Shown here: in pieces, positions 1 to 64,000 of the stretch
How the letters are laid out: each line of letters opens with the position of its first letter
Numbering within the stretch: the first letter of the stretch is position 1
Origin: Nocardia mikamii NBRC 108933
GTDB taxonomy: Bacteria > Actinomycetota > Actinomycetes > Mycobacteriales > Mycobacteriaceae
Assembly (NCBI RefSeq): GCF_001613505.1
Contig: NZ_BDCM01000025.1
Coordinates: 1 to 64,000, forward strand
Reading direction: 5' to 3'
Length of the DNA: 64,000 bases
Made by a program: the position numbers and the translations under genes
The notes under the pieces: model-generated
The model's input: only the letters and a program-made list of their open reading frames with translations
What the model was told of the DNA's origin: nothing
The model's database searches: none

Positions 1-1
1 G

Positions 2-136
2 GTCGGCCTGATCGTGTACTTCCTCGGGGCCGTGGCCACGGTGCTGCGAGCCCGCGCTTACACACACATCGCCTACCCACTGCTGTATCTGGTGCCGGTC
101 GTTGCCGCCCTCGCACTGGGGTACGCCGCCGCCTGA
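2..136 (+). CDS. DoxX-like membrane protein, C-terminal end only
   Basis: This is the last 44 codons of a gene that begins before the window. The visible residues read as hydrophobic helices separated by a short polar loop (LRARAYTHIAYPLLYL, then VVAALALGYAAA), with the wording typical of the C-terminus of small four-helix DoxX-like proteins. These are integral membrane proteins of poorly defined role, sometimes linked to redox balance. A GC-rich hairpin follows the stop. The family call rests on only about a third of the protein, so it is moderate; any small hydrophobic membrane protein would look similar. Confidence 0.6.
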   Translation, partial: VGLIVYFLGAVATVLRARAYTHIAYPLLYLVPVVAALALGYAAA

Positions 137-840
137 GCGCCCACCAGTCCCGTCCGCCGCATGCAACCCCATGTGCGGCGGCACGGTGACTGCGCTCACC
201 GAATCTCCCGACCGGGCTCGCCGAAATGGCCCACCACTGAGCGGTGGCGATTATCGGGTTCGCGGTTTCCGGTGGTGGCTCCCAACTCTGCAACTCGAAC
301 GCCAAAACCGTTCTCTACCAAATAATTACGCCACATCCCCCGCCATTCGGCCGATACTGCGGCGCCCCTCTACTGCAGTCCGGGCAGGTTGGCTTCGATC
401 CCGCACGAAGAAGCACCCTGGTTCTGGTAGCTCAGCGCCTGAGGCCCCCGAACACAGCGAGAACCGGCCAGCGCCCTTGACCGGTCGTGGGGCAGTTCGT
501 GCAGGTGCGGTCATGCAGAGCTGATGCTCGCGTGAGGTCAGGGCGTCGTGCAGGGCGCGATTATTACCGGAACCTGGAGAAGTGGCGACGACGGCAGGCC
601 GAGCTGCGGAACCGCGGCGGGCGACCACGGCGGGCGCGTTCCAGCGGGTCCACGCACTGGCGGCACACGGACCAGATGGCGCGCATGCCATTTCATCTCC
701 ACGGCCCAGCAGAGTCCGGCGGGCGCCCGGGACGGCCGGCGTCGGCGCCTGTGCTGCCACCACAACAGCAACACATCGACCTACTCACCACGCGCGGTGT
801 GTCAGCAATCATTCAGCGTTCACGGGTGAATAATCCGCAT
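137..840. other. About 700 bases without a supported gene
   Basis: Apart from the hairpin near its left end I see no gene here. Open frames run through parts of it, but none has recognisable protein sequence, and one of them is just the upstream read-through of the secreted protein at 841. A less GC-rich patch around 305-345 could hold promoter elements; I could not assign boxes. Confidence 0.4.
154..181. terminator. GC-rich hairpin after the DoxX-like gene
   Basis: Arms CCGCCGC (154-160) and GCGGCGG (175-181) are perfect inverted repeats about 18 bases after the preceding stop, and ATG/CAT can extend the stem with a bulge. There is no T-tract, as is common for actinobacterial terminators. 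Its role is inferred from position. Confidence 0.4.
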
Positions 841-1863
841 ATGACATCGATCGGGCTGTCCCGCAGAGCGATGCTCGCCCTGGCGGCGAGCGTACCGTTG
901 AGCGTTGTGGCATCCCGACGCGCAGTGGCCGCCGCCCCGCCGATCCGATACACGATGACGGCGTTCACCAACGCCAGCCAGACCGATATGTCGGTCTACG
1001 AATCCACCGACGCAACGAATTTCCGGCTCGTCCAGGCCGCCGCCTACCGTCCGCCGGACGCCGACCCCGCCGACACCCCGGCAGCGGCGGCCACAACCAA
1101 GAAGGGGTTGTGCCGCGACCCCAGCGTCTTTCGTCACATCGACGGCGAGTACTACGTGACCTACACGACCGCATGGGACGGCGACACCATCGGGTTCGCT
1201 CGCAGCCACGACCGGATCCACTGGGAGTTCCTGTACGAGTACACGATTCCGTTCGGCGGTGTCACCCACACCTGGGCACCGGAATGGTTCGTCGACCGTG
1301 ACGGCACGGTCAGCGTCCTGGTGAACATCAACGACGGCACCCTGTTCCGGCCCTGCGTCATGACCGCGACCACCTCATCGCTGAGCCGGCTGCATTGGAC
1401 CACGCCCATACCGCTGGAAGGCGTCGTTCCCGCGCCGGGCGGCCTCGGCTACATCGACACCACGGTCACGTTGTCGCAGGGACGCTACTACGCGTTCGTC
1501 AAGAACGAGTCGACCAAGAACGTCGAGGTCGCGGTGGCCGACCGCCTGGTCGGCCCGTACACGTTCGCGCGAACCGGGAATTGGGCGCGCTGGGGCGGAC
1601 CGGGCCCGGGACAACCGCGCGAGGGACAGTGCGTGATCCCGCTCCCCGACGGCCGGTGGCGGATCTACCTGGATGCCTACGACCTCGACGAACCCACGCA
1701 CGGTCACTATCTCTACAGCGACACCGTCACCGACGACCTGCTCGGCGAGTGGACCACACCGAAGGACCTGCCCGTCCTGTCCGGTTTCGTCCGCCACTTC
1801 ACCGTGTTACCCGAACAGCTGAACACCGGCCCGCAACCGGAACCGGAACCCGCCACGCGGTGA
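841..1863 (+). CDS. Secreted glycosyl hydrolase family 43-like protein
   Basis: A 340-residue exported protein. The N-terminus reads SRRAMLALAASVPLSVVASRRAVAAAP, a twin-arginine-like signal ending at an AxA-type site near residue 30. The mature part has the repeated beta-propeller wording of GH43/GH32-type five-bladed enzymes: KKGLCRDPSVFRHIDGEYYVTYTT, IGFARSHDRIHWEF, THTWAPEWFVDRDG, YIDTTVTLSQGRYYAFVKNE and REGQCVIPLPDGRWRIYLDAY. The pattern resembles arabinosidase-like proteins, so the substrate is probably an extracellular arabinose- or xylose-containing glycan, which is not determinable here. The frame is open further upstream, but the ATG directly before the signal peptide is the sensible start; a GTG five codons earlier is an alternative. 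It stands alone, with no carbohydrate transporter beside it. Confidence 0.7.
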   Translation: MTSIGLSRRAMLALAASVPLSVVASRRAVAAAPPIRYTMTAFTNASQTDMSVYESTDATNFRLVQAAAYRPPDADPADTPAAAATTKKGLCRDPSVFRHIDGEYYVTYTTAWDGDTIGFARSHDRIHWEFLYEYTIPFGGVTHTWAPEWFVDRDGTVSVLVNINDGTLFRPCVMTATTSSLSRLHWTTPIPLEGVVPAPGGLGYIDTTVTLSQGRYYAFVKNESTKNVEVAVADRLVGPYTFARTGNWARWGGPGPGQPREGQCVIPLPDGRWRIYLDAYDLDEPTHGHYLYSDTVTDDLLGEWTTPKDLPVLSGFVRHFTVLPEQLNTGPQPEPEPATR

Positions 1864-2126
1864 GGACGATCGGGCCGCGGCCTGCCCGCACCGACCAGGC
1901 ACCCACGGCCCCGCTCTCGACACAGTCACCGAACGCGCGGACCGCCGGCGCCAGCGCCCGGTCCGCGGACCAGACCAGGCCACCCTCACGAAAAGCACGC
2001 GGGTGCAACGAAATTGGGGTTCCGATAGTTATCGCACGGAAACAACGACGACGGCTTTGATTCGAGAGTTCGCCCCCGCTGGCCGGTGGTGGTACCGAAA
2101 TCGTCGATCGCGTGTCGCCGACCGCC

Positions 2127-2564
2127 TCACAGCGATCGGGCGATCGCGCCGGCTGCCTGCTGCCGGTCGAGGGCGCGTTGCAGGGTCAGGGTGTCCTCCA
2201 GGACCAGATCGTCCACCAGCTTGCCCCAGCGCAGGGTGAGCCACTGCATCGCGGTGTTGCGGTAGCCGCTGCCATCGGCCAGGGTTCCGCTCACCCGCAG
2301 CTGGACCGCGACCTTCGTTCTCCAGGGCGGGCCGCTGGAGACCACATCCACCAATTCCAGGCGCAGTCCTGGCAGCAGTCGATCGAAGCGAGCGAACCAA
2401 TCGCGAAACGCCTCCGGTCCGCGCAGGTCGGCACCGAGCGGAGTATCGCCGAGAAAGCGGAATCGCAGGTCCGGCGCCGCCATCGCCACGGCGGCGGCAT
2501 GATCGCCCGAGCCGGTGCGGCGCCACGTCCTCCGAACCAGGAACCGTACGATGGTGTGATACAT
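2127..2564 (-). CDS. NTF2-like (SnoaL-type) nuclear transport factor 2 family protein
   Basis: A 145-residue protein of the cone-shaped alpha+beta fold shared by ketosteroid isomerase, SnoaL cyclases and many stress proteins. Visible hallmarks are an N-terminal helix, the stretch DLRFRFLGDTPLGADLRGPEAFRDWFARFDRLLPGLRLELVDVVSSGPPWRTKVAVQLRVSG, and a C-terminal strand ending in MQWLTLRWGKLVDDLVLEDT. No catalytic Asp/His set can be assigned with confidence. The start is the ATG facing the HxlR gene across a 46-base divergent promoter holding a strong inverted repeat, so the two are almost certainly co-regulated and this is the likely target of the HxlR protein. The substrate is unknown. Confidence 0.7.
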   Translation of the reverse strand: MYHTIVRFLVRRTWRRTGSGDHAAAVAMAAPDLRFRFLGDTPLGADLRGPEAFRDWFARFDRLLPGLRLELVDVVSSGPPWRTKVAVQLRVSGTLADGSGYRNTAMQWLTLRWGKLVDDLVLEDTLTLQRALDRQQAAGAIARSL

Positions 2565-2575
2565 AAAATGACTGT

Positions 2576-2600
2576 AAGCAGCTAGCTTGCTTAAAGCAAG
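2576..2600. promoter_or_regulatory. Operator in the NTF2-like/HxlR divergent promoter
   Basis: The 15-base sequence CTTGCTTAAAGCAAG (2586-2600) is a perfect inverted repeat with a one-base centre. A further AAGCA lies at 2576-2580, giving alternating AAGCA/TGCTT half-sites across the whole 46-base gap. HxlR/DUF24 proteins bind such repeats as dimers; binding of the adjacent HxlR protein is inferred from position. Confidence 0.55.
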
Positions 2601-2610
2601 GGACTGGAAG

Positions 2611-3126
2611 ATGGGGCGAACGAACTTTCACGAGATCGCGTGCTCGATCGCGCGTTCGGCGTCGATCGTCGGAGACTCGTGGACCCTGCTGATCCTTCGC
2701 GATGCGGCACTGGGCCTGCGACGTTTCGAGGAGTTGCAGCGCGACCTCGGTATCGCCACCAATGTGCTGAGCCAGCGATTGCAGCGGCTGGTGGACCAGG
2801 GTGTATTGCGCCGTCACCGGTACGAGCAGCGGCCCGACCGATACGAATACCACCTGACCGACAAGGGTCGGGAGTTGATTCCGGTGCTGTTCGCTCTCAT
2901 GGCTTGGGGTGATAAATGGGAGTCCGGGGCCGAGGGGCCGCCGCTTGTTCTGCACCACCGCACGTGCGGTTATCGAGTCGAGGCGAAGGTCACATGCGAT
3001 GGCTGCGGCGGCGAGCTGACGCCGGAATCGGTTGTCTATCAGCCGGGTCCGGGCGGCCGCACCGGCGAGGGTACCGCGCTGATCGCGACCGTGCTGAATT
3101 CCGAGGGCGACCGCACAACACCGTGA
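2611..3126 (+). CDS. HxlR-family winged-helix transcriptional regulator
   Basis: A 171-residue HxlR/DUF24 regulator. The winged helix occupies roughly residues 10-105: CSIARSASIVGDSWTLLILRDAALGLRRFEELQRDLGIATNVLSQRLQRLVDQGVLRRHRY, followed by the wing and YHLTDKGRELIPVLFALMAWGDKW. The tail has CGYRVEAKVTCDGCGGEL, with three cysteines that could sense redox state or bind a ligand. A TTG eight codons upstream is in frame, but the ATG at 2611 follows the purine-rich AAGGGA and leaves the operator outside the coding region, so it is preferred. It probably represses itself and the divergent NTF2-like gene. Confidence 0.85.
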   Translation: MGRTNFHEIACSIARSASIVGDSWTLLILRDAALGLRRFEELQRDLGIATNVLSQRLQRLVDQGVLRRHRYEQRPDRYEYHLTDKGRELIPVLFALMAWGDKWESGAEGPPLVLHHRTCGYRVEAKVTCDGCGGELTPESVVYQPGPGGRTGEGTALIATVLNSEGDRTTP

Positions 3127-3723
3127 ACGAGATCGGTTCCCCGCCGGCGGTTCGCCTCCTGACGCACAAAGGTCCCAGCCGGCGCCCCGCTACGAACGGG
3201 GGTCAACGGCCCGTGCTTGCTTCGCCGCCCAGAGGGGAGCGCCGCGGTCCGGCGCGATCGCTGCTGCTCACCTGACCCGGCGCGTCGGCCTCACCGACCG
3301 CGAAGCCACCGGAATTAGCGTCGAGGGCGTCACCGGCCCGGCCCAGCACTGGCTCGACAACACCGCCCGTGTCAGCGGCTGACCAGCAGCGAAAGAGTCC
3401 GCGGCCAACCCTCGACAGCGCCGGCGCGGGAAAGGAAGAGCAACAGCCACAACCAATTCCACGATGGGCGCGACGGTCCGGCCTGCTAACGGTCATGCGC
3501 TTGCGGCCAGCGGCGGGCGACCGGCTGGTTACACCAGGCACGCACCGCACCGAGGAGCCGGATCCCCTCGCGTGTTCGATCACGCCAAGTCCTACATCGA
3601 TTGCTCCGCGTGGGGCGCGACGGAGTCTCTGGTTTACCGAACTGCGTTTCATCGCATGGTTACGGCACGTTCGAGGTTAGGGACCCGCTGTGGCATCGTG
3701 CGTGAGTTGCCCGGTGCACACGG
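3127..3723. other. About 600 bases without an intact gene; possible C-terminal remnant
   Basis: No intact gene is visible. From about 3254 to 3382 on the plus strand one frame reads as protein-like sequence ending in a stop (GLTDREATGISVEGVTGP, then AQHWLDNTARVSG). It has no start or upstream domain. It may be the tail of a lost gene, but I do not recognise the family. The rest shows nothing I can assign. Confidence 0.3.
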
Positions 3724-4335
3724 CTAGTTCCGGACTCGGTACTTCAGGTGAAGTACGCCCTCGCCACGGACGATCACATGCGGATCCTCCAGGCGGTGTC
3801 GACCGTCGATGCCACCGAAATAGGGCTTGCCAGAACCGAATACGACCGGCACCACGTCCATCGCGACTTCGTCGACCAAGCCGGCCGCAAGGATCTGGCC
3901 GCCTACCTCGCCAGCATTCACAGCGACGTTTCGGTCGGCGGACAACTCGCGGGCCATGGCTACCGCAGCGGTCACGTCGTCGACGAAATGGTAGGAGGCT
4001 TCGGGGTGCCAGTTGTCGGGTTTGGGGCGGTGTGAGACGACAACCACGTGCTCGCCCGCGGGCGGACGGCCCTCCCAGCCGTTCACCAGGTCGAAGAGGG
4101 TACGGCCCATGACGATGGCGCCGATCGATTCCCACATGGCGCGAACGTATTCGGCTGAGGCGGCGGAGACCTTGAAGCGGCTGCCGGTTCCGGAATGGTC
4201 GAATACGTCGTCCATACCGGCCGTGATGGGCGTGTCACCGTTGAAGTACCAGTCGTGCAGCGGGCCGACGTCGTCGTTCTTGTCGGCGATGTAACCGTCA
4301 ACCGAGACGACATTGTGCATGATTACGGTACCCAC
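3724..4335 (-). CDS. RibD C-terminal/dihydrofolate reductase-like family protein
   Basis: A 203-residue single-domain member of the RibD_C superfamily. The N-terminal strand and loop (VIMHNVVSVDGYIADKNDDVGPLHDWYF), the central AIVMGRTLFDLVNGWEGRPPAGEHVVVVSH and the C-terminal VNAGEVGGQILAAGLVDEVAMDVVPVVFGSGKPYFGG are characteristic. Members bind NADPH, but most of the stand-alone actinobacterial ones have no known substrate; it is not the folate enzyme itself. The GTG start has GAGGAG five bases upstream. It lies head-to-tail about 70 bases downstream of the AraC gene and may share its transcript. Confidence 0.8.
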   Translation of the reverse strand: MGTVIMHNVVSVDGYIADKNDDVGPLHDWYFNGDTPITAGMDDVFDHSGTGSRFKVSAASAEYVRAMWESIGAIVMGRTLFDLVNGWEGRPPAGEHVVVVSHRPKPDNWHPEASYHFVDDVTAAVAMARELSADRNVAVNAGEVGGQILAAGLVDEVAMDVVPVVFGSGKPYFGGIDGRHRLEDPHVIVRGEGVLHLKYRVRN

Positions 4336-4407
4336 TGCTGCTCCTCGAGGCTCGTACGTTGTCTTGTCCGATCTTGTCGAGCCCAGCGCGGTGTGGCTTG
4401 TAAAAAA

Positions 4408-5286
4408 TCAATCGGCGGGCATCGGTCCCAGATCGGGCGGAAAGCCCCGATCGACAGGGAACCGGCGACGCAGGGCCAAGTATTCGGTCGGGGTACGGCC
4501 GGTGAAGGCCTTGAACTCACGACTGAAATGCGCCTGGTCGAAGTAGCCCGCCGAGTGCGCCACCTCCGCCCAGTCGACTGGATGCTCGGCGTCGACGGAC
4601 ACGATGAGCCGCGCGAATCGGTAGATCCGCGCCATAGGCTTCGGGGTGATCCCGACATGTGACTTGAACTGTTCGGCAAGGTGATTGCCGCTCACACCCA
4701 TCACATCGGTCAACGCACCGACCGCCACGGTGCCGTGCGAGGCCACCAACCTCGTGCCCGCGTGCCGGACCAGGTCGAGGCCCCGAGGCCAGTCCTGGGG
4801 CAACCGCGAACGCAACTCCCGCTCCACCACCCCCAGCATCTCATCGACAGAGGCGCCGTCACCGACCTGATTTCGGATTCGCTCCACCGACCGTTGCCAG
4901 ACAGCGTCGACCGGCACCCATCGGTCCCGCAGCTCACTCGCGGGCATATCGATGAACGGCGAAAGTCCCCAGGGCTTGAAATGCACCCCCACAACCCGCA
5001 CCCGGTCGGGATACTCGACCACGAACCGCCTGGTCCACACGCCCATGAACCATCCATTGACGAACAGGGCGGGCACCGCCGAGGAATCCGGATCCCACAG
5101 CCGAATCGGTCCAGCAAGGTTGAGAAACAAATGCGCCGATGGCATCGACGGCACATTCATCCGTCGGTGCCGCGGTACCCCCGTCAGACAGTAGATATCA
5201 TCAACGAACAGATCCAACGGCGGCGCAGGAACTCGGCCGACGTAGTGCATAGGGCCAGTCTTGTCGAAGTCCGCCCCCGGTTCCAC
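4408..5286 (-). CDS. AraC-family transcriptional regulator
   Basis: A 292-residue protein with an N-terminal sensing region (about 1-170, including MPSAHLFLNLAGPIRLW and FMGVWTRRFVVEYPDRVRVVGVHFKPWGLSPF, the wording of the DUF6597-type domain) and a C-terminal double helix-turn-helix at roughly 185-275. The second helix-turn-helix is classic: VDWAEVAHSAGYFDQAHFSREFKAFTGRTPTEYLALRRR. The first is weaker but present (GALTDVMGVSGNHLAEQFKSHVGITPK). It is likely an activator of the RibD-like gene immediately downstream on the same strand. Effector unknown. Confidence 0.85.
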   Translation of the reverse strand: MEPGADFDKTGPMHYVGRVPAPPLDLFVDDIYCLTGVPRHRRMNVPSMPSAHLFLNLAGPIRLWDPDSSAVPALFVNGWFMGVWTRRFVVEYPDRVRVVGVHFKPWGLSPFIDMPASELRDRWVPVDAVWQRSVERIRNQVGDGASVDEMLGVVERELRSRLPQDWPRGLDLVRHAGTRLVASHGTVAVGALTDVMGVSGNHLAEQFKSHVGITPKPMARIYRFARLIVSVDAEHPVDWAEVAHSAGYFDQAHFSREFKAFTGRTPTEYLALRRRFPVDRGFPPDLGPMPAD

Positions 5287-5339
5287 TCACCCGGTGCCGG
5301 ATGGACCCCTATGGTGTTCTCAGCCTTCCGCGACTCGCG

Positions 5340-5540
5340 ACCATGGAGTTGCCCATGGCCACCGCCTCCGCACGGTGACAGGTGTCCAGGCCGGTGCGGT
5401 TTCTGCCGTTGGTGCCCGAGAACCCCTTGTCGACGAAGATCCGCTCGGACGTCTCGCCGATGATTTGTGCCCCCGCGGCGACGCGATAGCGGACATCACC
5501 GCCAATCACGCCCTTATCGGCTCCGAGCACACCCGCTGAC
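5340..5540 (-). pseudogene. Remnant of a serine recombinase (resolvase) N-terminal domain
   Basis: Reading leftward, one frame gives ETSERIFVDKGFSGTNGRNRTGLD, the part of the resolvase catalytic domain that follows the active-site serine region (family pattern: DKGxSGTxxxRxGLD). The expected N-terminal serine stretch and the following VAKLDRLARS-type motif are missing or out of frame, and there is no DNA-binding domain. It is therefore a dead fragment of a transposon or integrase gene. The rest of the 5287-5659 gap holds only the upstream region of the LuxR gene. Confidence 0.65.
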
Positions 5541-5659
5541 GGCCGAGTCCGGCGTGGTGGAGATGCGGTATCGGCCTGCGCGCATTTGTACCATCGGAGT
5601 TCGATGACCCGCGTTTCGAACTCATGCGGGCGGTCGGTCACGGATAGGGGGAGACAGCT

Positions 5660-8128
5660 ATGGCATCGCGCCGACCGGAAATCGCGGCGGGCTCCGCCGA
5701 GGAGTTCATCGGCCGCCACCGAGAGCTGGACCACCTCGCCACCGCGTTGCTCGCGAGACGTCGGCTGATCACGGTTGTCGGGCCTGGCGGTATCGGCAAG
5801 ACGCGATTGGTCGCCGAGGCCGTGGATCGATTCCGCAGAGCCACTGAGGATCCGGTCCCGTGGGTTCGCCTGGCACGGCTTCCCAAGGGCGCGGACGCGA
5901 CCGTCGTGGCCGACGAGATCGTGCGCTCGGTGGTCGGCCACGACTTCTCCGGCCGCGCGTCCTGGGAGGCGCTGATCGAGACCTTGACCGACGGCTCCGT
6001 GCCCCAGCCGCTGGTGGTGATCGACAACTGTGAACATGTGCTTGCCGGGGCCGGTGCGGCCATCGCCGCCCTCCTCGACGCCGTACCCACCGTGACCGTG
6101 GTGGCGACGAGCCGGGGACGGATCGGCTGGGTCGATGAGCAAGTCCTGCGTGTCCCGCCGCTCGCCGATCACCAGGCGATCGAATTGTTCTGCCGCCGTG
6201 CCGAATTGACGGGCACGCCGGTCGCGGATACGGAGACGGTCCGATCGATATGCCGGCATCTGAACAATCAACCGCTGCATATCCGTCTGGCGGCGGCGCG
6301 CCTGTTCCGGCAGCCGCTGCGGGCGATCGCGCGCGATCTCACCGGTGAGCAGTCGGATCGTCGGCTGATGTGGTCGGCGGACCCGCAGTTCGGTGCCGAG
6401 GAACGGCATCGGGCGATCGGGGACGTGATCGCCTGGTCGTTCGACCTCTGCGGGGACGGTGAGCGACTGCTGCTGGAGCGGATGTCGGTGTTCGCCCCCG
6501 GCGGCGAACAGGGCAATTCCGATGTCGACGTGGTCGAGTCGGGGGCCGACCTCGATGCCGTCCGGACGATCTGCGGCGGTCCCGACGGTGCGGGCCTGGA
6601 TCTGCCTCCCGAACAGATCGAGGGTTTGCTGGAGCGATTGGCCGATCAGTCGCTGGTGTCCGTGCATCTCTCGGGCGACCGGGCACGCTACTCGCTCCTG
6701 GAGAGTATCCGGGTCTTCGCGCAGCAACGGGTCGCCGTGCGCGACGGCTGCGAGCCACAGCGTCTGGCCGCCCGACATCGTCGCTACTACCGCGACCGCG
6801 TATGTGCCGCTCGCACCGAGTGGTTCAGCCATCGGGAGCGCGAGCTCCTGGATTGGGCGAGCGCCTCGTGGGACGACCTGTTGTCGGCCGTCGAGGGCAG
6901 TATGGTCACTCCCGGCGAGGCGGTGGTCGGTCTGGAAATCGTCCACGGGATGATCGCATTGCGGGTGCCGTTCTTCCGGGGCTCGCTGCGCGATGCGCGG
7001 TGCTGGGCCAAGCAGGCAGTGGAAGCGACTCGCGACGCCGAGCCCGAAGCGAGCCGGTTGCGGCTGGCCACACGGGCGGCGGTGGCGTGGCTCTGCCTGT
7101 GTCAGGGACGACCCGATGACGCGTCGCGCATACTGCGCGAATGCGCCGCCGCCTGCTTGGCGGACGAGGACGCGCAGCGTGCCTGGCTCGCCGACCCGGT
7201 GCCGGATCGAGCGATGCCCGGGGCCGTCGAATTCGCGGCGGGATGCCACCTCATGCTCACGCACGCGGATGTGCGGGCGTTGGTCGTCCTTGCTCGGGCA
7301 CGCGACAAGTTCACCGCGGCAGGCGATTTCGGCAATGCCGCGATGAGCGAGTTGTTCGAGGCGCTCACCGCGGCCTTCCTGGGGAACCGCGACCAGGCTC
7401 GCACCATCACCCGTCGCCACCTCGACAACACGGCACGCGCACAGGGCGAGTGGGCGACATCCTGGGCGGAGATCGCGTGGATCATCGCGGAAACCAAATA
7501 CGGCGACGGACAACGGGCGATCGCGAGAGCACGCTCGACCCTGGCACGCCAGATTTCCATGCGCGACGCCTGGGGCGCGGTGTGGACGGTGCACGCACTC
7601 ATCTGGGCGTTGTCGCGGGCGCTGACCCCCGGCTCGGACGTATCGGCCACAGCCGCCGACACCGCGAAACTGGTGGGCGCCGCCGAAGCGTTGCGGCGCC
7701 GCCTCGGAGTCGAGATAGCCCATCTGCGCCCCTTCGCGACCGAGACCGCGCACGCGATCGAACGTATCCGAAAGGCGCTCGGCCCGAACCGATTCGAGGC
7801 GTTGCGGCAGGAGGGGACCACGCTGCGACCGCCCATGGCGCACGTTGCCCGGCTGGCTCGTGGCGAGGTGTCCCCGGAGGGACGCCGCGCGTCATCGGGT
7901 GGGGCGGCGCGGTCGTGGGATCACCTCACCCGCGCCGAGCAGGAGGTCGCGATCCTGGCGGCCGCAGGGTGGACCAACGCCGCCATCGCCACTCGCCGGG
8001 GCAGTTCCCGTCGCACCGTCGACGCGCACATCGCCGCTGTGCTGCGCAAACTGATGATCGACTCCCGCGAGGAGATCGCCGCCCTGATCCCACCGGGTCG
8101 CCGCGACCGGTCGCTCGCGCAGCGCTGA
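5660..8128 (+). CDS. Large ATP-binding LuxR-family transcriptional regulator
   Basis: An 822-residue regulator with an AAA/NB-ARC type ATPase and a C-terminal DNA-binding domain. The Walker A motif is GPGGIGKT (41-48), the Walker B region LVVIDNCEH (118-126), and the ATSRGRIG motif follows. A winged-helix region comes at about 240-330, then a long helical part typical of TPR-like sensor domains. The C-terminus (about 755-822) is a LuxR helix-turn-helix: HLTRAEQEVAILAAAGWTNAAIATRRGSSRRTVDAHIAAVLRKL. The start has GGGGGAG upstream. No target can be named; it is followed by the decayed gene at 8272. A large opposite-strand open frame here is only a shadow. Confidence 0.88.
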   Translation: MASRRPEIAAGSAEEFIGRHRELDHLATALLARRRLITVVGPGGIGKTRLVAEAVDRFRRATEDPVPWVRLARLPKGADATVVADEIVRSVVGHDFSGRASWEALIETLTDGSVPQPLVVIDNCEHVLAGAGAAIAALLDAVPTVTVVATSRGRIGWVDEQVLRVPPLADHQAIELFCRRAELTGTPVADTETVRSICRHLNNQPLHIRLAAARLFRQPLRAIARDLTGEQSDRRLMWSADPQFGAEERHRAIGDVIAWSFDLCGDGERLLLERMSVFAPGGEQGNSDVDVVESGADLDAVRTICGGPDGAGLDLPPEQIEGLLERLADQSLVSVHLSGDRARYSLLESIRVFAQQRVAVRDGCEPQRLAARHRRYYRDRVCAARTEWFSHRERELLDWASASWDDLLSAVEGSMVTPGEAVVGLEIVHGMIALRVPFFRGSLRDARCWAKQAVEATRDAEPEASRLRLATRAAVAWLCLCQGRPDDASRILRECAAACLADEDAQRAWLADPVPDRAMPGAVEFAAGCHLMLTHADVRALVVLARARDKFTAAGDFGNAAMSELFEALTAAFLGNRDQARTITRRHLDNTARAQGEWATSWAEIAWIIAETKYGDGQRAIARARSTLARQISMRDAWGAVWTVHALIWALSRALTPGSDVSATAADTAKLVGAAEALRRRLGVEIAHLRPFATETAHAIERIRKALGPNRFEALRQEGTTLRPPMAHVARLARGEVSPEGRRASSGGAARSWDHLTRAEQEVAILAAAGWTNAAIATRRGSSRRTVDAHIAAVLRKLMIDSREEIAALIPPGRRDRSLAQR

Positions 8129-8271
8129 ACGGGCCGGCGTGGTCGGTACGGGTACCTAGGTAGGCGCGGGGCACTACCGATTTCGAACGAGCCCGATTCG
8201 ATTACCGTGCCCGACTGCCGGATCCGCCGCTTGGAAACGAGCGACGGCCATACGCGATCGGGAGGGTAGCG

Positions 8272-9659
8272 ATCAATCAGCAGTTCGGTGGCCCGTATCA
8301 GCCACAGCCCCAGTGGAGACCACCGGTTCAGTCGCCGTATCCGCCGCAGTGGCAACCACAGCCGACGAAACCGCCGAAGTCCCACGCCGGGCGGATCGTC
8401 GCGATCGTCGGTTGCGTGGTCGTGGTGCTCGGTGTCGTTGTCGCGTTCACGCTGCTGCGCCCCATGCTCGGTTCCTCCGCGAGCAGTACCCGGGCGAGTG
8501 CCGACGGGAAAACGGTCACCCGCCCCGGCTATCCGAGCAGCACCTCGGGCGTGGCAGATCCCGCACCGCTGAGCGAAATTCCGAATCCCACCCCGGCCGC
8601 CTACCAAGGAACGCCGGTGGTGCAGGCGTGCAATCTGCTGACCCTTGCCGACCTGCACACTTTGGGCATCCGCACCGACCCCAATCCCTTACCGAATTCG
8701 GTCACTTTCGAGCGCACCTACCTGGCAGCCGACGGGGCCGGACCACTGCACGCCGGGCAGAGCACCGCACCGTCCGCGCTGACATTCGCGCTCAACAAGT
8801 GCACCTACCGCCTCGCCGCCCCCAACGGCGCCTCCGATGAACATCTGTCGATCGCCGTGGCACAGGATTCCTACTACCCGGGCACCAGCGGCATCGAAAA
8901 ATACCCGGGCGCACAGAAATTCGGCGAAGTGAACGTGTCCTCGCACCTGCGGGACACGCAGAATCCGGACGATCGTCAAGGCGAGGTCGCGATGTGGATC
9001 CACGGCGCGCACGTCAACCTCGATGTCAGCCTGTCGCCGGGCGGTTACGGCCCGAAGATGCACGACATCGTCACCGTCATCGCGGCCAATATGCAAACCC
9101 AGGTCACCGCCCCGACCGGACCCGCCGCGATCTCCTACGACCGGGCCGCATTTCCCGACACCGTCGCGCAACCATGCCCGCTGCTGACCAGGATGTCTTC
9201 GCCGCCGCCTACCACGGCACGCTGTCGCCTCTGGTGGTGGAGCAGCCCGCCACCGCGGTCGGGCAGACGACTTTCGACGCCGAAGCCCGCGACAAGAACT
9301 ACGTCGCCATGACCTGCTATCGCGGTACCGGAGAGATCGACCCGGGCGACCGTCAGGCGGTCGAGCTGGAGATCAAGAGCTACCTGTCCGACGGATCGGC
9401 CAAGAAGGACATCGCCTACGTCCGTAGACAGCACAACGGTGGGCCCACCGACATCCCACTCGGCGACGAATCGGCGGTCCTCGACGATCCGAACATGCTG
9501 GGCGCCGCCGGCGCTGTGACCGTACGACAAGGACGATTCATCCTGGACCTGCGAGCACACGACCCCCAGCATCGCAACGGCCTGACGGCAGCCGAAGCCC
9601 GAGCCGTTCTCGTGCCCGCGATGCAGCAGATCGTCCATAACCTGGGCGACGCGCACTAG
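8272..9659 (+). pseudogene. Decayed membrane-anchored protein (ATC at start position plus frameshift)
   Basis: The reading begins NQQFGGPYQPQPQWRPP, a proline/glutamine-rich cytoplasmic head common on actinobacterial membrane-anchored proteins, then a single membrane helix (VAIVGCVVVVLGVVVAFTLL). Two similar extracellular halves follow, each opening with a CxLLT motif (QACNLLTLADLH and AQPCPLLT). GGGAGG sits seven bases upstream of where the ATG should be, but that codon is ATC, and no in-frame ATG/GTG/TTG occurs before the helix. Near 9185-9190 the frame shifts: the first part runs into nonsense, while the continuation DQDVFAAAYHGTL to LGDAH resumes in the next frame. The family resembles DUF3558-like lipoproteins. 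Two independent lesions argue for a pseudogene, though sequencing error is possible. Confidence 0.65.
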
Positions 9660-10242
9660 GTCGTGTCTCCCACTTTGAGCCCAAGATCATTTTCGAAAAC
9701 CATCTGCGAATGTCGGGGATCCGAGACAGCACCTGTTCGGTTGCGGACCGCGTCATCGCCCAGGATGACTGCGACGGCGATGGCTTCGCTCGGGCTGCAG
9801 CGGCACGCAGGGCGTCACACTTTGGGCCCGGGGCACGCTCGTCGGCATTCACGAGCGCTGGAAGGCGTTGTCGGCGAACGGCTTTGGATGATAGATCAAT
9901 GCTCACTCGGCGGCATGAGCGTGCGTCAAGGAGCGCCCGGGCGAAGAACTCCCTCGCAGTCGAGGGAAACCGGAGCGGGGCTACGGTGATTAACATCAGC
10001 ACGGGCACGACCACATGGCCGATCGCTACGGCTGCCAACAGTATTCGCGCGCTACGACAAGCCCGCGATCACCTACCGTGCCCTGGCCCCTGGTCGTCGA
10101 ATGGCTCAGTTCATTGGGAGAAAGAACCTCGTGGCAGGCCGGCACTGCCCAGCCCAGGCAACGATCCGGTCCGCACGAGCCCTGGGCGGGAGGATACTCT
10201 CCCAGTGCACAGCAGATTTGATGCGCGTTCCGGGGGGTACAG
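9660..10242. other. About 580 bases without a supported gene
   Basis: Open frames exist on both strands but none has recognisable family sequence or a good ribosome site. On the minus strand, 9660-9800 reads AVILGDDAVRNRTGAV and continues to a stop at the left end. That is coding-like and may be a worn gene tail, but I cannot identify it. No repeats or RNA genes seen. Confidence 0.35.
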
Positions 10243-10797
10243 GTGAAGGCGTTCGTCAAGCTGTGGTCTTTCGTGACAGCGGCGTTGCTGCTTATCGCCG
10301 CGGGCCTGGTGTGGATGCTCTGGGCGTTGGGGGATCTCGTACCTCCCTCATGGGCGTGGGTGCGATGGCTTGCCCCGGCGGGGCTTATCCCTCTGCTGTT
10401 CGTCGCGAGTACGGGCTGGGCATGGCGATCGGCGCGGGACAGCGCCGCGATCCGGCCCGACGGCAACGTATACGGAGAACTCATCGTCGGTGGTGTCGCG
10501 ACGGGAGCTTTCGGAGTGCTGGCATCGGGCGTGGCGGCACTGTTCAGTGGCCTCGAGTATCTGTCGAAACGGCGCCTGAGCAACGCTGGAGGTCCGTTGT
10601 GCGGCTCGGACACGATGATCGCCGGCGACCGGTGTGTAGATATTCCAGGAGGCCGGGTTCACCAGTACGGAGAGTTGGCCGGCCAGTACTGGTCAGCGTC
10701 TGGGCAGGCGCACCTGGCCGGAAACTACTTCTGGGTGAGCGTGGCGGTTGCCGTTGTGAGCCTCGCGTTACTGGTGGTCACTTTCTTCAAACTGTGA
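10243..10797 (+). CDS. Unknown membrane protein with a PGDxC-like motif
   Basis: A 184-residue protein with an N-terminal membrane hairpin (SFVTAALLLIAAGLVWMLWALGDLVPP and WLAPAGLIPLLFVASTGWAW), a hydrophobic stretch LIVGGVATGAFGVLASGVAALF, and a C-terminal helix (FWVSVAVAVVSLALLVVTFF). Between them lies a soluble loop with GGPLCGSDTMIAGDRCVDIPGG, resembling the short CG-x-M-xPGDxC motif in many uncharacterised actinobacterial membrane proteins. The two cysteines would face outward and could form a disulfide. GGGGGG lies just before the GTG start. It has no clear operon partner. I do not know its function. Confidence 0.6.
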   Translation: MKAFVKLWSFVTAALLLIAAGLVWMLWALGDLVPPSWAWVRWLAPAGLIPLLFVASTGWAWRSARDSAAIRPDGNVYGELIVGGVATGAFGVLASGVAALFSGLEYLSKRRLSNAGGPLCGSDTMIAGDRCVDIPGGRVHQYGELAGQYWSASGQAHLAGNYFWVSVAVAVVSLALLVVTFFKL

Positions 10798-10849
10798 ACG
10801 CAATGGCGAGGCGAACGCCGAAGACTCCGCGATGCCGCGTGCGAGCGTG

Positions 10850-11107
10850 TCAAGCCGCACCCGCCGCGGGTTTGCCCAATCGTTCGCGGCATTGCTCGCG
10901 CAGTGCGCTCATCGTCGCTCCGCTCAGTGCTCGGCCGGCCGGAGATCGGAGCAACCGTAGAAGCCGTGCGTGGAATTCTCTGGGGCGCAGGCCGAATCGC
11001 ACAAACGCTTCGTCGTCGTTCCCGCCGTAGGGTGCCCACTCGGTGGCGAATTCCAGCATGTCGTTGTCGAATGGATTCATCGGTTCAGATCTTCGGTCCG
11101 GGGGCAT
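10850..11107 (-). CDS. Small DUF3263-like hypothetical protein
   Basis: An 85-residue polar protein, or 76 if translation starts at the internal ATG ten codons in (MNPFDNDMLEFATEWAPYGG). The core DNDMLEFATEWAPYGGNDDEAFVRFGLRPREFHARLLRLL resembles the short actinobacterial DUF3263 family, which has a helix-turn-helix-like shape, though no DNA binding is established here. It directly precedes the phosphotransferase gene on the same strand but is transcribed after it, with a gap of essentially zero, so it may be the last gene of that unit. Confidence 0.55.
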   Translation of the reverse strand: MPPDRRSEPMNPFDNDMLEFATEWAPYGGNDDEAFVRFGLRPREFHARLLRLLRSPAGRALSGATMSALREQCRERLGKPAAGAA

Positions 11108-12217
11108 TCAAGTGCCGGTATGAGAATAAATTTTGACGGAATCGGCGATATCCCAAGCCTTTTCGACGAGTGCGTCGATCAGCTCCGCGGCGGGAGTGCC
11201 CGCCGATGCCTTGTTCTGCGGCTCGTCCATGGCCCGGCGGCGCACGCCCTCGCCGATGATCGCCAGCTTCCACAGCCCGAAGGCATGCCAATACTGCAGC
11301 GTTGCGGGGTCACGGCCGGTTTCGTCCAGATATATCCTGGCCATCTCGCCACGATCGGGAAACCCCTCCAGCGTCGACGCCGCGAAGTCACCGCCGGTCG
11401 CCTCTCCCGGCTCCGGCCAATACGTGAGCAGGCTTCCCATATCGGCGAGCGGATCACCGAGGGTCGACAGCTCCCAGTCCAGCGTGGCCACGATCTCGTC
11501 GGTGTCGCGGGCGAAGATCAGATTACGCAGATGGAAATCCCCGTGCACCAAACTGACCTCGTGCTGCTCGGGCGCGGCAGCGGTGAGTCGGCGGGTGAGA
11601 TCGTCCAGGGCGGGCAGCTCCCGGGTCTTGCATTGTTCCCATTGGCCCGCCCACCGTTTCAGCTGGCGCTGAGCGTAAGGCTTGCGGCTCGCCAAATCCG
11701 CCAGGCCCACATCCGCGAGATCGACGGCGTGGATCGCCGCCAGAGCACGCGGCAGCGACGAGGCGATCCGCCGACGCCGCTGCGGCGTCAGGGCCTGCGC
11801 CGCCTCCATCGTGTCGACGACGAGACCGTCGACGAATTCCATCAGTACCAGCGGGACGTCGCAGATTTCCGGATCCGTCGAGACAGCCAGAATCCGAGGA
11901 ACGGCCACCTCGGTATCGGCCAGCGCGCGCATGATCCGTGCCTCACGAACCACGTCGTGTGCCGATGCCAGCAGGTGACCGATGGGTGGGCGCCGCAGTA
12001 TCCAGGACGAATCCGCGGCGTCGGTGACGCGATAGGTGAGATTCGACTGCCCGAGGCCGATCCGCTGCAGGCGCAGCGGCGGGGCGTATTCGATGCCGAG
12101 GTCGGTGAACCATCGCGCTATCGCATGCGCGTTCACCGGGGCACCGGCGGACGAATGCGCGTGCGCGTCGACGGAGTGTGGTGCGCCGGGTCGGGGTTCG
12201 GCCATGTGGATCTCCAT
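11108..12217 (-). CDS. Phosphotransferase family protein (APH/ACAD10-like kinase fold)
   Basis: A 369-residue member of the aminoglycoside phosphotransferase-like superfamily. The ATP-binding half has RIGLGQSNLTYRVTD and SSWILRRPP. The catalytic loop is VSLVHGDFHLRNLIF (HGDxHxxN), and the metal-binding segment is ATLDWELSTLGDPLADMG. The subgroup with GQSNLTY and the WELSTLGDPLADMG wording is the one fused to acyl-CoA dehydrogenases in ACAD10/11, which phosphorylates hydroxyacyl substrates. Drug resistance is therefore less likely than a role in lipid or hydroxyacid catabolism. It lies 12 bases downstream of the acyl-CoA synthetase gene, so the two are probably one operon acting on the same acyl substrate. 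Confidence 0.8.
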   Translation of the reverse strand: MEIHMAEPRPGAPHSVDAHAHSSAGAPVNAHAIARWFTDLGIEYAPPLRLQRIGLGQSNLTYRVTDAADSSWILRRPPIGHLLASAHDVVREARIMRALADTEVAVPRILAVSTDPEICDVPLVLMEFVDGLVVDTMEAAQALTPQRRRRIASSLPRALAAIHAVDLADVGLADLASRKPYAQRQLKRWAGQWEQCKTRELPALDDLTRRLTAAAPEQHEVSLVHGDFHLRNLIFARDTDEIVATLDWELSTLGDPLADMGSLLTYWPEPGEATGGDFAASTLEGFPDRGEMARIYLDETGRDPATLQYWHAFGLWKLAIIGEGVRRRAMDEPQNKASAGTPAAELIDALVEKAWDIADSVKIYSHTGT

Positions 12218-12229
12218 GATGTCGGTCGG

Positions 12230-13762
12230 CTACCGCAGCGGGGCACCCCAGCGCACCTGCCGGCGTAGCTGGTTCTTCAGGATTTTGCCGCCGGCGTTGC
12301 GCGGCAGGACTTCGGTAACGACGGTCGCGTACTGGGGAATCTTGAAGTCCGCGAGATGGTTTCGGCAGTGGGCGAGCACGGCCTCGATGTCGATCGGCCG
12401 ATCGTCGGCGTACAGGACCGCGCCGACCTTCTCACCCATCACATCGTCGGGGACGCCGAGCACGGCCGCGTCGGCCACGCCGGGTGCCGACAGCAGTACC
12501 CCTTCGACCTCGGCACTGGACACGTTCTCGCCGCCACGGTTGATGATGTCCTTGATCCGGTCGACGATGAACACGCGTCCGGCGTCGTCGACACGCACCA
12601 CGTCACCGGTGTGCAGCCAACCGTCCACGAACGCGTCCGCGGTGGCGTCCGGCCGTCGCCAGTATCCGGTGGTCACATTCGCACCCCGGACGACCAGTTC
12701 GCCGATCCCCGGGTCGTCGGTCAGCGGCACGATGCCCAGCCGCACCGAGGGCACCGCGAAACCCACCGAATCGGCGAAGTCGACTGCGTCGTCGTGCGGT
12801 AACACGGTGATCAGCGACGCGGTCTCGGTCATTCCGTACCCGTTCATCAACGTCGCCCGCGGGAACGCGCTCCTCAGCGATCGCACCAGCTGCGGGGCGA
12901 TCGGGGCGCCGCCGTATCCGACCGTGCGGATCCGGGATATGTCGGCAGCGGCGAATTTCGGGTGGCGAAGCAGCAGGGAATACACGGCGGGCACCGTGAC
13001 CAGGAACGAAATACGTTCCGCCGCAAGCGAGTCGATGAAAGTCGGCAGGTCGAGTGCGGGCATGATCACCGATGCGCCACCAACATAGGTGGCCACCAGC
13101 AGTTGCGAGTTGCATGCCGTCACATGGAACAGCGGCACCGAAATCAGCGTGCGGAACTCGGGTCCGACATCATGGGGCATGCCGAGGCAGCGAACCATGT
13201 TCTCGGCGTTGGCAAGAAACGCCTCGTGCGTGGTCGGCACACCCTTGGGGCGCCCGGTGGTACCCGAGGTATAGAACAGCACGGCCACGTCGCCGGCCTC
13301 GAGGTCGCGCACCACATAGGGTTCGCCGTCGGGCACCGGCCGTCCGGGCGCCAGATCGACGGTTATCTCGGCGTCGGCGAGGACGAGTTCGAGCTCCGGT
13401 TGCGCCGACCTGGTATTCACCGGCACCACCACCCCACCGGCCAGTACCGTCCCCCAGAAGCCGAGCACCCAGTTCACTCCGGCCGGATATCGCAGGGCTA
13501 CCCGGTCCCCACGGCCCACGCCGGCACTCCGTAGCCCGCCGGCGACTCGTGTTGCCCGCTCCCACAACTGCGCGTACGTCAGCCGCTGCCCACCGATCTC
13601 GACAACCGCCTCGGCGTCGGGCCGGGTCTCGACGTGCCTGCGCACCATGTCGATCAAAGTGACGGGAAGATCCGTGTAGCGAGGCACGCCTCGGGCGTCC
13701 AGGCTCACTCCGGATTGCCCGAACGGGTTCCGCGAACGGCGGATTTCCACCACCGCGCTCAT
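12230..13762 (-). CDS. Class I adenylate-forming acyl-CoA synthetase (FadD-like)
   Basis: A 510-residue AMP-forming ligase that activates a carboxylic acid to its CoA thioester. The order of motifs is complete: P-loop-like AVLFYTSGTTGRPKGVPTTHEA near residue 170, VGYGGAPIAPQ, MNGYGMTETASL, the hinge region DGWLHTGDVVRVDDAGRVFIVDRIKDIINRGGENVSSAEVE, and the catalytic lysine in PRNAGGKILKNQLR near the C-terminus. Substrate cannot be read from sequence; medium or long chain acids or a bile/aryl acid are all possible. It is the first gene of a reverse-strand unit with the phosphotransferase, and a TetR-type operator lies about 210 bases upstream of its start. Confidence 0.88.
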   Translation of the reverse strand: MSAVVEIRRSRNPFGQSGVSLDARGVPRYTDLPVTLIDMVRRHVETRPDAEAVVEIGGQRLTYAQLWERATRVAGGLRSAGVGRGDRVALRYPAGVNWVLGFWGTVLAGGVVVPVNTRSAQPELELVLADAEITVDLAPGRPVPDGEPYVVRDLEAGDVAVLFYTSGTTGRPKGVPTTHEAFLANAENMVRCLGMPHDVGPEFRTLISVPLFHVTACNSQLLVATYVGGASVIMPALDLPTFIDSLAAERISFLVTVPAVYSLLLRHPKFAAADISRIRTVGYGGAPIAPQLVRSLRSAFPRATLMNGYGMTETASLITVLPHDDAVDFADSVGFAVPSVRLGIVPLTDDPGIGELVVRGANVTTGYWRRPDATADAFVDGWLHTGDVVRVDDAGRVFIVDRIKDIINRGGENVSSAEVEGVLLSAPGVADAAVLGVPDDVMGEKVGAVLYADDRPIDIEAVLAHCRNHLADFKIPQYATVVTEVLPRNAGGKILKNQLRRQVRWGAPLR

Positions 13763-14106
13763 CCGGCGGCCGCCGTTCGGCGACTCGACACAGTTGCAAA
13801 CATCGGGGATCTTTCTCGCTTCGGCGGCTGCCTACGCATCGGCACGATAGTGACGCAGCGGATGCCGTTGTGACACAACGGTTTACTGCTACCGCGAGGC
13901 AGACTTCGCGGGACATCCGTCTCGATACACCGTTGGATCGAGACGGGGAGCCCGCCTCACAGACAATTCAAACTCGAATCGTGTTCGACTTTATGACGAC
14001 GGCGCGCCCCTGTCAACAGCGGACGCGAGGAACTGCGGCACGGCGAGACTCGACTACTCATCCGCCACATCGGCGGATGACGAGCGCAGCACCGGCTGGG
14101 CCGATG
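13763..14106. other. Upstream region of the acyl-CoA synthetase gene
   Basis: This gap separates the acyl-CoA synthetase start from the TetR stop. It contains the operator at 13974-13988 and is otherwise free of recognisable coding sequence. The promoter for the synthetase/phosphotransferase unit must lie here. Confidence 0.5.
13974..13988. promoter_or_regulatory. TetR-type operator upstream of the acyl-CoA synthetase
   Basis: TCGAATCGTGTTCGA is an inverted repeat (TCGAA, five bases, TTCGA), preceded by AAC so that AACTCGAATC is also present. The identical 15-mer recurs on the opposite strand at 14729-14743 in front of the TetR gene. Related sites lie upstream of the amine-oxidase-like and saccharopine-dehydrogenase-like genes. 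Binding by the local TetR protein is inferred. Confidence 0.6.
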
Positions 14107-14736
14107 TCACTCCTGCGGCGCGTAAGTCGCCAGATAGGCGGTCACGAGCCGCCGCGCCTCTTCGATGATGACGTCGTCGCCGGCCCGCGTGACATGGAAA
14201 GCGACATCGAGGAGGCGGTTGCCCGCTTCGAAGGCAAGTTCGAGGACCAGCGGCGGCGCATCGGCACGCAAGAAGCCACGGTCGACGAGATAGGACCGCA
14301 ACCGGCCCGCCTGTGTCGTATCGAAGACCTGCGCCACCTCGGCCACGGTCGGGCTGCGGCTGACGTACCAGAGCTCGATGAAGTCGGGATACTCCCGGTA
14401 ATAGGTGAGGAACAGATCGAAGATGACGTCGACCGCCTCGCGAAGGTCTCGTGAGATCGGGTTGTCCAGCGCAGCGGTGATGCGATCTTCCAGCCGGTCG
14501 GCATGACGGCGCGCCAGTTCCGCGTCGACCTGATGCCGGTCGCGGAAGTAGTGGTAGATGGACGCGAGCGGGATCCCGGTCCGTGCGCTGATCGCTTTCA
14601 GGGTGGCCGCCTCGTAACCATGCTCGACGAGCAGCCCCTCGGCCGCCTCGAGCACTGCCTGCACACGTTCGACACCGCGGCGCTGCACCGGCGTCGGGCG
14701 ACCGGAATTCAGGGACGTCACCTCATTCTCGAACAC
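14107..14736 (-). CDS. TetR-family transcriptional regulator
   Basis: A 209-residue repressor. The DNA-binding domain at about 20-70 is typical: VQAVLEAAEGLLVEHGYEAATLKAISARTGIPLASIYHYFRDRHQV. The remainder is a helical ligand-binding domain (VDVIFDLFLTYYREYPDFIELWYVSRSP and so on). Two GTG starts are possible; the upstream one overlaps an operator identical to that before the acyl-CoA synthetase, so either the transcript is leaderless or the GTG five codons later (14721) is used. It sits between the synthetase/phosphotransferase unit and the divergent amine-oxidase unit and probably represses both along with itself. Ligand unknown, perhaps the acyl-CoA made by the pathway. Confidence 0.85.
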   Translation of the reverse strand: MFENEVTSLNSGRPTPVQRRGVERVQAVLEAAEGLLVEHGYEAATLKAISARTGIPLASIYHYFRDRHQVDAELARRHADRLEDRITAALDNPISRDLREAVDVIFDLFLTYYREYPDFIELWYVSRSPTVAEVAQVFDTTQAGRLRSYLVDRGFLRADAPPLVLELAFEAGNRLLDVAFHVTRAGDDVIIEEARRLVTAYLATYAPQE

Positions 14737-14743
14737 GATTCGA
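14729..14743. promoter_or_regulatory. TetR-type operator at the start of the TetR gene
   Basis: On the minus strand this reads TCGAATCGTGTTCGA, identical over 15 bases to the site at 13974-13988. It covers the upstream GTG of the TetR gene, consistent with autoregulation. Confidence 0.6.
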
Positions 14744-14832
14744 TATCGTAACAGCCGATAACCGCCAGGTGACAGCGGCGAAATTGCTATCCGTCGACGT
14801 CTTGACGGGTGGACGACCTCGCCTTATCGTGA

Positions 14833-14855
14833 AACTCGAATCCGATTCGTGTTCG
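14833..14855. promoter_or_regulatory. TetR-type operator upstream of the amine-oxidase-like gene
   Basis: This region starts with AACTCGAATC (14833-14842) and contains the perfect inverted repeat CGAATCCGATTCG (14837-14849). CGATTCGTGTTCG (14843-14855) matches the 13974 operator at 12 of 13 positions. It appears to be two overlapping half-shifted sites, about 90 bases before the coding start. Confidence 0.55.
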
Positions 14856-14946
14856 TGTTTTGCATCATCCTTCGACACCGCAAAGCCGATCGGCCACCGA
14901 TGCGCTCGACACGTCCCACCGAGTTCTCACCCAGGAGCTGATCGAT

Positions 14947-16302
14947 ATGGCCACACAACAGCGTGTTCGTGAGCAAACCTGCGAGGTTGCCGTCATCGGC
15001 GCCGGAATATCGGGATTGATGGCCGCCACCACCCTCTCCCCCACCGCCGAGGTGCTCGTACTCGAAGCCGCGGACCGCGCGGGCGGACGCGTGGAGACGG
15101 TCCGGCAGGGCGACTACTGGATCAACGTCGGCACCCAATTCACCGAGGGCACCGGCGCATTGATCGACGCCCTCGAACACCACAAGGTGCACTGCGGAAC
15201 CCTCGCCGGCAAAAAGGTCGCCCTCGCCCTCGACGGCAAGCTCGTCGACACCGCCAACCCGATCTCACTCATGCTCCGCTCGCGGATGTCGTTGCGCGAC
15301 CGTATCGACATGGCGGTGATCGGTGCTCGCATCATCTCCGGAGCCGTGCTCCTCGAACTCGGCACGGGCAGGGCAGCCGGTAATCGGGTTCGTGCGGCGC
15401 TCGACGCCAAGTCCGCGGCGTCGGTACTGCGCGGCGTTCGCTCCGAGATCGCACGATCGATGGTCCGAGCATGGTCCGGACAGTGGATGGGTTGTGAACC
15501 GGAGGAGACCGCGGCCACCCAATTCGTCATCTCGATGGGTGTCGCTCTCGCCGACCCCGCGAAGGTGCCCAACTTCTCACTTCCGGTGGGCGGCAATCAA
15601 ACACTGACCGACATCCTCGCCGAAGACCTCGGCGAACGCCTGCGGCTTCGCTCGCGGGTCCGCTCCGTGCGATGGACCGACGACGCCGTCGTCATCGACT
15701 ACACCGACGACACCGGACCTGTTCGCCTGCGGGCGAAACGCGCGGTCGTCACCGTCCCCGCGGACGTCGCCCTCGACATTCTCCCGGACCTGCCATCGGA
15801 ATATCGAAAGTCCTTCGGCGACATCGGGTACGGCCGATACGTCGTCGTCGGATACTTCACCGAGGAACAAGGCCCGCAACGATGGGACGACTACTATGCC
15901 GTCTCCACACCCGAGCTGTCGTTCCAAGCCATGTTCAACCACGCCGCCGCTCTCCGCGACGGCGCCGCCCGCAAACCCGGGGGCGCACTGGCGTGCTTCG
16001 CCGGCGGCGCTCGGGCCGACGAACTGTTCGGCCACACCGACGACGAGATCATCGAGCGGTTCAGCCGGGACCTGATCTCGCTCTACCCCGAACTCGACGG
16101 GCGGCTGGGGAAACCGGTCGTGCGGCGTCACCACCGCGTCGTGCCGTTCTGGGCACCCGGCAAACGCGCCTCCCTTCCGACGCTGCGCAACGCCGCGGGT
16201 CCGGTTCATTTCGCCGGCGACTACCAACTCGACATGCCATCGCTGGCCGATGCCGCCGCTTCCGGGGAAGCCGCAGCCAGAGCGGTACTGACGAGCCTCT
16301 AG
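14947..16302 (+). CDS. FAD-dependent amine-oxidase-family oxidoreductase
   Basis: A 451-residue flavoprotein of the monoamine oxidase/protoporphyrinogen oxidase superfamily. The N-terminal dinucleotide fold is EVAVIGAGISGLMAATTLSPTAEVLVLEAADRAGGRVETV, with the GG motif DRAGGRVET. The C-terminal FAD segment is VHFAGDYQLDMPSLADAAASGEAAARAVL. It oxidises a C-N or C-C bond and passes electrons to oxygen or another acceptor; the substrate is not evident. The frame is open for 29 codons upstream, but AGGAG lies ten bases before the ATG at 14947 and the FAD motif follows normally. It heads a forward unit with the saccharopine-dehydrogenase-like and seven-helix proteins. Confidence 0.82.
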   Translation: MATQQRVREQTCEVAVIGAGISGLMAATTLSPTAEVLVLEAADRAGGRVETVRQGDYWINVGTQFTEGTGALIDALEHHKVHCGTLAGKKVALALDGKLVDTANPISLMLRSRMSLRDRIDMAVIGARIISGAVLLELGTGRAAGNRVRAALDAKSAASVLRGVRSEIARSMVRAWSGQWMGCEPEETAATQFVISMGVALADPAKVPNFSLPVGGNQTLTDILAEDLGERLRLRSRVRSVRWTDDAVVIDYTDDTGPVRLRAKRAVVTVPADVALDILPDLPSEYRKSFGDIGYGRYVVVGYFTEEQGPQRWDDYYAVSTPELSFQAMFNHAAALRDGAARKPGGALACFAGGARADELFGHTDDEIIERFSRDLISLYPELDGRLGKPVVRRHHRVVPFWAPGKRASLPTLRNAAGPVHFAGDYQLDMPSLADAAASGEAAARAVLTSL

Positions 16303-16370
16303 CGCTGCCTCGGCGTTCTGCGCGGACTGGCAACGCAAGCCCACACGACACCGCCGGCTCGCAAAACTCG

Positions 16371-16380
16371 AACTCGAATC
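16371..16380. promoter_or_regulatory. Half-conserved TetR-type site before the saccharopine-dehydrogenase-like gene
   Basis: AACTCGAATC recurs here exactly as at 13971-13980 and 14833-14842. The second half is degenerate (ATTC seven bases on). It is the third copy of the ten-base word in the locus and lies 58 bases before a start codon, suggesting a separate promoter for the downstream pair. Confidence 0.4.
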
Positions 16381-16437
16381 CAGTCTCATTCTGTAAACAC
16401 CTGGTCGTACGCGGCCGCGATCCACAGGAGTACCACC

Positions 16438-17691
16438 ATGGGCACCAAGCGAATCGTCTTCATCGGAGCGGCGGGAGAAATGTGCCGGCTCGCTATCGAG
16501 CGGTTCACCGTCGCCGATGGCGACTGGGATCTGGCTCTCTACGACATCCGCCCCGAGCTTCTCGATCAATTGCTGCAGCGACTGCCGGCCGGGCGCGCAA
16601 CCGCCGCACACCTCGATCTGTACGACCGAGAGGGGCTGCGCACGGCAATCGAGGGGGCCGCACTCGTGGTCCTCGGCGCCGGACCGTACACCCGGACCGC
16701 CGGTCCCGTGATGGAGGCGTGCCTGGAGGCCGAGGTGCCCTATCTCGATTTCGACGACGATATCGAAAGCACGCTGCACGCACTGTCTTTGCACGAGGAG
16801 GCCCGAGCGGCCGGGGTGCCGATGTACATCGGCTGCGGTGCGTCGCCGGGCATCACCAATGTGCTGGTGGCCGACGCGGCCGGGGAACTGGATCGAGTCG
16901 ACAACATCGACGTGTACTGGGTGGTGGGCGACGAGCGCGGATCCGTCGGCAGGGCGGTCGTCGACCATATGCTGCGCGTCGCCGCCGGCCCGTGCGTGAC
17001 CTGGGAGAACGGCGGTCCCGTTCTGCACCAGTCCTGGGCGGAGACTCGCTGGACCGAACTGGGCGGCGGGCTGGGACTGACCATGGTGCACGAGACGGCT
17101 CATCCGGAGCCGGTGACATTGCCGCGAAAGTATCCGGATGCCAAGAACATTCGCTGCTTCGGCGGCCTGGATCCAGCACCCTACAACGGCCTGATCCGTG
17201 GCATCGGCCTGGCAGTGCAGACGGGAAAGATGCCGATGGAGAAGGCCATCGACTTCGTCGAAGCTCTGATGACGAACAAGTTCGGCAGCATCCAGGGCTG
17301 GCGCCACGCCCTGTCCGGACTCAGGAACCTCGTACACACCGGCGAGGCGACGCGCACCGAGGTGCTCCAGTTCCTCGTCCTGGCGGCAGCGGGTCATACC
17401 TTTCCGCACAAATCCGCCCTGAAGGTCGAGGTGACCGGCCTCCGAAACGGCCTTCCAGCGGTTGTCAGCCGCCGGACCCCGACGAGTGGACCCGGCACCT
17501 ACCTGTTGACCAATATGGCCGCGGCGACCGGAACCGCCTGCGCCGCCTTCATGGTGGCCGCTCTCGACGAGCAACCCGGCACCCGCGCAGGGGTTTTCAC
17601 GCCTGAGGAATGGGCCGAGCCACAACGGTTCTACAAGGCCCTCGAACGTGTCGGCACCCCGCGCGACGAACTCTTCGACGTCGCGCACTAG
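16438..17691 (+). CDS. Saccharopine dehydrogenase-like NAD(P)-binding protein
   Basis: A 417-residue protein with an N-terminal Rossmann fold (RIVFIGAAGEMCRLAIERFTVADGDWDLALYDIRPELLDQL), the middle motif AALVVLGAGPYTRTAGPVMEACLEAEVPYLDFDDD, and a long C-terminal catalytic-like domain with VPMYIGCGASPGITNVLVADAAGELD. This layout is that of saccharopine dehydrogenase/homospermidine-synthase relatives, which make or break C-N bonds between amino compounds using NAD(P). In bacteria most members have no known substrate. GGAG lies ten bases before the ATG. Next to a flavin amine oxidase it suggests metabolism of an amino or imino intermediate, which is inference. It is 51 bases ahead of the membrane protein. 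Confidence 0.8.
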   Translation: MGTKRIVFIGAAGEMCRLAIERFTVADGDWDLALYDIRPELLDQLLQRLPAGRATAAHLDLYDREGLRTAIEGAALVVLGAGPYTRTAGPVMEACLEAEVPYLDFDDDIESTLHALSLHEEARAAGVPMYIGCGASPGITNVLVADAAGELDRVDNIDVYWVVGDERGSVGRAVVDHMLRVAAGPCVTWENGGPVLHQSWAETRWTELGGGLGLTMVHETAHPEPVTLPRKYPDAKNIRCFGGLDPAPYNGLIRGIGLAVQTGKMPMEKAIDFVEALMTNKFGSIQGWRHALSGLRNLVHTGEATRTEVLQFLVLAAAGHTFPHKSALKVEVTGLRNGLPAVVSRRTPTSGPGTYLLTNMAAATGTACAAFMVAALDEQPGTRAGVFTPEEWAEPQRFYKALERVGTPRDELFDVAH

Positions 17692-17742
17692 CCGCCGCTC
17701 TCGACGAGCCCTGAAACATCAAGCCTGACGACGAGGTTCATC

Positions 17743-18471
17743 ATGGATATCAAAACAACGCTGTATGCAGTCGCCGATCTGTTCATGATCGTCGCCGGGT
17801 TCACCACCGGATGGAAGTTCATCCGGAACTACGGAAATTACCTCCTCGGCCTCGAATGGATCATCGTGGCGAGTTCGGGAACCAATTTCCTCATATTCGG
17901 ACTGGTCGGCGCCGGGGAAACCAGCCCGATGTACCACCTCGCCTTCTTCTTCGACGCATTCTCCCGATCGGTCGGAATCACGGTGATTCTCGTGCTCGGC
18001 CTGATGAAGGTGACACACGGGTTCAAACCGTCGGCCGCCGTCGATATCGGCGTGTTCGGGCTGGCCATCGCCGGCGGACTGATCATGTCCTTTTTCGCCG
18101 ACGATCTCGGTCTGGCCGCGGCGATCTTCTATGTCGTGATGAATGCCCTCACCACTGTGTTCCTGTTCTATTTCGCCTGGCGACTGTGGAACGCAGGTGA
18201 GCACCGCAACGCCATCGCCGTAGCCGTCGTCTCCACCGCGGCCGCAGCGATCGCCGGGATGTACGACTTCTACCGCATCCCCGGCGACGACGATCATCAC
18301 ACGATCTTCTACATCCTCGCCCTCACCACTTGGGCCTGCCAGATGCTCGTGTACTACTTCGGCTATCGCGCGCTGCACAACAGCAACGAGCGAATTACTG
18401 CCGCTTCCTCGGTCTCGAATACGGCGTCGGCTCGCTTTACGGGATATCCGTCTCGGACACAGGCGAATTGA
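17743..18471 (+). CDS. Seven-helix membrane protein of unknown function
   Basis: A 242-residue integral membrane protein with about seven hydrophobic helices (first LYAVADLFMIVAGFTTGW, last IFYILALTTWACQMLVYYFGY) and a short polar tail. Conserved-looking polar residues lie inside helices and loops (SSGTNF, FFFDAFSRSVGITV, GMYDFYRIPGDDDHH). The pattern DDDHH in the last loop could bind metal. It follows the saccharopine-dehydrogenase-like gene closely and is probably co-transcribed. It may be the uptake component or a membrane partner of the enzymes. I do not recognise a named family. Confidence 0.65.
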   Translation: MDIKTTLYAVADLFMIVAGFTTGWKFIRNYGNYLLGLEWIIVASSGTNFLIFGLVGAGETSPMYHLAFFFDAFSRSVGITVILVLGLMKVTHGFKPSAAVDIGVFGLAIAGGLIMSFFADDLGLAAAIFYVVMNALTTVFLFYFAWRLWNAGEHRNAIAVAVVSTAAAAIAGMYDFYRIPGDDDHHTIFYILALTTWACQMLVYYFGYRALHNSNERITAASSVSNTASARFTGYPSRTQAN

Positions 18472-18798
18472 ACTCGGCCGACTGCCGAAGGAAGAGACGG
18501 GCGCGCACCATCTTCGAGCGCGAACTCGCTCGAGCCCATCACGAGAACACCATGAAGTCCTTCGCCTACATCGTCGTCAGGTGGCGACGAGGGTGTTCAT
18601 CTCGGATCCCGGTGCGCACCCGGGAACGGATTTCGTCGCAGCCGTCGGCTGCGTCCATCTCGAGCAGTCGTGGGTGGCCCTGGAACCGGTCGGCCAGAAA
18701 TCCACTGAAGTCACCGTGCCCACCGCGCGCCGAGATCAAGTGCGGGCCGTCCGGGCGGCGTAGCGCGGACCCGAAGCGGGTCGGGGGGCCGGGTGTGG
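18472..18798. other. 327-base gap between converging genes
   Basis: Short open frames are present on both strands. The minus-strand reading from about 18770 to 18566 (HGDFSGFLADRFQGHPRLLE) looks coding-like and ends in a stop, but lies downstream of the PucR stop and has no start of its own. It may be a worn gene tail. No clear terminator found. Confidence 0.3.
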
Positions 18799-19971
18799 TC
18801 AGGCCTCGAGTCGGACGGCGCGCAGCGCCAGGTACAGCTCGGCGGCGGACTTGGGGTCCGAGCAGCGGCGGCCGGTCAGTGTTTCGATCCGGCGCAGCCG
18901 CTGATGGATGGTGTTGCGGTGGTAGTTGAGTCGTTGCGCCACTTCGGTATTGGAGCCGCCGCAGTCGAACCATAGATCGAGCGTGTCGAGCAGAGTGTCG
19001 CGGTCCTCGTCCGGGAGGTCGAGAACGGCACCGAGGACCTCGTGCGCGAGTCCGCGCGCCGCGTCCGGCGCATGGACCAGCACCAGCGGCACCGGCGCGC
19101 TGCCGTAGTCGACCACATCGCAAGTGCCCGGCCGTGCGCAGCGCGCCGTCAGTTCGGCCTCGCGCACGGCCGCGGCGGTACCGCTCAACGCGGAGAAGCT
19201 CCGGCTGACGCCGACGCGCCCGGCTGCGATCTGCCGGAGTCGAGCCAACGCCGATTCCCGGGCGCGCGGGCCACAGAGGCTGACCAATCCGATGCTGACG
19301 CCGGCGTCGTTCTGCCACACCGAATTCAGGTAGGCCACCCGTAGCCGGCGCTCGGCGCCCGGCAACGGATCGACTGTCGGGACACCGGATACGGCGTGGA
19401 TCGCGATGAACAGGCCGGTGCGCGGAAGATGGAGCGTCCGGCTGATTTCCGAGATGGCCGCCGCGTCGGTCTCGCCATGGAACAGCGCATCCAGCAGTGC
19501 GCGGCGATCGGCATCGGCGCGGGCGGTGCGCTCGGCGAGGTAGCCGGTGTAGGCGTTGGCGGCGGCGCTCGAGTAGTCGTCGATCAGCCGCCAGACCTCC
19601 GACCCCAGCGACAGCACCGTGTCGCCGCTCGCCGCGGCGAGTGAACGTTCCCAGATCAGCCGCCCGGCCAGCCGATAGGCGTGCAGGAGCGCCGCGAGCG
19701 GGACACCGAGTTCGGCTTTGGTGCGACCGACATCGGCAGCGGCCCGTAACCGCCGCCCGCCCACCCCGGCGAGCTGGCCGAGCACCGCGACCATATTGTC
19801 GTGCACAGCCGCGTGCAGCAACGGTTCCGGCACGGCAGTGGTCTCCGCGTAGGCGTGGTCTCCGGTGCGGATGCGCTCGACCAGTTCGCTCGTGAGGTCG
19901 TCGACCCTTTCGAGCAAGGTGCGAGCCACCGCTTCGGACCCGTTCGCGGCTGGTCCGATCAGGGTTGGCAT
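18799..19971 (-). CDS. PucR-family transcriptional regulator
   Basis: A 390-residue regulator with an N-terminal helical region (VARTLLERVDDLTSELVERIRTGDHAYAET), a central GGDEF-like degenerate domain common to this family, and a C-terminal PucR helix-turn-helix: LLDTLDLWFDCGGSNTEVAQRLNYHRNTIHQRLRRIETLTGR. Such proteins usually activate neighbouring catabolic genes. The frame is open 45 codons further upstream, but the ATG at 19971 begins the recognisable domain. It is divergent from the GMC oxidoreductase gene, with a perfect inverted repeat between them, so the GMC/aldehyde dehydrogenase pair is its probable target. Confidence 0.85.
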   Translation of the reverse strand: MPTLIGPAANGSEAVARTLLERVDDLTSELVERIRTGDHAYAETTAVPEPLLHAAVHDNMVAVLGQLAGVGGRRLRAAADVGRTKAELGVPLAALLHAYRLAGRLIWERSLAAASGDTVLSLGSEVWRLIDDYSSAAANAYTGYLAERTARADADRRALLDALFHGETDAAAISEISRTLHLPRTGLFIAIHAVSGVPTVDPLPGAERRLRVAYLNSVWQNDAGVSIGLVSLCGPRARESALARLRQIAAGRVGVSRSFSALSGTAAAVREAELTARCARPGTCDVVDYGSAPVPLVLVHAPDAARGLAHEVLGAVLDLPDEDRDTLLDTLDLWFDCGGSNTEVAQRLNYHRNTIHQRLRRIETLTGRRCSDPKSAAELYLALRAVRLEA

Positions 19972-20004
19972 GAGTCGATGGTACGAAAATCGACGAGCCC
20001 CGGT

Positions 20005-20020
20005 GTGTGCTGGAGCACAC
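20005..20020. promoter_or_regulatory. Inverted repeat in the PucR/GMC divergent region
   Basis: GTGTGCT-GG-AGCACAC is a perfect 16-base inverted repeat, 34 bases upstream of the PucR start and about 130 before the GMC gene. Its place suggests an operator for the PucR protein; no direct evidence. Confidence 0.4.
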
Positions 20021-20146
20021 TCGCCCGCCGCCGAACCGGCGACCCGGGCACATGGTGCACCCCCCGCTCCGGCCTGCACCATCGACTCGTCAGTGATCTG
20101 GGCCATATCGGCCCGTATACGTAGCGAATCGAAATGAGGTGCCGTC

Positions 20147-21709
20147 GTGTACGACTACGTCGTCGTAGGCGCAGGTTCGGCCGGCTGTGTGCTGGCTGCC
20201 CGGTTGTCCGAGAACCCCGATGTCCAGGTTGCCCTGATCGAGGCCGGGCCACGCGACACCGCCGAGGAGATTCATATCCCCGTCGCCTTCCCGGCGTTGT
20301 TCAAGAGTGCGCTGGACTGGGATCTCGACACCGAACCCGAGGCCGGACTGTACGGGCGCCGCGCCTATCTGCCCCGAGGCCGGATGCTCGGCGGTTCCAG
20401 CTCGATGAACGCGATGATCTACATTCGCGGCGCCCGCGCCGACTACGACGGGTGGGCGGCCGCCGGCGCCGAGGGCTGGAGCTACGACGAAGTCCTGCCG
20501 TACTTCCTGCGGGCCGAGGACAACGAGCGCGGCAAGGACGCCTATCACAATGTCGGCGGCCCCCTGTCGGTCAGCGACGGCCGATCGGTCAACCCGCTCG
20601 GTGAGGCCTTCCTCGCCGCGGCCGAGCAGGCCGGTTTCGGCCGCAACGACGACTTCAACGGGGCGACGCAAATCGGGGTCGGCCGCTACCAGCTGACGCA
20701 GCGATACGGTATGCGCTGCAGCGCATCCGTCGCGTATCTGCACCCGGCACTCGAGCGGCCCAATCTGACGGTCATCACCGATACGCTCGCCCACAAGGTC
20801 GTGTTCGACGGCGGCCGCGCGACCGGAGTCCTGGTCGGTCGCGGCACCGAGACGGAACTCATCGCCGCCCGTCGCGAGGTGGTGTTGTCGGCTGGGGCCT
20901 ACGGTTCGGCACAGTTGCTGTTGCTGTCCGGCGTGGGGCCCGCGGAGTCCATCGCGCCCTTCGGTATCGAGGTCCTGCGCGAACTGCCGGTCGGGCAGAA
21001 CCTGCAGGACCACCCGGCGGTGTTCCTGAACTTCCGCACCGATCGGGAATCACTGATGACCGCACTGTCACCGGAGAACCTGGCATTGCTGCAGACCGAA
21101 GCCCGCGGCCCGTTGACCTCGAACGTCGGAGAGGCGGGCGGCTTCTTCGAAACCCGGCCCGGCCTCGCGGGACCGGATGTGCAGTTCCACCAGGCGCCCG
21201 CGCTGTTCTACGACGAGGGCATGGGGCCGCTGCTCGCGCACGGCTTCGGATTCGGCCCGTGTGTGATCAATCCGACCAGCCGGGGCGAGGTGACGCTGCG
21301 GTCGGCCGATCCCGCTACCGCGCCGCGCATCCGGCACAACTACTTCGACACCGAGGCCGATCGGGCCGCCATGGTCGCGGGCCTGCGAATCGGGCTCGAC
21401 ATCGCCGCCCAGCCTGCCCTGCGCGAGGTCACGTCCGGCGAATTCAGTGTTCCCGCTTCCGATTCCGACGAGGATCTGCTCGACTTCGCGCGCCGCACCG
21501 CCCAGACGCTGTATCACCCGACTTCGACCTGCGCGATCGGCTCGGTCGTCGACCCGCAGCTGCGGGTGCTGGGATTGGAAGGGTTGCGGGTCGCCGACGC
21601 ATCGGTCATGCCGGCCGTCGTGCGCGGTAACACCAATGCCCCGACCATCATGATCGCGGAGAAGGCCGCCGATCTGATCGCCGCCGACCTCGAGGGTGCG
21701 CGTCGATGA
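20147..21709 (+). CDS. GMC-family FAD-dependent alcohol oxidoreductase (choline dehydrogenase-like)
   Basis: A 520-residue flavoenzyme. The FAD-binding start DYVVVGAGSAGCVLAARLSENPDVQVALIEAGP, the GMC signature 1 region GRMLGGSSSMNAMIYIRGARADYDGWAA, signature 2 VVLSAGAYGSAQLLLLSGVGP, and the C-terminal catalytic segment TLYHPTSTCAIG with VVRGNTNAPTIMIAEKAADLI are all present. The His of YHPTSTC and the Asn of NTNAPT are the usual active-site pair. It oxidises a primary or secondary alcohol to aldehyde or ketone; the substrate is open. The GTG start follows GAGG, and its stop overlaps the aldehyde dehydrogenase start by four bases, so the two form a unit. Confidence 0.9.
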   Translation: MYDYVVVGAGSAGCVLAARLSENPDVQVALIEAGPRDTAEEIHIPVAFPALFKSALDWDLDTEPEAGLYGRRAYLPRGRMLGGSSSMNAMIYIRGARADYDGWAAAGAEGWSYDEVLPYFLRAEDNERGKDAYHNVGGPLSVSDGRSVNPLGEAFLAAAEQAGFGRNDDFNGATQIGVGRYQLTQRYGMRCSASVAYLHPALERPNLTVITDTLAHKVVFDGGRATGVLVGRGTETELIAARREVVLSAGAYGSAQLLLLSGVGPAESIAPFGIEVLRELPVGQNLQDHPAVFLNFRTDRESLMTALSPENLALLQTEARGPLTSNVGEAGGFFETRPGLAGPDVQFHQAPALFYDEGMGPLLAHGFGFGPCVINPTSRGEVTLRSADPATAPRIRHNYFDTEADRAAMVAGLRIGLDIAAQPALREVTSGEFSVPASDSDEDLLDFARRTAQTLYHPTSTCAIGSVVDPQLRVLGLEGLRVADASVMPAVVRGNTNAPTIMIAEKAADLIAADLEGARR

Positions 21710-23403
21710 GCCGCGCAGTGACCTCTACCGTCGACACCGCGATCGCCGCCCTGCGCGTCGGCGAAAAGACCTGGAGCGCCACCGATCTGGCGCAACGCCG
21801 GCTGCTGCTCGAACAACTGCACGCCGCCACCGCGGCGCACGCGCAGGAATGGGTGGATATCGCCGCCGGCATCAAGGGCCTGCCGGCCGATTCACCGCTG
21901 TTGGGCGAGGAATGGGTGAGCGGTCCGTACTCGCTGCTCACCGGAGCCGCCGCGCTCGCCGAGAGTGTGCGCGCACTGGAGAGCGGGCGCAGTCCCGTCG
22001 ACGGGTATCCGATTCGATCGGCGCCCGGCGGCCGGGTGGCCGTCGATGTCTTCCCGCACGGACTGTTCGATCGGTTGTTGCTCAACGGTTTTCGCGCCGA
22101 GGTCTGGTCGCGGCCCGGAGTCGATGCGCAGACGTTGCGCGCTCGATCGGGGCTGGGACAGCGGACGCCCCGCAGTACCGGCGGAATCGGTGTGGTGCTG
22201 GGCGCGGGCAACATCTTCTCGATCGCGCCGCTGGATGTGCTGTATCAGTTGTTCGCCGACAACCGTGTCGTCGCGCTGAAACTCAATCCGATCACCGATC
22301 CCCTGCTGCCCGTCCTGGAGCGGATCTTCGCACCGGCGATCGAGCGCGGCCTCGTGCGCATCCTCACCGGCGGCGCCGACGTCGGCGCGGCGCTGGTGAA
22401 CCACCCCGAAGTCACCGCGGTGCACATGACCGGCAGTGCCGCCACCCACGACGCGATCGTCTGGGGCACCGGCCGCGCCGGTGCACAGCGGAAGGCGAGC
22501 GGACAACCGTTGCTCGACAAACCGATCAGCAGCGAACTCGGCGGTGTCTCACCGACGATCGTGGTTCCGGGGCGCTGGTCGAACGCCGATTTGCGTTTCC
22601 AGGCCGAACATCTGGCGACACAGCGGCTGCACAACAACGGCTACAACTGCGTCGCCGCGCAAGTGGCCGTCATCAGCGCCGACTGGCCGCAGAAGCAACG
22701 TTTCCTCGAGGAACTGCGCGCCGCGATCGAGCGGACGCCCCAGCGGGCGGACTACTACCCCGGCTCTCACGACCGGGTGGCCGCCGCACGCACAACCTAC
22801 CCGCAGGCCCAGGCGATCGGCCCGCGCACACTGATCGAGGGGCTGGTGCCGACCCGCGGCGAGCCCGCCCTGCACACGGAGTATTTCGCGCCGGTACTCG
22901 GCGTCATCGAAATACCCGGCCCCGCAGGCAGTTTCCTCGCCGAAGCAGTGCGGGTGTGCAACGACGAGTTCGAGGGCACGCTCGGCGTCAACCTCATCTC
23001 ACATCCGCGCACCATCAAAGCGCTCGGGAACGAATTCGACACGGCTGTAGCGACTTTGCGCTACGGGACGGTCGCGGTCAACGCCTGGACCGGATTGGGC
23101 TATCTGACCGCCCGGGCCACCTGGGGAGCCTTCCCCGGCCACACCCTCGACGACATCCAGAGTGGTATCGGCGTCGTGCACAACGGCTTGCTGATACCCG
23201 AGCCCGAGCGCACCATCGTGTACGGACCGTTCCGGCCGGCGCCACGCTCCATCGTCAACGGCGAATTCACGCTCTCGCCGAGACCGCCGTGGTTCGTGAC
23301 CAACCGCACCGCCGCGACCACCCTGCGGCGGCTCACCCGGTTCGCCGCGAAACCTGGGTTCACGCATCTCCCAGGCATTTTCGCCTCCGCGCTGCGCGGC
23401 TGA
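21706..23403 (+). CDS. Aldehyde dehydrogenase-superfamily protein
   Basis: A 565-residue protein, longer than the usual 480-500. The aldehyde dehydrogenase core is visible: NAD-binding GGIGVVLGAGNIFSIAPLDVLYQLFADNRVVALKLNP, the glutamate segment PISSELGGVSPTIVVPG and the catalytic cysteine in HNNGYNCVAAQVAVI. An N-terminal extension of about 140 residues and a C-terminal tail rich in basic residues are unlike standard enzymes and belong to a divergent subgroup. Overlap with the GMC gene by ATGA argues that it oxidises the aldehyde the GMC enzyme produces. A perfect hairpin follows the stop. Confidence 0.85.
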   Translation: MSRAVTSTVDTAIAALRVGEKTWSATDLAQRRLLLEQLHAATAAHAQEWVDIAAGIKGLPADSPLLGEEWVSGPYSLLTGAAALAESVRALESGRSPVDGYPIRSAPGGRVAVDVFPHGLFDRLLLNGFRAEVWSRPGVDAQTLRARSGLGQRTPRSTGGIGVVLGAGNIFSIAPLDVLYQLFADNRVVALKLNPITDPLLPVLERIFAPAIERGLVRILTGGADVGAALVNHPEVTAVHMTGSAATHDAIVWGTGRAGAQRKASGQPLLDKPISSELGGVSPTIVVPGRWSNADLRFQAEHLATQRLHNNGYNCVAAQVAVISADWPQKQRFLEELRAAIERTPQRADYYPGSHDRVAAARTTYPQAQAIGPRTLIEGLVPTRGEPALHTEYFAPVLGVIEIPGPAGSFLAEAVRVCNDEFEGTLGVNLISHPRTIKALGNEFDTAVATLRYGTVAVNAWTGLGYLTARATWGAFPGHTLDDIQSGIGVVHNGLLIPEPERTIVYGPFRPAPRSIVNGEFTLSPRPPWFVTNRTAATTLRRLTRFAAKPGFTHLPGIFASALRG

Positions 23404-23422
23404 CGATCGTTGCGAACACAGA

Positions 23423-23456
23423 ACGTGCAGGCGGGGCCCTCGGCCCGCCTGCACGT
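23423..23456. terminator. Bidirectional hairpin between converging genes
   Basis: Arms ACGTGCAGGCGGG (23423-23435) and CCCGCCTGCACGT (23444-23456) are perfect 13-base inverted repeats around an eight-base loop. They sit between the aldehyde dehydrogenase stop and the end of the converging PucR gene. No T-tract. Confidence 0.7.
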
Positions 23457-23517
23457 CCTGCGGCGTTACTGGTCGCCAGCAGTCGAGCGTCGGCACAGGG
23501 GTGCCGGACTGACGAAC

Positions 23518-24762
23518 TCAGGGCCGAGTCAGCACGCGCGAACCGATTCGATGGGCGAGTTCGAGCGCGAGTTCCACCGCCAGGCGCCGCTGCGCCGGCG
23601 GACAGCCGAGTAGCTCGGTCGCCCGGGCGACGCGCTGCAGCACCGTATTCCGGTGGGTGTGCAGGCGGGCCGCGGTACGGGGACCGTTCTCGGCCTCGTC
23701 GAGGTACACCCGCAGTGTCTCGCGCAGCCGCGCCGCGCCGGGCGTATCGGCGGCGAGGGGGCCCAGTGTGGTGGCGACGAATTCAGCTGCGCGGTTCAGA
23801 TCTCGAGCAGCCAGGTCGGCGACTTCCAGCTCGCGGTAGCGGGTGAGCCGAGGCCCGCCGGGATGACCGGCGAGCAGATTGTGCATGGCCAGGGCCGCCT
23901 CGTGCGAGCGCCGGAAGCCGGCGATCCCGGCGCGCGTCGGTCCGACCGCGACGCGAATATCGGGATGGGCTCGATCGAGCGCCTCGCGCAGGATTTCGGT
24001 GTCGGGCTCGGCATCGGTACCCAGCCACGCCCAGAGCGTGGAACTGCCGGCGGAGAGCATGAGAAGACGGACACCGACGGCGCGAGCCAGCATGGTTGCC
24101 GCCGATTCCAGCGCGCCCTGCACCTCCCCGGTCGGCTGCGTCCACAGGATGAGCGCGGTATGACGGCGTCCGAGTTCATAACCCAGCCGCTCTCCCGCCC
24201 GGCGGCTGTCGATAGGGGCGCCGTCGAGGACCAGCCGGATCGCCTCCGCGCGCCTGGCCAGAGCACCGCCCAGAACCTCCTCGCGTTCCCGCTGCGCCTC
24301 GGCGATGACGCGCCCGATGACGTGATCGACGTATTCGAAGATGCGTTGCGAGGAGATCTCGAGCAGCGCGACGAGCTGTGGTCCGGCACCGACGATATCG
24401 GTGGCGTGCGCCAGGTAGAAGCGCCAGGCCGTGTTCTGTCCGCGCCGGTAGGACTGGAAGATCACATCGAGGTCCATTCCGCGCCGGGCGACGGTGCGGG
24501 CGACATCGAGCGCTTCGGGCGGCACATCGATCGGTCCCGGCGCGGCGTCGCGCCGCGCGAGCATGGTCAACAGCCGCACGGCGTTGGCGCGGTTGCTGGC
24601 CGACATATCCGCGACGAGCGCGGCATCGGCGCCGACCATCGGCGACAATTCGATCTCCGCGGCGTCCATCTCGGCGACGAGCCGGTCCAGATCGGCAAGC
24701 ATCGCTTCGGCCACCCGTCCCATCTGTTCGACGAGCTCCGGAGCGGCGATCGAACCATTCAT
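23518..24762 (-). CDS. PucR-family transcriptional regulator
   Basis: A 414-residue regulator with an N-terminal helical sensor region (ELVEQMGRVAEAMLADLDRLVAEMDAAEIELSPMV), the degenerate cyclase-like middle domain, and the C-terminal PucR helix-turn-helix RLRETLRVYLDEAENGPRTAARLHTHRNTVLQRVARATELLG. The ATG at 24762 is preferred over a start 12 codons earlier because it begins the conserved region. It is divergent from the Baeyer-Villiger monooxygenase gene across about 125 bases and is its likely activator. It is only distantly similar to the other PucR protein in the window. Confidence 0.85.
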   Translation of the reverse strand: MNGSIAAPELVEQMGRVAEAMLADLDRLVAEMDAAEIELSPMVGADAALVADMSASNRANAVRLLTMLARRDAAPGPIDVPPEALDVARTVARRGMDLDVIFQSYRRGQNTAWRFYLAHATDIVGAGPQLVALLEISSQRIFEYVDHVIGRVIAEAQREREEVLGGALARRAEAIRLVLDGAPIDSRRAGERLGYELGRRHTALILWTQPTGEVQGALESAATMLARAVGVRLLMLSAGSSTLWAWLGTDAEPDTEILREALDRAHPDIRVAVGPTRAGIAGFRRSHEAALAMHNLLAGHPGGPRLTRYRELEVADLAARDLNRAAEFVATTLGPLAADTPGAARLRETLRVYLDEAENGPRTAARLHTHRNTVLQRVARATELLGCPPAQRRLAVELALELAHRIGSRVLTRP

Positions 24763-24888
24763 GTCAGCCAGTGTGCGACGGCACATAATCGTGCGCAAAT
24801 CCCGGTCCTGCGGACATACCGCGGCAGCGGCCGCAGTTCTAGCGTGAACGTCATCACAGCCCGCCCGACCTGCGGTCAGGAGATTTCA

Positions 24889-26400
24889 GTGACCACGACC
24901 AGCCCTCCTACCACCGATTTCGACGTGGTGATCATCGGCGCCGGCATCTCCGGCATCGGCGCCGCGTGTCATCTCGCAACTCGCCGGCCGGGGACATCGT
25001 TCGCGATCCTCGAGGGCCGCGACGAGGTCGGCGGCACCTGGAGCCTGTTCCGCTACCCCGGCATCCGCTCGGATTCGGATATGCCCACCTACGGTTACGG
25101 ATTCAAACCGTGGACCCATCGCAAATCGATAGCCGACGGACACCTCATCCTCGATTACCTGCGGGAGACGGCCGCCGAGCACGGGCTGGACGCGCACATC
25201 CGCTTCGGGCACCGGGTGATCGGCGCGCAGTTCTCCTCGGCGACCGGCCGGTGGACGGTGACCGCCCGGCGAGCAGATGGCGCCGCGGCTCGATTCACGG
25301 CCCGGTTTCTGTTGCTGGGCACCGGAATCTACGACCACGAGCGGGGGTTCACCCCCGAATTCGCAGGCATCGAGGATTTCCGGGGTCGAGTGGTCCATCC
25401 GCAACAGTGGCCGCGGGATCTGGACTACACAGGTAAGCGGGTGGTCGTGATCGGCAGCGGCGCCACCGCGGTGACGCTGCTCCCCTCCATGGCGGATACG
25501 GCCGCCCACGTCACGATGTTGCAACGCTCACCCAGCTACGTCTTCTCCCTTCCCGCCGAGGACGTGATAGCCAATGCGCTCAACGCCGTGTTCGGCCATG
25601 AGCGTGCCGCCCGGCTGGTCCGATGGAAGAACATCGCCTTCACGCGGGCGATCTTCAAAGCCTGCCAGCGTTTTCCGCGCACAGCGCGCAAGGTATTGAT
25701 CGCCGCGGTACGCCGGCAGCTGCCGCCACATTTCGATGTCGACACGCATTTCACTCCGCGCTACAACCCGTGGGAACAGCGGCTGTGCATCGTGCCCAAC
25801 GGTGATCTGTTCAAGGCCATTTCGACCGGCCGGGCCTCGGTGGTCACCGATCGGATCGAGCGGTTCACCGGCAACGGCATTCTGCTGGAGTCCGGCCGTG
25901 AGCTGGCCGCCGACATCGTCGTGACCGCAACGGGTTTCACGATGTCGCCCTTCGGCAAAATCGGCTTCGAAGTCGACGGCCGAGCGGTGAGCCTGCCGGA
26001 GACGACCGTCCACAAGTCGACGATGCTGTCGGGGGTGCCCAACCTCGTCTTCGTCATCGGCTACACCAATATTTCCTGGACACTCAAGGTCGACCTGGTC
26101 GGCGAGTACTTCTGCCGCCTCCTGGATTTCATGGACTCGCGCGGCTACCGCACGGTCGAACCCACGCTGAGCGATCCCCGGATGAACCGGGTACCACTGG
26201 TGCACGACCTGACCTCGGGCTATGTCCAGCGCGGGATCGCGGCGTTCCCCCGCGCGGGCACCGAGGACCCCTGGACGGCCGAGATGGCCTACGAGAGTGA
26301 TCTCGACCGCCTGCGCAACGCCGCGATCGACGATCCGGCGCTGAAATTCGGCACCGGCACGTCGACGGCGGCCGCTCTCGTCGAAGAGTTGGCGCGATGA
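24889..26400 (+). CDS. Flavin-containing Baeyer-Villiger-type monooxygenase (EthA-like)
   Basis: A 503-residue enzyme that uses FAD, NADPH and oxygen to insert oxygen next to a ketone. The first nucleotide fold is DVVIIGAGISGIGAACHLATRRP; FRYPGIRSDSDMPTYGYGFKPW is the segment shared with EthA-type enzymes. FRGRVVHPQQWP (about residue 164) fits the fingerprint FxGxxxHxxxWP, and VVVIGSGATAVTLLPSMAD is the NADPH fold. The GTG start has AGGAG nine bases upstream, so the in-frame upstream extension is not used. Its stop overlaps the hydrolase start by ATGA. A ketone to ester conversion followed by ester hydrolysis is the natural reading. Confidence 0.88.
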   Translation: MTTTSPPTTDFDVVIIGAGISGIGAACHLATRRPGTSFAILEGRDEVGGTWSLFRYPGIRSDSDMPTYGYGFKPWTHRKSIADGHLILDYLRETAAEHGLDAHIRFGHRVIGAQFSSATGRWTVTARRADGAAARFTARFLLLGTGIYDHERGFTPEFAGIEDFRGRVVHPQQWPRDLDYTGKRVVVIGSGATAVTLLPSMADTAAHVTMLQRSPSYVFSLPAEDVIANALNAVFGHERAARLVRWKNIAFTRAIFKACQRFPRTARKVLIAAVRRQLPPHFDVDTHFTPRYNPWEQRLCIVPNGDLFKAISTGRASVVTDRIERFTGNGILLESGRELAADIVVTATGFTMSPFGKIGFEVDGRAVSLPETTVHKSTMLSGVPNLVFVIGYTNISWTLKVDLVGEYFCRLLDFMDSRGYRTVEPTLSDPRMNRVPLVHDLTSGYVQRGIAAFPRAGTEDPWTAEMAYESDLDRLRNAAIDDPALKFGTGTSTAAALVEELAR

Positions 26401-27299
26401 AGGACATCACCTTCACCAGCCACGGTTCCCGCTGCGCCGCATGGCATCTGACCGGTAACGACACATCGGTCGGGCGTCCGTGCGTGGTCATGGCGCACGG
26501 CTTCGGCGGCACCCGCGATACCGGACTGCTCGGCTACGCCGAAACCTTCGCCGGCGCCGGGCTCGACGTGCTGGTCTTCGACTACCGCGGCTTCGGCGAC
26601 TCCGAAGGAACTGCCCGGCAGGATGTTTCGGTCCGCCGTCAACGACAGGACTACCACTCGGCGGTCGCCGCGGCGCGGCTTCTCCCCGGCGTCGATCCGC
26701 ATCGCATCGTGCTGTGGGGGACCTCGTACTCCGGCGGCCACGCGGTCGCGGTCGCCGCGCAGGATCGGCATATCGCCGCGGTCGTCTCGATGACGCCGGC
26801 AATGGACGGGCTCGCGACGCTGAGACACCTCGTGCGGTGCGCCGGTGTAGGCCAATTGGCCCGCGTCGCGGGACACGGATTGGTCGACGCCGCACGAACC
26901 CTCACCAGCAGCGCGCCGCACCACGTACCGATCGTCGGCCCGCCAGGATCGGCCGCGATCATGACCAACCCCGGTGCCGAGGAGGCCTACGCCTCGGCAG
27001 CGGGCCCGAGCTGGCGCAACGAAGTCCGCGCACGCACCGCCCTGACGGTCGGACTCAACCGCCCCATCCGCTACGCGCGTCGGCTACCCTGTCCGATCCT
27101 GATCCAAGCCGGCTCCAACGACCACGTCGCACCCCCGGAGGCCGCTCGCGCGGTCGCCGTAAAGGCCGGTGCGCGAGCACAATTGCGTGAATATCCCGTC
27201 GACCACTTCGACGTCTACGACGGTCCGTGGCAACAGCGCTTGTCCGCCGATCAACTCGAGTACCTCGCCGGGGTGCTCGCCGAATCGGCCGCCCTCTGA
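26397..27299 (+). CDS. Alpha/beta hydrolase (dienelactone hydrolase-like)
   Basis: A 300-residue cytosolic hydrolase. The oxyanion segment VVMAHGFGGTRDTGLLGYAETFAGAGLDVLVFDYRGFGDSEG, nucleophile GTSYSGGHAVAVA, acid ILIQAGSNDHVAP and base PVDHFDVYDG give a full catalytic triad. It belongs to the S9/BAAT-type subset often annotated as esterase or acetylxylan-type hydrolase. Translational coupling to the Baeyer-Villiger monooxygenase suggests it cleaves the ester or lactone made by that enzyme. Confidence 0.85.
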   Translation: MKDITFTSHGSRCAAWHLTGNDTSVGRPCVVMAHGFGGTRDTGLLGYAETFAGAGLDVLVFDYRGFGDSEGTARQDVSVRRQRQDYHSAVAAARLLPGVDPHRIVLWGTSYSGGHAVAVAAQDRHIAAVVSMTPAMDGLATLRHLVRCAGVGQLARVAGHGLVDAARTLTSSAPHHVPIVGPPGSAAIMTNPGAEEAYASAAGPSWRNEVRARTALTVGLNRPIRYARRLPCPILIQAGSNDHVAPPEAARAVAVKAGARAQLREYPVDHFDVYDGPWQQRLSADQLEYLAGVLAESAAL

Positions 27300-27395
27300 T
27301 CCAGCACGCCGGCCCGCGCACATACCCGATCGAGCCCTGCGCTGATCTGGGCGAACGGACTTCGCAAGAAGTCGGGGGCCCGGGCCGTCGTGCGG

Positions 27396-28100
27396 TTACT
27401 TTGCCGAGGGTGCGGGCTGGTTGATAGTCGTGAAGTACTGCACCGCAGCCATGATCGCGATCGGTGCGGTCACCAAGAGTTGTCCCGCGGCGGTTCCCAG
27501 GGCACCGATCGCGACGATACCGCCGAGGCAGCCGATCGCGGCGGCAGGCAGGAAGGCGCCGAACAATCCGATGATCGCCGCCGCGGCGACAGTCGCTCCC
27601 GCGATGCCGCCGAGCAAACAGCCGACGGCGGCACCACCGACGCCACCGACGAGTGTGCCGATGGTGGCGCCGGTGAGGATTGTGCTCGAGAGCCGACTCC
27701 AGGCGGCCTGTTCGCGGTCGTACTCGTTTTTCCACGGTGCCTGGTTCTCGTAGGGCAATGCCACCGGTCGGTACGCAGCGTGTCGCAGGTCGAATTGCGG
27801 GGTGAGAACGGCGCGGTTGCCGTGGATGTCAGCGACGATCGGGAAGACGAAATCATCGACGCGGAAAGAGAGTTCGGCGCCGGCCAGCACCGGACCACCG
27901 TCCTTCGGCCGGATGGTGAGGACACCGTGATCGGTGGATATCGTTCCCGCGGAGTCGGTTTCGACGATGGCGGCCTTCGGTGTCAGGGTGGCGGTGTAGC
28001 CGATGGGTGTGGCCGTGTGAGCGGTGTCTGCAGTCGCGGTGGCGCAGGTGATGCTGATGGCGGCTGCCAGCAGTGTCGAGGTGATGACGGTTTTTCGCAT
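27396..28100 (-). CDS. Exported protein with a glycine/alanine-rich hydrophobic C-terminal half
   Basis: A 234-residue protein with a Sec signal peptide (MRKTVITSTLLAAAISITCATATADT, cleavage near residue 25). A beta-rich soluble part (about 30-130) carries YTATLTPKAAIVETDSAGTI and AELSFRVDDFVFPIVADIHG. The C-terminal half is a long glycine/alanine-rich hydrophobic tract (GTLVGGVGGAAVGCLLGGIAGATVAAAAIIGLFGAFLPAAAIGCLGG), which resembles the glycine-zipper tails of several exported actinobacterial proteins. It may insert in the outer envelope. It follows the MFS gene on the same strand by 30 bases. Function unknown. Confidence 0.65.
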   Translation of the reverse strand: MRKTVITSTLLAAAISITCATATADTAHTATPIGYTATLTPKAAIVETDSAGTISTDHGVLTIRPKDGGPVLAGAELSFRVDDFVFPIVADIHGNRAVLTPQFDLRHAAYRPVALPYENQAPWKNEYDREQAAWSRLSSTILTGATIGTLVGGVGGAAVGCLLGGIAGATVAAAAIIGLFGAFLPAAAIGCLGGIVAIGALGTAAGQLLVTAPIAIMAAVQYFTTINQPAPSAK

Positions 28101-28130
28101 CTTCTTCCTTGTCTTTCGAGGGGTTCGCTG

Positions 28131-29363
28131 TCACACCGTTGCGGGTGTGTCGTCGCGGGGATCTGTGATCGGTTCGGCCGCAATGCCGTCGGTGGTGGCG
28201 TGGGCGCGCGGCAGCAGCAATGCCACCAGTGCTGCGAGGGCGAAGAATCCGGCGCACACGATGAGGCCGCCGCGAAAGCCGATGCTGCCGGCTAGTCCTG
28301 CCAGAATGAACGGCGCCAGCGCCGAGACTCCGCGCCCGACGTTGAAACAGAATCCGGCGCCGGTGGCACGGGCCCTCGTCGGGAACAGTTCGCCGAGGTA
28401 GGAGCCGAACAGGCCGAAGAATGCTGTGAACGCACCGAATACCGGTCCCATCCACAGCAACGCCGTCCGATGCGTGGTGAGTGCGTACACGGGCAGTGTG
28501 AGCGCGACTCCGAGCAGCGTGAGGATAATTGTCCTGTGCCGGCCGATGCGATCGGCGAGGATGCCGAAGCCGTTGTAGCCGAGGAACATTCCCACGTTCA
28601 GGATGGTCATGAATGTCGCGACAGAACTGGACGGCAGATCACGCTCGGTAGTGAGGTATGTCGGCAGCCAGGTGGTGGCGCCCCAATAGCCGAACAGGGC
28701 CAACGCAGCCATGACGGTGCCCAGCAAGGTCCGGCGGCGTAGCGAGGAACCCAGAACGTCGCGAACCGAAACAACATCGGCGCTGGTGCGTGCCTTCTCC
28801 GCCGCCCAGCTCTCGGATTCGGCGAAGAAGACCAGAACTACGCCGGCGGGCAGGATTACCGCGGTGCCGGCGACCAGGAACATCAGTCGCCAGTCCGGCA
28901 GAAACCAGCCGGCGATGCCGGCGGCCATGGCGCCACCAGCCGGGAAGGCGCTGATCACGAATGCCGCCGCGCGGCCTCGGTGCTGCTCGGGCCAGGTCTC
29001 GACCACATATGCCGAGACGACGCTCCACACCGCCCCGAGCCCCACTCCGGCAAGGAAGCGCAGCAACAGGATTGTCTCGTAGTTGGGTGCGATCGCGATC
29101 GCGACGGTGAAGGCGCCGAAGGTGAGCAAGGACGCGACGAGGGCCTTCTTTCGACCGAAGTTGTCGGCTACGAAGCCTCCCAGGACGCTGCTGACTCCGA
29201 TGCCGACCAGGGTGGCGGTGGCCAGGAGCCCGCTTTGGGTGATGGTCAGGGCCAAGTCCTTGCGGATGGTCGGTAGCGCCATGGAGAGCAGGACTATTTC
29301 CAGGGCATCGAACAGGTAGGCGAGAAAGCACCCGCCGAGCACGATCCAACGACTACGTCGCAT
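28131..29363 (-). CDS. MFS transporter, aromatic acid:H+ symporter-like
   Basis: A 410-residue twelve-helix permease. Family wording includes FDALEIVLLSMALPTIRKDLALTITQSGLL near the N-terminus, GGFVADNFGRKKALVASLL (the MFS loop-2 signature), FLAGVGLGAVWSVVSAYVVETWPEQHRGRAAAFV, and YNGFGILADRIGRHRT in the second half. The acidic residue in helix 1 and the loop pattern fit AAHS-type carriers for benzoate-like acids. The ATG at 29363 has GGAGGT six bases upstream, so the upstream open frame is not used. An XRE-cupin regulator is divergent across about 450 bases. It probably imports an aromatic acid for the pathways downstream. Confidence 0.85.
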   Translation of the reverse strand: MRRSRWIVLGGCFLAYLFDALEIVLLSMALPTIRKDLALTITQSGLLATATLVGIGVSSVLGGFVADNFGRKKALVASLLTFGAFTVAIAIAPNYETILLLRFLAGVGLGAVWSVVSAYVVETWPEQHRGRAAAFVISAFPAGGAMAAGIAGWFLPDWRLMFLVAGTAVILPAGVVLVFFAESESWAAEKARTSADVVSVRDVLGSSLRRRTLLGTVMAALALFGYWGATTWLPTYLTTERDLPSSSVATFMTILNVGMFLGYNGFGILADRIGRHRTIILTLLGVALTLPVYALTTHRTALLWMGPVFGAFTAFFGLFGSYLGELFPTRARATGAGFCFNVGRGVSALAPFILAGLAGSIGFRGGLIVCAGFFALAALVALLLPRAHATTDGIAAEPITDPRDDTPATV

Positions 29364-29812
29364 CGTTGTACCTCCAATATGAGCTGCCGAGGTCATGAGG
29401 CCTGGGCAGCGGTGATCGTCGAACAGGGGGCCGGTGCTTCCCGTAGACGTGGTGTCGGTGCCGGCCCATGAATCGCGAGAGCGGAGCCGGACACAGGTTG
29501 CGATTCGGTCCCGACCTCGGTCGGCCCAGCGCTTCCTGTGTTCAGTATGATTAAACAGACGTGACGTGATGTCAACCACAACGAAACACTTTGCGAATGA
29601 TCGAGTGCCCGCGACCGTAGGAACGCCAGCGGGGCACTGCCATCGCCGCCTACCGCCCTCCGCGCAAACACCGTTTGATTCGGGAGTGCATAGGCAATGC
29701 ACCGGCAGGGGACGCCCCTATCCGGTACCGGTACGGGTACTGTTCATTTCAGGTAAACCGCTAGCGTTCACTGTGGGTTGATCAGCCAGGCCAGTAGACA
29801 GGGGTGTCCCGC
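29364..29812. other. Divergent control region of the MFS transporter and XRE-cupin genes
   Basis: The gap holds no gene I can support. A reverse-strand promoter is visible at 29547-29575 with TGACGTGATGTCA inside it, and a less GC-rich patch near 29740-29770 (TTCATTTCAGGTAAACC) may serve the XRE-cupin gene. The leader of the transporter transcript would be about 175 bases. Confidence 0.5.
29547..29575 (-). promoter_or_regulatory. Sigma-70-like promoter for the MFS transporter
   Basis: Reading on the minus strand, TTGACA (29575-29570), a 17-base spacer and AATCAT (29552-29547) form a good -35/-10 pair. The inverted repeat TGACGTGATGTCA (arms TGAC and GTCA) overlaps the -35 and spacer and is a plausible operator for the divergent XRE-cupin regulator. 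Confidence 0.5.
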
Positions 29813-30565
29813 ATGCAGGACAGGATCGGGCAGGCTTTGAAGCAGGCGCGCACGGACCGGAATTTGAGTCTGCGCGCGCTGGCCGCGGCAGCGGGAATCT
29901 CCGCCAGTCAGCTCTCGCAGATCGAGAACAACAAGTCTCAGCCGTCTGTGAGCACTCTCTACGCGCTCGTCAACCGTCTCGAGGTCTCACTCGATGAATT
30001 GCTGGGACTCTCCTACGGCCGCACCGGGTCCGGCGCGGAACCGGCCGCCGAGTCGTCGACAGGCACGCCTCGTTCGGCCGGAGTCGTTCAACATGCGGCG
30101 AACAACCCGGTGCTGGAGATGGCCAATGGGGTCCGCTGGGAAAGGCTCGCCGTCGGCCCCGGGGCGGACGTGGACGCCCTGCTGGTCACCTACGAACCCG
30201 GTGCCGCGAGCTCGGTCGACCGAATGCCGATGCGGCACTCCGGAACCGAGTACGCCTATCTGTTCGCCGGGGAGTTGACGTTGCTGCTGGATTTCGACAA
30301 GTACACGGTCAGCGCCGGCGACTCACTCTGTTTCGACTCCACTCGCCCGCACATGTACGTCAATCAGTCCGACCACACCGCGAGCGGCGTGTGGTTCGTC
30401 ACCGGCCGCCACGAGTCCGGGCCATCGCGGGAGTGGGTCGACGCGCAGCTCGGCGGTACCGGCCCCGAATCACCGATGCGGGTGACGAACGCGGTCGATG
30501 CACTGGATCTACTCGGGACCACGACGAAGCGTTCACAGCCGACACGAGCGGGCCACGGCAGCTAG
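29813..30565 (+). CDS. XRE-family regulator with C-terminal cupin domain
   Basis: A 250-residue regulator. The helix-turn-helix at about 5-60 reads IGQALKQARTDRNLSLRALAAAAGISASQLSQIENNKSQPSVSTLYALVNRLEVSLDELLGL. After a linker, a cupin barrel occupies about 125-215 (VDRMPMRHSGTEYAYLFAGELTLLLDFDKYTVSAGDSLCFDSTRPHMYVN), with the histidine and glutamate arrangement (H..TEY...G...H) for a metal or small effector. Such proteins typically control one adjacent transporter or catabolic unit, here the divergent MFS carrier. A GTG three codons earlier is an alternative start. Confidence 0.85.
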   Translation: MQDRIGQALKQARTDRNLSLRALAAAAGISASQLSQIENNKSQPSVSTLYALVNRLEVSLDELLGLSYGRTGSGAEPAAESSTGTPRSAGVVQHAANNPVLEMANGVRWERLAVGPGADVDALLVTYEPGAASSVDRMPMRHSGTEYAYLFAGELTLLLDFDKYTVSAGDSLCFDSTRPHMYVNQSDHTASGVWFVTGRHESGPSREWVDAQLGGTGPESPMRVTNAVDALDLLGTTTKRSQPTRAGHGS

Positions 30566-30588
30566 GTTGCCGATTCAGGCAGCGAAAG

Positions 30589-31491
30589 TCACTGCGGCGG
30601 AGTATCTTTCGCCGCAGTCAGTCTTCTGATGACGTCCAGGCTTCGGGTGAGGTGCGGTTCGGTTCTGCCGGCGCGGTGGGCGAGGGCGAGTCCGACGGTC
30701 GTGGTCGGTCGCAGGGGGCGGTAGGTGACACCGTCGAGGGTGAGCGCGGCTACCGGTTCGGGCACGATCGCCACGCCGACGCCGCCCGCGACGAGGGTGA
30801 CCAGGGTCGAGGTTTCGCCGACTCGGTACCGGATGCGCGGTTGGATGCCGGCGTCTCGTAGCAGGCGCATCACGACGCCGTACATGACCGATGCGCGGTC
30901 GGCGGAATGCACGATGAGGTCGGTGTCGGCGAGCTCGCGAGCATCGACCTCCGAATGGGCGGCGAGGGGATGATCGGAGGGCGTGGCGAGCACGAGTTCG
31001 TCGTTGCGGAGGAGTTCTACGGCCAGTGAGCGGTCGGTGACCGGTGGACGCAGCAGGGCGATGTCGACGGCGCCCGTGCGCAGCGCCTCGATCTGGTCGG
31101 GGACCAGCATTTCGCCGCGGAAGGCGAACTCGACCCCGGGTAGTTCGGTGGCGAGGTGACGCGACAGTGTCGGCAGCAGCGAAGCCGTCGCCGAGCCGAC
31201 GCAGCCGATGGTCAGGTGCCCGACGGAGCCTGCCGCGACCAGCCGTGCCTCGCGTGCGGCGTCGTCGAGCGAGGCCAGGATCTGCCGGGCGCGAGCGAGG
31301 TAGGCGGCCCCGGCCGCGGTGAGCTCCACCTTGCGGGTCGTGCGTTCGAACAGCGACACGCCCAAATTCGCTTCCAGCTGGCGAATCTGCTGCGACAGCG
31401 GCGGCTGAGCCATGTGCAGGCGGGCGGCGGCGCGGCCGAAGTGCTGCTCCTCGGCGACAGCGACGAAGTAGCGCAGGTGCCGAACATCCAT
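30589..31491 (-). CDS. LysR-family transcriptional regulator
   Basis: A 300-residue regulator of standard length. The N-terminal winged helix is MDVRHLRYFVAVAEEQHFGRAAARLHMAQPPLSQQIRQLEANLGVSLFERTTRKVELTAAG. The effector domain begins near residue 90 (GHLTIGCVGSATASLLPTLSRHLATELPGVEFAF) and resembles CatR/BenM-type sensors of aromatic-pathway intermediates. It is divergent from the thiolase/CoA-transferase operon with a 71-base gap, so it very likely activates pcaF-pcaI-pcaJ in response to an aromatic catabolite. Confidence 0.88.
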   Translation of the reverse strand: MDVRHLRYFVAVAEEQHFGRAAARLHMAQPPLSQQIRQLEANLGVSLFERTTRKVELTAAGAAYLARARQILASLDDAAREARLVAAGSVGHLTIGCVGSATASLLPTLSRHLATELPGVEFAFRGEMLVPDQIEALRTGAVDIALLRPPVTDRSLAVELLRNDELVLATPSDHPLAAHSEVDARELADTDLIVHSADRASVMYGVVMRLLRDAGIQPRIRYRVGETSTLVTLVAGGVGVAIVPEPVAALTLDGVTYRPLRPTTTVGLALAHRAGRTEPHLTRSLDVIRRLTAAKDTPPQ

Positions 31492-31500
31492 ATCGAAAAC

Positions 31501-31525
31501 ATCCTAATCGGGCACAAGATAGGTA
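31501..31525. promoter_or_regulatory. Candidate LysR box before the thiolase operon
   Basis: CCTA (31503-31506) and TAGG (31520-31523) form a spaced inverted repeat within the 71-base divergent gap. The arms extend imperfectly as CCTAATC and GATAGG. Spacing is in the range of T-N11-A LysR sites. It is weak by itself; support is mostly positional. Confidence 0.3.
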
Positions 31526-31562
31526 CTTCACGATATCAACGCAGGGCTCTAGCGTCGAAGCG

Positions 31563-32749
<1,187 letters not shown>

Positions 32750-32753
<4 letters not shown>

Positions 32754-33442
32754 GCGCCACCATCGTCCCCGGCACCGACGACGCGGTCGCCGGAATCACC
32801 GACGGCGCAACGGTATTGATCGGTGGATTCGGTTTGGCGGGAATGCCGTTCGATCTCATCGACGCGCTGATCCGCCACGGTGCCACCGACCTGACGATCG
32901 TGTCGAACAATGCCGGAAACGGCGACGTCGGTGTGGCCGCCCTGCTGGCGGCGGGACGCGTGCGCAAGGTGATCTGCTCGTTCCCACGTCAAAGCGACTC
33001 TTACGTTTTCGATCGCCTCTACCGCGCCGGCGAGGTCGAACTCGAGGTCGTTCCGCAGGGCACACTCGCCGAAAGAATGCGCGCGGCGGGTGCGGGCATC
33101 GGCGCCTTCTACTGCCCCACCGGCGTCGGCACGATGCTGGCCGAGGGCAAGGAAACCCGCACCATCGACGGCCGCGACCACGTCCTCGAAATGCCACTGC
33201 GCGGCGATGTCGCCCTGATCGCCGCGCACCGCGCCGACACGCTCGGCAACCTCGTCTACCGCAAAACCGCCCGCAACTTCGGCCCCGTCATGGCGACCGC
33301 GGCCACCACCACCGTCGTCCAGGTCGGCGAGATCGTCCCCGCCGGCACCCTCGATCCCGAAGCAGTCGTGACACCCGGCATCTACGTCGACCGCATCGTA
33401 GCGACCCAGGCCCGTCACTACACCGTGCAAGGAGCCCGCTGA
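32750..33442 (+). CDS. pcaI: 3-oxoacid CoA-transferase subunit A, probably 3-oxoadipate-specific
   Basis: A 230-residue alpha subunit of a type I CoA-transferase. It contains GATVLIGGFGLAGMPFDLIDALIRHGATDLTIVSNNAGNGDVGVAALLAAGRVRKVICSFPRQ, the glycine-rich CoA site typical of the A subunit, and FYCPTGVGTMLAEGKETRTIDGRDHVLEMPL. With subunit B it moves CoA from succinyl-CoA to 3-oxoadipate. Acetoacetate-type specificity is the alternative, but the neighbouring thiolase and, further on, maleylacetate reductase favour 3-oxoadipate. Start overlaps the thiolase stop; one base separates its stop from subunit B. Confidence 0.82.
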
Positions 33443-33443
33443 C

Positions 33444-34103
33444 ATGGCCTTGACCTCCGACCACCTCGCCGCCCGCATCGCTCGCGACATCCCTCGCGGC
33501 GCCTACGTCAACCTCGGAATCGGCCAACCCACCAAGATCGCCGATCACCTCGACCCCGAACTCGCCGTCACCCTGCATACGGAGAACGGGATGCTCGGCA
33601 TGGGCCCCGCCGCGGCGGGCGACGACATCGACGCCGACCTGACCAACGCCGGCAAAGTGCCGGTCACCGAACTCCCCGGCGCCGCCTACTTCCACCACGC
33701 CGACTCCTTCGCCATGATGCGCGGCGGCCACCTCGACGTCTGTGTCCTCGGCGCCTTCCAAGTCAGCGCACGTGGCGATCTCGCCAACTGGCACACCGGC
33801 GAACCCGGCGCCATTCCAGCAGTCGGCGGAGCGATGGATCTCGCCATCGGCGCCGAACGCGTCTTCGTCATGATGACCCTGTTCGACAGATCCGGACTCC
33901 CCAAACTCGTCCCCGAATGCACCTACCCTCTCACCGGCATCAACTGCGTCAGCCGCGTCTACACCGACCACGCGATATTCGACATCACCGCTCACGGCGT
34001 CGAGGTGCGCGAGACATTCGAAACAGGTCTGGACGAACTACGAAACCGCCTCGCGGTACCCCTCGAATTCGCTGCCGGACATCAAGCCCCCGTGACGTAC
34101 TGA
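33444..34103 (+). CDS. pcaJ: 3-oxoacid CoA-transferase subunit B, probably 3-oxoadipate-specific
   Basis: A 219-residue beta subunit. The catalytic glutamate is in LHTENGMLGMGPAAAG, and GAYVNLGIGQPTKIADHL, YFHHADSFAMMRGGHLDVCVLGAFQVSARGDLANW and VFVMMTLFDRSGLPKLVPECTYPLTGINCVSRVYTDHAIFD are characteristic of the B subunit. Together with subunit A it forms the heteromeric enzyme of the final common steps of the beta-ketoadipate pathway. It is the last recognisable member of the LysR-controlled unit. Confidence 0.82.
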   Translation: MALTSDHLAARIARDIPRGAYVNLGIGQPTKIADHLDPELAVTLHTENGMLGMGPAAAGDDIDADLTNAGKVPVTELPGAAYFHHADSFAMMRGGHLDVCVLGAFQVSARGDLANWHTGEPGAIPAVGGAMDLAIGAERVFVMMTLFDRSGLPKLVPECTYPLTGINCVSRVYTDHAIFDITAHGVEVRETFETGLDELRNRLAVPLEFAAGHQAPVTY

Positions 34104-34181
34104 GCCTGCCACACACGCTCCGAAACTTCGCGACCGAACATCTCGTTCGGGCTGCTCAACCAATTGCCCAGGAGGACAAGG

Positions 34182-35054
34182 GTGCGCACACCCACGCAAT
34201 TTCTTCGGTACGTCGCGTTGGGCGACAGCCAGAGTGAGGGACTCGGCGACGGCGATGAACGCACGGGGCTGGTCGGCCTGGCCGACCGGCTCGCCGCGAC
34301 GATGGCCGCGTCCAATCCCGCGTTGCAGTACGCGAATCTGGCCGTGCGGGGCAAGCTCGCAAGCCAAGTCCGCTACGAACAACTCGACGCTGCGATGGCG
34401 CTTCAGCCGGATGTCGCCACGGTGATCGCCGGCGGGAACGACCTGTTGCGACCGAACTTCGACGCCGAGGCCGTCGGTGAACATCTCGAGGCGACATTCG
34501 CGCAGCTGACCGCTCAGGGCACGGTCGTGGCGACTGTGACATTTCCCGATGTCGCTCGCGTCATTCCATTGGCCCGGGTGCTCGGCCCACGCACAGCCGC
34601 GCTCAACGAAGCGATCCGGAACGCGGCCGCGCGCCATGGCGTGCTGGTGGCAGAAACCGGTGACCACGAAGTGATGACCGATCCGCGCATGTGGTCCTGG
34701 GACCGTTTGCACGCCACCCCGCTGGGCCACCAGCGCTTCGCCGACGCACTGGCCCAGGCCCTCCACCTGCCGGGGTCCGACAGCAGCTGGACCGAACCGC
34801 TTCCCTCCGCCGCACCACAACTCGGCACCGCCGCGGCAATCACCGCCGAACTGCGCTGGGTAACAGGCTTCCTGACACCGTGGCTGCTTCGCCGCCTCAC
34901 CGGCAGGTCATCCGGCGACGGGCGAGTCGCCAAACGGCCACATCCGGCCCCGGTCGATCTCACCCCGGACGCGCCGGTCCGAGCGACGCAAAACCGAGCC
35001 GCCGGCTCACATCCGAATGCGTTCACGACAGGGCAACGGCAGTCACTTCGGTGA
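34182..35054 (+). CDS. SGNH/GDSL-family hydrolase
   Basis: A 290-residue esterase-like protein. Block I is YVALGDSQSEGLGDGDERTGLVGLADRLAATMA with the serine in GDSQ; block III is TVIAGGNDLLRP; block V, with the Asp-x-x-His pair, is WSWDRLHATPLGHQRFADALAQAL. No signal peptide is evident, so it is probably cytosolic. The GTG at 34182 has AGGAGG seven bases upstream; an earlier TTG is unlikely. It is the last forward gene here and may be transcribed with the pca unit, though the role is unclear. Possible substrates are esters of aromatic or acyl intermediates. Confidence 0.8.
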   Translation: MRTPTQFLRYVALGDSQSEGLGDGDERTGLVGLADRLAATMAASNPALQYANLAVRGKLASQVRYEQLDAAMALQPDVATVIAGGNDLLRPNFDAEAVGEHLEATFAQLTAQGTVVATVTFPDVARVIPLARVLGPRTAALNEAIRNAAARHGVLVAETGDHEVMTDPRMWSWDRLHATPLGHQRFADALAQALHLPGSDSSWTEPLPSAAPQLGTAAAITAELRWVTGFLTPWLLRRLTGRSSGDGRVAKRPHPAPVDLTPDAPVRATQNRAAGSHPNAFTTGQRQSLR

Positions 35055-35089
35055 TTGCCCGTGCCGACGTGACCCCGCCCCGTCGTTCA

Positions 35090-36250
35090 CTATCGTCCGG
35101 TACCGAATCGATCGGCGACCCAGTCGGCGATGAAGTCGACTGTGGCCGACATGTTGTCGGCGGCGCAGTGCTCGACTCCCCCGTCGTCGAGGGTCATGAT
35201 CTTCAACTGCCGGTTCGGCGAATTGACGGCTGCGTCGTACTGCTTCTGCGCCATGGCCGGCGGAACTTGGCGATCGTTCGCACCGTGGACCACCAGGAGA
35301 GGGACCTCGATCTTCGCGCTGGCCTCGGCCATCGTCAGCGACGCGGCGAAGTCTGCGAACTCGTCCACCGAGTTCTTTCCGAACACCCACATCACGTGCT
35401 CCCAGAAGTGCGGGACCGACGGCTCGGCGGTTCCGGTGCGTTCGCGCGCCCGGCGGGTGCGCTGCAACTCGCCCCAGTCGTAGATGGCGCCCCACGCGGC
35501 GCACAGCGCGAAACGCGATTCGAATGCCGCGGCGCGGGGCGCGAAGTAGCCGCCGAGCGACCACCCACCGACACCGATCCGTTCCGGATCGCAGTCGGAC
35601 CGCTCGGCGAGATAGTCGAAGCAGGCGGACCCGTAGCGCTCGGCCTCGGCGATGCCGGTTAGCCCGCGGAGTCGCAGCGTTTCCCCGGTGCCGGGCTGGT
35701 CGATGATGAGCGTGGAAATTCCGCGCTCGCGATATTCTCGGGCCAGGCCGGTGCCGTAGACCATCTCCTTGGTCGAATCGAGGCCGTTGAACTGCACCAT
35801 GTATGGCGTCGAGCCATCGCCGTCCGCTTGTAGGAGCAGGCCGGGCAAGGTGGTGTCGATATCGCCGTCACGGTACGGAACTTCGACGAACTCACAGTGG
35901 TCACCACCGAGCTCGACCGACCTACGGAAGCAGTCGAGACCGTTACGGTAAGCCACTTTCCACGGCTCGAACGACCGGCTCTGCATCCGCTCCGCGGTCA
36001 GGTAGTAGATCGACGCACGGCGGTATCGCGTCGCCGCCGAAAGCTCATGGCCCGCAGTAACATCCGCGTCGGCCTGTCGGCGGACCCGATCCGCGATCGC
36101 ACACAGGCTCGCGAACAACTGCTCCGAATCCGGTCCGGCACCGATCAGGGGGCGGCATGCTTCGTCGATCTCCCCGATCGCGGCGCCCTGCGCGAGTGCC
36201 AGATTGATCGAGAGATTCCAGACGTAATTTCCCGGGAAGGGTTCGAACAC
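35090..36250 (-). CDS. Alpha/beta hydrolase, dihydroxypseudooxynicotine hydrolase-like
   Basis: A 386-residue hydrolase with a helical N-terminal cap of about 130 residues and a C-terminal alpha/beta core. The oxyanion/front part is YMVQFNGLDSTKEMVYGTGLAREYRERGISTLIIDQPGTGETLRLRG, the nucleophile GVGGWSLGGYFAPRAAAF, the acid VPLLVVHGANDRQVPP and the base GGVEHCAADN. This length and cap arrangement match the FrsA/2,6-dihydroxypseudooxynicotine hydrolase group, which cleave a C-C bond between a hydroxylated ring and an acyl chain. At the end of the hydroxyquinol operon it may release a dihydroxy- or trihydroxybenzene from an acylated precursor; that is inference. Confidence 0.75.
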   Translation of the reverse strand: MFEPFPGNYVWNLSINLALAQGAAIGEIDEACRPLIGAGPDSEQLFASLCAIADRVRRQADADVTAGHELSAATRYRRASIYYLTAERMQSRSFEPWKVAYRNGLDCFRRSVELGGDHCEFVEVPYRDGDIDTTLPGLLLQADGDGSTPYMVQFNGLDSTKEMVYGTGLAREYRERGISTLIIDQPGTGETLRLRGLTGIAEAERYGSACFDYLAERSDCDPERIGVGGWSLGGYFAPRAAAFESRFALCAAWGAIYDWGELQRTRRARERTGTAEPSVPHFWEHVMWVFGKNSVDEFADFAASLTMAEASAKIEVPLLVVHGANDRQVPPAMAQKQYDAAVNSPNRQLKIMTLDDGGVEHCAADNMSATVDFIADWVADRFGTGR

Positions 36251-36269
36251 CGCTGGGCTCCTTAGTGTT

Positions 36270-37346
36270 TCATCGTGTCAGTCCGAGGAGTGCCGAGGTG
36301 AGTCCCAGGTCGGGCCCGAAGTCCTCCAGGCGGCCCGTGCGGCAGCCGTCGGATCGCATCTGGATGCGGTCGCAGAAGAGGCTGACGACCTCTCCGGTGA
36401 GCGCGGTACCGAGCACGACATGACCGCGCATGGATCCTTGGCTTCGGTCCATCGATCGGTCGAGGTTTTGCAGCAGCAGCGGGGCGAGGTCGGCCGTTTC
36501 CGTCACTCCGGCGGCGTTGGCGCGCAGCTGGGCGGTGACGCTGGTCAGGTTCGACAGGGTGCCCGCGAGCTGGTCCTGATATTGGCTCAGGGTTCCGCTG
36601 GTGTTGGCCAACATCCCGTTGAGCTGGTCGAGAGTCGCTTGCAGTCCTGGTGCTTGTTCGGCCAGCAACTTCGACAGCTGGGTCATCTTGTCGCTGAACT
36701 CGCGCACCGAATGGTCGTTGTCGGCCAGCATCGTCGTCAGTTCGTTGAGTTTGCTGATGATGCCGGTGATCGCATCACCGTTGCCGACGCCGACCTTCAG
36801 GGCTCCGGACAAGGCAGCCAGGGTGTCGTGAATCTTCTGCCCCTGTCCGTTGACCATGGAGTAGAGCAGTTCTCCCGACAGCGGGCCGGTGTCGGCGCCG
36901 GGTTCGGGCTCGAGGGCGGCGGCGAACTGGTCGATCGTTTTGATCATCGTGTCCAGCTCGATGGGAGTGCGTGTCTGCTGCACGGTCAGGTGCGCATCGG
37001 CCGGCAGTGCCGGACCGCCGGTATAGCGGGGCGTGAGTTCGATGTGACGATTTGTGACGATCGACGGTGAAACGAGGGCCGCGACAACGTGTTCGGGTAT
37101 CTGCACCGAAGCATCGATGCTCATGTGGACTTCGTTGTATTCACCGTGGGGGATGATCTTGTCCACCGTGCCGATCCGGAGCCCGAGCACGGTGACGGGG
37201 TTCCCGTCGAAAATGCCCGCAGTGTCGCGGAAGTCGGCGGTGATGTGGTTCTCGGCGCGGCCCGGGGTGCGTAGTGCGGTGCATCCACTCAACAGGAGGG
37301 CGGCGGTGCAGACGGCGGCGGTTACGCCGGCGCGGGTCGTTGTCAT
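36270..37346 (-). CDS. Orphan MCE-family lipoprotein
   Basis: A 358-residue protein with a lipoprotein signal (AAVCTAALLLSGCTALRTPG, lipid cysteine at about 22) and an MCE/MlaD domain at about 35-120 (ENHITADFRDTAGIFDGNPVTVLGLRIGTVDKIIPHGEYNEVHMSI). A long helical region follows with LNELTTMLADNDHSVREFSDKMTQLSKLLAEQAPGLQATLDQLNGML, forming the periplasmic needle of MCE lipid transporters. It ends with the usual RGHVVLGTALTG-like segment. Mce proteins normally come in sets of six with YrbE permeases; none is here. Co-transcription within the ring-cleavage operon (start close to the alcohol dehydrogenase stop) suggests it helps import a hydrophobic aromatic substrate. Confidence 0.85.
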   Translation of the reverse strand: MTTTRAGVTAAVCTAALLLSGCTALRTPGRAENHITADFRDTAGIFDGNPVTVLGLRIGTVDKIIPHGEYNEVHMSIDASVQIPEHVVAALVSPSIVTNRHIELTPRYTGGPALPADAHLTVQQTRTPIELDTMIKTIDQFAAALEPEPGADTGPLSGELLYSMVNGQGQKIHDTLAALSGALKVGVGNGDAITGIISKLNELTTMLADNDHSVREFSDKMTQLSKLLAEQAPGLQATLDQLNGMLANTSGTLSQYQDQLAGTLSNLTSVTAQLRANAAGVTETADLAPLLLQNLDRSMDRSQGSMRGHVVLGTALTGEVVSLFCDRIQMRSDGCRTGRLEDFGPDLGLTSALLGLTR

Positions 37347-37354
37347 CAGTGACC

Positions 37355-38416
37355 TCACATGCCGGGATCGATGAGGATCTTTCCTTCCACTCGACCGGCG
37401 GCGAGTCGGTCGAGGGAGGTGCCGAGCTGGTCCAGCGCGACGGCGGGTTCGACGAATTCGCCGCCGATGACGCCGTGGGCAAGGATGTCGAGTGCTGCGG
37501 GCAGATCGGTGTCGCAGATGTGTGCGAGTGTGGTGTCGAGGGTGACCTCGCGGAAGATCATCGAGTGAATGTCCAACTCGGGCTTGCCTTTCGGTATGCC
37601 GACTGCCAGGACGCGGCCGCCGTCGGCGACCATGGCCAGTGCTTCGGCGAGCTGCCCCGGCGCGCCGCTGGCTTCGATGACGACCTCCGGCCGGTGGCCG
37701 CCCAAGGCCTCTCGGACATCGCAGGCGATCGTGTCCGATGTGGTCAGTGCTCGATGGGCGCCCAGCCGCATCGCACGCTCGAGCCGGTCGGCCGCGATAT
37801 CGACGACGGTGATGTCGAAGCCACCGATGTGCTCGAGCCCGGCGATGACGAAGGAGCCGATGGCGCCGGCGCCGATCACGACGACGCTGTCACCGTCACG
37901 GCCTCCGGCGCGGCGAGCGGCGTGGATGCCGACCGCGAGCGGTTGCGCGAGAGCGGCGTGGTCGATCGACAACCCGCTGGGCAACCGGCGAAGCGTCTTC
38001 GAAGGGACCGCAACGTATTCGGCCATACCACCGTGGACGTTGAGCCCGACAGTCTTGTAGTGCCCGCATTGGTTTGTGCGACCTTCGCGGCATCTGCGAC
38101 AAGTCCCGCACCATACTCCGGCTCCGCTGGCGACCAGATCTCCGACGGCGAGGTCGGAATCGGAGTCGGACCTCACGATCTCACCCACGAACTCGTGCCC
38201 GGGAATGATAGGACCCAGATGGCCGCTGTGCGGGTGGCGTCGTGTGACGGGATAGGTTTTCGGTCCGGCGATCCACTCGGATGCGTCGGTACCGCAGATC
38301 CCCGACCGCAGCACTCGCACGAGCGCTTCGCCGCCGCCGGGACTCGGCACGGGTACTTCTTCGAGCCGGATGTCGCGTGCACCGTAGTACACAGCAGCCC
38401 TCATCATCTGTGGCAC
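37355..38416 (-). CDS. Zinc-dependent medium-chain alcohol dehydrogenase
   Basis: A 353-residue MDR enzyme. Catalytic zinc ligands are Cys in SGICGTDASEW and His in GPIIPGHEFVGEI. The structural zinc loop is CGTCRRCREGRTNQC. The NAD fold is DSVVVIGAGAIGSFVIAGLEHIGGFDITVVDIAADRLERAMRLGAHR. It resembles butanediol/sorbitol/threonine dehydrogenase-type enzymes and oxidises an alcohol or reduces a carbonyl of a pathway side chain. Of the possible starts, the GTG at 38416 has GAGGA at a good distance. It follows the dioxygenase stop by about 11 bases. Substrate not determined. Confidence 0.85.
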   Translation of the reverse strand: MPQMMRAAVYYGARDIRLEEVPVPSPGGGEALVRVLRSGICGTDASEWIAGPKTYPVTRRHPHSGHLGPIIPGHEFVGEIVRSDSDSDLAVGDLVASGAGVWCGTCRRCREGRTNQCGHYKTVGLNVHGGMAEYVAVPSKTLRRLPSGLSIDHAALAQPLAVGIHAARRAGGRDGDSVVVIGAGAIGSFVIAGLEHIGGFDITVVDIAADRLERAMRLGAHRALTTSDTIACDVREALGGHRPEVVIEASGAPGQLAEALAMVADGGRVLAVGIPKGKPELDIHSMIFREVTLDTTLAHICDTDLPAALDILAHGVIGGEFVEPAVALDQLGTSLDRLAAGRVEGKILIDPGM

Positions 38417-38427
38417 AGGCGATTTCC

Positions 38428-39321
38428 TCAAGGGTGTTTCAGGTCGTCGTCGGTGGCGAGGACCAGGTCGAAAGTGATGCTGTGCCAGCCGCCGCGGGGG
38501 TGGGTGCCGTCCGGGGCCGGACCGTCGTCGTGATGGACGGCGCTCACGACCAGGTCTTCCTTCACGCCGAACACAGCGTCCGTGGCGAGGTAGGGGTCGC
38601 CGGAGAGGAAGATGTGGGTGATCAGGGTCCGAAATCCGGGGGCGGTGACCATGAAATGCAGATGCGCGGGGCGCATGGGGCTACGATTCGTCGCCTGCAG
38701 CAGATCACCGACCGGCCCGTCGTGCGGGATCGGATACGGCGCGGGCAGAACCGACCGAAACCTGTACTCGCCGTTGATATCCGAGCGAAGCCATCCACGA
38801 CCGGCCGAGCGGCCGTCGGGGTACTGGACATCGTAGAAACCGTCCTCGTCGGCCTCCCAGACCTCGATCCGAGCGCCCGCGATCGGTGTGCCGGTGACCG
38901 AGCGGACCTGCCCCGACACATAACAGGGCGCGCCGGAGGCGCCGCGAGCGATATCGCCGCCGAGCGGCACTTCGGGAGCGTCGTCGACGAAGAACGGGCC
39001 GAATACCGTCGATTCTGTGGCGCCGGGTTCGGCGGGCTCGTTGATGGCGACGGTCAGCATCGACAACCCCAGAACGTCCGACAGCAGAATGAACTCCTGG
39101 CGGCGTTCGTCGGTGATATGGCCTGCGCGGGTGAGGAATTCGATCGCCCGCTGCCATTCTCGTTCGCTGAGCCGGACCTCGCGGGCGAAGGCATGCAGGT
39201 GCCGGACGAGGCTGTGCAACACCGCGCGCAGCCGAGGATCCGGCGTCGCGTCGAAGCTTGCCAGAACCTCGTCGGTAACCGCTTGTTCCCGCCCGGATAC
39301 GGCGGTGTGGTCGAGGATCAT
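38428..39321 (-). CDS. Intradiol ring-cleavage dioxygenase, probable hydroxyquinol 1,2-dioxygenase
   Basis: A 297-residue non-haem Fe(III) enzyme that cleaves hydroxyquinol to maleylacetate. The helical N-terminal dimer domain has [17 protein letters not shown]; the catalytic half holds the iron ligands: Tyr in [11 protein letters not shown], Tyr in [15 protein letters not shown], and the two His in [13 protein letters not shown]. The sequence [30 protein letters not shown] is typical of the hydroxyquinol/chlorocatechol branch; the neighbouring maleylacetate reductase favours hydroxyquinol. Its start overlaps the reductase stop by ATGA, so the upstream in-frame start is not used. Confidence 0.88.
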
Positions 39322-40388
39322 GCGATTGGCCCTGTCGGCTCGGATCCGGCCCACGCCGCGTGCAGGATCGCGCGGACGCCGGCGGCGGTGACGGGTGTCG
39401 GGTTGTCGCCGGGGGCGATCGCGACAATGTCGTCGACGACAGCGTCGAGGTCTGCTTCACCAACACCGAGGTCGCGCAAACCCGTTGAAACACCGAGCTT
39501 TTCGCTCATCTCGCGCAGCGCCGCGATGGGATCGGGCCGCCGGAGCGCGGCGCCGATCCGGTCGGTGGCCGCCGCCGCGTTCGGGGCGTTGTACGCGAGC
39601 ACATACGGCAGGACGATCGCGTGCGTTCGGGCGTGAGGCAGATCGAAGGCACCGCCGAGGACGTGGCAGATCTTGTGATGCAGTCCCGAGCCGGCCACCG
39701 CGAAGGCCGATCCGGCCAGATATGCGCCGAGCAGCAGTTCGGTTCGCGCCGTCAGGTCATCCGGCGCCGCGGTGACTGTTTCCAGGCCCCGGCTCAGATG
39801 CCGGATACCGTCCTCGGCGACCGCGCTCGACACCGGGTTGCGCCCCGGAGCCCAGAATGCTTCGACGCAGTGAGCCATGGCGTTGAGGCCGCTGGCCGCC
39901 GAGAGGTCCGCGGGCAACGACAGTGTCAATTCCGGGTCGTAGATCACCGTCCGTGGCAACACTCGCCGGTCGGTGCCCGTGGTCTTGCGGCCCTCGTCGG
40001 TCATTCCCCACACCGGTGTGACTTCCGACCCGGCATAGGTCGTCGGGACGGCGATGATCGGCAAACCCGTCGTCAGGGCAACGGCTTTCGCGGTGCCTGT
40101 CGTGGAACCGCCACCCACGGACAACACCAGATCCGAGCCGTCCGCCGCCTCGCGGGCGCGCTCGGCGACCTCGACCGGTACGTGCGGGCGCACCCCGGAG
40201 AATGTCGCAGACAGCCGGTCGGCGAACCGCTCGCACAGCCGGGCCGCGAGCTCGTACTCCGAAGTGGAAGCGATCAGCAGGATTGCCTGCGCGCCCAGTC
40301 GGTCGACCTCGTCGAGCAATGCGGTGCGCGCCGCGCCCGCGCCGAAGACCACTCGGCCGGGCAGCGCGTCGTAGGTGAACATCGTCAT
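39318..40388 (-). CDS. Maleylacetate reductase (iron-containing alcohol dehydrogenase family)
   Basis: A 356-residue NAD(P)H enzyme that reduces maleylacetate to 3-oxoadipate. Visible marks are the NAD region [52 protein letters not shown], and the metal-site histidines in [13 protein letters not shown] and [35 protein letters not shown]. Length and the [11 protein letters not shown] segment match the maleylacetate reductase branch. It lies directly upstream of the hydroxyquinol dioxygenase with ATGA overlap, and its product feeds the PcaIJ/PcaF proteins encoded 5-8 kb away on the other strand. Confidence 0.9.
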
Positions 40389-40786
40389 CGGTCATCTCCC
40401 GGAATCACTGTCGGCTGATAGGCGAGCAGCAACCAGCGATCACGGTCGCGCACCCACACCGCCAGCGCACGGTTGGCCAGCTTCTTGCGCACTCCCCCGG
40501 CGGTCAGATCGGCGTGCATCTCGCCGACGACGACCGCGGTGTCGCCGGCGACGACGACGCCGCGCACCGGATGGTCGATGTGGTGATACACGTAGTGGCC
40601 GGACCTCAGCTTCTCGACATAGCTGTCGAGGGTGTCGACCTCGGCGTTGGAGTGGGTGTAGACGAGATCGCGATGAGCCAGGGCGAGGAAGCCGTCCACA
40701 TCGCCCGCGATCACGGCCGCGTACCGTCGGTCTTCGAGCGAGCGAATCGTCGACTCGACTGCGGCGGTGATGGGTGCGTCGGTCAC
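40385..40786 (-). CDS. NTF2-like (SnoaL-type) protein
   Basis: A 133-residue protein with the DUF4440/SnoaL-like cone fold: an N-terminal helix (AAVESTIRSLEDRRYAAVIAGDVDGFLALAHRDLVYTHSNAEVDTLDSYVEKLRSGHYVYHHIDH) and the strand-rich half (VVVAGDTAVVVGEMHADLTAGGVRKKLANRALAVWVRDRDRWLLLAYQPTVIPGDD). The GTG start has GGGAG and overlaps the preceding gene's stop; its own stop overlaps the maleylacetate reductase start. Such tight coupling suggests a role in the ring-cleavage pathway, perhaps isomerising or hydrating an intermediate. No active-site residues can be fixed. Confidence 0.75.
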   Translation of the reverse strand: MTDAPITAAVESTIRSLEDRRYAAVIAGDVDGFLALAHRDLVYTHSNAEVDTLDSYVEKLRSGHYVYHHIDHPVRGVVVAGDTAVVVGEMHADLTAGGVRKKLANRALAVWVRDRDRWLLLAYQPTVIPGDDR

Positions 40787-41673
40787 AGGTGTGCTCCCTT
40801 CCGCTGATCGCTGGAAAGTGCCGAGTACGAGGACCCGCCGCGTCGTCGTCTCAGCACGGTGAGGACCTGGGCCATATCGGCCTGCCCCAAGCCGGTCCCC
40901 ACGGCCTCCTCGAGCACGCCGAACGCGGCCTCGGCTCCGGGGAGGTCGAGGTCGTGGCGGTGTGCGAGGTCCAGGGCGAGGCCGAGGTCCTTGCGGATCA
41001 GGGCGACTGTCGCCGCGACAGCGGCGGTCTCCGGCGCCAGATACGCCTGTTGCTTGTATCCGACATACGGCGCCCCGGCCGCGCTGTGGCGCAGGATGTC
41101 GTAGAAGGCCTCCGGATCCAGATCGCCGGCCTCGGCGAGAACGAGCCCTTCCGCGACGGCTTGACTCAATCCGGCGAGGACCGCGTTCACCGCCAGCTTT
41201 GCCACCGACCCCGAACCGAGGGGCCCGGCATGAAACTGTGCCGCGGTCATCGCCGCCAGCACCGGGCGACACTGCGCGAATTGCTCGACAGAGGATCCGA
41301 CCATCGTTGTGATGGAGGCGGATTCGGCCATCGACACACTGCCCGACACGGGCGCGTCGATGACCTCCGCCCTGGTGCGATCCGCGATTTCGCGCACGGC
41401 CTCTGGACCGATCGTGCCCATCACAATGTGCACGTGACCGACCGCGACCGCTCGCAGTCCGTCGACGACCACAGCGTGCGTGGACGGCCCATCGGGCAGC
41501 ATGCTGATCGACAACGGCGCCACCGCGAGATCCTCGATCGAGTCGACCAGGGTGAGCCCCTCGGGGACGTACTCGGCCACGGGATCGTAGGCGAGGACGG
41601 TATGCCCCGCCGCCGCGAGGTGGGCGGCCATCGGCCGTCCCATCCGCCCCAATCCGGCGAACCCGATCAGCAC
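40783..41673 (-). CDS. 3-hydroxyisobutyrate dehydrogenase-like NAD(P) oxidoreductase
   Basis: A 296-residue beta-hydroxyacid dehydrogenase. The NAD(P) fold starts at residue 3 (IGFAGLGRMGRPMAAHLAAAGHTVLAYDP); the substrate motif is IDAPVSGSVSMAESASITTMVG; the catalytic lysine lies in GSVAKLAVNAVLAGLSQAVAEGLVLAEAGDLD. It oxidises or reduces a short beta-hydroxy acid. It is the first gene of the hydroxyquinol operon, so it may handle the side-chain acid released by upstream hydrolysis. GTG start with AAGGGA six bases before. Confidence 0.85.
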   Translation of the reverse strand: MLIGFAGLGRMGRPMAAHLAAAGHTVLAYDPVAEYVPEGLTLVDSIEDLAVAPLSISMLPDGPSTHAVVVDGLRAVAVGHVHIVMGTIGPEAVREIADRTRAEVIDAPVSGSVSMAESASITTMVGSSVEQFAQCRPVLAAMTAAQFHAGPLGSGSVAKLAVNAVLAGLSQAVAEGLVLAEAGDLDPEAFYDILRHSAAGAPYVGYKQQAYLAPETAAVAATVALIRKDLGLALDLAHRHDLDLPGAEAAFGVLEEAVGTGLGQADMAQVLTVLRRRRGGSSYSALSSDQRKGAHL

Positions 41674-42265
41674 GGCAATCCCTTACCGGCGAAGCGCCGG
41701 CACACCCCGCTCGGACGGCGAATGCGGCCGGCGACGCCGGTCGCCGACCGTGGTGCGCGGGTCGATCGTGATCGAGGGATCGAGGATGGCATCAAGGGCT
41801 CCTTCGGCGTCGATGAGGGGAAATGGGAGGTTCAGCGAACCCAAACTATGTTAAGCAGCATGGAACACTCGGAGGCAGGATGTCAACCATCGAGGAGGAG
41901 CGTCAGAGCTTCGCGCACAGGAATACACCCGCAATACGCGGCTTATACTGCGGTCAACCGCCCACGCTGGGTGCGTATTCTGGAGCAGCAGAGGTGGGCG
42001 ACCCGATTCGTCCTGCGGCCGAACAGTCACGCACTACTGTTCACTGCGAGTTGACGAAAATGTAGACAGGATGTTCGATGCGTGGTGAGATCGGCCAGCA
42101 GTTGCCGCACGTTCGCCCCGAACGGTGACGGAGCCCTCACCACCTCGGCCGCCGCGGGAATCCGGGCGGCGTCCGGGGCGAGCCGGCCTTCCCAGTCAAC
42201 GATGTGCGCGCCGTCCACACGCCCGGAACCCGGGTGTCAGGCCAACCAGAACAGCAGGAGCAGAC
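41674..42265. other. 592-base control region of the hydroxyquinol operon
   Basis: The reverse-strand operon promoter must lie here. A low-GC patch at 41840-41870 (AAACTATGTTAAGCAGC) is the best candidate. A 61-codon forward frame at 41880-42065 has GGAGG just before its ATG (MSTIEEERQSF), but its codon use is unlike its neighbours and I do not recognise it. A minus-strand stretch at 42027-42218 (LAPDAARIPAAAEVVRAPSP) looks coding-like and may be a worn gene tail. Confidence 0.35.
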
Positions 42266-43066
42266 ATGACCGAAACCGTGCAGATCCGGGCGACCGTCGG
42301 CACGCAGAACGTGACACGTGAACAGGTACGCGCATGGGAATCGCGCCGCGCCACAGCAGTTCTCGGGAAATTCACCGCGCGCCTGGGACATCTCGGGCTG
42401 AACGAGATCATGCCCGACCGCACACCGCACGAACTGCGCACCGCTCCGCTCGACGAGCAACGCTCCGCATTGATCACACTGAAAACCCGACTCGGTCACG
42501 CCGGCGTTTACGCGCTACTCCGGCACGAACTGGCCTTCTCGGAACGCACATCCCGCATCGGGGTGGCAGCGAGCAGAGGCCGAACCAAACACTGCGTTAC
42601 TCGCCTCGAGGTACCCGGCTACTCCGCCGAACGATTTGCCACGTGGTTCAACGACCTGACGACCACCAACGCCGAATCCGACATGATCGCCGCTTGCCCG
42701 GACCACTACCTTGTGCGCGGCCTACCCGACGGACGCCAAGAAGTCCTCGAAACCACCGGGGGAAGCCCCGCCGCAACCAGATTCATCATCGACTACACCG
42801 CGAGCGACACTCTCACCATTCCGGTCGACCCCAACTATCCGATCCAGATCGCCGGAGCGGCGACTCTCGACGACGGCCTGGTCATCGGCGGTGTCCGCCA
42901 CCAGTTCCGGGACCGCGCCGGCACCATGGACGCACTGCTGACCGTACAATTCCCGGCCACCGTGCCCGCCCGCTTCATCCGCCAACACCAGTGGCATCTG
43001 GCCGCGGAGTTCAGCAACTGGATCATCGCCGCGGCACCGACCGCGGGCACACGGCGAACGAGCTGA
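42266..43066 (+). CDS. Hypothetical protein of unknown family
   Basis: A 266-residue soluble-looking protein with no signal peptide or membrane segment. The start ATG has AGGAG six bases upstream, and the open frame before it is not used. The first 90 residues are helical and basic (VTREQVRAWESRRATAVLGKFTARLGHLGLNEIMPDRTPHEL). The rest is strand-rich, with YLVRGLPDGRQEVLETTGGSPAATRFIIDYTASDTLTIPVDPNYPIQIAGAATLDDGL. I do not recognise a family or any catalytic motif. It is convergent with the amidase and has no operon partner. Confidence 0.55.
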   Translation: MTETVQIRATVGTQNVTREQVRAWESRRATAVLGKFTARLGHLGLNEIMPDRTPHELRTAPLDEQRSALITLKTRLGHAGVYALLRHELAFSERTSRIGVAASRGRTKHCVTRLEVPGYSAERFATWFNDLTTTNAESDMIAACPDHYLVRGLPDGRQEVLETTGGSPAATRFIIDYTASDTLTIPVDPNYPIQIAGAATLDDGLVIGGVRHQFRDRAGTMDALLTVQFPATVPARFIRQHQWHLAAEFSNWIIAAAPTAGTRRTS

Positions 43067-43129
43067 TCCGATGTTCGGCGCAGAGACCGGGGCCGCGCTC
43101 TCGCACCGCCTCTGATGATCGACGACAGG

Positions 43130-44596
43130 TCAGATGTCCGGGCGGCGCTGGGCCCAGGGCTGGGCCTGCTCGAGCTGTGCGGCCAGCCGGATGAGCTGTC
43201 CTTCCGCGCCGAGGCGGCCGACGAACTGGACGCCGATCGGTAGCCCGTCGGGAGTCCAGTGCAGTGGCACGCTGATGGCGGGACGGCCGGTGATGTTCGC
43301 CAATTGGGTGTAAGGAACCCAGCCCAGGTTGTCGTTGATGAACTGGTCGACGATCGGTGTCCAGCGCAGTAGCCCGGCGACCCGGGCGGTCAGCAACAGT
43401 CGCTGTGCCGTGCGCCGCGTCGGCGAGAGGTCGAACGCCCCGATCCGAGGCGGCGGCGTCGCTGTCGTCGGAGTGAGCAGCAAGTCGTAGGACTCGTGAA
43501 AGTCCGCCAGCCGCCGCACGTACTGGTGTCGCCGCTCGACGGCGCGAGTCAACTCGACAGGCTTGATCGCGCGCCCCAGCGCGGCCATGAGCCGGGTATC
43601 GAGTTCGAATCCCGAATCCCCCACGCCACCAGCGGCTTTGGCCTCGTCCACCGAAAAGGCACACTCGACGAACCAGGTGGTGAGAAAATCCTTGGCCAAA
43701 GCCGCGTCATCGAACGGAGCGCGGGGCAACTCCATCACGTCGTGGCCGAGGCTCACCAGTAGTTCGGCCGCTCCGTTCGCCGCCGCCACAGCCTCCGGAT
43801 GGGGCGCCGGATTGACCGAACTGGCAGTGCACATCCCGATCCGAAGACGCCCCGGGGCACGTTCCACCTCCGCGAGATAGCTGCCCGTCTCCCGCGCGAC
43901 CAGGTACGGCCCGACCGGGGTCGGGCCGGCCAGCACGTCGAGCATGGCGGCGGTGTCTCGCACCGACCGAGAGATGACGCCATCGGTGGCGGTTCCACCC
44001 AGATACTCACCGTGCACGGGACCGGCCGGGATCAGGCCGCGAGAAGCCTTGAGCCCGAGCAGCCCACACGCCGAAGCCGGAATTCGGATCGAGCCACCGC
44101 CGTCACTGGCACCCGCGCACGGCACGATCCCCGCAGCCACCGCCGCCGCGGCGCCACCAGAGGAGCCACCGGGCGTGTGGCCGGTATTCCACGGATTGCG
44201 CGCCGGACCGAACAACTCGGGTTCGGTGATTCCCTTGGCGCCGAATTCGGGAGTATTGGTCTTACCGAAGATAACCAGACCGGCATCGAGCCACCGCTGC
44301 ACCACCGTGGCATTCTCGGTCGCCGGGACCGACGCGAGCGACCGCGAACCGCCGCTGGTGGGATAGCCGGCGAGATGTTGATGCAGGTCCTTGATGAGGA
44401 ACGGCACCCCGGCGAAAGGCGCGTCGTCCACCTCGACAGCACAGGCCGGATCGACCTCGGCCACGATCGCGTTGATCCGCGGATCGACTTCGGCCGCGCG
44501 CGCCCGCGCCGCCTCCAGCAATTCGGACGGCTCGGCTTCACCCGACCGCACCAGAGCAGCCAGCGCCATCGCGTCCGAACTCGTGTAGGCATCCAC
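43130..44596 (-). CDS. Amidase (amidase-signature family)
   Basis: A 488-residue enzyme with the Ser-cisSer-Lys triad. The lysine is in AGVPFLIKDLHQHLAGYPTSGGSRSL near residue 70. The glycine/serine-rich signature is NPWNTGHTPGGSSGGAAAAVAAGIVPCAGASDGGGSIRIPASACGLLGLKASRGLIP, with both serines. The C-terminal part ends in VPLHWTPDGLPIGVQFVGRLGAEGQLIRLAAQLEQAQPW. It hydrolyses an amide, or possibly an aryl ester. It stands alone, so the substrate cannot be inferred. Confidence 0.9.
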   Translation of the reverse strand: MDAYTSSDAMALAALVRSGEAEPSELLEAARARAAEVDPRINAIVAEVDPACAVEVDDAPFAGVPFLIKDLHQHLAGYPTSGGSRSLASVPATENATVVQRWLDAGLVIFGKTNTPEFGAKGITEPELFGPARNPWNTGHTPGGSSGGAAAAVAAGIVPCAGASDGGGSIRIPASACGLLGLKASRGLIPAGPVHGEYLGGTATDGVISRSVRDTAAMLDVLAGPTPVGPYLVARETGSYLAEVERAPGRLRIGMCTASSVNPAPHPEAVAAANGAAELLVSLGHDVMELPRAPFDDAALAKDFLTTWFVECAFSVDEAKAAGGVGDSGFELDTRLMAALGRAIKPVELTRAVERRHQYVRRLADFHESYDLLLTPTTATPPPRIGAFDLSPTRRTAQRLLLTARVAGLLRWTPIVDQFINDNLGWVPYTQLANITGRPAISVPLHWTPDGLPIGVQFVGRLGAEGQLIRLAAQLEQAQPWAQRRPDI

Positions 44597-44714
44597 ACCG
44601 GCACCCTATCGGGCAGCGACTCGGCGCACGGGGCGATCGAGGCGCTGTTGAATCGGTGGCTCCACCGCCCGCAGCGCCGCGCGGATATACGAGACGAGGG
44701 GCAGAGGTGTCGGT

Positions 44715-45311
44715 TCAGGTCGTGGCTTGTACCCGGATCGGCTCACCGCCCGCGAGATCGCCTGCGGGATCGTCGATCTCGTAGTAGGGCGGCTCGCCGT
44801 CGAGGTAGTGGGCGACGTCGAAGTAGTCGTTGCCGGCCAGGTCGAGGGTGCCGGTGGTCCAGGCCAGCAGGAAGTCGGTGACCGGCATAGCGGTGAACAA
44901 CCACGCGGACTGGTGGACGTTGGTGAGGATGATCGTCCACACGGCCGGATCCGGTCCCGGATACCACAGCAGATAGTCCCCGCCCTCGTGAGCGCCCCAC
45001 TGGATCAGCTGTGCCGGTTCGATCGACACTCCGGCGGGCACCGCGGGCTGCCATTGCGGCAGTAATCGTTCCGGTGGCAGCAGGTCGCCACGGGCTCGGC
45101 GCGTGCGGGCGGCGAGATCGTCCCATTCGTCGGGCGCCGGGCCCAGCAGCCGGAATGCGTTGCACCACAGGACATCGCCGTAGGTGTCGTAGAGCCGCTT
45201 GTAGTCGGCCGGCAGCTCGACGCCGAGCTCGGCCTCGGTCTCCTCCCACGCCACCGGCGGCCGTGCCGGTGGCGGCGGGAGGAAGGTGGTGAGCTCGTCG
45301 AAGGCGGTCAT
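44715..45311 (-). CDS. SMI1/KNR4 (SUKH) family protein, probable immunity protein
   Basis: A 198-residue cytosolic protein. Its SUKH hallmarks are near the start: VAWEETEAELGVELPADYKRLYDTYGDVLWCNAFRLLGPAPDEWDDLA (the W-E-E-E-LG-LP-DYK-LY-YG pattern), and later WGAHEGGDYLLWYPGPDPAVWTIIL. SUKH proteins are well known as immunity proteins to nuclease toxins of polymorphic toxin systems, although some have other roles. It begins 13 bases after the stop of a secreted nuclease-like gene on the same strand, the usual toxin-then-immunity order. Protection of the producer from that nuclease is therefore the likely role. Confidence 0.8.
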   Translation of the reverse strand: MTAFDELTTFLPPPPARPPVAWEETEAELGVELPADYKRLYDTYGDVLWCNAFRLLGPAPDEWDDLAARTRRARGDLLPPERLLPQWQPAVPAGVSIEPAQLIQWGAHEGGDYLLWYPGPDPAVWTIILTNVHQSAWLFTAMPVTDFLLAWTTGTLDLAGNDYFDVAHYLDGEPPYYEIDDPAGDLAGGEPIRVQATT

Positions 45312-45324
45312 CGTCTCGATCCTG

Positions 45325-46644
45325 TCAGAAATTCTGGATCAGCACGGGCCCGGGATTCCATCCCTTGTCGCCGATGGCCCACATCAGGATGTAGTCGGGG
45401 ATGGCGTTGTCGCCGACGTAGAGCGGAATCTTGCCCAGCGAGACGTTCTGCTGCGGGATCCCGTCGGCAACTCTGGCACCGCTGACGACCTTGCTGATCT
45501 CGACGTCCCAGTCGCGAATGATGCCGGTGTTGATCGCGCCGAGTTCCGGAGTGAGGAACTGGGGCAGATCCCCCGGACAGCCGTTGACGTTGGCGCACAG
45601 GTGTCCCCGCTGGTACGGCCTGGTCGCACCGGGAATCTTGATCGAGGGGGAACCGCCCGTGCCGACCATGGCGGGGGTGATGTAGCCGACGAGGCCGCCG
45701 GAGCGGTTGTAGTCGTCCAGCGGTGCGGCCAGCACGTTGCCGCCGTCGCCGGCGACGAGGATGACCGGGGTCTGATCGGCGACCGGGTTGGTGCCGTCCG
45801 GATTCGGCAACGCGAACACCTGCGGCGTGGCGTTGCTCGGGCGCAGCACACCCTGGGCAGCCTGCTGGATCTGGAAGGCATTGGCGAAGAACTCCTGCTG
45901 CATGGCCGTCATATCCGGCGCCGGCCCGATCCCACCGGTGGCGCCGGGCGCCTGCAACGGATTCGCGGGCGCGGGCAGGACACGGAAGGCGTTGGGGCCG
46001 TTCACCATGCTGTTGGGCAGCAGCGCCGGCTGCACCGGAGCACCGCTACCGATCAACGTCGACGGACTGTAGGTGCCACCTTGCGGGATCGCGGGATTGC
46101 GGATGATCCGCGACAACGGCGGCAACGCCATCGCAGGGTTCGGTAGCGCCGGCGCGGTCGACGAGCGCGGCGCCAACGGCACCGACGGCGTGCGCGGCTT
46201 CGCCGGTGCCGGACTCGGCGCGGGCGCGGGCCCCGGTGCCGGGCTCGGCGGGCAGCTCGGGTTGGGCGCGGCCGCGGCGATGATCAGCGCGGCCGGGCAC
46301 GGTTGCGGCGCATCGGGTTTCGGCGGTGCACCGACCTGCGGAACGTCATGCCCCTCGGCCCGGCACTGCTCGGCCAGGCTCTGCAATTCCGGGATCTCGG
46401 CGTTGCCGCGTTCGGCCTCCGCGTTGTAGGCCGCGACCGCTGCCTCATCCGACGGATTCGGCGGATTCGCGTTGTGGACCGCGGCAGCCTGATTGTGTGC
46501 CTCGATCCGCGCAGCGACCGCCCCGCAGTCCAACGAATCGGCAGATCCTATCGGTGCCGCGACCACCAGCATCCCGAAGATGCCGAGGACGACAGCGAGG
46601 ACAGCTACTGTTTTGCTAACGAAACGTCCTGTAGAAGAAGACAT
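45325..46644 (-). CDS. Secreted protein with C-terminal DNA/RNA non-specific endonuclease-like domain
   Basis: A 439-residue protein. Signal peptide: TGRFVSKTVAVLAVVLGIFGMLVVAAPIGSADS. A cysteine-bounded helical domain (about 38-105) carries RIEAHNQAAAVHNANPPNPS and AVAAYNAEAERGNAEI. A proline/alanine linker (about 110-200) and a long spacer follow. The C-terminal domain (about 290-439) has YQRGHLCANVNGCPGDLPQF, then LTPELGAINTGIIRDWDVEI, IPLYVGDNAIPDYILMWAIG. This follows the Endonuclea_NS_2 pattern (GHL with catalytic His348, an NxG-x-R-x-E segment, then a YxG...P strand). The ATG at 46644 follows GGGGGG; an ATG six codons earlier is weaker. Assignment of the nuclease fold is by pattern, not alignment. 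Confidence 0.65.
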   Translation of the reverse strand: MSSSTGRFVSKTVAVLAVVLGIFGMLVVAAPIGSADSLDCGAVAARIEAHNQAAAVHNANPPNPSDEAAVAAYNAEAERGNAEIPELQSLAEQCRAEGHDVPQVGAPPKPDAPQPCPAALIIAAAAPNPSCPPSPAPGPAPAPSPAPAKPRTPSVPLAPRSSTAPALPNPAMALPPLSRIIRNPAIPQGGTYSPSTLIGSGAPVQPALLPNSMVNGPNAFRVLPAPANPLQAPGATGGIGPAPDMTAMQQEFFANAFQIQQAAQGVLRPSNATPQVFALPNPDGTNPVADQTPVILVAGDGGNVLAAPLDDYNRSGGLVGYITPAMVGTGGSPSIKIPGATRPYQRGHLCANVNGCPGDLPQFLTPELGAINTGIIRDWDVEISKVVSGARVADGIPQQNVSLGKIPLYVGDNAIPDYILMWAIGDKGWNPGPVLIQNF

Positions 46645-47197
46645 TTCACCCCCCAAGTTCATGTCGGTTCGAAACTAACGTCACCGCCTTCGATCGGTCA
46701 AGAGTGACCGCCGCCACTGAAGGCCACCGACGCGATCGGAGCGAAACGGCCGTCGGGATCGAGACGCGGCCGCGAAGTCATGCCGGTATCGTTCGCCGTG
46801 GCCGCAGCGGGATGTGATCACGGAACACTTCGATGGCGGCGGCGACTTCGACCGGTGTTGTCGCGTGGGCGATGTCGTGGCGCTAGCGAACGCGGTTCGC
46901 GACCACGTCGAGGTCGAATCCCCAGACCATCCGCATTCGCCGCGGACGGCGTCGGTGATCGACGCGCAGACGATGCTCTCCCGGCCGGGAGTACGGCGCT
47001 GGACCCAAGGGCGACGGCGTCGAGCCATGCGTCAGTGGCTGCCATGACAGGCAGGAGCCCCCGCCTCAAATTCTGAAACGCGTCCGCTTCGAGCGGCCAG
47101 CGTCCGACCGCTCCCGATGAAATACTGGTACCGGGTATCGCCAACTGTCGGCGACACTTTCGGATCGGCTGATGCCGCTCTTGGTTGGGAGACGTTC
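46645..47197. other. About 550 bases without a supported gene
   Basis: This covers the divergent upstream regions of the nuclease and terpene synthase genes. On the minus strand, 46778-46936 reads as a protein-like 52-codon frame broken by one TAG after 17 codons (MRMVWGFDLDVVANRVR, stop, RHDIAHATTPVEVAAAIEVF). It may be a worn fragment. No strong promoter pair was found. Confidence 0.35.
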
Positions 47198-48298
47198 GTG
47201 CAGTACATGCCTCATATCGAATCGGATATCGCCGCCATGCACACCGAATACCAGTCACTTCTGCACGGGGATCGATGGTCGTTGCGCGCCCTGTTCAGCA
47301 CCGACGACTGCGATATCGCCGAATACTGCGGCACTTTCGCGCCGAACCGGTTCGGCGCCGAGGCGTGCGAGGCGGTCGAGACGTTCTGCCGCAGACACCG
47401 GATCTGGCTGGAAAGCGGTGGTGCCGCCTACAATTCGATGACACCCTACCTGCATCCGCGCACGATAGACCTACCGCGGATGACGACGATCGGTATCTAC
47501 AACGCGATCTTGTTCGCACTCAACGACACGGTGGGCCGGGAGAAGTTCAGCCATCTGTCCGAGGACGAACGCGCACAGGCGCAGCGGGAGGTCGACCATC
47601 TGTGTCGATTATTCGAGTCCGGCCGGATCCGGCCGGACACCACCACCCCCATCATCGAGGCGAGCCTCGAATTCTTGACGATCCTCACCGAACAAGCCGA
47701 GCCCGTGTGGTTGCAGCGATTCCGCGCATCGACGATCGACCACCTGCGCACGGCGATCCGCGACCAGAACGTCGGCGCGCGCGGTGACCTGCTCAGCGTC
47801 GACGACTACATCGCCCTGCGTAACGAAGTTTCCGGGATGTACCCCGCGATCCAGCTGTGCGAGTTCGCGCGCGACACCACCCTGCCCTGGGATCGGCTCG
47901 CCGCCGCCGGCCTCGCCGAGGACCTGCGCACGCTGGAACGCCTGACCGCCGAAGTCGGCGCCCTGATGAACGATGTCTTCTCCTTCGAGAAGGAGGTCAT
48001 CGTGGACCGATCCGATTTCAATCTCATATCGATTCTGCTGCTCAATACGCCCGGCGCGACACTGGCCGACGCCGTACTCGGCGCCGCGCAGATCGTGCGC
48101 GAGCGATTCACACACTTCCGCGGGCTGCGTCGAGACCTGCTCGATCGCTGCGCCGCACTCGGTCCACCGCTGGCCACCGCCGTCACCGCCTACGCCGACG
48201 ACCTCGACCAATGCGTGCAAGCGAGCTGGGTGTGGCAATGCGCCACCTCGCGCTACAAGGGCCGGTCGATATTCGCCGAGGCCCACACACAGAGGTAG
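47198..48298 (+). CDS. Class I terpene synthase
   Basis: A 366-residue cyclase of the bacterial terpene synthase group. The metal-binding NSE triad is intact: NDVFSFEKE (258-266). The Asp-rich motif that usually reads DDxxxE is LNDTVGRE (108-115), so the first aspartate is asparagine. The C-terminal SRYKG resembles the RY pair that closes over the diphosphate. It cyclises a prenyl diphosphate, probably farnesyl or geranyl, to a hydrocarbon or alcohol. The GTG at 47198 has GGGAG six bases before; a start 27 codons earlier gives an unlikely N-terminus. No P450 or prenyltransferase is adjacent. The altered motif does not exclude activity. Confidence 0.85.
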   Translation: MQYMPHIESDIAAMHTEYQSLLHGDRWSLRALFSTDDCDIAEYCGTFAPNRFGAEACEAVETFCRRHRIWLESGGAAYNSMTPYLHPRTIDLPRMTTIGIYNAILFALNDTVGREKFSHLSEDERAQAQREVDHLCRLFESGRIRPDTTTPIIEASLEFLTILTEQAEPVWLQRFRASTIDHLRTAIRDQNVGARGDLLSVDDYIALRNEVSGMYPAIQLCEFARDTTLPWDRLAAAGLAEDLRTLERLTAEVGALMNDVFSFEKEVIVDRSDFNLISILLLNTPGATLADAVLGAAQIVRERFTHFRGLRRDLLDRCAALGPPLATAVTAYADDLDQCVQASWVWQCATSRYKGRSIFAEAHTQR

Positions 48299-48429
48299 TC
48301 CGCCGATGACGTGACGAATCAGGCATGCAGTACCTTTGACTGCAGCGTCTCGATCAGCAGTACCAGCCAGGGGAGTATCGCCGGGCACCCGAAGTAGCAG
48401 CACAAGCGCATCGGACATGGGGAGTTGGA

Positions 48430-49731
48430 GTGGATGATCTGAGCACAGCACTCGCCCAGCAATGGGAGCGCGCGCTCGCGACGATCACCGCCCACCCTTC
48501 CTACGCCAATGTAGAAATTTCGTTTCTGCGCGATCTACTGGAAGAACTTCACGCGAGTCTCACCGCGGAGGACTTCGACGCGGCCGCCGGATCCCGAGCA
48601 GGAGCGGCGCTGGCGGGTGCCCGGCTCACCGATCCGGCGGTCCCGGTCGTGTCCGCCCCGGTACTGCACAGACTCACGGAATTCAGCGATCACCCCGACA
48701 CCGGCCGGCGGATGGCCACCCTGCTCGTCGCGTTCGGCCACGGCCACCACTTCCTGGCCGAAGCGATCCGGGCCGACGATGTCGAGGAAGGCCAGCGCCG
48801 GTTCCGGCTCGTGTTCGACCATGCCTCCATCGCCATCGCTATCGGCGACACCAACGGTGTGCTGCTGGAAGCCAATCCGCATCTGGCCGACATGATCGGC
48901 GTACCGGTCGACTCGCTACGCGGAATCAGCGTCTACGACTTCGCCCACCCCGACGACCAGGCCGCGATCCGCCAGATGGTCTACGACGACCTCGTACCGG
49001 CCAGGGCGGGTACCGCGAAGATCGAACGGCGTCTGCAGCGCGCGGACGGCAGCACCGGATGGGCCACATTCGCGATCACCTATGTCCGGAGCGCCTTCGG
49101 GCCGGACTATCTGCTCGCCATCGGGGAGGACGTCACCGAACGCCACCAACTGCAGGAGCAGCTCCATTACCAGGCGCGCCACGACGCGCTCACCGAGCTG
49201 CCCAACCGCCGCCACCTGCTCGACACGCTCAGAGCAGTGATCTCCACGGCCGGCGAGAACGATCTGATGGGGTTGTGCTTCACCGACCTGGACCACTTCA
49301 AAGAGGTCAACGACCGATACGGTCACGGCGTCGGCGATCAAGTGCTGGCCACCGTCGCTCGTCGGCTGCACGACAGCCTGCAGGACGACGGATGCCTGGT
49401 CGCACGGATCGGCGGCGACGAGTTCGTCACCCTCATTCCGCCCCCGGCCGACACCCGACGGGTCTCCGCCGTGGCGGATCGCCTCCGCGGCGCACTGTCG
49501 CATCCCCTCATCGTCGGCGGGCACCGGCTCCACATTTCCGCCAGCATCGGCGCCGTCGTCACTCCGGTCGCCGGCAAGGACCCCGAATGGCTGCTCGACG
49601 CGGCCGACACCTCGCTGTACGACGCCAAGTCCGGCGCCCGCGGCAACTGGATCCTGCACACCGTCCACGCCGCCGAGCCCGCCGGCGAGAGCTTCGACAG
49701 CGATTATCCGGCGGCAGGCAACACTCGGTAG
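48430..49731 (+). CDS. PAS-GGDEF protein, probable diguanylate cyclase
   Basis: A 433-residue signalling protein. Residues 1-120 are helical without a known domain. A PAS domain at about 125-240 contains RFRLVFDHASIAIAIGDTNGVLLEANPHLADMIGVPVDSLRGISVYDFAHPDD with a PAC segment YLLAIGEDVTERHQLQEQL. The GGDEF domain follows (HDALTELPNRRHLLDTL through DHFKEVNDRYGHGVGDQVL to ARIGGDEFVTLIPP), with GGDEF intact and therefore likely active in making cyclic di-GMP. No EAL domain and no membrane segment. The GTG start follows GGGGAG. It is convergent with and overlaps the RibD-like gene by 28 bases. Confidence 0.9.
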   Translation: MDDLSTALAQQWERALATITAHPSYANVEISFLRDLLEELHASLTAEDFDAAAGSRAGAALAGARLTDPAVPVVSAPVLHRLTEFSDHPDTGRRMATLLVAFGHGHHFLAEAIRADDVEEGQRRFRLVFDHASIAIAIGDTNGVLLEANPHLADMIGVPVDSLRGISVYDFAHPDDQAAIRQMVYDDLVPARAGTAKIERRLQRADGSTGWATFAITYVRSAFGPDYLLAIGEDVTERHQLQEQLHYQARHDALTELPNRRHLLDTLRAVISTAGENDLMGLCFTDLDHFKEVNDRYGHGVGDQVLATVARRLHDSLQDDGCLVARIGGDEFVTLIPPPADTRRVSAVADRLRGALSHPLIVGGHRLHISASIGAVVTPVAGKDPEWLLDAADTSLYDAKSGARGNWILHTVHAAEPAGESFDSDYPAAGNTR

Positions 49732-50237
49732 ACGATCTCCACGCCGCCACCGTCCAACGGCCGCGAGCTCTCGAACTCGAGATCGGTCCGTGGATCCAGC
49801 GAATCGGTCAGGCGCATGCCGCTGCCGACGAAGAACGGCAGGATCACGAGCTCGAGTTTGTCGACGGCACCCAGCGCGCGATAGGTCTCGATCGTGGCGG
49901 GCCCACCGATCAGGTGGACATCGCCGCCCCTGTTGGCCGCACGGACCTTCTCCAGCAGCCGCACCGGATCGTCGTCGACGGTCACATCGTCGGGGGTGCC
50001 GTCGGGCCGGCGCGAACCCAGCACGAAAACCTCCAGGTCCGGCCACGGCCAGCGATCGGCGGTGAGCGCCGGTTCGAAGGTCGTGCGTCCCATCAGGGCG
50101 GCCTCGCAGGTGCGGAGAAATTCGGCGATGCCGTGACTGCCCGGACCGTGCACCGGATCGATGACCTGAGGTGGCCAGCCGTCCGGAGTCGTCACGTAAC
50201 CATCGGCGGTCACACACAGGCGGGCCAGGATCTGCAT
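49704..50237 (-). CDS. RibD C-terminal/dihydrofolate reductase-like family protein
   Basis: A 177-residue protein starting MQILARLCVTADGYVTTPDGWP, with ALMGRTTFEPALTADRWPWPDLEVFVLGS and DVHLIGGPATIETYRALGAVDKLELVILPFFVGSGMRLTDSL. These are the RibD_C fold marks with NADPH-binding strands. It is a different branch from the other such protein in the window. The ATG at 50237 begins the conserved strand; the upstream frame lacks family sequence. Its 3' end overlaps the GGDEF gene on the other strand by 28 bases. Substrate unknown. Confidence 0.8.
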   Translation of the reverse strand: MQILARLCVTADGYVTTPDGWPPQVIDPVHGPGSHGIAEFLRTCEAALMGRTTFEPALTADRWPWPDLEVFVLGSRRPDGTPDDVTVDDDPVRLLEKVRAANRGGDVHLIGGPATIETYRALGAVDKLELVILPFFVGSGMRLTDSLDPRTDLEFESSRPLDGGGVEIVYRVLPAAG

Positions 50238-50340
50238 CGGTTCATCCAATCTGTCGAGTCGCAGAAGAGACGATGCGTGCGGCCGAAAATCATCGACGGT
50301 TCGGTGCGTCCACGCCATCCGGCCGTGGGCGCCGGACCCT

Positions 50341-51591
50341 TCACTCGCCCCGGTAGCGCACCTGGAATTCCTTGATGCCGTTCAACCAGCCCGACCGCAG
50401 CCGCCGGGGGTCCCCCAGTGCGGTGATGTCGGGAAGGTGGTCGGCGACGGCGTTGAAGATCAGGTCGATCTCCAGTCTGGCCAGGTTGGCCCCGATGCAG
50501 AAGTGCGCACCCGTACCGCCGAACGCCAAGTGCGGGTTGGGGTCTCGGGTGATGTCGAAGGTGAACGGGGCGTCGAAGACTTCCTCGTCGAAATTCGCGG
50601 ATCGGTAGACGATCAGTACCCGCTGCCCCTTCCGGATGCGGACGCCGCCGAGTTCGGTGTCCTCCAGCGCGGTTCGCTGGAACGTACTCACCGGCGTGGC
50701 CCAGCGGACGATTTCGTCGACGGTGGTCTTGGGCCGCTGCGATTTGAAAAGCTCCCATTGGCCGGGGTTTTCGAGGAATGCGATCATCCCGTGCGTGATC
50801 GCGTTACGGGTGGTCTCGTTGCCGGCCACGGCCAGGAGAATGACGAAGAAGCCGAATTCCTCCGAGGTCAGCGCTTCCCCGTCGACGTCGGCGTGGACCA
50901 GTTCGGTCACGATATCGTCGGCCGGCCGCGACTTTCTCGCTTCGGCCATCTGCCAGGCGTAGGCCAGGAGTTCGGCGGAGGCGGCCAGCGGGTCCACGCC
51001 GGCATACTCCGGGTCGTCGTAGCCGATCATTTCGTTGGACCACCGGAAAATCTTCATCCGGTCCGCCTGCGGCACGCCGATCAATTCCGCGATCGCCTGC
51101 AACGGCAGTTCGCATGCCACCTGCGTGACGAAGTCCCCCGCGCCCGCCTCGGCGGCGGCGGCCACGATGGCCTGGGCGCGAGCGGACAACTCCGCGCGCA
51201 GCCCGTTGACGGCCCGCGGGGTGAATCCCTTCGAGATCAGCTTGCGCATCCTGGTGTGTTGCGGCGCATCCTGATTGAGCAGGACGAGCCGCTGCATGTC
51301 CATCCGTTCGGGGGTGAGTTCGACGCCGTACCGTGGCAGCGCGGTGTTCTCGGCATTGGAGAACACATCGCTGCGCCGAGACACCTCTTTGACGTCGGCG
51401 TGTGTGGTCACGACCCAGAATCCGTCGTCCGGAAATCCGTCGCTGTGCGGCGGCTTCGAATTCCACCAGATCGGAGCCGTACGACGCAGTTCCGCCAACT
51501 CTTCGACCGGCACCCGCCGGGCCCACATATCCGGATCCGTGACGTCGAAATTCGCCGGGATATCGGGACGTGTCGCACGCATATCAACCAC
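50341..51591 (-). CDS. cyp125: Cytochrome P450, CYP125-type steroid 26(27)-monooxygenase
   Basis: A 416-residue P450. I-helix: AVAGNETTRNAITHGM; ExxR: DEIVRWATP; haem loop: FGGTGAHFCIGANLARLEI with the axial cysteine. The N-terminal stretch ELAELRRTAPIWWNSKPP, the segment FWVVTTHADVKEVSRRSDVFSNAENTALPRY and the end RRLRSGWLNGIKEFQVRYRG closely follow the CYP125 family that oxidises the cholesterol side-chain terminus. GTG and ATG starts three codons apart are both possible. Right upstream is a sequence matching the KstR operator consensus, as expected for this gene family. Confidence 0.85.
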   Translation of the reverse strand: MVDMRATRPDIPANFDVTDPDMWARRVPVEELAELRRTAPIWWNSKPPHSDGFPDDGFWVVTTHADVKEVSRRSDVFSNAENTALPRYGVELTPERMDMQRLVLLNQDAPQHTRMRKLISKGFTPRAVNGLRAELSARAQAIVAAAAEAGAGDFVTQVACELPLQAIAELIGVPQADRMKIFRWSNEMIGYDDPEYAGVDPLAASAELLAYAWQMAEARKSRPADDIVTELVHADVDGEALTSEEFGFFVILLAVAGNETTRNAITHGMIAFLENPGQWELFKSQRPKTTVDEIVRWATPVSTFQRTALEDTELGGVRIRKGQRVLIVYRSANFDEEVFDAPFTFDITRDPNPHLAFGGTGAHFCIGANLARLEIDLIFNAVADHLPDITALGDPRRLRSGWLNGIKEFQVRYRGE

Positions 51592-51609
51592 CGGGCCGTC
51601 ATCGCTGAC

Positions 51610-51623
51610 TGAAACAGGTTCTA
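51610..51623. promoter_or_regulatory. KstR-type operator before cyp125
   Basis: TGAAACAGGTTCTA fits the published KstR consensus TNNAACNNGTTNNA at all fixed positions. It lies 19-32 bases upstream of the P450 start. KstR represses cholesterol-degradation genes in mycolic-acid actinomycetes. The intergenic regions read around the other genes gave no second clear match. Confidence 0.65.
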
Positions 51624-51711
51624 GGAATATTCAAGCACAATCACCGTGCCCGGGGACGCGATCGACGACGACCGCCATGACCTTTCGGCGGGGCCCGCGA
51701 GAGTCGCCGAT

Positions 51712-52179
51712 CTATGCCGGCAGCGGCACCGACGGCCCGCGTGCCACCCCACCCCACGCGACGACGAGCAGCGCTGTCACGATCGGGAGCACCGTCCAGA
51801 CCAGCCATACCGCGAGCACGAACTCGAGTGGATATCCCCCCGTCTCGGACTCGACGGGCAAGCTCTCGGGGGGAACGAAAACATTCGAGTACCAGACGTA
51901 CAGCAGAACGAAATCCGCGACGAACAACACGCAGCCGGCGATGATCGACCTCGGCCGCCCGATAATCGCACCGATCGACAGCGCGATACACGCGACACCG
52001 ATGACGACGGCCTTGACGAGGAGAAGGACCCGCTGCGCGATGGGCGGGGCACCCTCGTCGGGCATGCCGCCGAGGAACACCGCGAGCCCGTACAGGACGA
52101 CGAGTCCGACGGCGACCAAACCACCCAGTCCCGCAAGAACTCTCGCCCACCGCTCCACCGGTTTCATGACACCATTCAA
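51712..52179 (-). CDS. Four-helix membrane protein of unknown function
   Basis: A 155-residue integral membrane protein with four hydrophobic segments: VLAGLGGLVAVGLVVLYGLAVFLGG, VLLLVKAVVIGVACIALSIGAIIG, SIIAGCVLFVADFVLLYVWYSNV and LEFVLAVWLVWTVLPIVTALLVVAWGG. It follows the MhpA-like hydroxylase by 49 bases on the same strand and may be the last member of that operon. No motif for transport or catalysis is visible. Start may be the ATG four codons later. Confidence 0.6.
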   Translation of the reverse strand: MNGVMKPVERWARVLAGLGGLVAVGLVVLYGLAVFLGGMPDEGAPPIAQRVLLLVKAVVIGVACIALSIGAIIGRPRSIIAGCVLFVADFVLLYVWYSNVFVPPESLPVESETGGYPLEFVLAVWLVWTVLPIVTALLVVAWGGVARGPSVPLPA

Positions 52180-52228
52180 GCAGGGGGGAGATTGCGATCT
52201 CAGCCGATCGCCGCCCGAAGGCGAGGCA

Positions 52229-53752
52229 TCACCGCCGAACGCTCGGCGCGAAGCGAGGAAGTGACGCGCACAGCGCGGCCAAACTCCCGCGGCAGCACTG
52301 CACGGCTCCGTCGGGCCGGACTACGAGCGTCGACGCGTGGCCGCGGCGCATCCAGCGAGACAATTCCGAGTTCGGCCCGGGACACACCATCACCCCGCCT
52401 CGCCCTTCGACTTCGGCACGATCCGCCGGAGACGGATCTTCGAGAGTGATGACGGCGTATCGGCCACCGGCGACGTCGTCGACGCGCCGCCCGTCCACCA
52501 TCCGATCGTTCGGGACCAGACGACCCGCCAGACGATCGCGGATCCGGCTCGCCGCCACGGGCGAGGTGGTACGCAGCGGTGGGGATTCGCCACTGCCGAC
52601 CATCCGGGTGAGGCCCGGAACGAGGTGCAGGCGTGGCACGATCAGGCCGCGCAGCCGGTTGCCCAGTTCGCCACCTTCGGTCATGGTCAGCCCGGTGAGC
52701 TGGGCCAACCGAATCATCCTGCGCGCGTGTGGTTTTCTTTCCCGTTCGTAGGTGTCGAGCACCGCGGCGGACAACTCGCCGCGCAGCACTCCGGCCAGCT
52801 TCCAGCTCAGGTTCGCGGCATCGCGCACACCCGCGCCCATTCCTTGCCCGATGAACGGCGGGGTGAGGTGGGCCGCATCCCCGAGCAGGAATACTCGGCC
52901 CTTTCGCCACCGGTCCGCGAGCTGCGCGCGGAAGGTGTATTCCGCGACGCGGACCAATTCCAGACTTTCGTAGTCGGTCTCACCGACCCAAGGGGCCAGT
53001 AGCGGACGAAGTGCGGCCGAATTCCGGTAGCGGTCGGAGTTCTCACCCGGATGCAGACGAAATTCCCATCGGTAGCGCGTCTTTCCGATTCGCATGTAGG
53101 TAGCGGCACGATCGGGATCACAGATCTGGTGGACACCTTCCCAGTGGTGTAGCTCGGCCGTGGTCGCGATGTCGACCACCAGCCATCGCTGCTGGAATCG
53201 CAGGTCCCGCATACGTCCGCCGATCTGACCACGCACCAGACTGTTCGCCCCGTCGCAGCCCAAGACGTACTGCGCCCGCACGGTCTCGGACGCACCGGTC
53301 GACCGATCGCCGAAAACCACACGGACGCAATCGTTCTCCTCGACCACGGCGGTGACTTCCACGTTGCCGCGCACCGTCGCCTCCGGGTACCGCGCCACGT
53401 TGCGGCGAAGGATTGCTTCCAACTCGGGCTGATCGAAGAGATTCGCCTCCGGGTGACCGTTGCGACCACCGGTCGGGTCGCGATCGAATTGCGCCAGCAC
53501 GTGGTGATTCGGATCCGCCAAACGCAAGCCCGCCGCCGGCCGGGACACGGCGTCGAATTCGTGGCCGACGCCCAGCCGTTCCAGGATCCGCCGGATTTCG
53601 CCGTCCACATGGACAGCGCGCGGCTGCGGGTAGATGTCCTCCCACCGTTCGAGCACCAGCGATTCGATGCCGTATTGGGCGAGGAGCGTGGCCGCGGTGA
53701 GCCCGGTCGGGCCCGCGCCGACGATCACGACTCGGACCGCCGGCAGGTTCAC
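52229..53752 (-). CDS. FAD-dependent aromatic hydroxylase, MhpA-like
   Basis: A 507-residue flavoprotein monooxygenase. FAD fold: VRVVIVGAGPTGLTAATLLAQYGIESLVLERWEDIYPQPRAVHVDGEIRRILE; the DG motif is YVLGCDGANSLVRGQI; the GD motif is KGRVFLLGDAAHLTPPFIGQGMGAGVRDAANLSWKLAGVL. The last segment is the wording of 3-(3-hydroxyphenyl)propionate hydroxylases, which add a hydroxyl ortho to an existing one to make a catechol. A thioredoxin-like C-terminal tail is retained. The GTG start overlaps the preceding small gene's stop. It likely forms the catechol cleaved by the dioxygenase in the same operon. Confidence 0.86.
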   Translation of the reverse strand: MNLPAVRVVIVGAGPTGLTAATLLAQYGIESLVLERWEDIYPQPRAVHVDGEIRRILERLGVGHEFDAVSRPAAGLRLADPNHHVLAQFDRDPTGGRNGHPEANLFDQPELEAILRRNVARYPEATVRGNVEVTAVVEENDCVRVVFGDRSTGASETVRAQYVLGCDGANSLVRGQIGGRMRDLRFQQRWLVVDIATTAELHHWEGVHQICDPDRAATYMRIGKTRYRWEFRLHPGENSDRYRNSAALRPLLAPWVGETDYESLELVRVAEYTFRAQLADRWRKGRVFLLGDAAHLTPPFIGQGMGAGVRDAANLSWKLAGVLRGELSAAVLDTYERERKPHARRMIRLAQLTGLTMTEGGELGNRLRGLIVPRLHLVPGLTRMVGSGESPPLRTTSPVAASRIRDRLAGRLVPNDRMVDGRRVDDVAGGRYAVITLEDPSPADRAEVEGRGGVMVCPGPNSELSRWMRRGHASTLVVRPDGAVQCCRGSLAALCASLPRFAPSVRR

Positions 53753-53922
53753 GAGGGCACTCCTCTCAGCGCAGCGACGAACGCGCCGGCGGGCAGGTCG
53801 GCACCGAGCGCGGGAACCAACTCGGTGATTCCGTCACCGTCTCGGCGCTGTTCGGCCACCCCGAACGAGCGGATTCCGGTCGCCGATACCCCTGCGGGCG
53901 TGAGGGATACGATCTTCGTCAT
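53749..53922 (-). CDS. 57-residue protein embedded in the meta-cleavage operon
   Basis: A small gene with four-base overlaps on both sides: its ATG overlaps the acyl-CoA ligase stop (ATGA), and its stop overlaps the hydroxylase GTG start. The product begins MTKIVSLTPAGVSATGIRSF, ends PAGAFVAALRGVPS, and is mostly polar with no cysteines, signal or membrane segment. Strong coupling and GC-rich third positions argue that it is real. It could be a small accessory subunit of the hydroxylase, or a remnant of a fused domain. I do not recognise it. Confidence 0.65.
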   Translation of the reverse strand: MTKIVSLTPAGVSATGIRSFGVAEQRRDGDGITELVPALGADLPAGAFVAALRGVPS

Positions 53923-55835
53923 CGACGCTTCTCCAGTTTCCAGGTAAGCGCGTAGCGGCCCAGAACAGCTTCGATCGCGTCGCGGTCGGCTGTGGAGTCG
54001 AGCACCACCGTCGCAATGATGGCGCCGTCCTCGACCACAGCTGTGATGTCGGCGATTCCGTTCGCATTCGCCAGCGCGTCGCGTAGCTCGCGTCGCGTAG
54101 CATCGGCGCGCAGGCCCAGTTTGTACGGTTTGCCGACATCGGTGACCGGTAGCGCGTCGAGAATCGTCACGGTCTTCGGCACGGCCGCGCGTTCGTGCAT
54201 ACGTCGGGAGGCCCAGCGTGCCAGCTCGTCCTCGGTGACGTTCGCATCGCCGGTGAGGGCGACGTAGGCGACCGGCACCTCCCCGGAGTGTGCGTCCGGG
54301 CGACCGACGGCGCCCGCCGCGACTACCTGGGGGTGGGACAGCAGAACGTCCTCGATGGTCGCCGGATCGATATTGTGGCCGCCGCGAATGATGAGATCCT
54401 TTGCGCGGCCGTGCAAATGGATGAAGCCCTCGGCGTCGATATGCGCCAGGTCTCCGGTGTTCAGCCAGCCGTCGATCACCGTGCCGAGTCCGTCGACACA
54501 GTGGCCGGCGTCGGTACGGCCGGTCACGTAGCCTGCGAAGACGGTGGGTCCACTGATGACCAGCACGCCGATTTCTCCGGCGGGCAGGTCTTCCCACGTC
54601 CCGTTGTCGGCCGTCCGGACAACCGCGACGCGCTGATAGGGCATGCGCTGGCCGACCGCGCCGGGTCGCGAAACGCCGGGAAAGCTGCGCGCGGTAGCGC
54701 ACGTGGCCTCGGTGAGGCCGTACCCTTCGACGAGTGTCACGCCGGTGTGTTTCTGAAAGTCCTCGCGCACCGCGGCCGGCAACGGCGAGGCACCGACCAT
54801 CGCGTACCGCAGGCTCGAGATATCCGCCTGGACCGGGCACCGGGCCAGCACCGCGTACACGGTCGGCACCGCGCTCATCGCCGCAATCCGGTAGTGCGCC
54901 ACGATATTCCAGAACTCCGCGTACAAAGCGAGATCCCGGTATCCCAGAGGGCCCGCCCACACGACCGACTGGCCGCGGAACAGCGGTGCGAGCACGGTGA
55001 CGACGAGAGCGTTGACGTGAAACAACGGCAGCGCGGCGAATCCCACCGCTTGCTCGTCGAGCAGCGAGTTGGCGGCGATCATCCAGGCGTTGGCGACCTC
55101 ACCGGAATGCCGGTGGGCGGCCAGCTTCGGCACACCGGTCGTCCCCCCGGTATGGAACAGCGCCGCCAGATCCGCTCCGGTCGGCGGCCGGCCCGCGAAT
55201 CCACTCGAAACCTGTTCCGCGGCAAGGAGGTCGAGGTAGCCGACCAGGACGCCGTCGATGTCCGGCAGTGCCGGTCGAGGCTGCGCTGCGGCCGTCGGAC
55301 GTAATACGAGCAGCGCGTCCAGCAGCCCTCGTCCGGCCAGCTCACAAGCGGTGTCCCAGGTTTCGGGAGCCAGCTCCGGACCTGCGGCGATCAGAGTCCT
55401 GGCGCCGGAGCGGCGCAACAGTTCGGCGATGTGGTCGCCGGACAGGCCGCCGTTGACGGGAGCGGCGACGCCCGCCAGCTGCGCGGCCAATGTCGCCGGA
55501 ATCAGCTCGACGCAGTTCGGCGCGATGAGCGCGACCGCATCGGAGCGGCCCACACCCAGTTCGTGCAGCAGATTCGCGTACCGGTGGACGTCTGCGAGCA
55601 GCTCGGAGTAACTGCGCTGCACAGGTTCTCGCCAGCGGGACGCATCGGGCAGCACAGTCAGTGCCAGCCGGTGCGGCCATCGTGTCGCGGCACGCACGAG
55701 TAGCGCGTATGTCGATTCGGGCAATCCGCGCGCCTCGAGCGGAAGCGACTCGATGATCGCGAGATCTTCCGGGCGCTCGTAGCGCGGCCACAACAGTTCC
55801 TCGGAGGTGCCGGCCACGGGGGCGGTGCCGGTCAC
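53919..55835 (-). CDS. AMP-forming acyl-CoA synthetase
   Basis: A 638-residue ligase. Motifs in order: AALFHTGGTTGVPKLAAHRHSGEVANAWM (the P-loop, with TGGTTG rather than TSGTTG), MVGASPLPAAVREDF, VEGYGLTEATCATARSFPG, DGWLNTGDLAHIDAEGFIHLHGRAKDLIIRGGHNIDPATIEDVLLSHP, and the catalytic lysine in PVTDVGKPYKLGLR. The variant P-loop and length resemble the steroid/aryl-acid ligases often found in catabolic clusters. GTG start overlaps the FAH-family gene's stop. It likely makes the CoA thioester of the ring-bearing acid or of a ring-cleavage product. Confidence 0.88.
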   Translation of the reverse strand: MTGTAPVAGTSEELLWPRYERPEDLAIIESLPLEARGLPESTYALLVRAATRWPHRLALTVLPDASRWREPVQRSYSELLADVHRYANLLHELGVGRSDAVALIAPNCVELIPATLAAQLAGVAAPVNGGLSGDHIAELLRRSGARTLIAAGPELAPETWDTACELAGRGLLDALLVLRPTAAAQPRPALPDIDGVLVGYLDLLAAEQVSSGFAGRPPTGADLAALFHTGGTTGVPKLAAHRHSGEVANAWMIAANSLLDEQAVGFAALPLFHVNALVVTVLAPLFRGQSVVWAGPLGYRDLALYAEFWNIVAHYRIAAMSAVPTVYAVLARCPVQADISSLRYAMVGASPLPAAVREDFQKHTGVTLVEGYGLTEATCATARSFPGVSRPGAVGQRMPYQRVAVVRTADNGTWEDLPAGEIGVLVISGPTVFAGYVTGRTDAGHCVDGLGTVIDGWLNTGDLAHIDAEGFIHLHGRAKDLIIRGGHNIDPATIEDVLLSHPQVVAAGAVGRPDAHSGEVPVAYVALTGDANVTEDELARWASRRMHERAAVPKTVTILDALPVTDVGKPYKLGLRADATRRELRDALANANGIADITAVVEDGAIIATVVLDSTADRDAIEAVLGRYALTWKLEKRR

Positions 55836-56770
55836 CGGGCGTACCTCACGACCGTGCGCTGGCGGCCGAGATCGAGCACGCCGTCGTCGGTGCCGATCGT
55901 CGCCTCCACCACGTCACCGTCCTTCAGATACTTCGGATTCTGGGCTTGTCGGGAGAAGAACAGCTTCCACTTCAACTTCGGCGGTAGCAGTGAGCCGATG
56001 ATCTCCACCGGCTTGGGCGGCGCGCTGATCGCGGTGCCGACCGGCGTTCCGGTGAGCAGCAGATCACCGGCGTCCATTCGCTGGAAACGGGTCAGTTCTC
56101 GCAGCGCCTCGACCGGCCGGTAGATCATGTCGGCGACCGTCATGTCCTGACGCGGCCGGCCGTTGACCCACAGCCGCAGTCGCAGGTCGGTGAACCGCTT
56201 CAGCTCGTCGGCGTCCAGTAGCACCAGAGCCGGCCCGACCGGGGTGAAGGTCGGGTACGACTTCGCTTCGTAGAACTGTGTTTTCGGTAGTTGGACATCG
56301 CGTGCGGAGACGTCGTTGGTGACGACCAGGCCCGCGACGTAGCCGGCGAGATTCTCTGGGGTTATCTCCGAGCCGACCGGCATCTCCCGGCCGAAGACGA
56401 TCCCGATCTCCACCTCGTAATCCAGGAGGGACACATGGGCGGGCCGGACCACATCGTCGTAAGGGCCACTGATCGATCCCGATGCCTTGCGAAAGAACGT
56501 CAGCGGCACAGTCGCGGGATCGCCACCCGAATCCTTCACGTGGGAGGCGAAGTTCGTCATCTGCGCGACCACGCGACACGGCGCGGTCACCGGCGATATC
56601 AACGAAAGAGTATGCACTGCAACGGTATCGGTGGATTCCGATGCGGCGACGACGGTCGCGCGGTCCGCCAGGAGCTCTCGCGTGGTGGTCGCGGCGGTAT
56701 CGATCCGGGCGGCACCGGCCGGCGTGTGCACCCACCAGCCGTCGATGGTGCGGAGTACGGAGATGGTCAT
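55832..56770 (-). CDS. Fumarylacetoacetate hydrolase-family protein
   Basis: A 312-residue enzyme. The N-terminal domain (1-75) precedes the FAH core: VAQMTNFASHVKDSGGDPATVPLTFFRKASGSISGPYDDVVRP, the metal-binding glutamates in LLDYEVEIGIVFGREMP, and LVVTNDVSARDVQLPKTQFYEAKSYPTFTPVGPALV, then LTGTPVGTAISAPP. Members include hydratases, decarboxylases and C-C hydrolases acting on ring-cleavage products. Overlaps on both sides (ATGA and GTGA) place it in the meta-cleavage operon, where it probably hydrates or cleaves the 2-hydroxydienoate formed downstream of ring opening. Confidence 0.88.
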   Translation of the reverse strand: MTISVLRTIDGWWVHTPAGAARIDTAATTTRELLADRATVVAASESTDTVAVHTLSLISPVTAPCRVVAQMTNFASHVKDSGGDPATVPLTFFRKASGSISGPYDDVVRPAHVSLLDYEVEIGIVFGREMPVGSEITPENLAGYVAGLVVTNDVSARDVQLPKTQFYEAKSYPTFTPVGPALVLLDADELKRFTDLRLRLWVNGRPRQDMTVADMIYRPVEALRELTRFQRMDAGDLLLTGTPVGTAISAPPKPVEIIGSLLPPKLKWKLFFSRQAQNPKYLKDGDVVEATIGTDDGVLDLGRQRTVVRYAR

Positions 56771-57900
56771 GAGCCGGCTACTTTCAACAGGCCGCGCAGG
56801 CGGCGGAAATCGAATTCGTTGTCCTCGCGGAGCGCGTCGACGATCGCGCGTGCCTCTCGCAACGACTCGGCTCCGGGCTTGATGCCGAGGAAGTCCTTCG
56901 TCGCGGGCGGCCCCCACTGAGCCAGACCCGAGGCGCTCATCGGGGCCCAGCCCGGCTCGACGGTCGAATCGAACATGTCTCCGTCGCTGAAGTGTTCGAC
57001 CATGAACCCGTCGGGATCACGCCAGTAGTCGAAGATCTGACTGCCCTGGATATGCCGGCCGATACCCCACGATCGGCGATAGCCGTGCTCACGCAGATAC
57101 TCCCCACCCGCGGCGAGCGCGTCGAGGTCCGCTACCTGATACGCCGAATGCACATACCGGTTCGACGGGCCCAGAGTCAGCGCAAGCGTGTGATGGTCGG
57201 CCGGAGTCCCCGCCCGATCGCAGCGAATGAAGCTCATGACCGGGCCGCGCTCTCGCTGGCCTGGATAATAGAGAAAGTCGCTGACGATCAGGCCGAGATT
57301 TTCCAGGTACCAATCGAGCGTCGCTCGAAATCTCGTGGTCTGCGCGACGACGTGCCCCAACCGTTGTACCCGCGCCGGGACTGCGGCCGGTCGCTGCGCG
57401 GCGTTGACCCGCACAACCTCATGCCCCACGTTCAGCAGGTGCGGTTGCTGCGGAGCAAGGGCCGCGAGCTCATGGGTGTCGGCCACGACCCGAACCTCGA
57501 GCCCACTCGGATCGGCGAGATCGACGGTCACTCCCCCGAGCGACTCGTCCAGCGGCGCGACCCGACGGCCGGACGCCTCGCACAGGCGTGCCAAGTCGGC
57601 GGATTCAGCGGCGCGAAAGGCCGGGCCGACGAATCGCGATCGGGCTCCCCGCCGGATCAGCACACACGGTGCGCCCGGATCGGTGCCACGCAGATGCAGC
57701 TGATCGGGCGTACGCATCGCGGTCGCGAAGCCGAAGGCGTGGGCGAAGGTCTCCGCCTTGTCGAGATCGGGCTTCTCGAACTCCAGCCACGCGAGGTCGA
57801 GCACCTTGACGACGGGGTTGCGCGCCCGCCCGGGATGCTCTCCCGGCAATGCGCCGTGCTCGCTGTGCAGGTCGCTGTGCACGTCGTGATGGCCGTTCAT
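56767..57900 (-). CDS. Type I extradiol ring-cleavage dioxygenase (VOC superfamily)
   Basis: A 377-residue two-domain protein of the vicinal oxygen chelate fold. The Fe(II) ligands are visible: His183 in RLGHVVAQTT, His237 (or the adjacent His236) in PADHHTLALT, and Glu302 in DGFMVEHFSDGD. The N-terminal 30 residues are histidine-rich and unusual. Longer than HsaC/BphC (about 300) and more divergent, so the catechol cleaved is uncertain; it follows an MhpA-like hydroxylase. The start at 57900 has AAGGAG seven bases before it and lies directly after a perfect palindrome, the operator of the divergent TetR gene. It is first in the operon. Confidence 0.85.
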   Translation of the reverse strand: MNGHHDVHSDLHSEHGALPGEHPGRARNPVVKVLDLAWLEFEKPDLDKAETFAHAFGFATAMRTPDQLHLRGTDPGAPCVLIRRGARSRFVGPAFRAAESADLARLCEASGRRVAPLDESLGGVTVDLADPSGLEVRVVADTHELAALAPQQPHLLNVGHEVVRVNAAQRPAAVPARVQRLGHVVAQTTRFRATLDWYLENLGLIVSDFLYYPGQRERGPVMSFIRCDRAGTPADHHTLALTLGPSNRYVHSAYQVADLDALAAGGEYLREHGYRRSWGIGRHIQGSQIFDYWRDPDGFMVEHFSDGDMFDSTVEPGWAPMSASGLAQWGPPATKDFLGIKPGAESLREARAIVDALREDNEFDFRRLRGLLKVAGS

Positions 57901-57920
57901 CGGCCGCTCCTTCCAGAAAC

Positions 57921-57934
57921 TGACGATATCGTCA
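57921..57934. promoter_or_regulatory. TetR operator before the extradiol dioxygenase operon
   Basis: TGACGATATCGTCA is a perfect 14-base palindrome 21 bases upstream of the dioxygenase ATG. A related half-site TTTCGTCA follows at 57971-57978. It is the likely binding site of the divergent TetR protein. Confidence 0.6.
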
Positions 57935-58000
57935 CTCACGAAGATATCCACAGTCAAGAGGCGCTGAGAATTTCGTCAGCATTGACAGGAGCGGCTACGA

Positions 58001-58018
58001 TGACGATCACGTATGTCA
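58001..58018. promoter_or_regulatory. Second TetR-type site, over the TetR promoter
   Basis: TGACGAT at 58001 and ATGTCA at 58013-58018 form an imperfect inverted repeat like the one at 57921. TTGACA at 57983-57988 is a good -35, and this site covers the expected -10. That placement implies autoregulation and supports the ATG at 58036 as the TetR start rather than the ATG at 58000. Confidence 0.45.
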
Positions 58019-58035
58019 GAAGAGGTGATGCCGCG

Positions 58036-58698
58036 ATGTCCGCACAGACTGGATCCCAGCCGAACCGGCTCGAGCGCCGTAAGGCACGCACCCGCGCAGC
58101 CCTCGTGACTGCCGCGCAAACGCTGATGGCGGAAGGAAAATCGAACGTCCCGATCGTCGAGATCACCCAAGCCGCCGACGTCGGAATGGGATCGTTCTAC
58201 AACCATTTCCACAGCCGGGAGGAGCTGTTCCGAGTGGCGGTCGAGGAGGCTCTCGATCGGCACGGCGCGCTACTCGACCTGCTCTGCGAAGACCTCGACG
58301 ACCCGGCGCAGGTGTTCGCGCAGAGCTTCCGGCTGACGGGCCGGATGCACCGCCGCAATCCCACCCTCAGCAAAGTCCTGATCAACGACGGCCTCGACCT
58401 GGCCACCTCACAGAAGGGGCTGGCGCCCCGCGCTCGCCGCGATATCGAATCCGCGGTCCAGGCAGGCCGATTCGACGTCCGCGACCCGGAACTGGCCATG
58501 ACGATCGTCGCCGGCGCCACGATCTGCCTCGGGCGACTGCTGCACGACCAACCCGACCGCGATGACGCCGAGGCCACCGATTCGGTGGCGGAAGATCTGC
58601 TACGCATGATGGGCCTCTCGCGCGAGGATGCGCGTGAGATAGTCCAACGCCCGCTGCCACCTCTCGACGACTCCCGGCGCGAGACGTCGGTCGCGTGA
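58036..58698 (+). CDS. TetR-family transcriptional regulator
   Basis: A 220-residue repressor. The DNA-binding domain is RKARTRAALVTAAQTLMAEGKSNVPIVEITQAADVGMGSFYNHFHSREELFRVAVEEALDRHG (about 15-75). The C-terminal domain has ARRDIESAVQAGRFDVRDPELAMTIVAGATICLGRLLHDQPD. It resembles steroid-cluster TetR regulators of the tetR_C_13 type. An ATG 12 codons upstream also has a ribosome site, but lies on top of the second operator. It likely represses the divergent dioxygenase operon. Effector probably a CoA ester or ring-cleavage intermediate. Confidence 0.85.
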   Translation: MSAQTGSQPNRLERRKARTRAALVTAAQTLMAEGKSNVPIVEITQAADVGMGSFYNHFHSREELFRVAVEEALDRHGALLDLLCEDLDDPAQVFAQSFRLTGRMHRRNPTLSKVLINDGLDLATSQKGLAPRARRDIESAVQAGRFDVRDPELAMTIVAGATICLGRLLHDQPDRDDAEATDSVAEDLLRMMGLSREDAREIVQRPLPPLDDSRRETSVA

Positions 58699-58793
58699 AC
58701 CGCCCACCGACCTGGAGAGTCGGCCATCGATCCGTCGACCGCTGACCGGGAAATGTCGGTAACGACGCGGCGCGGCGATGGCAGGCTCGGGAT

Positions 58794-59657
58794 ATGACCT
58801 CCGTCGATACCCGCTCGGTACCCGAACTACTGGAATTGCCCACCGAACACGGCGTGCTGCGCTACCGCGACAGCGGCGAGGGCCCGCCGCTGCTGATGCT
58901 GCACGGGTCCGGGCCCGGCGTCACCGGCTGGCGCAACTTCGCCGGTAACGTGCCGACCTTCGCCCAGCATTACCGCACGCTGGTGCTCGAGTTCCCCGGA
59001 TTCGGGGTCAGCGACGACTTCGGTGCGGCACATCCGATGATGTCGGCGCAGCTGGCGGTCACCGCGTTCCTGGACGGGCTCGGACTCGAGACCGTCCGGA
59101 TCATCGGCAACTCGATGGGCGGTTTCGTGGCAACGGAATTCGCTCTCGCGGCGCCGCGGCGCGTCGAGCGCCTGGTCACCATCGGCGGCATCGGCACGAA
59201 CATCTTCAGTCCGCAGCCGGGCGAGGGGATCATCCGGCTCAGCGAGTTCGTCGAGAATCCGACCCGCGACAGTTTGGTCGCCTGGCTGCGCTCGATGGTC
59301 TACGACCAGGCTCTGCTGACCGAGGAGCTGATCGAACAGCGGTGGCAGCAGGCCACCGAACCCGGCGTTCTGGAGAATTCACGGCGGATGTACGGCCGCG
59401 CGGCGCTGGCGCGCATGGCAGAGGGAGCGCGCGCCGCCGATGTCACGCCGGGCTGGGCGAATCTGCGCCGGATCTCCGTTCCGACGCTGATCACGTGGGG
59501 GCGCGACGACCGGGTGAGCCCGGTCGACATGTCACTGATCGCGATGCGGACCCTGCCCCGCGGGGAGGTGCACATCTTCCCGAACTGCGGACACTGGGTG
59601 ATGATCGAGCAGAAGCAGGCGTGGGAGGCGACCGTCTCGGCGTTCCTGGCCCGCTAG
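58794..59657 (+). CDS. Alpha/beta hydrolase, meta-cleavage product hydrolase-like
   Basis: A 287-residue C-C hydrolase of the BphD/HsaD/MhpC type. The oxyanion site is LLMLHGSGPGVTGWRNFAGN; the nucleophile Ser107 lies in IIGNSMGGFVATEFAL; the acid is LITWGRDDRVSP; the base is FPNCGHWVMIEQKQAWE. Full triad and lid region present. It would cleave the 2-hydroxy-6-oxodienoate produced by the extradiol dioxygenase encoded divergently 0.9 kb away, although it sits on the other strand behind the TetR gene. It may share regulation with it, but I found no clear palindrome before it. Confidence 0.87.
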   Translation: MTSVDTRSVPELLELPTEHGVLRYRDSGEGPPLLMLHGSGPGVTGWRNFAGNVPTFAQHYRTLVLEFPGFGVSDDFGAAHPMMSAQLAVTAFLDGLGLETVRIIGNSMGGFVATEFALAAPRRVERLVTIGGIGTNIFSPQPGEGIIRLSEFVENPTRDSLVAWLRSMVYDQALLTEELIEQRWQQATEPGVLENSRRMYGRAALARMAEGARAADVTPGWANLRRISVPTLITWGRDDRVSPVDMSLIAMRTLPRGEVHIFPNCGHWVMIEQKQAWEATVSAFLAR

Positions 59658-59697
59658 TCACCGCGTCGGCGCCGGTTCCGACGCACCCCCCGTGCGA

Positions 59698-60333
59698 TTA
59701 CGGGACCGGCACCGACGGTTGCGCCATCACCGCCCGCAGACCGACGAGCAGCATCTTCATACCGCGCAGCTGCAGAGCCTCCACCTCGGAGAAATCGCCG
59801 CCGACCTCCTCGTCGACCCACTGGATGTAGGCCTGGCGGCTGGTGTGCACGATCAGCTCCGCCGGAAGTCTGCGCAGGAACGGATCGTCACCGAGTTCGA
59901 CTCTCGCCGAAAGGAATTCCGTGATCGGCTCGCAGAGCTGCTCGCCCCATTCCAGCCAGCGCAGACGGTACTGCGGCGTATGGATCATCAACGTCATGAA
60001 TTTGCGGTCGGATTCGGGTGTCCGGCGCTTGTACACCTCGGTGGTGAACGCGCGCGCCAGCGTTTCGGCGACGTCGGCGTCGGCCGGCGCATTCTTCAGG
60101 AAGTCGATGATGATCGCCTGGCTGCGCCGGAACAGCGGCCCCATGACATCTTCCTTCACCGGGAAGTGGCGGTGGAAGGTCCTCGGCGCGATCCCGACCG
60201 ACTCGCAGATGCGCTCCACGGTCGCGGAGGTGTCGCCGTCGGCGACGAACATATCGCGCGCGGTGTTCGCGATGGCCAGGCGCAACTCCTCCGCGCGGCG
60301 TTCGGTCAGCGTCGGCCTGGACGACTTGTTCAC
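59698..60333 (-). CDS. TetR-family transcriptional regulator
   Basis: A 211-residue regulator. DNA-binding domain: ERRAEELRLAIANTARDMFVADGDTSATVERICESVGIAPRTFHRHFPVKEDVMGPLFRRSQ. The ligand domain follows with FTTEVYKRRTPESDRKFMTLMIHTPQYRLRWLEWGEQLCEPITEFL. The wording RTFHRHFPVKEDVMGPLFR is common to steroid-cluster TetR proteins. GTG start with AGGAGG ten bases upstream; the open frame upstream is not family-like. It is divergent from the IclR gene. Target unclear: the steroid genes nearby are candidates. Confidence 0.85.
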   Translation of the reverse strand: MNKSSRPTLTERRAEELRLAIANTARDMFVADGDTSATVERICESVGIAPRTFHRHFPVKEDVMGPLFRRSQAIIIDFLKNAPADADVAETLARAFTTEVYKRRTPESDRKFMTLMIHTPQYRLRWLEWGEQLCEPITEFLSARVELGDDPFLRRLPAELIVHTSRQAYIQWVDEEVGGDFSEVEALQLRGMKMLLVGLRAVMAQPSVPVP

Positions 60334-60467
60334 GACCTCTGTCCTCCTTGATCGCAGTCCACAGTAACGCGGTCGGGAAATCGCCTGGAGGGCTTCGCAT
60401 CCGTCTCTCTGGCCGGACACATCGATGTGATCTGCTTTACATCCACCTGGGCCCTCCTTACACTCAA

Positions 60468-60488
60468 ACCTGTCAGAATCTGACAGGT
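60468..60488. promoter_or_regulatory. Palindromic operator between the TetR and IclR genes
   Basis: Arms ACCTGTCA (60468-60475) and TGACAGGT (60481-60488) are perfect around five bases. It lies about 40 bases before the IclR start and could bind either regulator. IclR-type sites are often of this length. Confidence 0.55.
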
Positions 60489-60527
60489 AGTCATATTCTG
60501 CACATGTCTGGCGGTTGGAGGCAACAG

Positions 60528-61310
60528 GTGGCAACGGTGCAGCTCGAACAAACCCCCAACGCGATGATCGATCGCGTGGCGTCCCTGCTGGAGGCCTTCG
60601 TCGGGCAGCGACCCATGACGCTGGCCGATATCGCCCGGCGTTCACATCTCCCGCGCTCGTCCGCGCATCGAATCCTGCAGCGACTCGTGGAACTCGGCTG
60701 GGTGGAACGCCACGGCTTCGAATACGTCCTTGGCATAAGGATGTTCGAGTTCGGATCGCAGGTGGTGCGTCAGCGCAGCGTCAACGACGTGGCGATGGCC
60801 GTCATGACCGCACTGCACCGGCGCACGGGCCTGACCGCACATCTGAGCCTGTTGTCCGGCGCGGAAATCCTGCATCTGAATCGCGTGGGCGCCTGGCCCA
60901 CTCCGGGCCGGCAGTGGGCCGTCGGCGCTCGCCAGCCCGTCGAGCTCACCGCGGCCGGGCACGCACTGCTCGCCGCGATGGAACCGGAGCAGTGGCCCGA
61001 CCTCCCCTTCGCCAGCGCGCCCACCTGCTACAGCGTGCGGACTCGCCGGCAACTGGAATGCGAACTGGACAAAGTTCGCAATCGCAGCGGGGTCGCGGTG
61101 GACTCGCAGGGCTGCGCGCTGGGAGTGACGGTGGTGGCGGCCGCGCTCGACATCGATGTCGACCGAGGTCGCGTGGCGGTATCGCTGTGCGGTCCGACGC
61201 GCTCGATCAAAACCAGCGCGGTCGTCTCGGACGTGCGGCTGGCGGCGAACGAGATCCGGCGCGTGGCGCTGGCGGCGCCGCGGAGGGGTCCGCGGCCGGT
61301 ACACGCCTGA
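60528..61310 (+). CDS. IclR-family transcriptional regulator
   Basis: A 260-residue regulator. The winged helix at about 10-65 is MIDRVASLLEAFVGQRPMTLADIARRSHLPRSSAHRILQRLVELGWVERHGFEYVLGIRMFEFG. The effector domain includes LTAHLSLLSGAEILHLNRVG, ELTAAGHALLAAM and the C-terminal GVTVVAAALDIDVDRGRVAVSLCGP. The GTG at 60528 has GGAGG seven bases upstream and is preferred to the ATG eight codons earlier, which has none. It may govern the neighbouring steroid genes and itself. Confidence 0.85.
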   Translation: MATVQLEQTPNAMIDRVASLLEAFVGQRPMTLADIARRSHLPRSSAHRILQRLVELGWVERHGFEYVLGIRMFEFGSQVVRQRSVNDVAMAVMTALHRRTGLTAHLSLLSGAEILHLNRVGAWPTPGRQWAVGARQPVELTAAGHALLAAMEPEQWPDLPFASAPTCYSVRTRRQLECELDKVRNRSGVAVDSQGCALGVTVVAAALDIDVDRGRVAVSLCGPTRSIKTSAVVSDVRLAANEIRRVALAAPRRGPRPVHA

Positions 61311-61380
61311 CCGTCACGAGTAGCGGTGCGGCACAGGTCCTTTCGTGCACACGAGCACCGGTGCGCACGCTACCCCCGGG

Positions 61381-61623
61381 TCAGGCGGGCTGGCCGATCG
61401 GACGGATCGTCACCGTGTTGAGGTCGACGCCTACCGGCTGATCGAGCGCGAAGCCGATCGCCCCGGCCACCGCATCCGGGCTCATCGCGACGGGCGGAAC
61501 CTGGCCGTGCCAGAACGCGGTGTCGATCATGCCCGGGTTCACGACCGTGACTCCGACGCCGCGGGTCGTGGCGTGCAGGCGGAGGTTCTCGGCGAACCCG
61601 ACCACCGCCCATTTCGCGGTCAC
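61381..61623 (-). pseudogene. 3' fragment of a short-chain dehydrogenase gene
   Basis: Reading leftward the frame gives VTAKWAVVGFAENLRLHATTRGVGVTVVNPGMIDTAFWHGQ, the part of an SDR enzyme just after the active-site tyrosine, then a normal C-terminus. The nucleotide-binding half and the tyrosine are absent; the sequence changes at about 61620-61626 into the fragment of a regulator on the other strand. A true start is missing, so it is not functional. Confidence 0.75.
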
Positions 61624-61625
61624 GC

Positions 61626-61955
61626 TCGTTCGTCGCCGACCTGCGCGCGGCAGTCGGGCGGCGCAGCCCGGGCGACAGCGAGGCGACCGAACTGGTGAAC
61701 GAGCTGGTGCAGCAGTCGCCGGAGTTCCGGGCGCTGTGGGCCGACCAGGACGTGGGGGTGCGCAGAGACGAGCGTAAGCGGATCCTCCACCCCACCGTCG
61801 GCATGCTCGACCTCAACTGCCTCAGCCTCTTCAGCGAGGACAGCCGCCAGCGGTTGCTCTGGTTCACCCCACGCGCCGGGACCGGCACCGCCGAGAAGCT
61901 CGCGCTGCTGACCGTCGTGGGGACACAGGCGATGCACACCGAACCGGTCCGATGA
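61626..61955 (+). pseudogene. 3' fragment of an XRE/MmyB-like transcriptional regulator gene
   Basis: The reading SFVADLRAAVGRRSPGDSEATELVNELVQQSPEFRALWADQDVGVRRDERKRILHPTVGMLDLNCLSLF ending in a stop is the C-terminal part of the MmyB-like ligand-binding domain (pattern: SPEF-x-LW-x-DV, RKR-x-HP-x-VG-x-L). The N-terminal helix-turn-helix is absent. It abuts the SDR fragment at its 5' end. Confidence 0.7.
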
Positions 61956-61974
61956 ACGATCGAGGAGGTACCGC

Positions 61975-62010
61975 ACGGGCCCCTGTCGTCCGATGACGGC
62001 AGGGGCCCGT
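61975..62010. terminator. Strong hairpin between the regulator remnant and the KshA group
   Basis: Arms ACGGGCCCCTG and CAGGGGCCCGT are perfect over 11 bases and continue inward with one G-T pair to a 16-base stem around CGAT. It lies between the fragment's stop and the end of the converging small gene. No T-tract; likely a bidirectional terminator. Confidence 0.75.
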
Positions 62011-62025
62011 CGTCTCGATACCCGC

Positions 62026-62292
62026 TCAGCGCGCCGCGCTGTCGAGCACGCGCAATTCTCCGGATTCCGCAGCGGCCCGGATCGATTCACGAAGCTGCGA
62101 GCAGTGCTGCATCGCCGCGTCCGAGAGTGCGCCGGCGGCATGACGTTCCACGCACGCGGCACTCGACTCCGCGTCCCATTGAATGCTCGTCTGCGCCCAA
62201 CTGCTCTTACGAGCGAGCACGCGCGCACCGCAGTGCCGGCACTCGACCGGCGCCATGGGCACCTCCCGGATGCGTTCGTCGATCGGCGTCAC
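62026..62292 (-). CDS. Small cysteine/histidine protein coupled to KshA
   Basis: An 88-residue protein with CRHCG near residue 18, followed by ARVLARKSSWAQTSIQWDAE, a cysteine with nearby histidines (SAACVERHAAGALSDAAMQHCSQL). The spacing could bind one zinc, or make a rubredoxin-like knuckle, but only one CxxC is present. Its ATG overlaps the stop of kshA (ATGA). It may be an accessory or regulator of the Rieske enzyme. An internal ATG at codon 13 is an alternative start. I do not recognise a named family. Confidence 0.6.
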   Translation of the reverse strand: MTPIDERIREVPMAPVECRHCGARVLARKSSWAQTSIQWDAESSAACVERHAAGALSDAAMQHCSQLRESIRAAAESGELRVLDSAAR

Positions 62293-63425
62293 GAGGCCGC
62301 CTCCGCGGCTTTGCGGGCGACGTTCTCGCGGACCTCCTCCTGCCAGGCGGCCAGCGGTCGCGTGGTGTCGAGTTCGAATTCGAACCGGTCGACCATTTCG
62401 GGAGCGACATCGGCGACGTCGACGTAGAACTGCTGATACCAGCGGCGCAGCTGATAGACCGGGCCGTCCTCCTCGCAGAGCAGCGGATTGTCGATGCGCG
62501 CCTTGCTCTTCCAGATGGCGACGTCCTGCTCGAAGCCGAGCTTGACCCAGTCGCCGAGCGCGACGGCGGTAGCCATCGCCTGATCCTCGGGCAGCGTGTC
62601 GGACTTCTCGACGATGATGCCGTACTGCAGCACGAACGAATTCTCATCGATCGGATAGTGGCAGTTGAGCAACACCGTCTTGTAGTCACCGTGCTCGTAG
62701 TGATAGACGAGGTCGTCGATCATGAACGACGGCCCGTAATACGAGGCCACCGACGAGGTACCGAGCAGCTGCGGCTGACCCACCGGTCCCGGCAGATCGT
62801 CGCGGGCGCCACTTTCGAAATACTGCGTCGCCACCGGCCCCTCGAAAACGTTCTTGAAAAAGGTCGGCAGAGAACCGTGAATGTAGAAGAAATGCGCCAT
62901 GTCCACGACGTTGTCGATGATTTCCCGGCAATTCGTGTCGACGACGGTGGTGTACCAATGCCAATCGGTCCAGGTGGGGTCGCCCGCGCCCGCGATCCGC
63001 GGGATGGTCACTCCCTCCGGCGGCGGATTGCCCTCGGGATCGTTCCAGACGAACAACATGCCGTCCTGCTCGAGCGTGGTCCACGCCCGGGTCCGTGCCA
63101 GAGGCGGCACTCGCCGGGCGTACGGGATCTGTTTGCAGCGCCCGTTGCCGCCCCAGCGCCAATCGTGGAAGGGGCAGGCGATCTCGTTGCCCTTGACCTC
63201 GCCGTCGGACAGGTCTCCGCCCATATGCCGGCAGAACGCGTCGAGAACGTTGACCCGGCCGTCCTCACCACGGAAGACGACCAGTTTGGTGCCGAAGGCC
63301 TGGACCGAATGCGGCCGGCCGTCGGCGAAGTCTCGGATCAGCCCGAGACAATGCCACCCGCGTGCGAACCGCGTCGGCACCGTCCCGGCCTCGATCTGGC
63401 GAACCTCGTCATGCGTCGTTGTCAT
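62289..63425 (-). CDS. kshA: 3-ketosteroid-9-alpha-monooxygenase oxygenase component (KshA-like)
   Basis: A 378-residue Rieske oxygenase. The [2Fe-2S] ligands are Cys65-x-His67 and Cys84-x-x-His87 (FCRHMGGDLSDGEVKGNEIACPFHDWRW). The mononuclear iron site is EIIDNVVDMAHFFYIHGS (two His). The sequence GWHCLGLIRDFADGRPHSVQAFGTKLVVFRGEDGRVNVLDAFCRHMGGDLSDGEVKGNEIACPFHDWRW is characteristic of KshA. It hydroxylates ring B of steroid intermediates such as androstenedione, after which KstD opens the ring. The ATG at 63425 begins the family sequence. The reductase partner KshB is not in the window. Confidence 0.88.
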   Translation of the reverse strand: MTTTHDEVRQIEAGTVPTRFARGWHCLGLIRDFADGRPHSVQAFGTKLVVFRGEDGRVNVLDAFCRHMGGDLSDGEVKGNEIACPFHDWRWGGNGRCKQIPYARRVPPLARTRAWTTLEQDGMLFVWNDPEGNPPPEGVTIPRIAGAGDPTWTDWHWYTTVVDTNCREIIDNVVDMAHFFYIHGSLPTFFKNVFEGPVATQYFESGARDDLPGPVGQPQLLGTSSVASYYGPSFMIDDLVYHYEHGDYKTVLLNCHYPIDENSFVLQYGIIVEKSDTLPEDQAMATAVALGDWVKLGFEQDVAIWKSKARIDNPLLCEEDGPVYQLRRWYQQFYVDVADVAPEMVDRFEFELDTTRPLAAWQEEVRENVARKAAEAAS

Positions 63426-63562
63426 GTCCACCGTCCTTGGAAAGGAGAAATGTGGTGGAAGCGGGCTGGATATCCGCGCCGTCGCGGACGGCTTCCACCG
63501 CACATCCGTTCTAACATCACGAATGTCACTGCGTAGCAGTGGATTTCACTGGCCGGAATTTC

Positions 63563-64000
63563 TCATCGAATCGCCGGCGAATTGATCGGTAAGCCATGGT
63601 GACTTCCCGGCTGTCGACGGTCTCCCGCAGCGGCCGCAGCGGTTTTCGCGGCGATATAGCCGAAGACCAATCCCTGTCCGATCGTCGCGCCCGCGCCCGG
63701 ATAGGTGTTGCCGAAGGCATTGGCCGCCGTATTGCCGATCGCGTACAGGCCCTCGATGACGCTGCCGTCCTCGCGCAGGACGCGGGCCGAGCCGTCCGCG
63801 CGCACACCACCGCACGTGCCGAGGTCGGACAGCACCAGCTTCACCGCGTACAAGGGCCCCTTCCTGCCCAGCGGCCGCAGATTCGGGTTCGGGCCGATCG
63901 TGGGGTCGCCGTAGTAGCGGTCGTATGCGCTTGCACCCCTGGCGAATTCGTGATCGACACCCAGCTGCGCGGAGGCGTTGAAGCTGTCGAAGGTCGCGGC
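63563..64000 (-). CDS. kstD: 3-oxosteroid 1-dehydrogenase (KstD), C-terminal part
   Basis: The gene enters from the right edge; 145 residues remain. The reading YAVKLVLSDLGTCGGVRADGSARVLREDGSVIEGLYAIGNTAANAFGNTYPGAGATIGQGLVFGYIAAKTAA is the C-terminal FAD-binding segment of 3-ketosteroid delta-1-dehydrogenases. With KshA it opens the steroid B ring. It lies 137 bases upstream of kshA on the same strand and may be in the same transcript. The start and the catalytic tyrosines lie outside the window. Confidence 0.88.
   Translation of the reverse strand, partial: AATFDSFNASAQLGVDHEFARGASAYDRYYGDPTIGPNPNLRPLGRKGPLYAVKLVLSDLGTCGGVRADGSARVLREDGSVIEGLYAIGNTAANAFGNTYPGAGATIGQGLVFGYIAAKTAAAAAGDRRQPGSHHGLPINSPAIR

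What the first reader, a model, noticed from the sequence alone, without database searches (positions are those of the whole stretch)
44715..46644. Secreted nuclease with adjacent SUKH immunity-type protein
A Sec-exported 439-residue protein ends in a domain with GHL, an NxG...R...E segment and a YxG..P strand, the pattern of DNA/RNA non-specific endonucleases. It is followed 13 bases later by a SUKH (SMI1/KNR4) protein. SUKH proteins commonly protect against toxin nucleases (established for polymorphic toxin systems). The N-terminal cysteine-bounded helical domain and Pro/Ala linker suggest a modular exported toxin without RHS or ESX parts. If right, this is a simple Sec-dependent toxin/immunity pair in a mycolic-acid actinomycete.
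Basis: partly seen in the sequence, partly recalled or inferred. Interest (0 to 1): 0.7.

Follow-up and report, generated by a model that had tools for sequence, protein, structure and literature searches.

The report
Secreted nuclease toxin with immunity partner
A Nocardia genome carries a gene for an exported DNA/RNA-cutting toxin followed at once by its probable antidote, and related Nocardia reuse the same export end with other toxin and antidote pairs, so it is probably a weapon against competing bacteria that uses a toxin front end with no name in the libraries searched.

Summary
Window 45325-46644 (-) encodes a 439-residue Sec-signal protein; 13 bases later lies a 198-residue SUKH-fold protein (44715-45311, -). 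The window nuclease has no Pfam hit, but its closest relatives (44-45% identical over the C-terminal domain) match Endonuclea_NS_2 above Pfam's cut-off, and the RGH...N...D/E active-site pattern is kept. Ten such nuclease loci were found in seven Nocardia genomes, including a second pair in the same genome; all ten have the SUKH gene directly downstream. The catalytic domain is under strong purifying selection (dN/dS about 0.05).

The main new result: the N-terminal signal peptide plus Cys-bounded "HN...YN" helical segment recurs with different C-termini and different neighbours: a restriction-endonuclease-like toxin with Imm49 (three loci), and an HNH-like domain with other partners (three loci). 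The same segment precedes a barnase toxin in a PPE protein followed by two barstars. A constant front end, with toxin and partner switching together, is the signature of a polymorphic toxin system.

Toxicity, binding and delivery are untested. New variant of a known kind.

The parts
45325..46644 (-). secreted nuclease-type toxin, 439 aa
   Evidence: open frame; GGGGGG ribosome-binding-like site 4 bases before the ATG; relatives match PF13930
46540..46644 (-). Sec-type signal peptide, residues 1-35 (R7, K11, hydrophobic core, ...GSA|D)
   Evidence: read from sequence; conserved as a hydrophobic start in relatives; no signal-peptide program available
46339..46530 (-). Cys-bounded (C40, C94) HN...YNAEA helical segment, residues 39-102: shared N-terminal module
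   Evidence: alignments A4-A6; genome searches; shuffle control
45913..46338 (-). Pro/Ala-rich linker, residues 103-244
   Evidence: sequence; alignment A1
45328..45912 (-). C-terminal Endonuclea_NS_2-type domain, residues 245-439
   Evidence: alignment A3, Pfam on relatives, profile comparison, dN/dS 0.04-0.06
45601..45603 (-). codon of His348, predicted catalytic general base
   Evidence: invariant in alignment with independent NS_2 proteins
45312..45324 (-). 13-base gap between toxin stop and SUKH start, consistent with co-transcription
44715..45311 (-). SUKH (SMI1/KNR4) fold immunity candidate, 198 aa
   Evidence: Pfam, Foldseek, adjacent in all ten nuclease loci

Best explanation
A two-gene polymorphic toxin/immunity cassette. 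The first gene makes a protein that is exported by Sec, carries a short, probably disulfide-bounded helical module and a Pro/Ala linker, and ends in a metal-dependent His-Me (NS_2/NucA-type) nuclease that would cut nucleic acid in a competing, probably related, bacterium. The second gene, translated right after it, makes a cytoplasmic SUKH protein that would bind the nuclease domain and protect the producer and its kin. Shown here: gene order, family assignments, conservation, purifying selection, reuse of the N-terminal module with other toxin and immunity pairs. Inferred: export, nuclease activity, toxicity, binding by SUKH, and entry into target cells by an unknown route.
For: Nuclease: relatives match Endonuclea_NS_2 above the curated cut-off (8.6e-8, 7.8e-8, 2.4e-7); the family search in whole genomes finds the paralog in this genome over the cut-off; hhalign of the family against independent NS_2 proteins gives E 5e-4 (probability 31%) with GHL and the Asn aligned; catalytic domain dN/dS 0.04-0.06 among three species. 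Immunity: SUKH fold; a SUKH gene follows in 10 of 10 nuclease loci in seven genomes, including a second, 50%-diverged pair in the same genome. Polymorphic toxin: a profile of the N-terminal module made only from nuclease proteins finds it in proteins with a REase-like C-terminus followed by Imm49 and with an HNH-like C-terminus and other partners; a broader profile adds two more REase-like/Imm49 loci (Imm49 E 4e-43, 9.6e-39, 3.6e-36). The core without signal peptide, trained on nuclease proteins alone, ranks seven of eight such proteins above all 20,000 shuffled sequences. SUKH as partner of Tox-NucA and Imm49 as partner of Tox-REase-1/-6 are listed in PMC3482391.
Against: The window's own copy has no Pfam hit, has Asp380 for the usual Glu, and family members have Gln362 where other NS_2 proteins have Asn. 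The structure model of the nuclease failed (mean pLDDT 38). The SUKH Pfam score is just below the cut-off. No toxicity, binding or secretion data; no dedicated delivery genes next to it; how a Sec-exported protein would cross a target's mycolate envelope is unknown.
Confidence: 0.8

Rival explanations
1. A secreted scavenging or defensive nuclease (for phosphate, nucleotides or extracellular DNA), with the SUKH protein as an intracellular safety inhibitor rather than part of a weapon.
For: Exported NS-type nucleases with intracellular inhibitors exist (own knowledge, e.g. NucA/NuiA of Anabaena); strong purifying selection and little diversity of the catalytic domain within orthologs fits a housekeeping enzyme as well.
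Against: Patchy presence (8 of 88 and 11 of 108 sampled Nocardia genomes hold the N-terminal module); the same N-terminal part is joined to unrelated toxin-like domains with Imm49, which a scavenging enzyme would not explain.
Confidence: 0.12
2. The nuclease domain is inactive or degenerate in the window copy; the SUKH gene is a relic or serves as orphan immunity.
For: No Pfam hit; Glu to Asp at position 380; two extra cysteines around the active site (C350, C356).
Against: His, metal-binding Asn and Arg invariant; dN/dS about 0.05 across three species; intact frame and ribosome-binding site. The only apparent frameshift is in another copy (L005).
Confidence: 0.05
3. The SUKH neighbour is a chance or regulatory neighbour, not an immunity protein.
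For: SUKH proteins have non-immunity roles in eukaryotes (Smi1/Knr4; own knowledge).
Against: Adjacent in 10 of 10 loci, in two diverged paralog lines whose SUKH partners diverged to the same degree as the toxins (about 50% each); only two close SUKH proteins in the genome and both sit behind these nucleases.
Confidence: 0.03

Closest known systems
Tox-NucA with Imm-SUKH (polymorphic toxin systems, Zhang et al. 2012, PMC3482391)
   Same: NS_2/NucA-type nuclease at the C-terminus, SUKH partner gene immediately downstream, export signal
   Different: N-terminal module is not among the Sec-route leaders listed there (MafB-N, MicroscillaN, APD1, APD2, inactive transglutaminase); no repeats, HINT or peptidase domain found by Pfam
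Endonuclea_NS_2 (PF13930)
   Same: relatives score above the cut-off; GH...N...E pattern
   Different: window copy below detection; Asn to Gln at 362, Glu to Asp at 380
YobL/YobK-type LXG toxin and SUKH immunity of Bacillus subtilis (own knowledge; YobK is structure 2prv, found)
   Same: nuclease toxin plus SUKH-fold partner
   Different: LXG/type VII export there, Sec signal here
PPE-barnase/barstar locus of a same-family relative (L044)
   Same: carries the same HN...YN segment just before its toxin domain
   Different: PPE/ESX leader, barnase toxin, barstar partners

Membership tests
Endonuclea_NS_2 / Tox-NucA nuclease | profile match over the curated cut-off | tested here: inconclusive
   window protein: no hit; relatives 44-45% identical over the domain: 31.5-33.5 bits against a cut-off of 27
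Endonuclea_NS_2 / Tox-NucA nuclease | catalytic GH, metal-binding Asn, acidic residue at +8 | tested here: met
   G347 H348 and N372 invariant; +8 is Glu in paralogs, Asp380 in the window clade; a further conserved Asn is replaced by Gln362
Endonuclea_NS_2 / Tox-NucA nuclease | beta-beta-alpha metal (His-Me) fold | tested here: inconclusive
   model confidence too low (pLDDT 38)
SUKH (SMI1/KNR4) superfamily | SUKH fold | tested here: met
   SMI1_KNR4 4.6e-5 (0.9 bit under the cut-off); Foldseek top hits are SMI1/KNR4 folds, best E 0.017, from a model of pLDDT 65.6
Polymorphic toxin system | conserved N-terminal export part joined to varied C-terminal toxins | tested here: met
   three C-terminal types behind the same signal peptide plus Cys-bounded module
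Polymorphic toxin system | immunity gene directly downstream, changing with the toxin | tested here: met
   SUKH with NS_2 (10 loci), Imm49 with REase-like (3 loci), other proteins with HNH-like (3 loci)
Polymorphic toxin system | toxicity neutralised by the partner | not testable with these tools
   needs bench work
ESX/LXG/WXG, RHS or PPE toxin | WXG, LXG, PPE or RHS region in the toxin | tested here: not met
   no such Pfam match in the window protein or its relatives

The most novel reading that the evidence does not exclude
The HN...YN helical segment is a so far unnamed pre-toxin or delivery module of Mycobacteriales, shared between Sec-exported toxins (NS_2, REase-like, HNH-like) and ESX-type PPE or DUF4226 proteins, and it is the part that lets these toxins pass or attach to the mycolate envelope of producer or target.
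Probability: 0.3. Interest if true: 0.75.

Novelty: new variant of a known kind. Interest (0 to 1): 0.55.

Why it matters
Antibacterial protein weapons of mycolic-acid bacteria are poorly known, and most attention goes to type VII export. This gives a compact, testable Sec-route toxin/immunity pair in Nocardia and a shared front end that can be used to find more toxin and immunity pairs. Whether that front end is a delivery module is directly testable.

Tried and rejected
AlphaFold model of the nuclease domain from seven sequences: pLDDT 38, not used for a fold search. Profile search of solved structures with the nuclease, SUKH and HNH-like alignments: no meaningful hit. Plasmid and phage records, PHROGs and IMG/VR: no relatives, so no sign of mobile carriage. 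N-terminal module search in the wider class: nothing beyond this genome at E 1e-4. The WXG-like protein in L045 was dropped as a weak match. An empty site could not be shown: among 59 Nocardia genomes, near-identical copies of the flanking amidase occur only in the two species that also have the pair. Two genome searches failed on the server.

Full report
What is there. On the minus strand, window 45325-46644 encodes 439 residues and 44715-45311 encodes 198 residues, 13 bases apart. A start at 46644 is favoured by GGGGGG four bases before the ATG; the open frame also allows 46662. The first protein has a Sec-type signal peptide (read by eye; no predictor was available), a Cys-bounded segment (C40-C94), a Pro/Ala linker and a C-terminal domain. 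The organism is a Nocardia near N. aobensis and N. cerradoensis.

Nuclease. The window protein has no Pfam or NCBIfam match. Relatives do: the paralog in the same genome (G000:C30, 50% identical) and proteins of other Nocardia match Endonuclea_NS_2 at 31.5-33.5 bits, over the cut-off of 27. In the alignment R346-G347-H348-L349, N352, N372 and R377 are invariant. Against independent NS_2 proteins fetched from a relative's genome, GH and N372 stay invariant, the residue eight after N372 is Glu in the paralogs and Asp in the window clade, and one commonly conserved Asn is Gln362. Profile-profile comparison gives E 5e-4, probability 31%. dN/dS of the catalytic domain is 0.04-0.06 among the window and its two 96% orthologs, and 0.06-0.10 within the paralog group; SUKH is looser (0.15-0.29). 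So the domain is kept by selection.

SUKH. Pfam scores fall just under cut-offs, but the model (pLDDT 65.6, pTM 0.69) retrieves mostly SMI1/KNR4 folds from the PDB among its top 21 matches, with E-values of 0.017 and above. Every nuclease locus has this SUKH gene directly downstream: window, L002, L003, L004, L005, L006, L007, L012, L029, L077, ten loci in seven genomes, gaps 13-27 bp where measured. Only two close copies of this SUKH exist in the genome and both sit behind the two nucleases.

The front end is reused. A profile of the N-terminal 105 residues found two other kinds of protein in Nocardia. L030, and later L078 and L079, have the same signal peptide and Cys-bounded segment joined to a C-terminus with D...ExK...Q...Y, the motif set described for Tox-REase-1/-6, followed after 0-7 bases by Imm49 (4e-43, 9.6e-39, 3.6e-36). 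L031 and L032 have an HNH-like C-terminus (SLDHVV...N...NRxK; a reading by eye, no library match) followed, with a one-base overlap, by an unknown 227-residue protein; L042, from another family of the order, has the same HNH-like domain with a different partner. In L044 the segment lies between a PPE domain and a barnase domain (4.4e-14), followed by two barstar genes, and in L043 it ends a DUF4226 protein next to what look like ESX genes. With the signal peptide removed and the profile trained only on the NS_2 proteins, seven of these eight proteins outrank all 20,000 shuffled sequences; L079 does not. The scores of L032 and L044 in that test are modest (E 0.006-0.009) and stronger in the genome searches.

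Interpretation. A constant export part, with toxin domain and neighbouring gene changing together and matching toxin-immunity partnerships listed in the literature (PMC3482391: Tox-NucA with SUKH, Tox-REase-1/-6 with Imm49), is what defines a polymorphic toxin system. The Sec-route leaders named in that survey's table do not include this segment, and Pfam gave no family for it. Export by Sec, cleavage of target nucleic acid and neutralisation by SUKH are inferred; how the toxin enters a target cell is unknown.

Distribution. The N-terminal module is patchy: 8 of 88 and 11 of 108 sampled Nocardia genomes, 4 others in a sample of 131 genomes of the order (one of them the weak L045), none beyond this genome in a class-wide sample of 138. 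No relatives were found in plasmid, phage or viral collections.

Noticed in passing
L005 about 7121-7125 (N. aobensis): The paralogous nuclease copy of N. aobensis has an apparent frameshift within the catalytic domain (two tblastn pieces), although its SUKH gene is intact; could be a draft-assembly error or an orphan immunity gene.
   Followed up: no
L044 2153-5453 (-): A PPE protein ending in a barnase domain, with two barstar genes directly downstream: a PPE-type RNase toxin with duplicated immunity genes.
   Followed up: partly
L031 1985-2668, L032 1281-1964: A 227-residue family without Pfam match follows HNH-like toxins with a one-base overlap: candidate new immunity family.
   Followed up: partly
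L030 3308-4242, L079 2955-3389, L031 516-1016: Small membrane or lipoprotein genes sit next to several of these toxin genes on the upstream side (NTF2-like by eye, no Pfam support); role unknown.
   Followed up: no
L007 5355-5786 (-) and L005 5115-6041 (-): A conserved small protein (MSATLALTA..DQLT.RTAAYGAVSLL) is encoded divergently upstream of the paralogous nuclease pair but not of the window pair.
   Followed up: no
window 47117-48298 (+): Terpene synthase (PF19086, 2.2e-22) next to the pair, followed by a PAS-GGDEF protein (48430-49731).
   Followed up: no
window 45577-45597: C350 and C356 lie just after the active-site histidine only in the window clade; possibly a disulfide.
   Followed up: no
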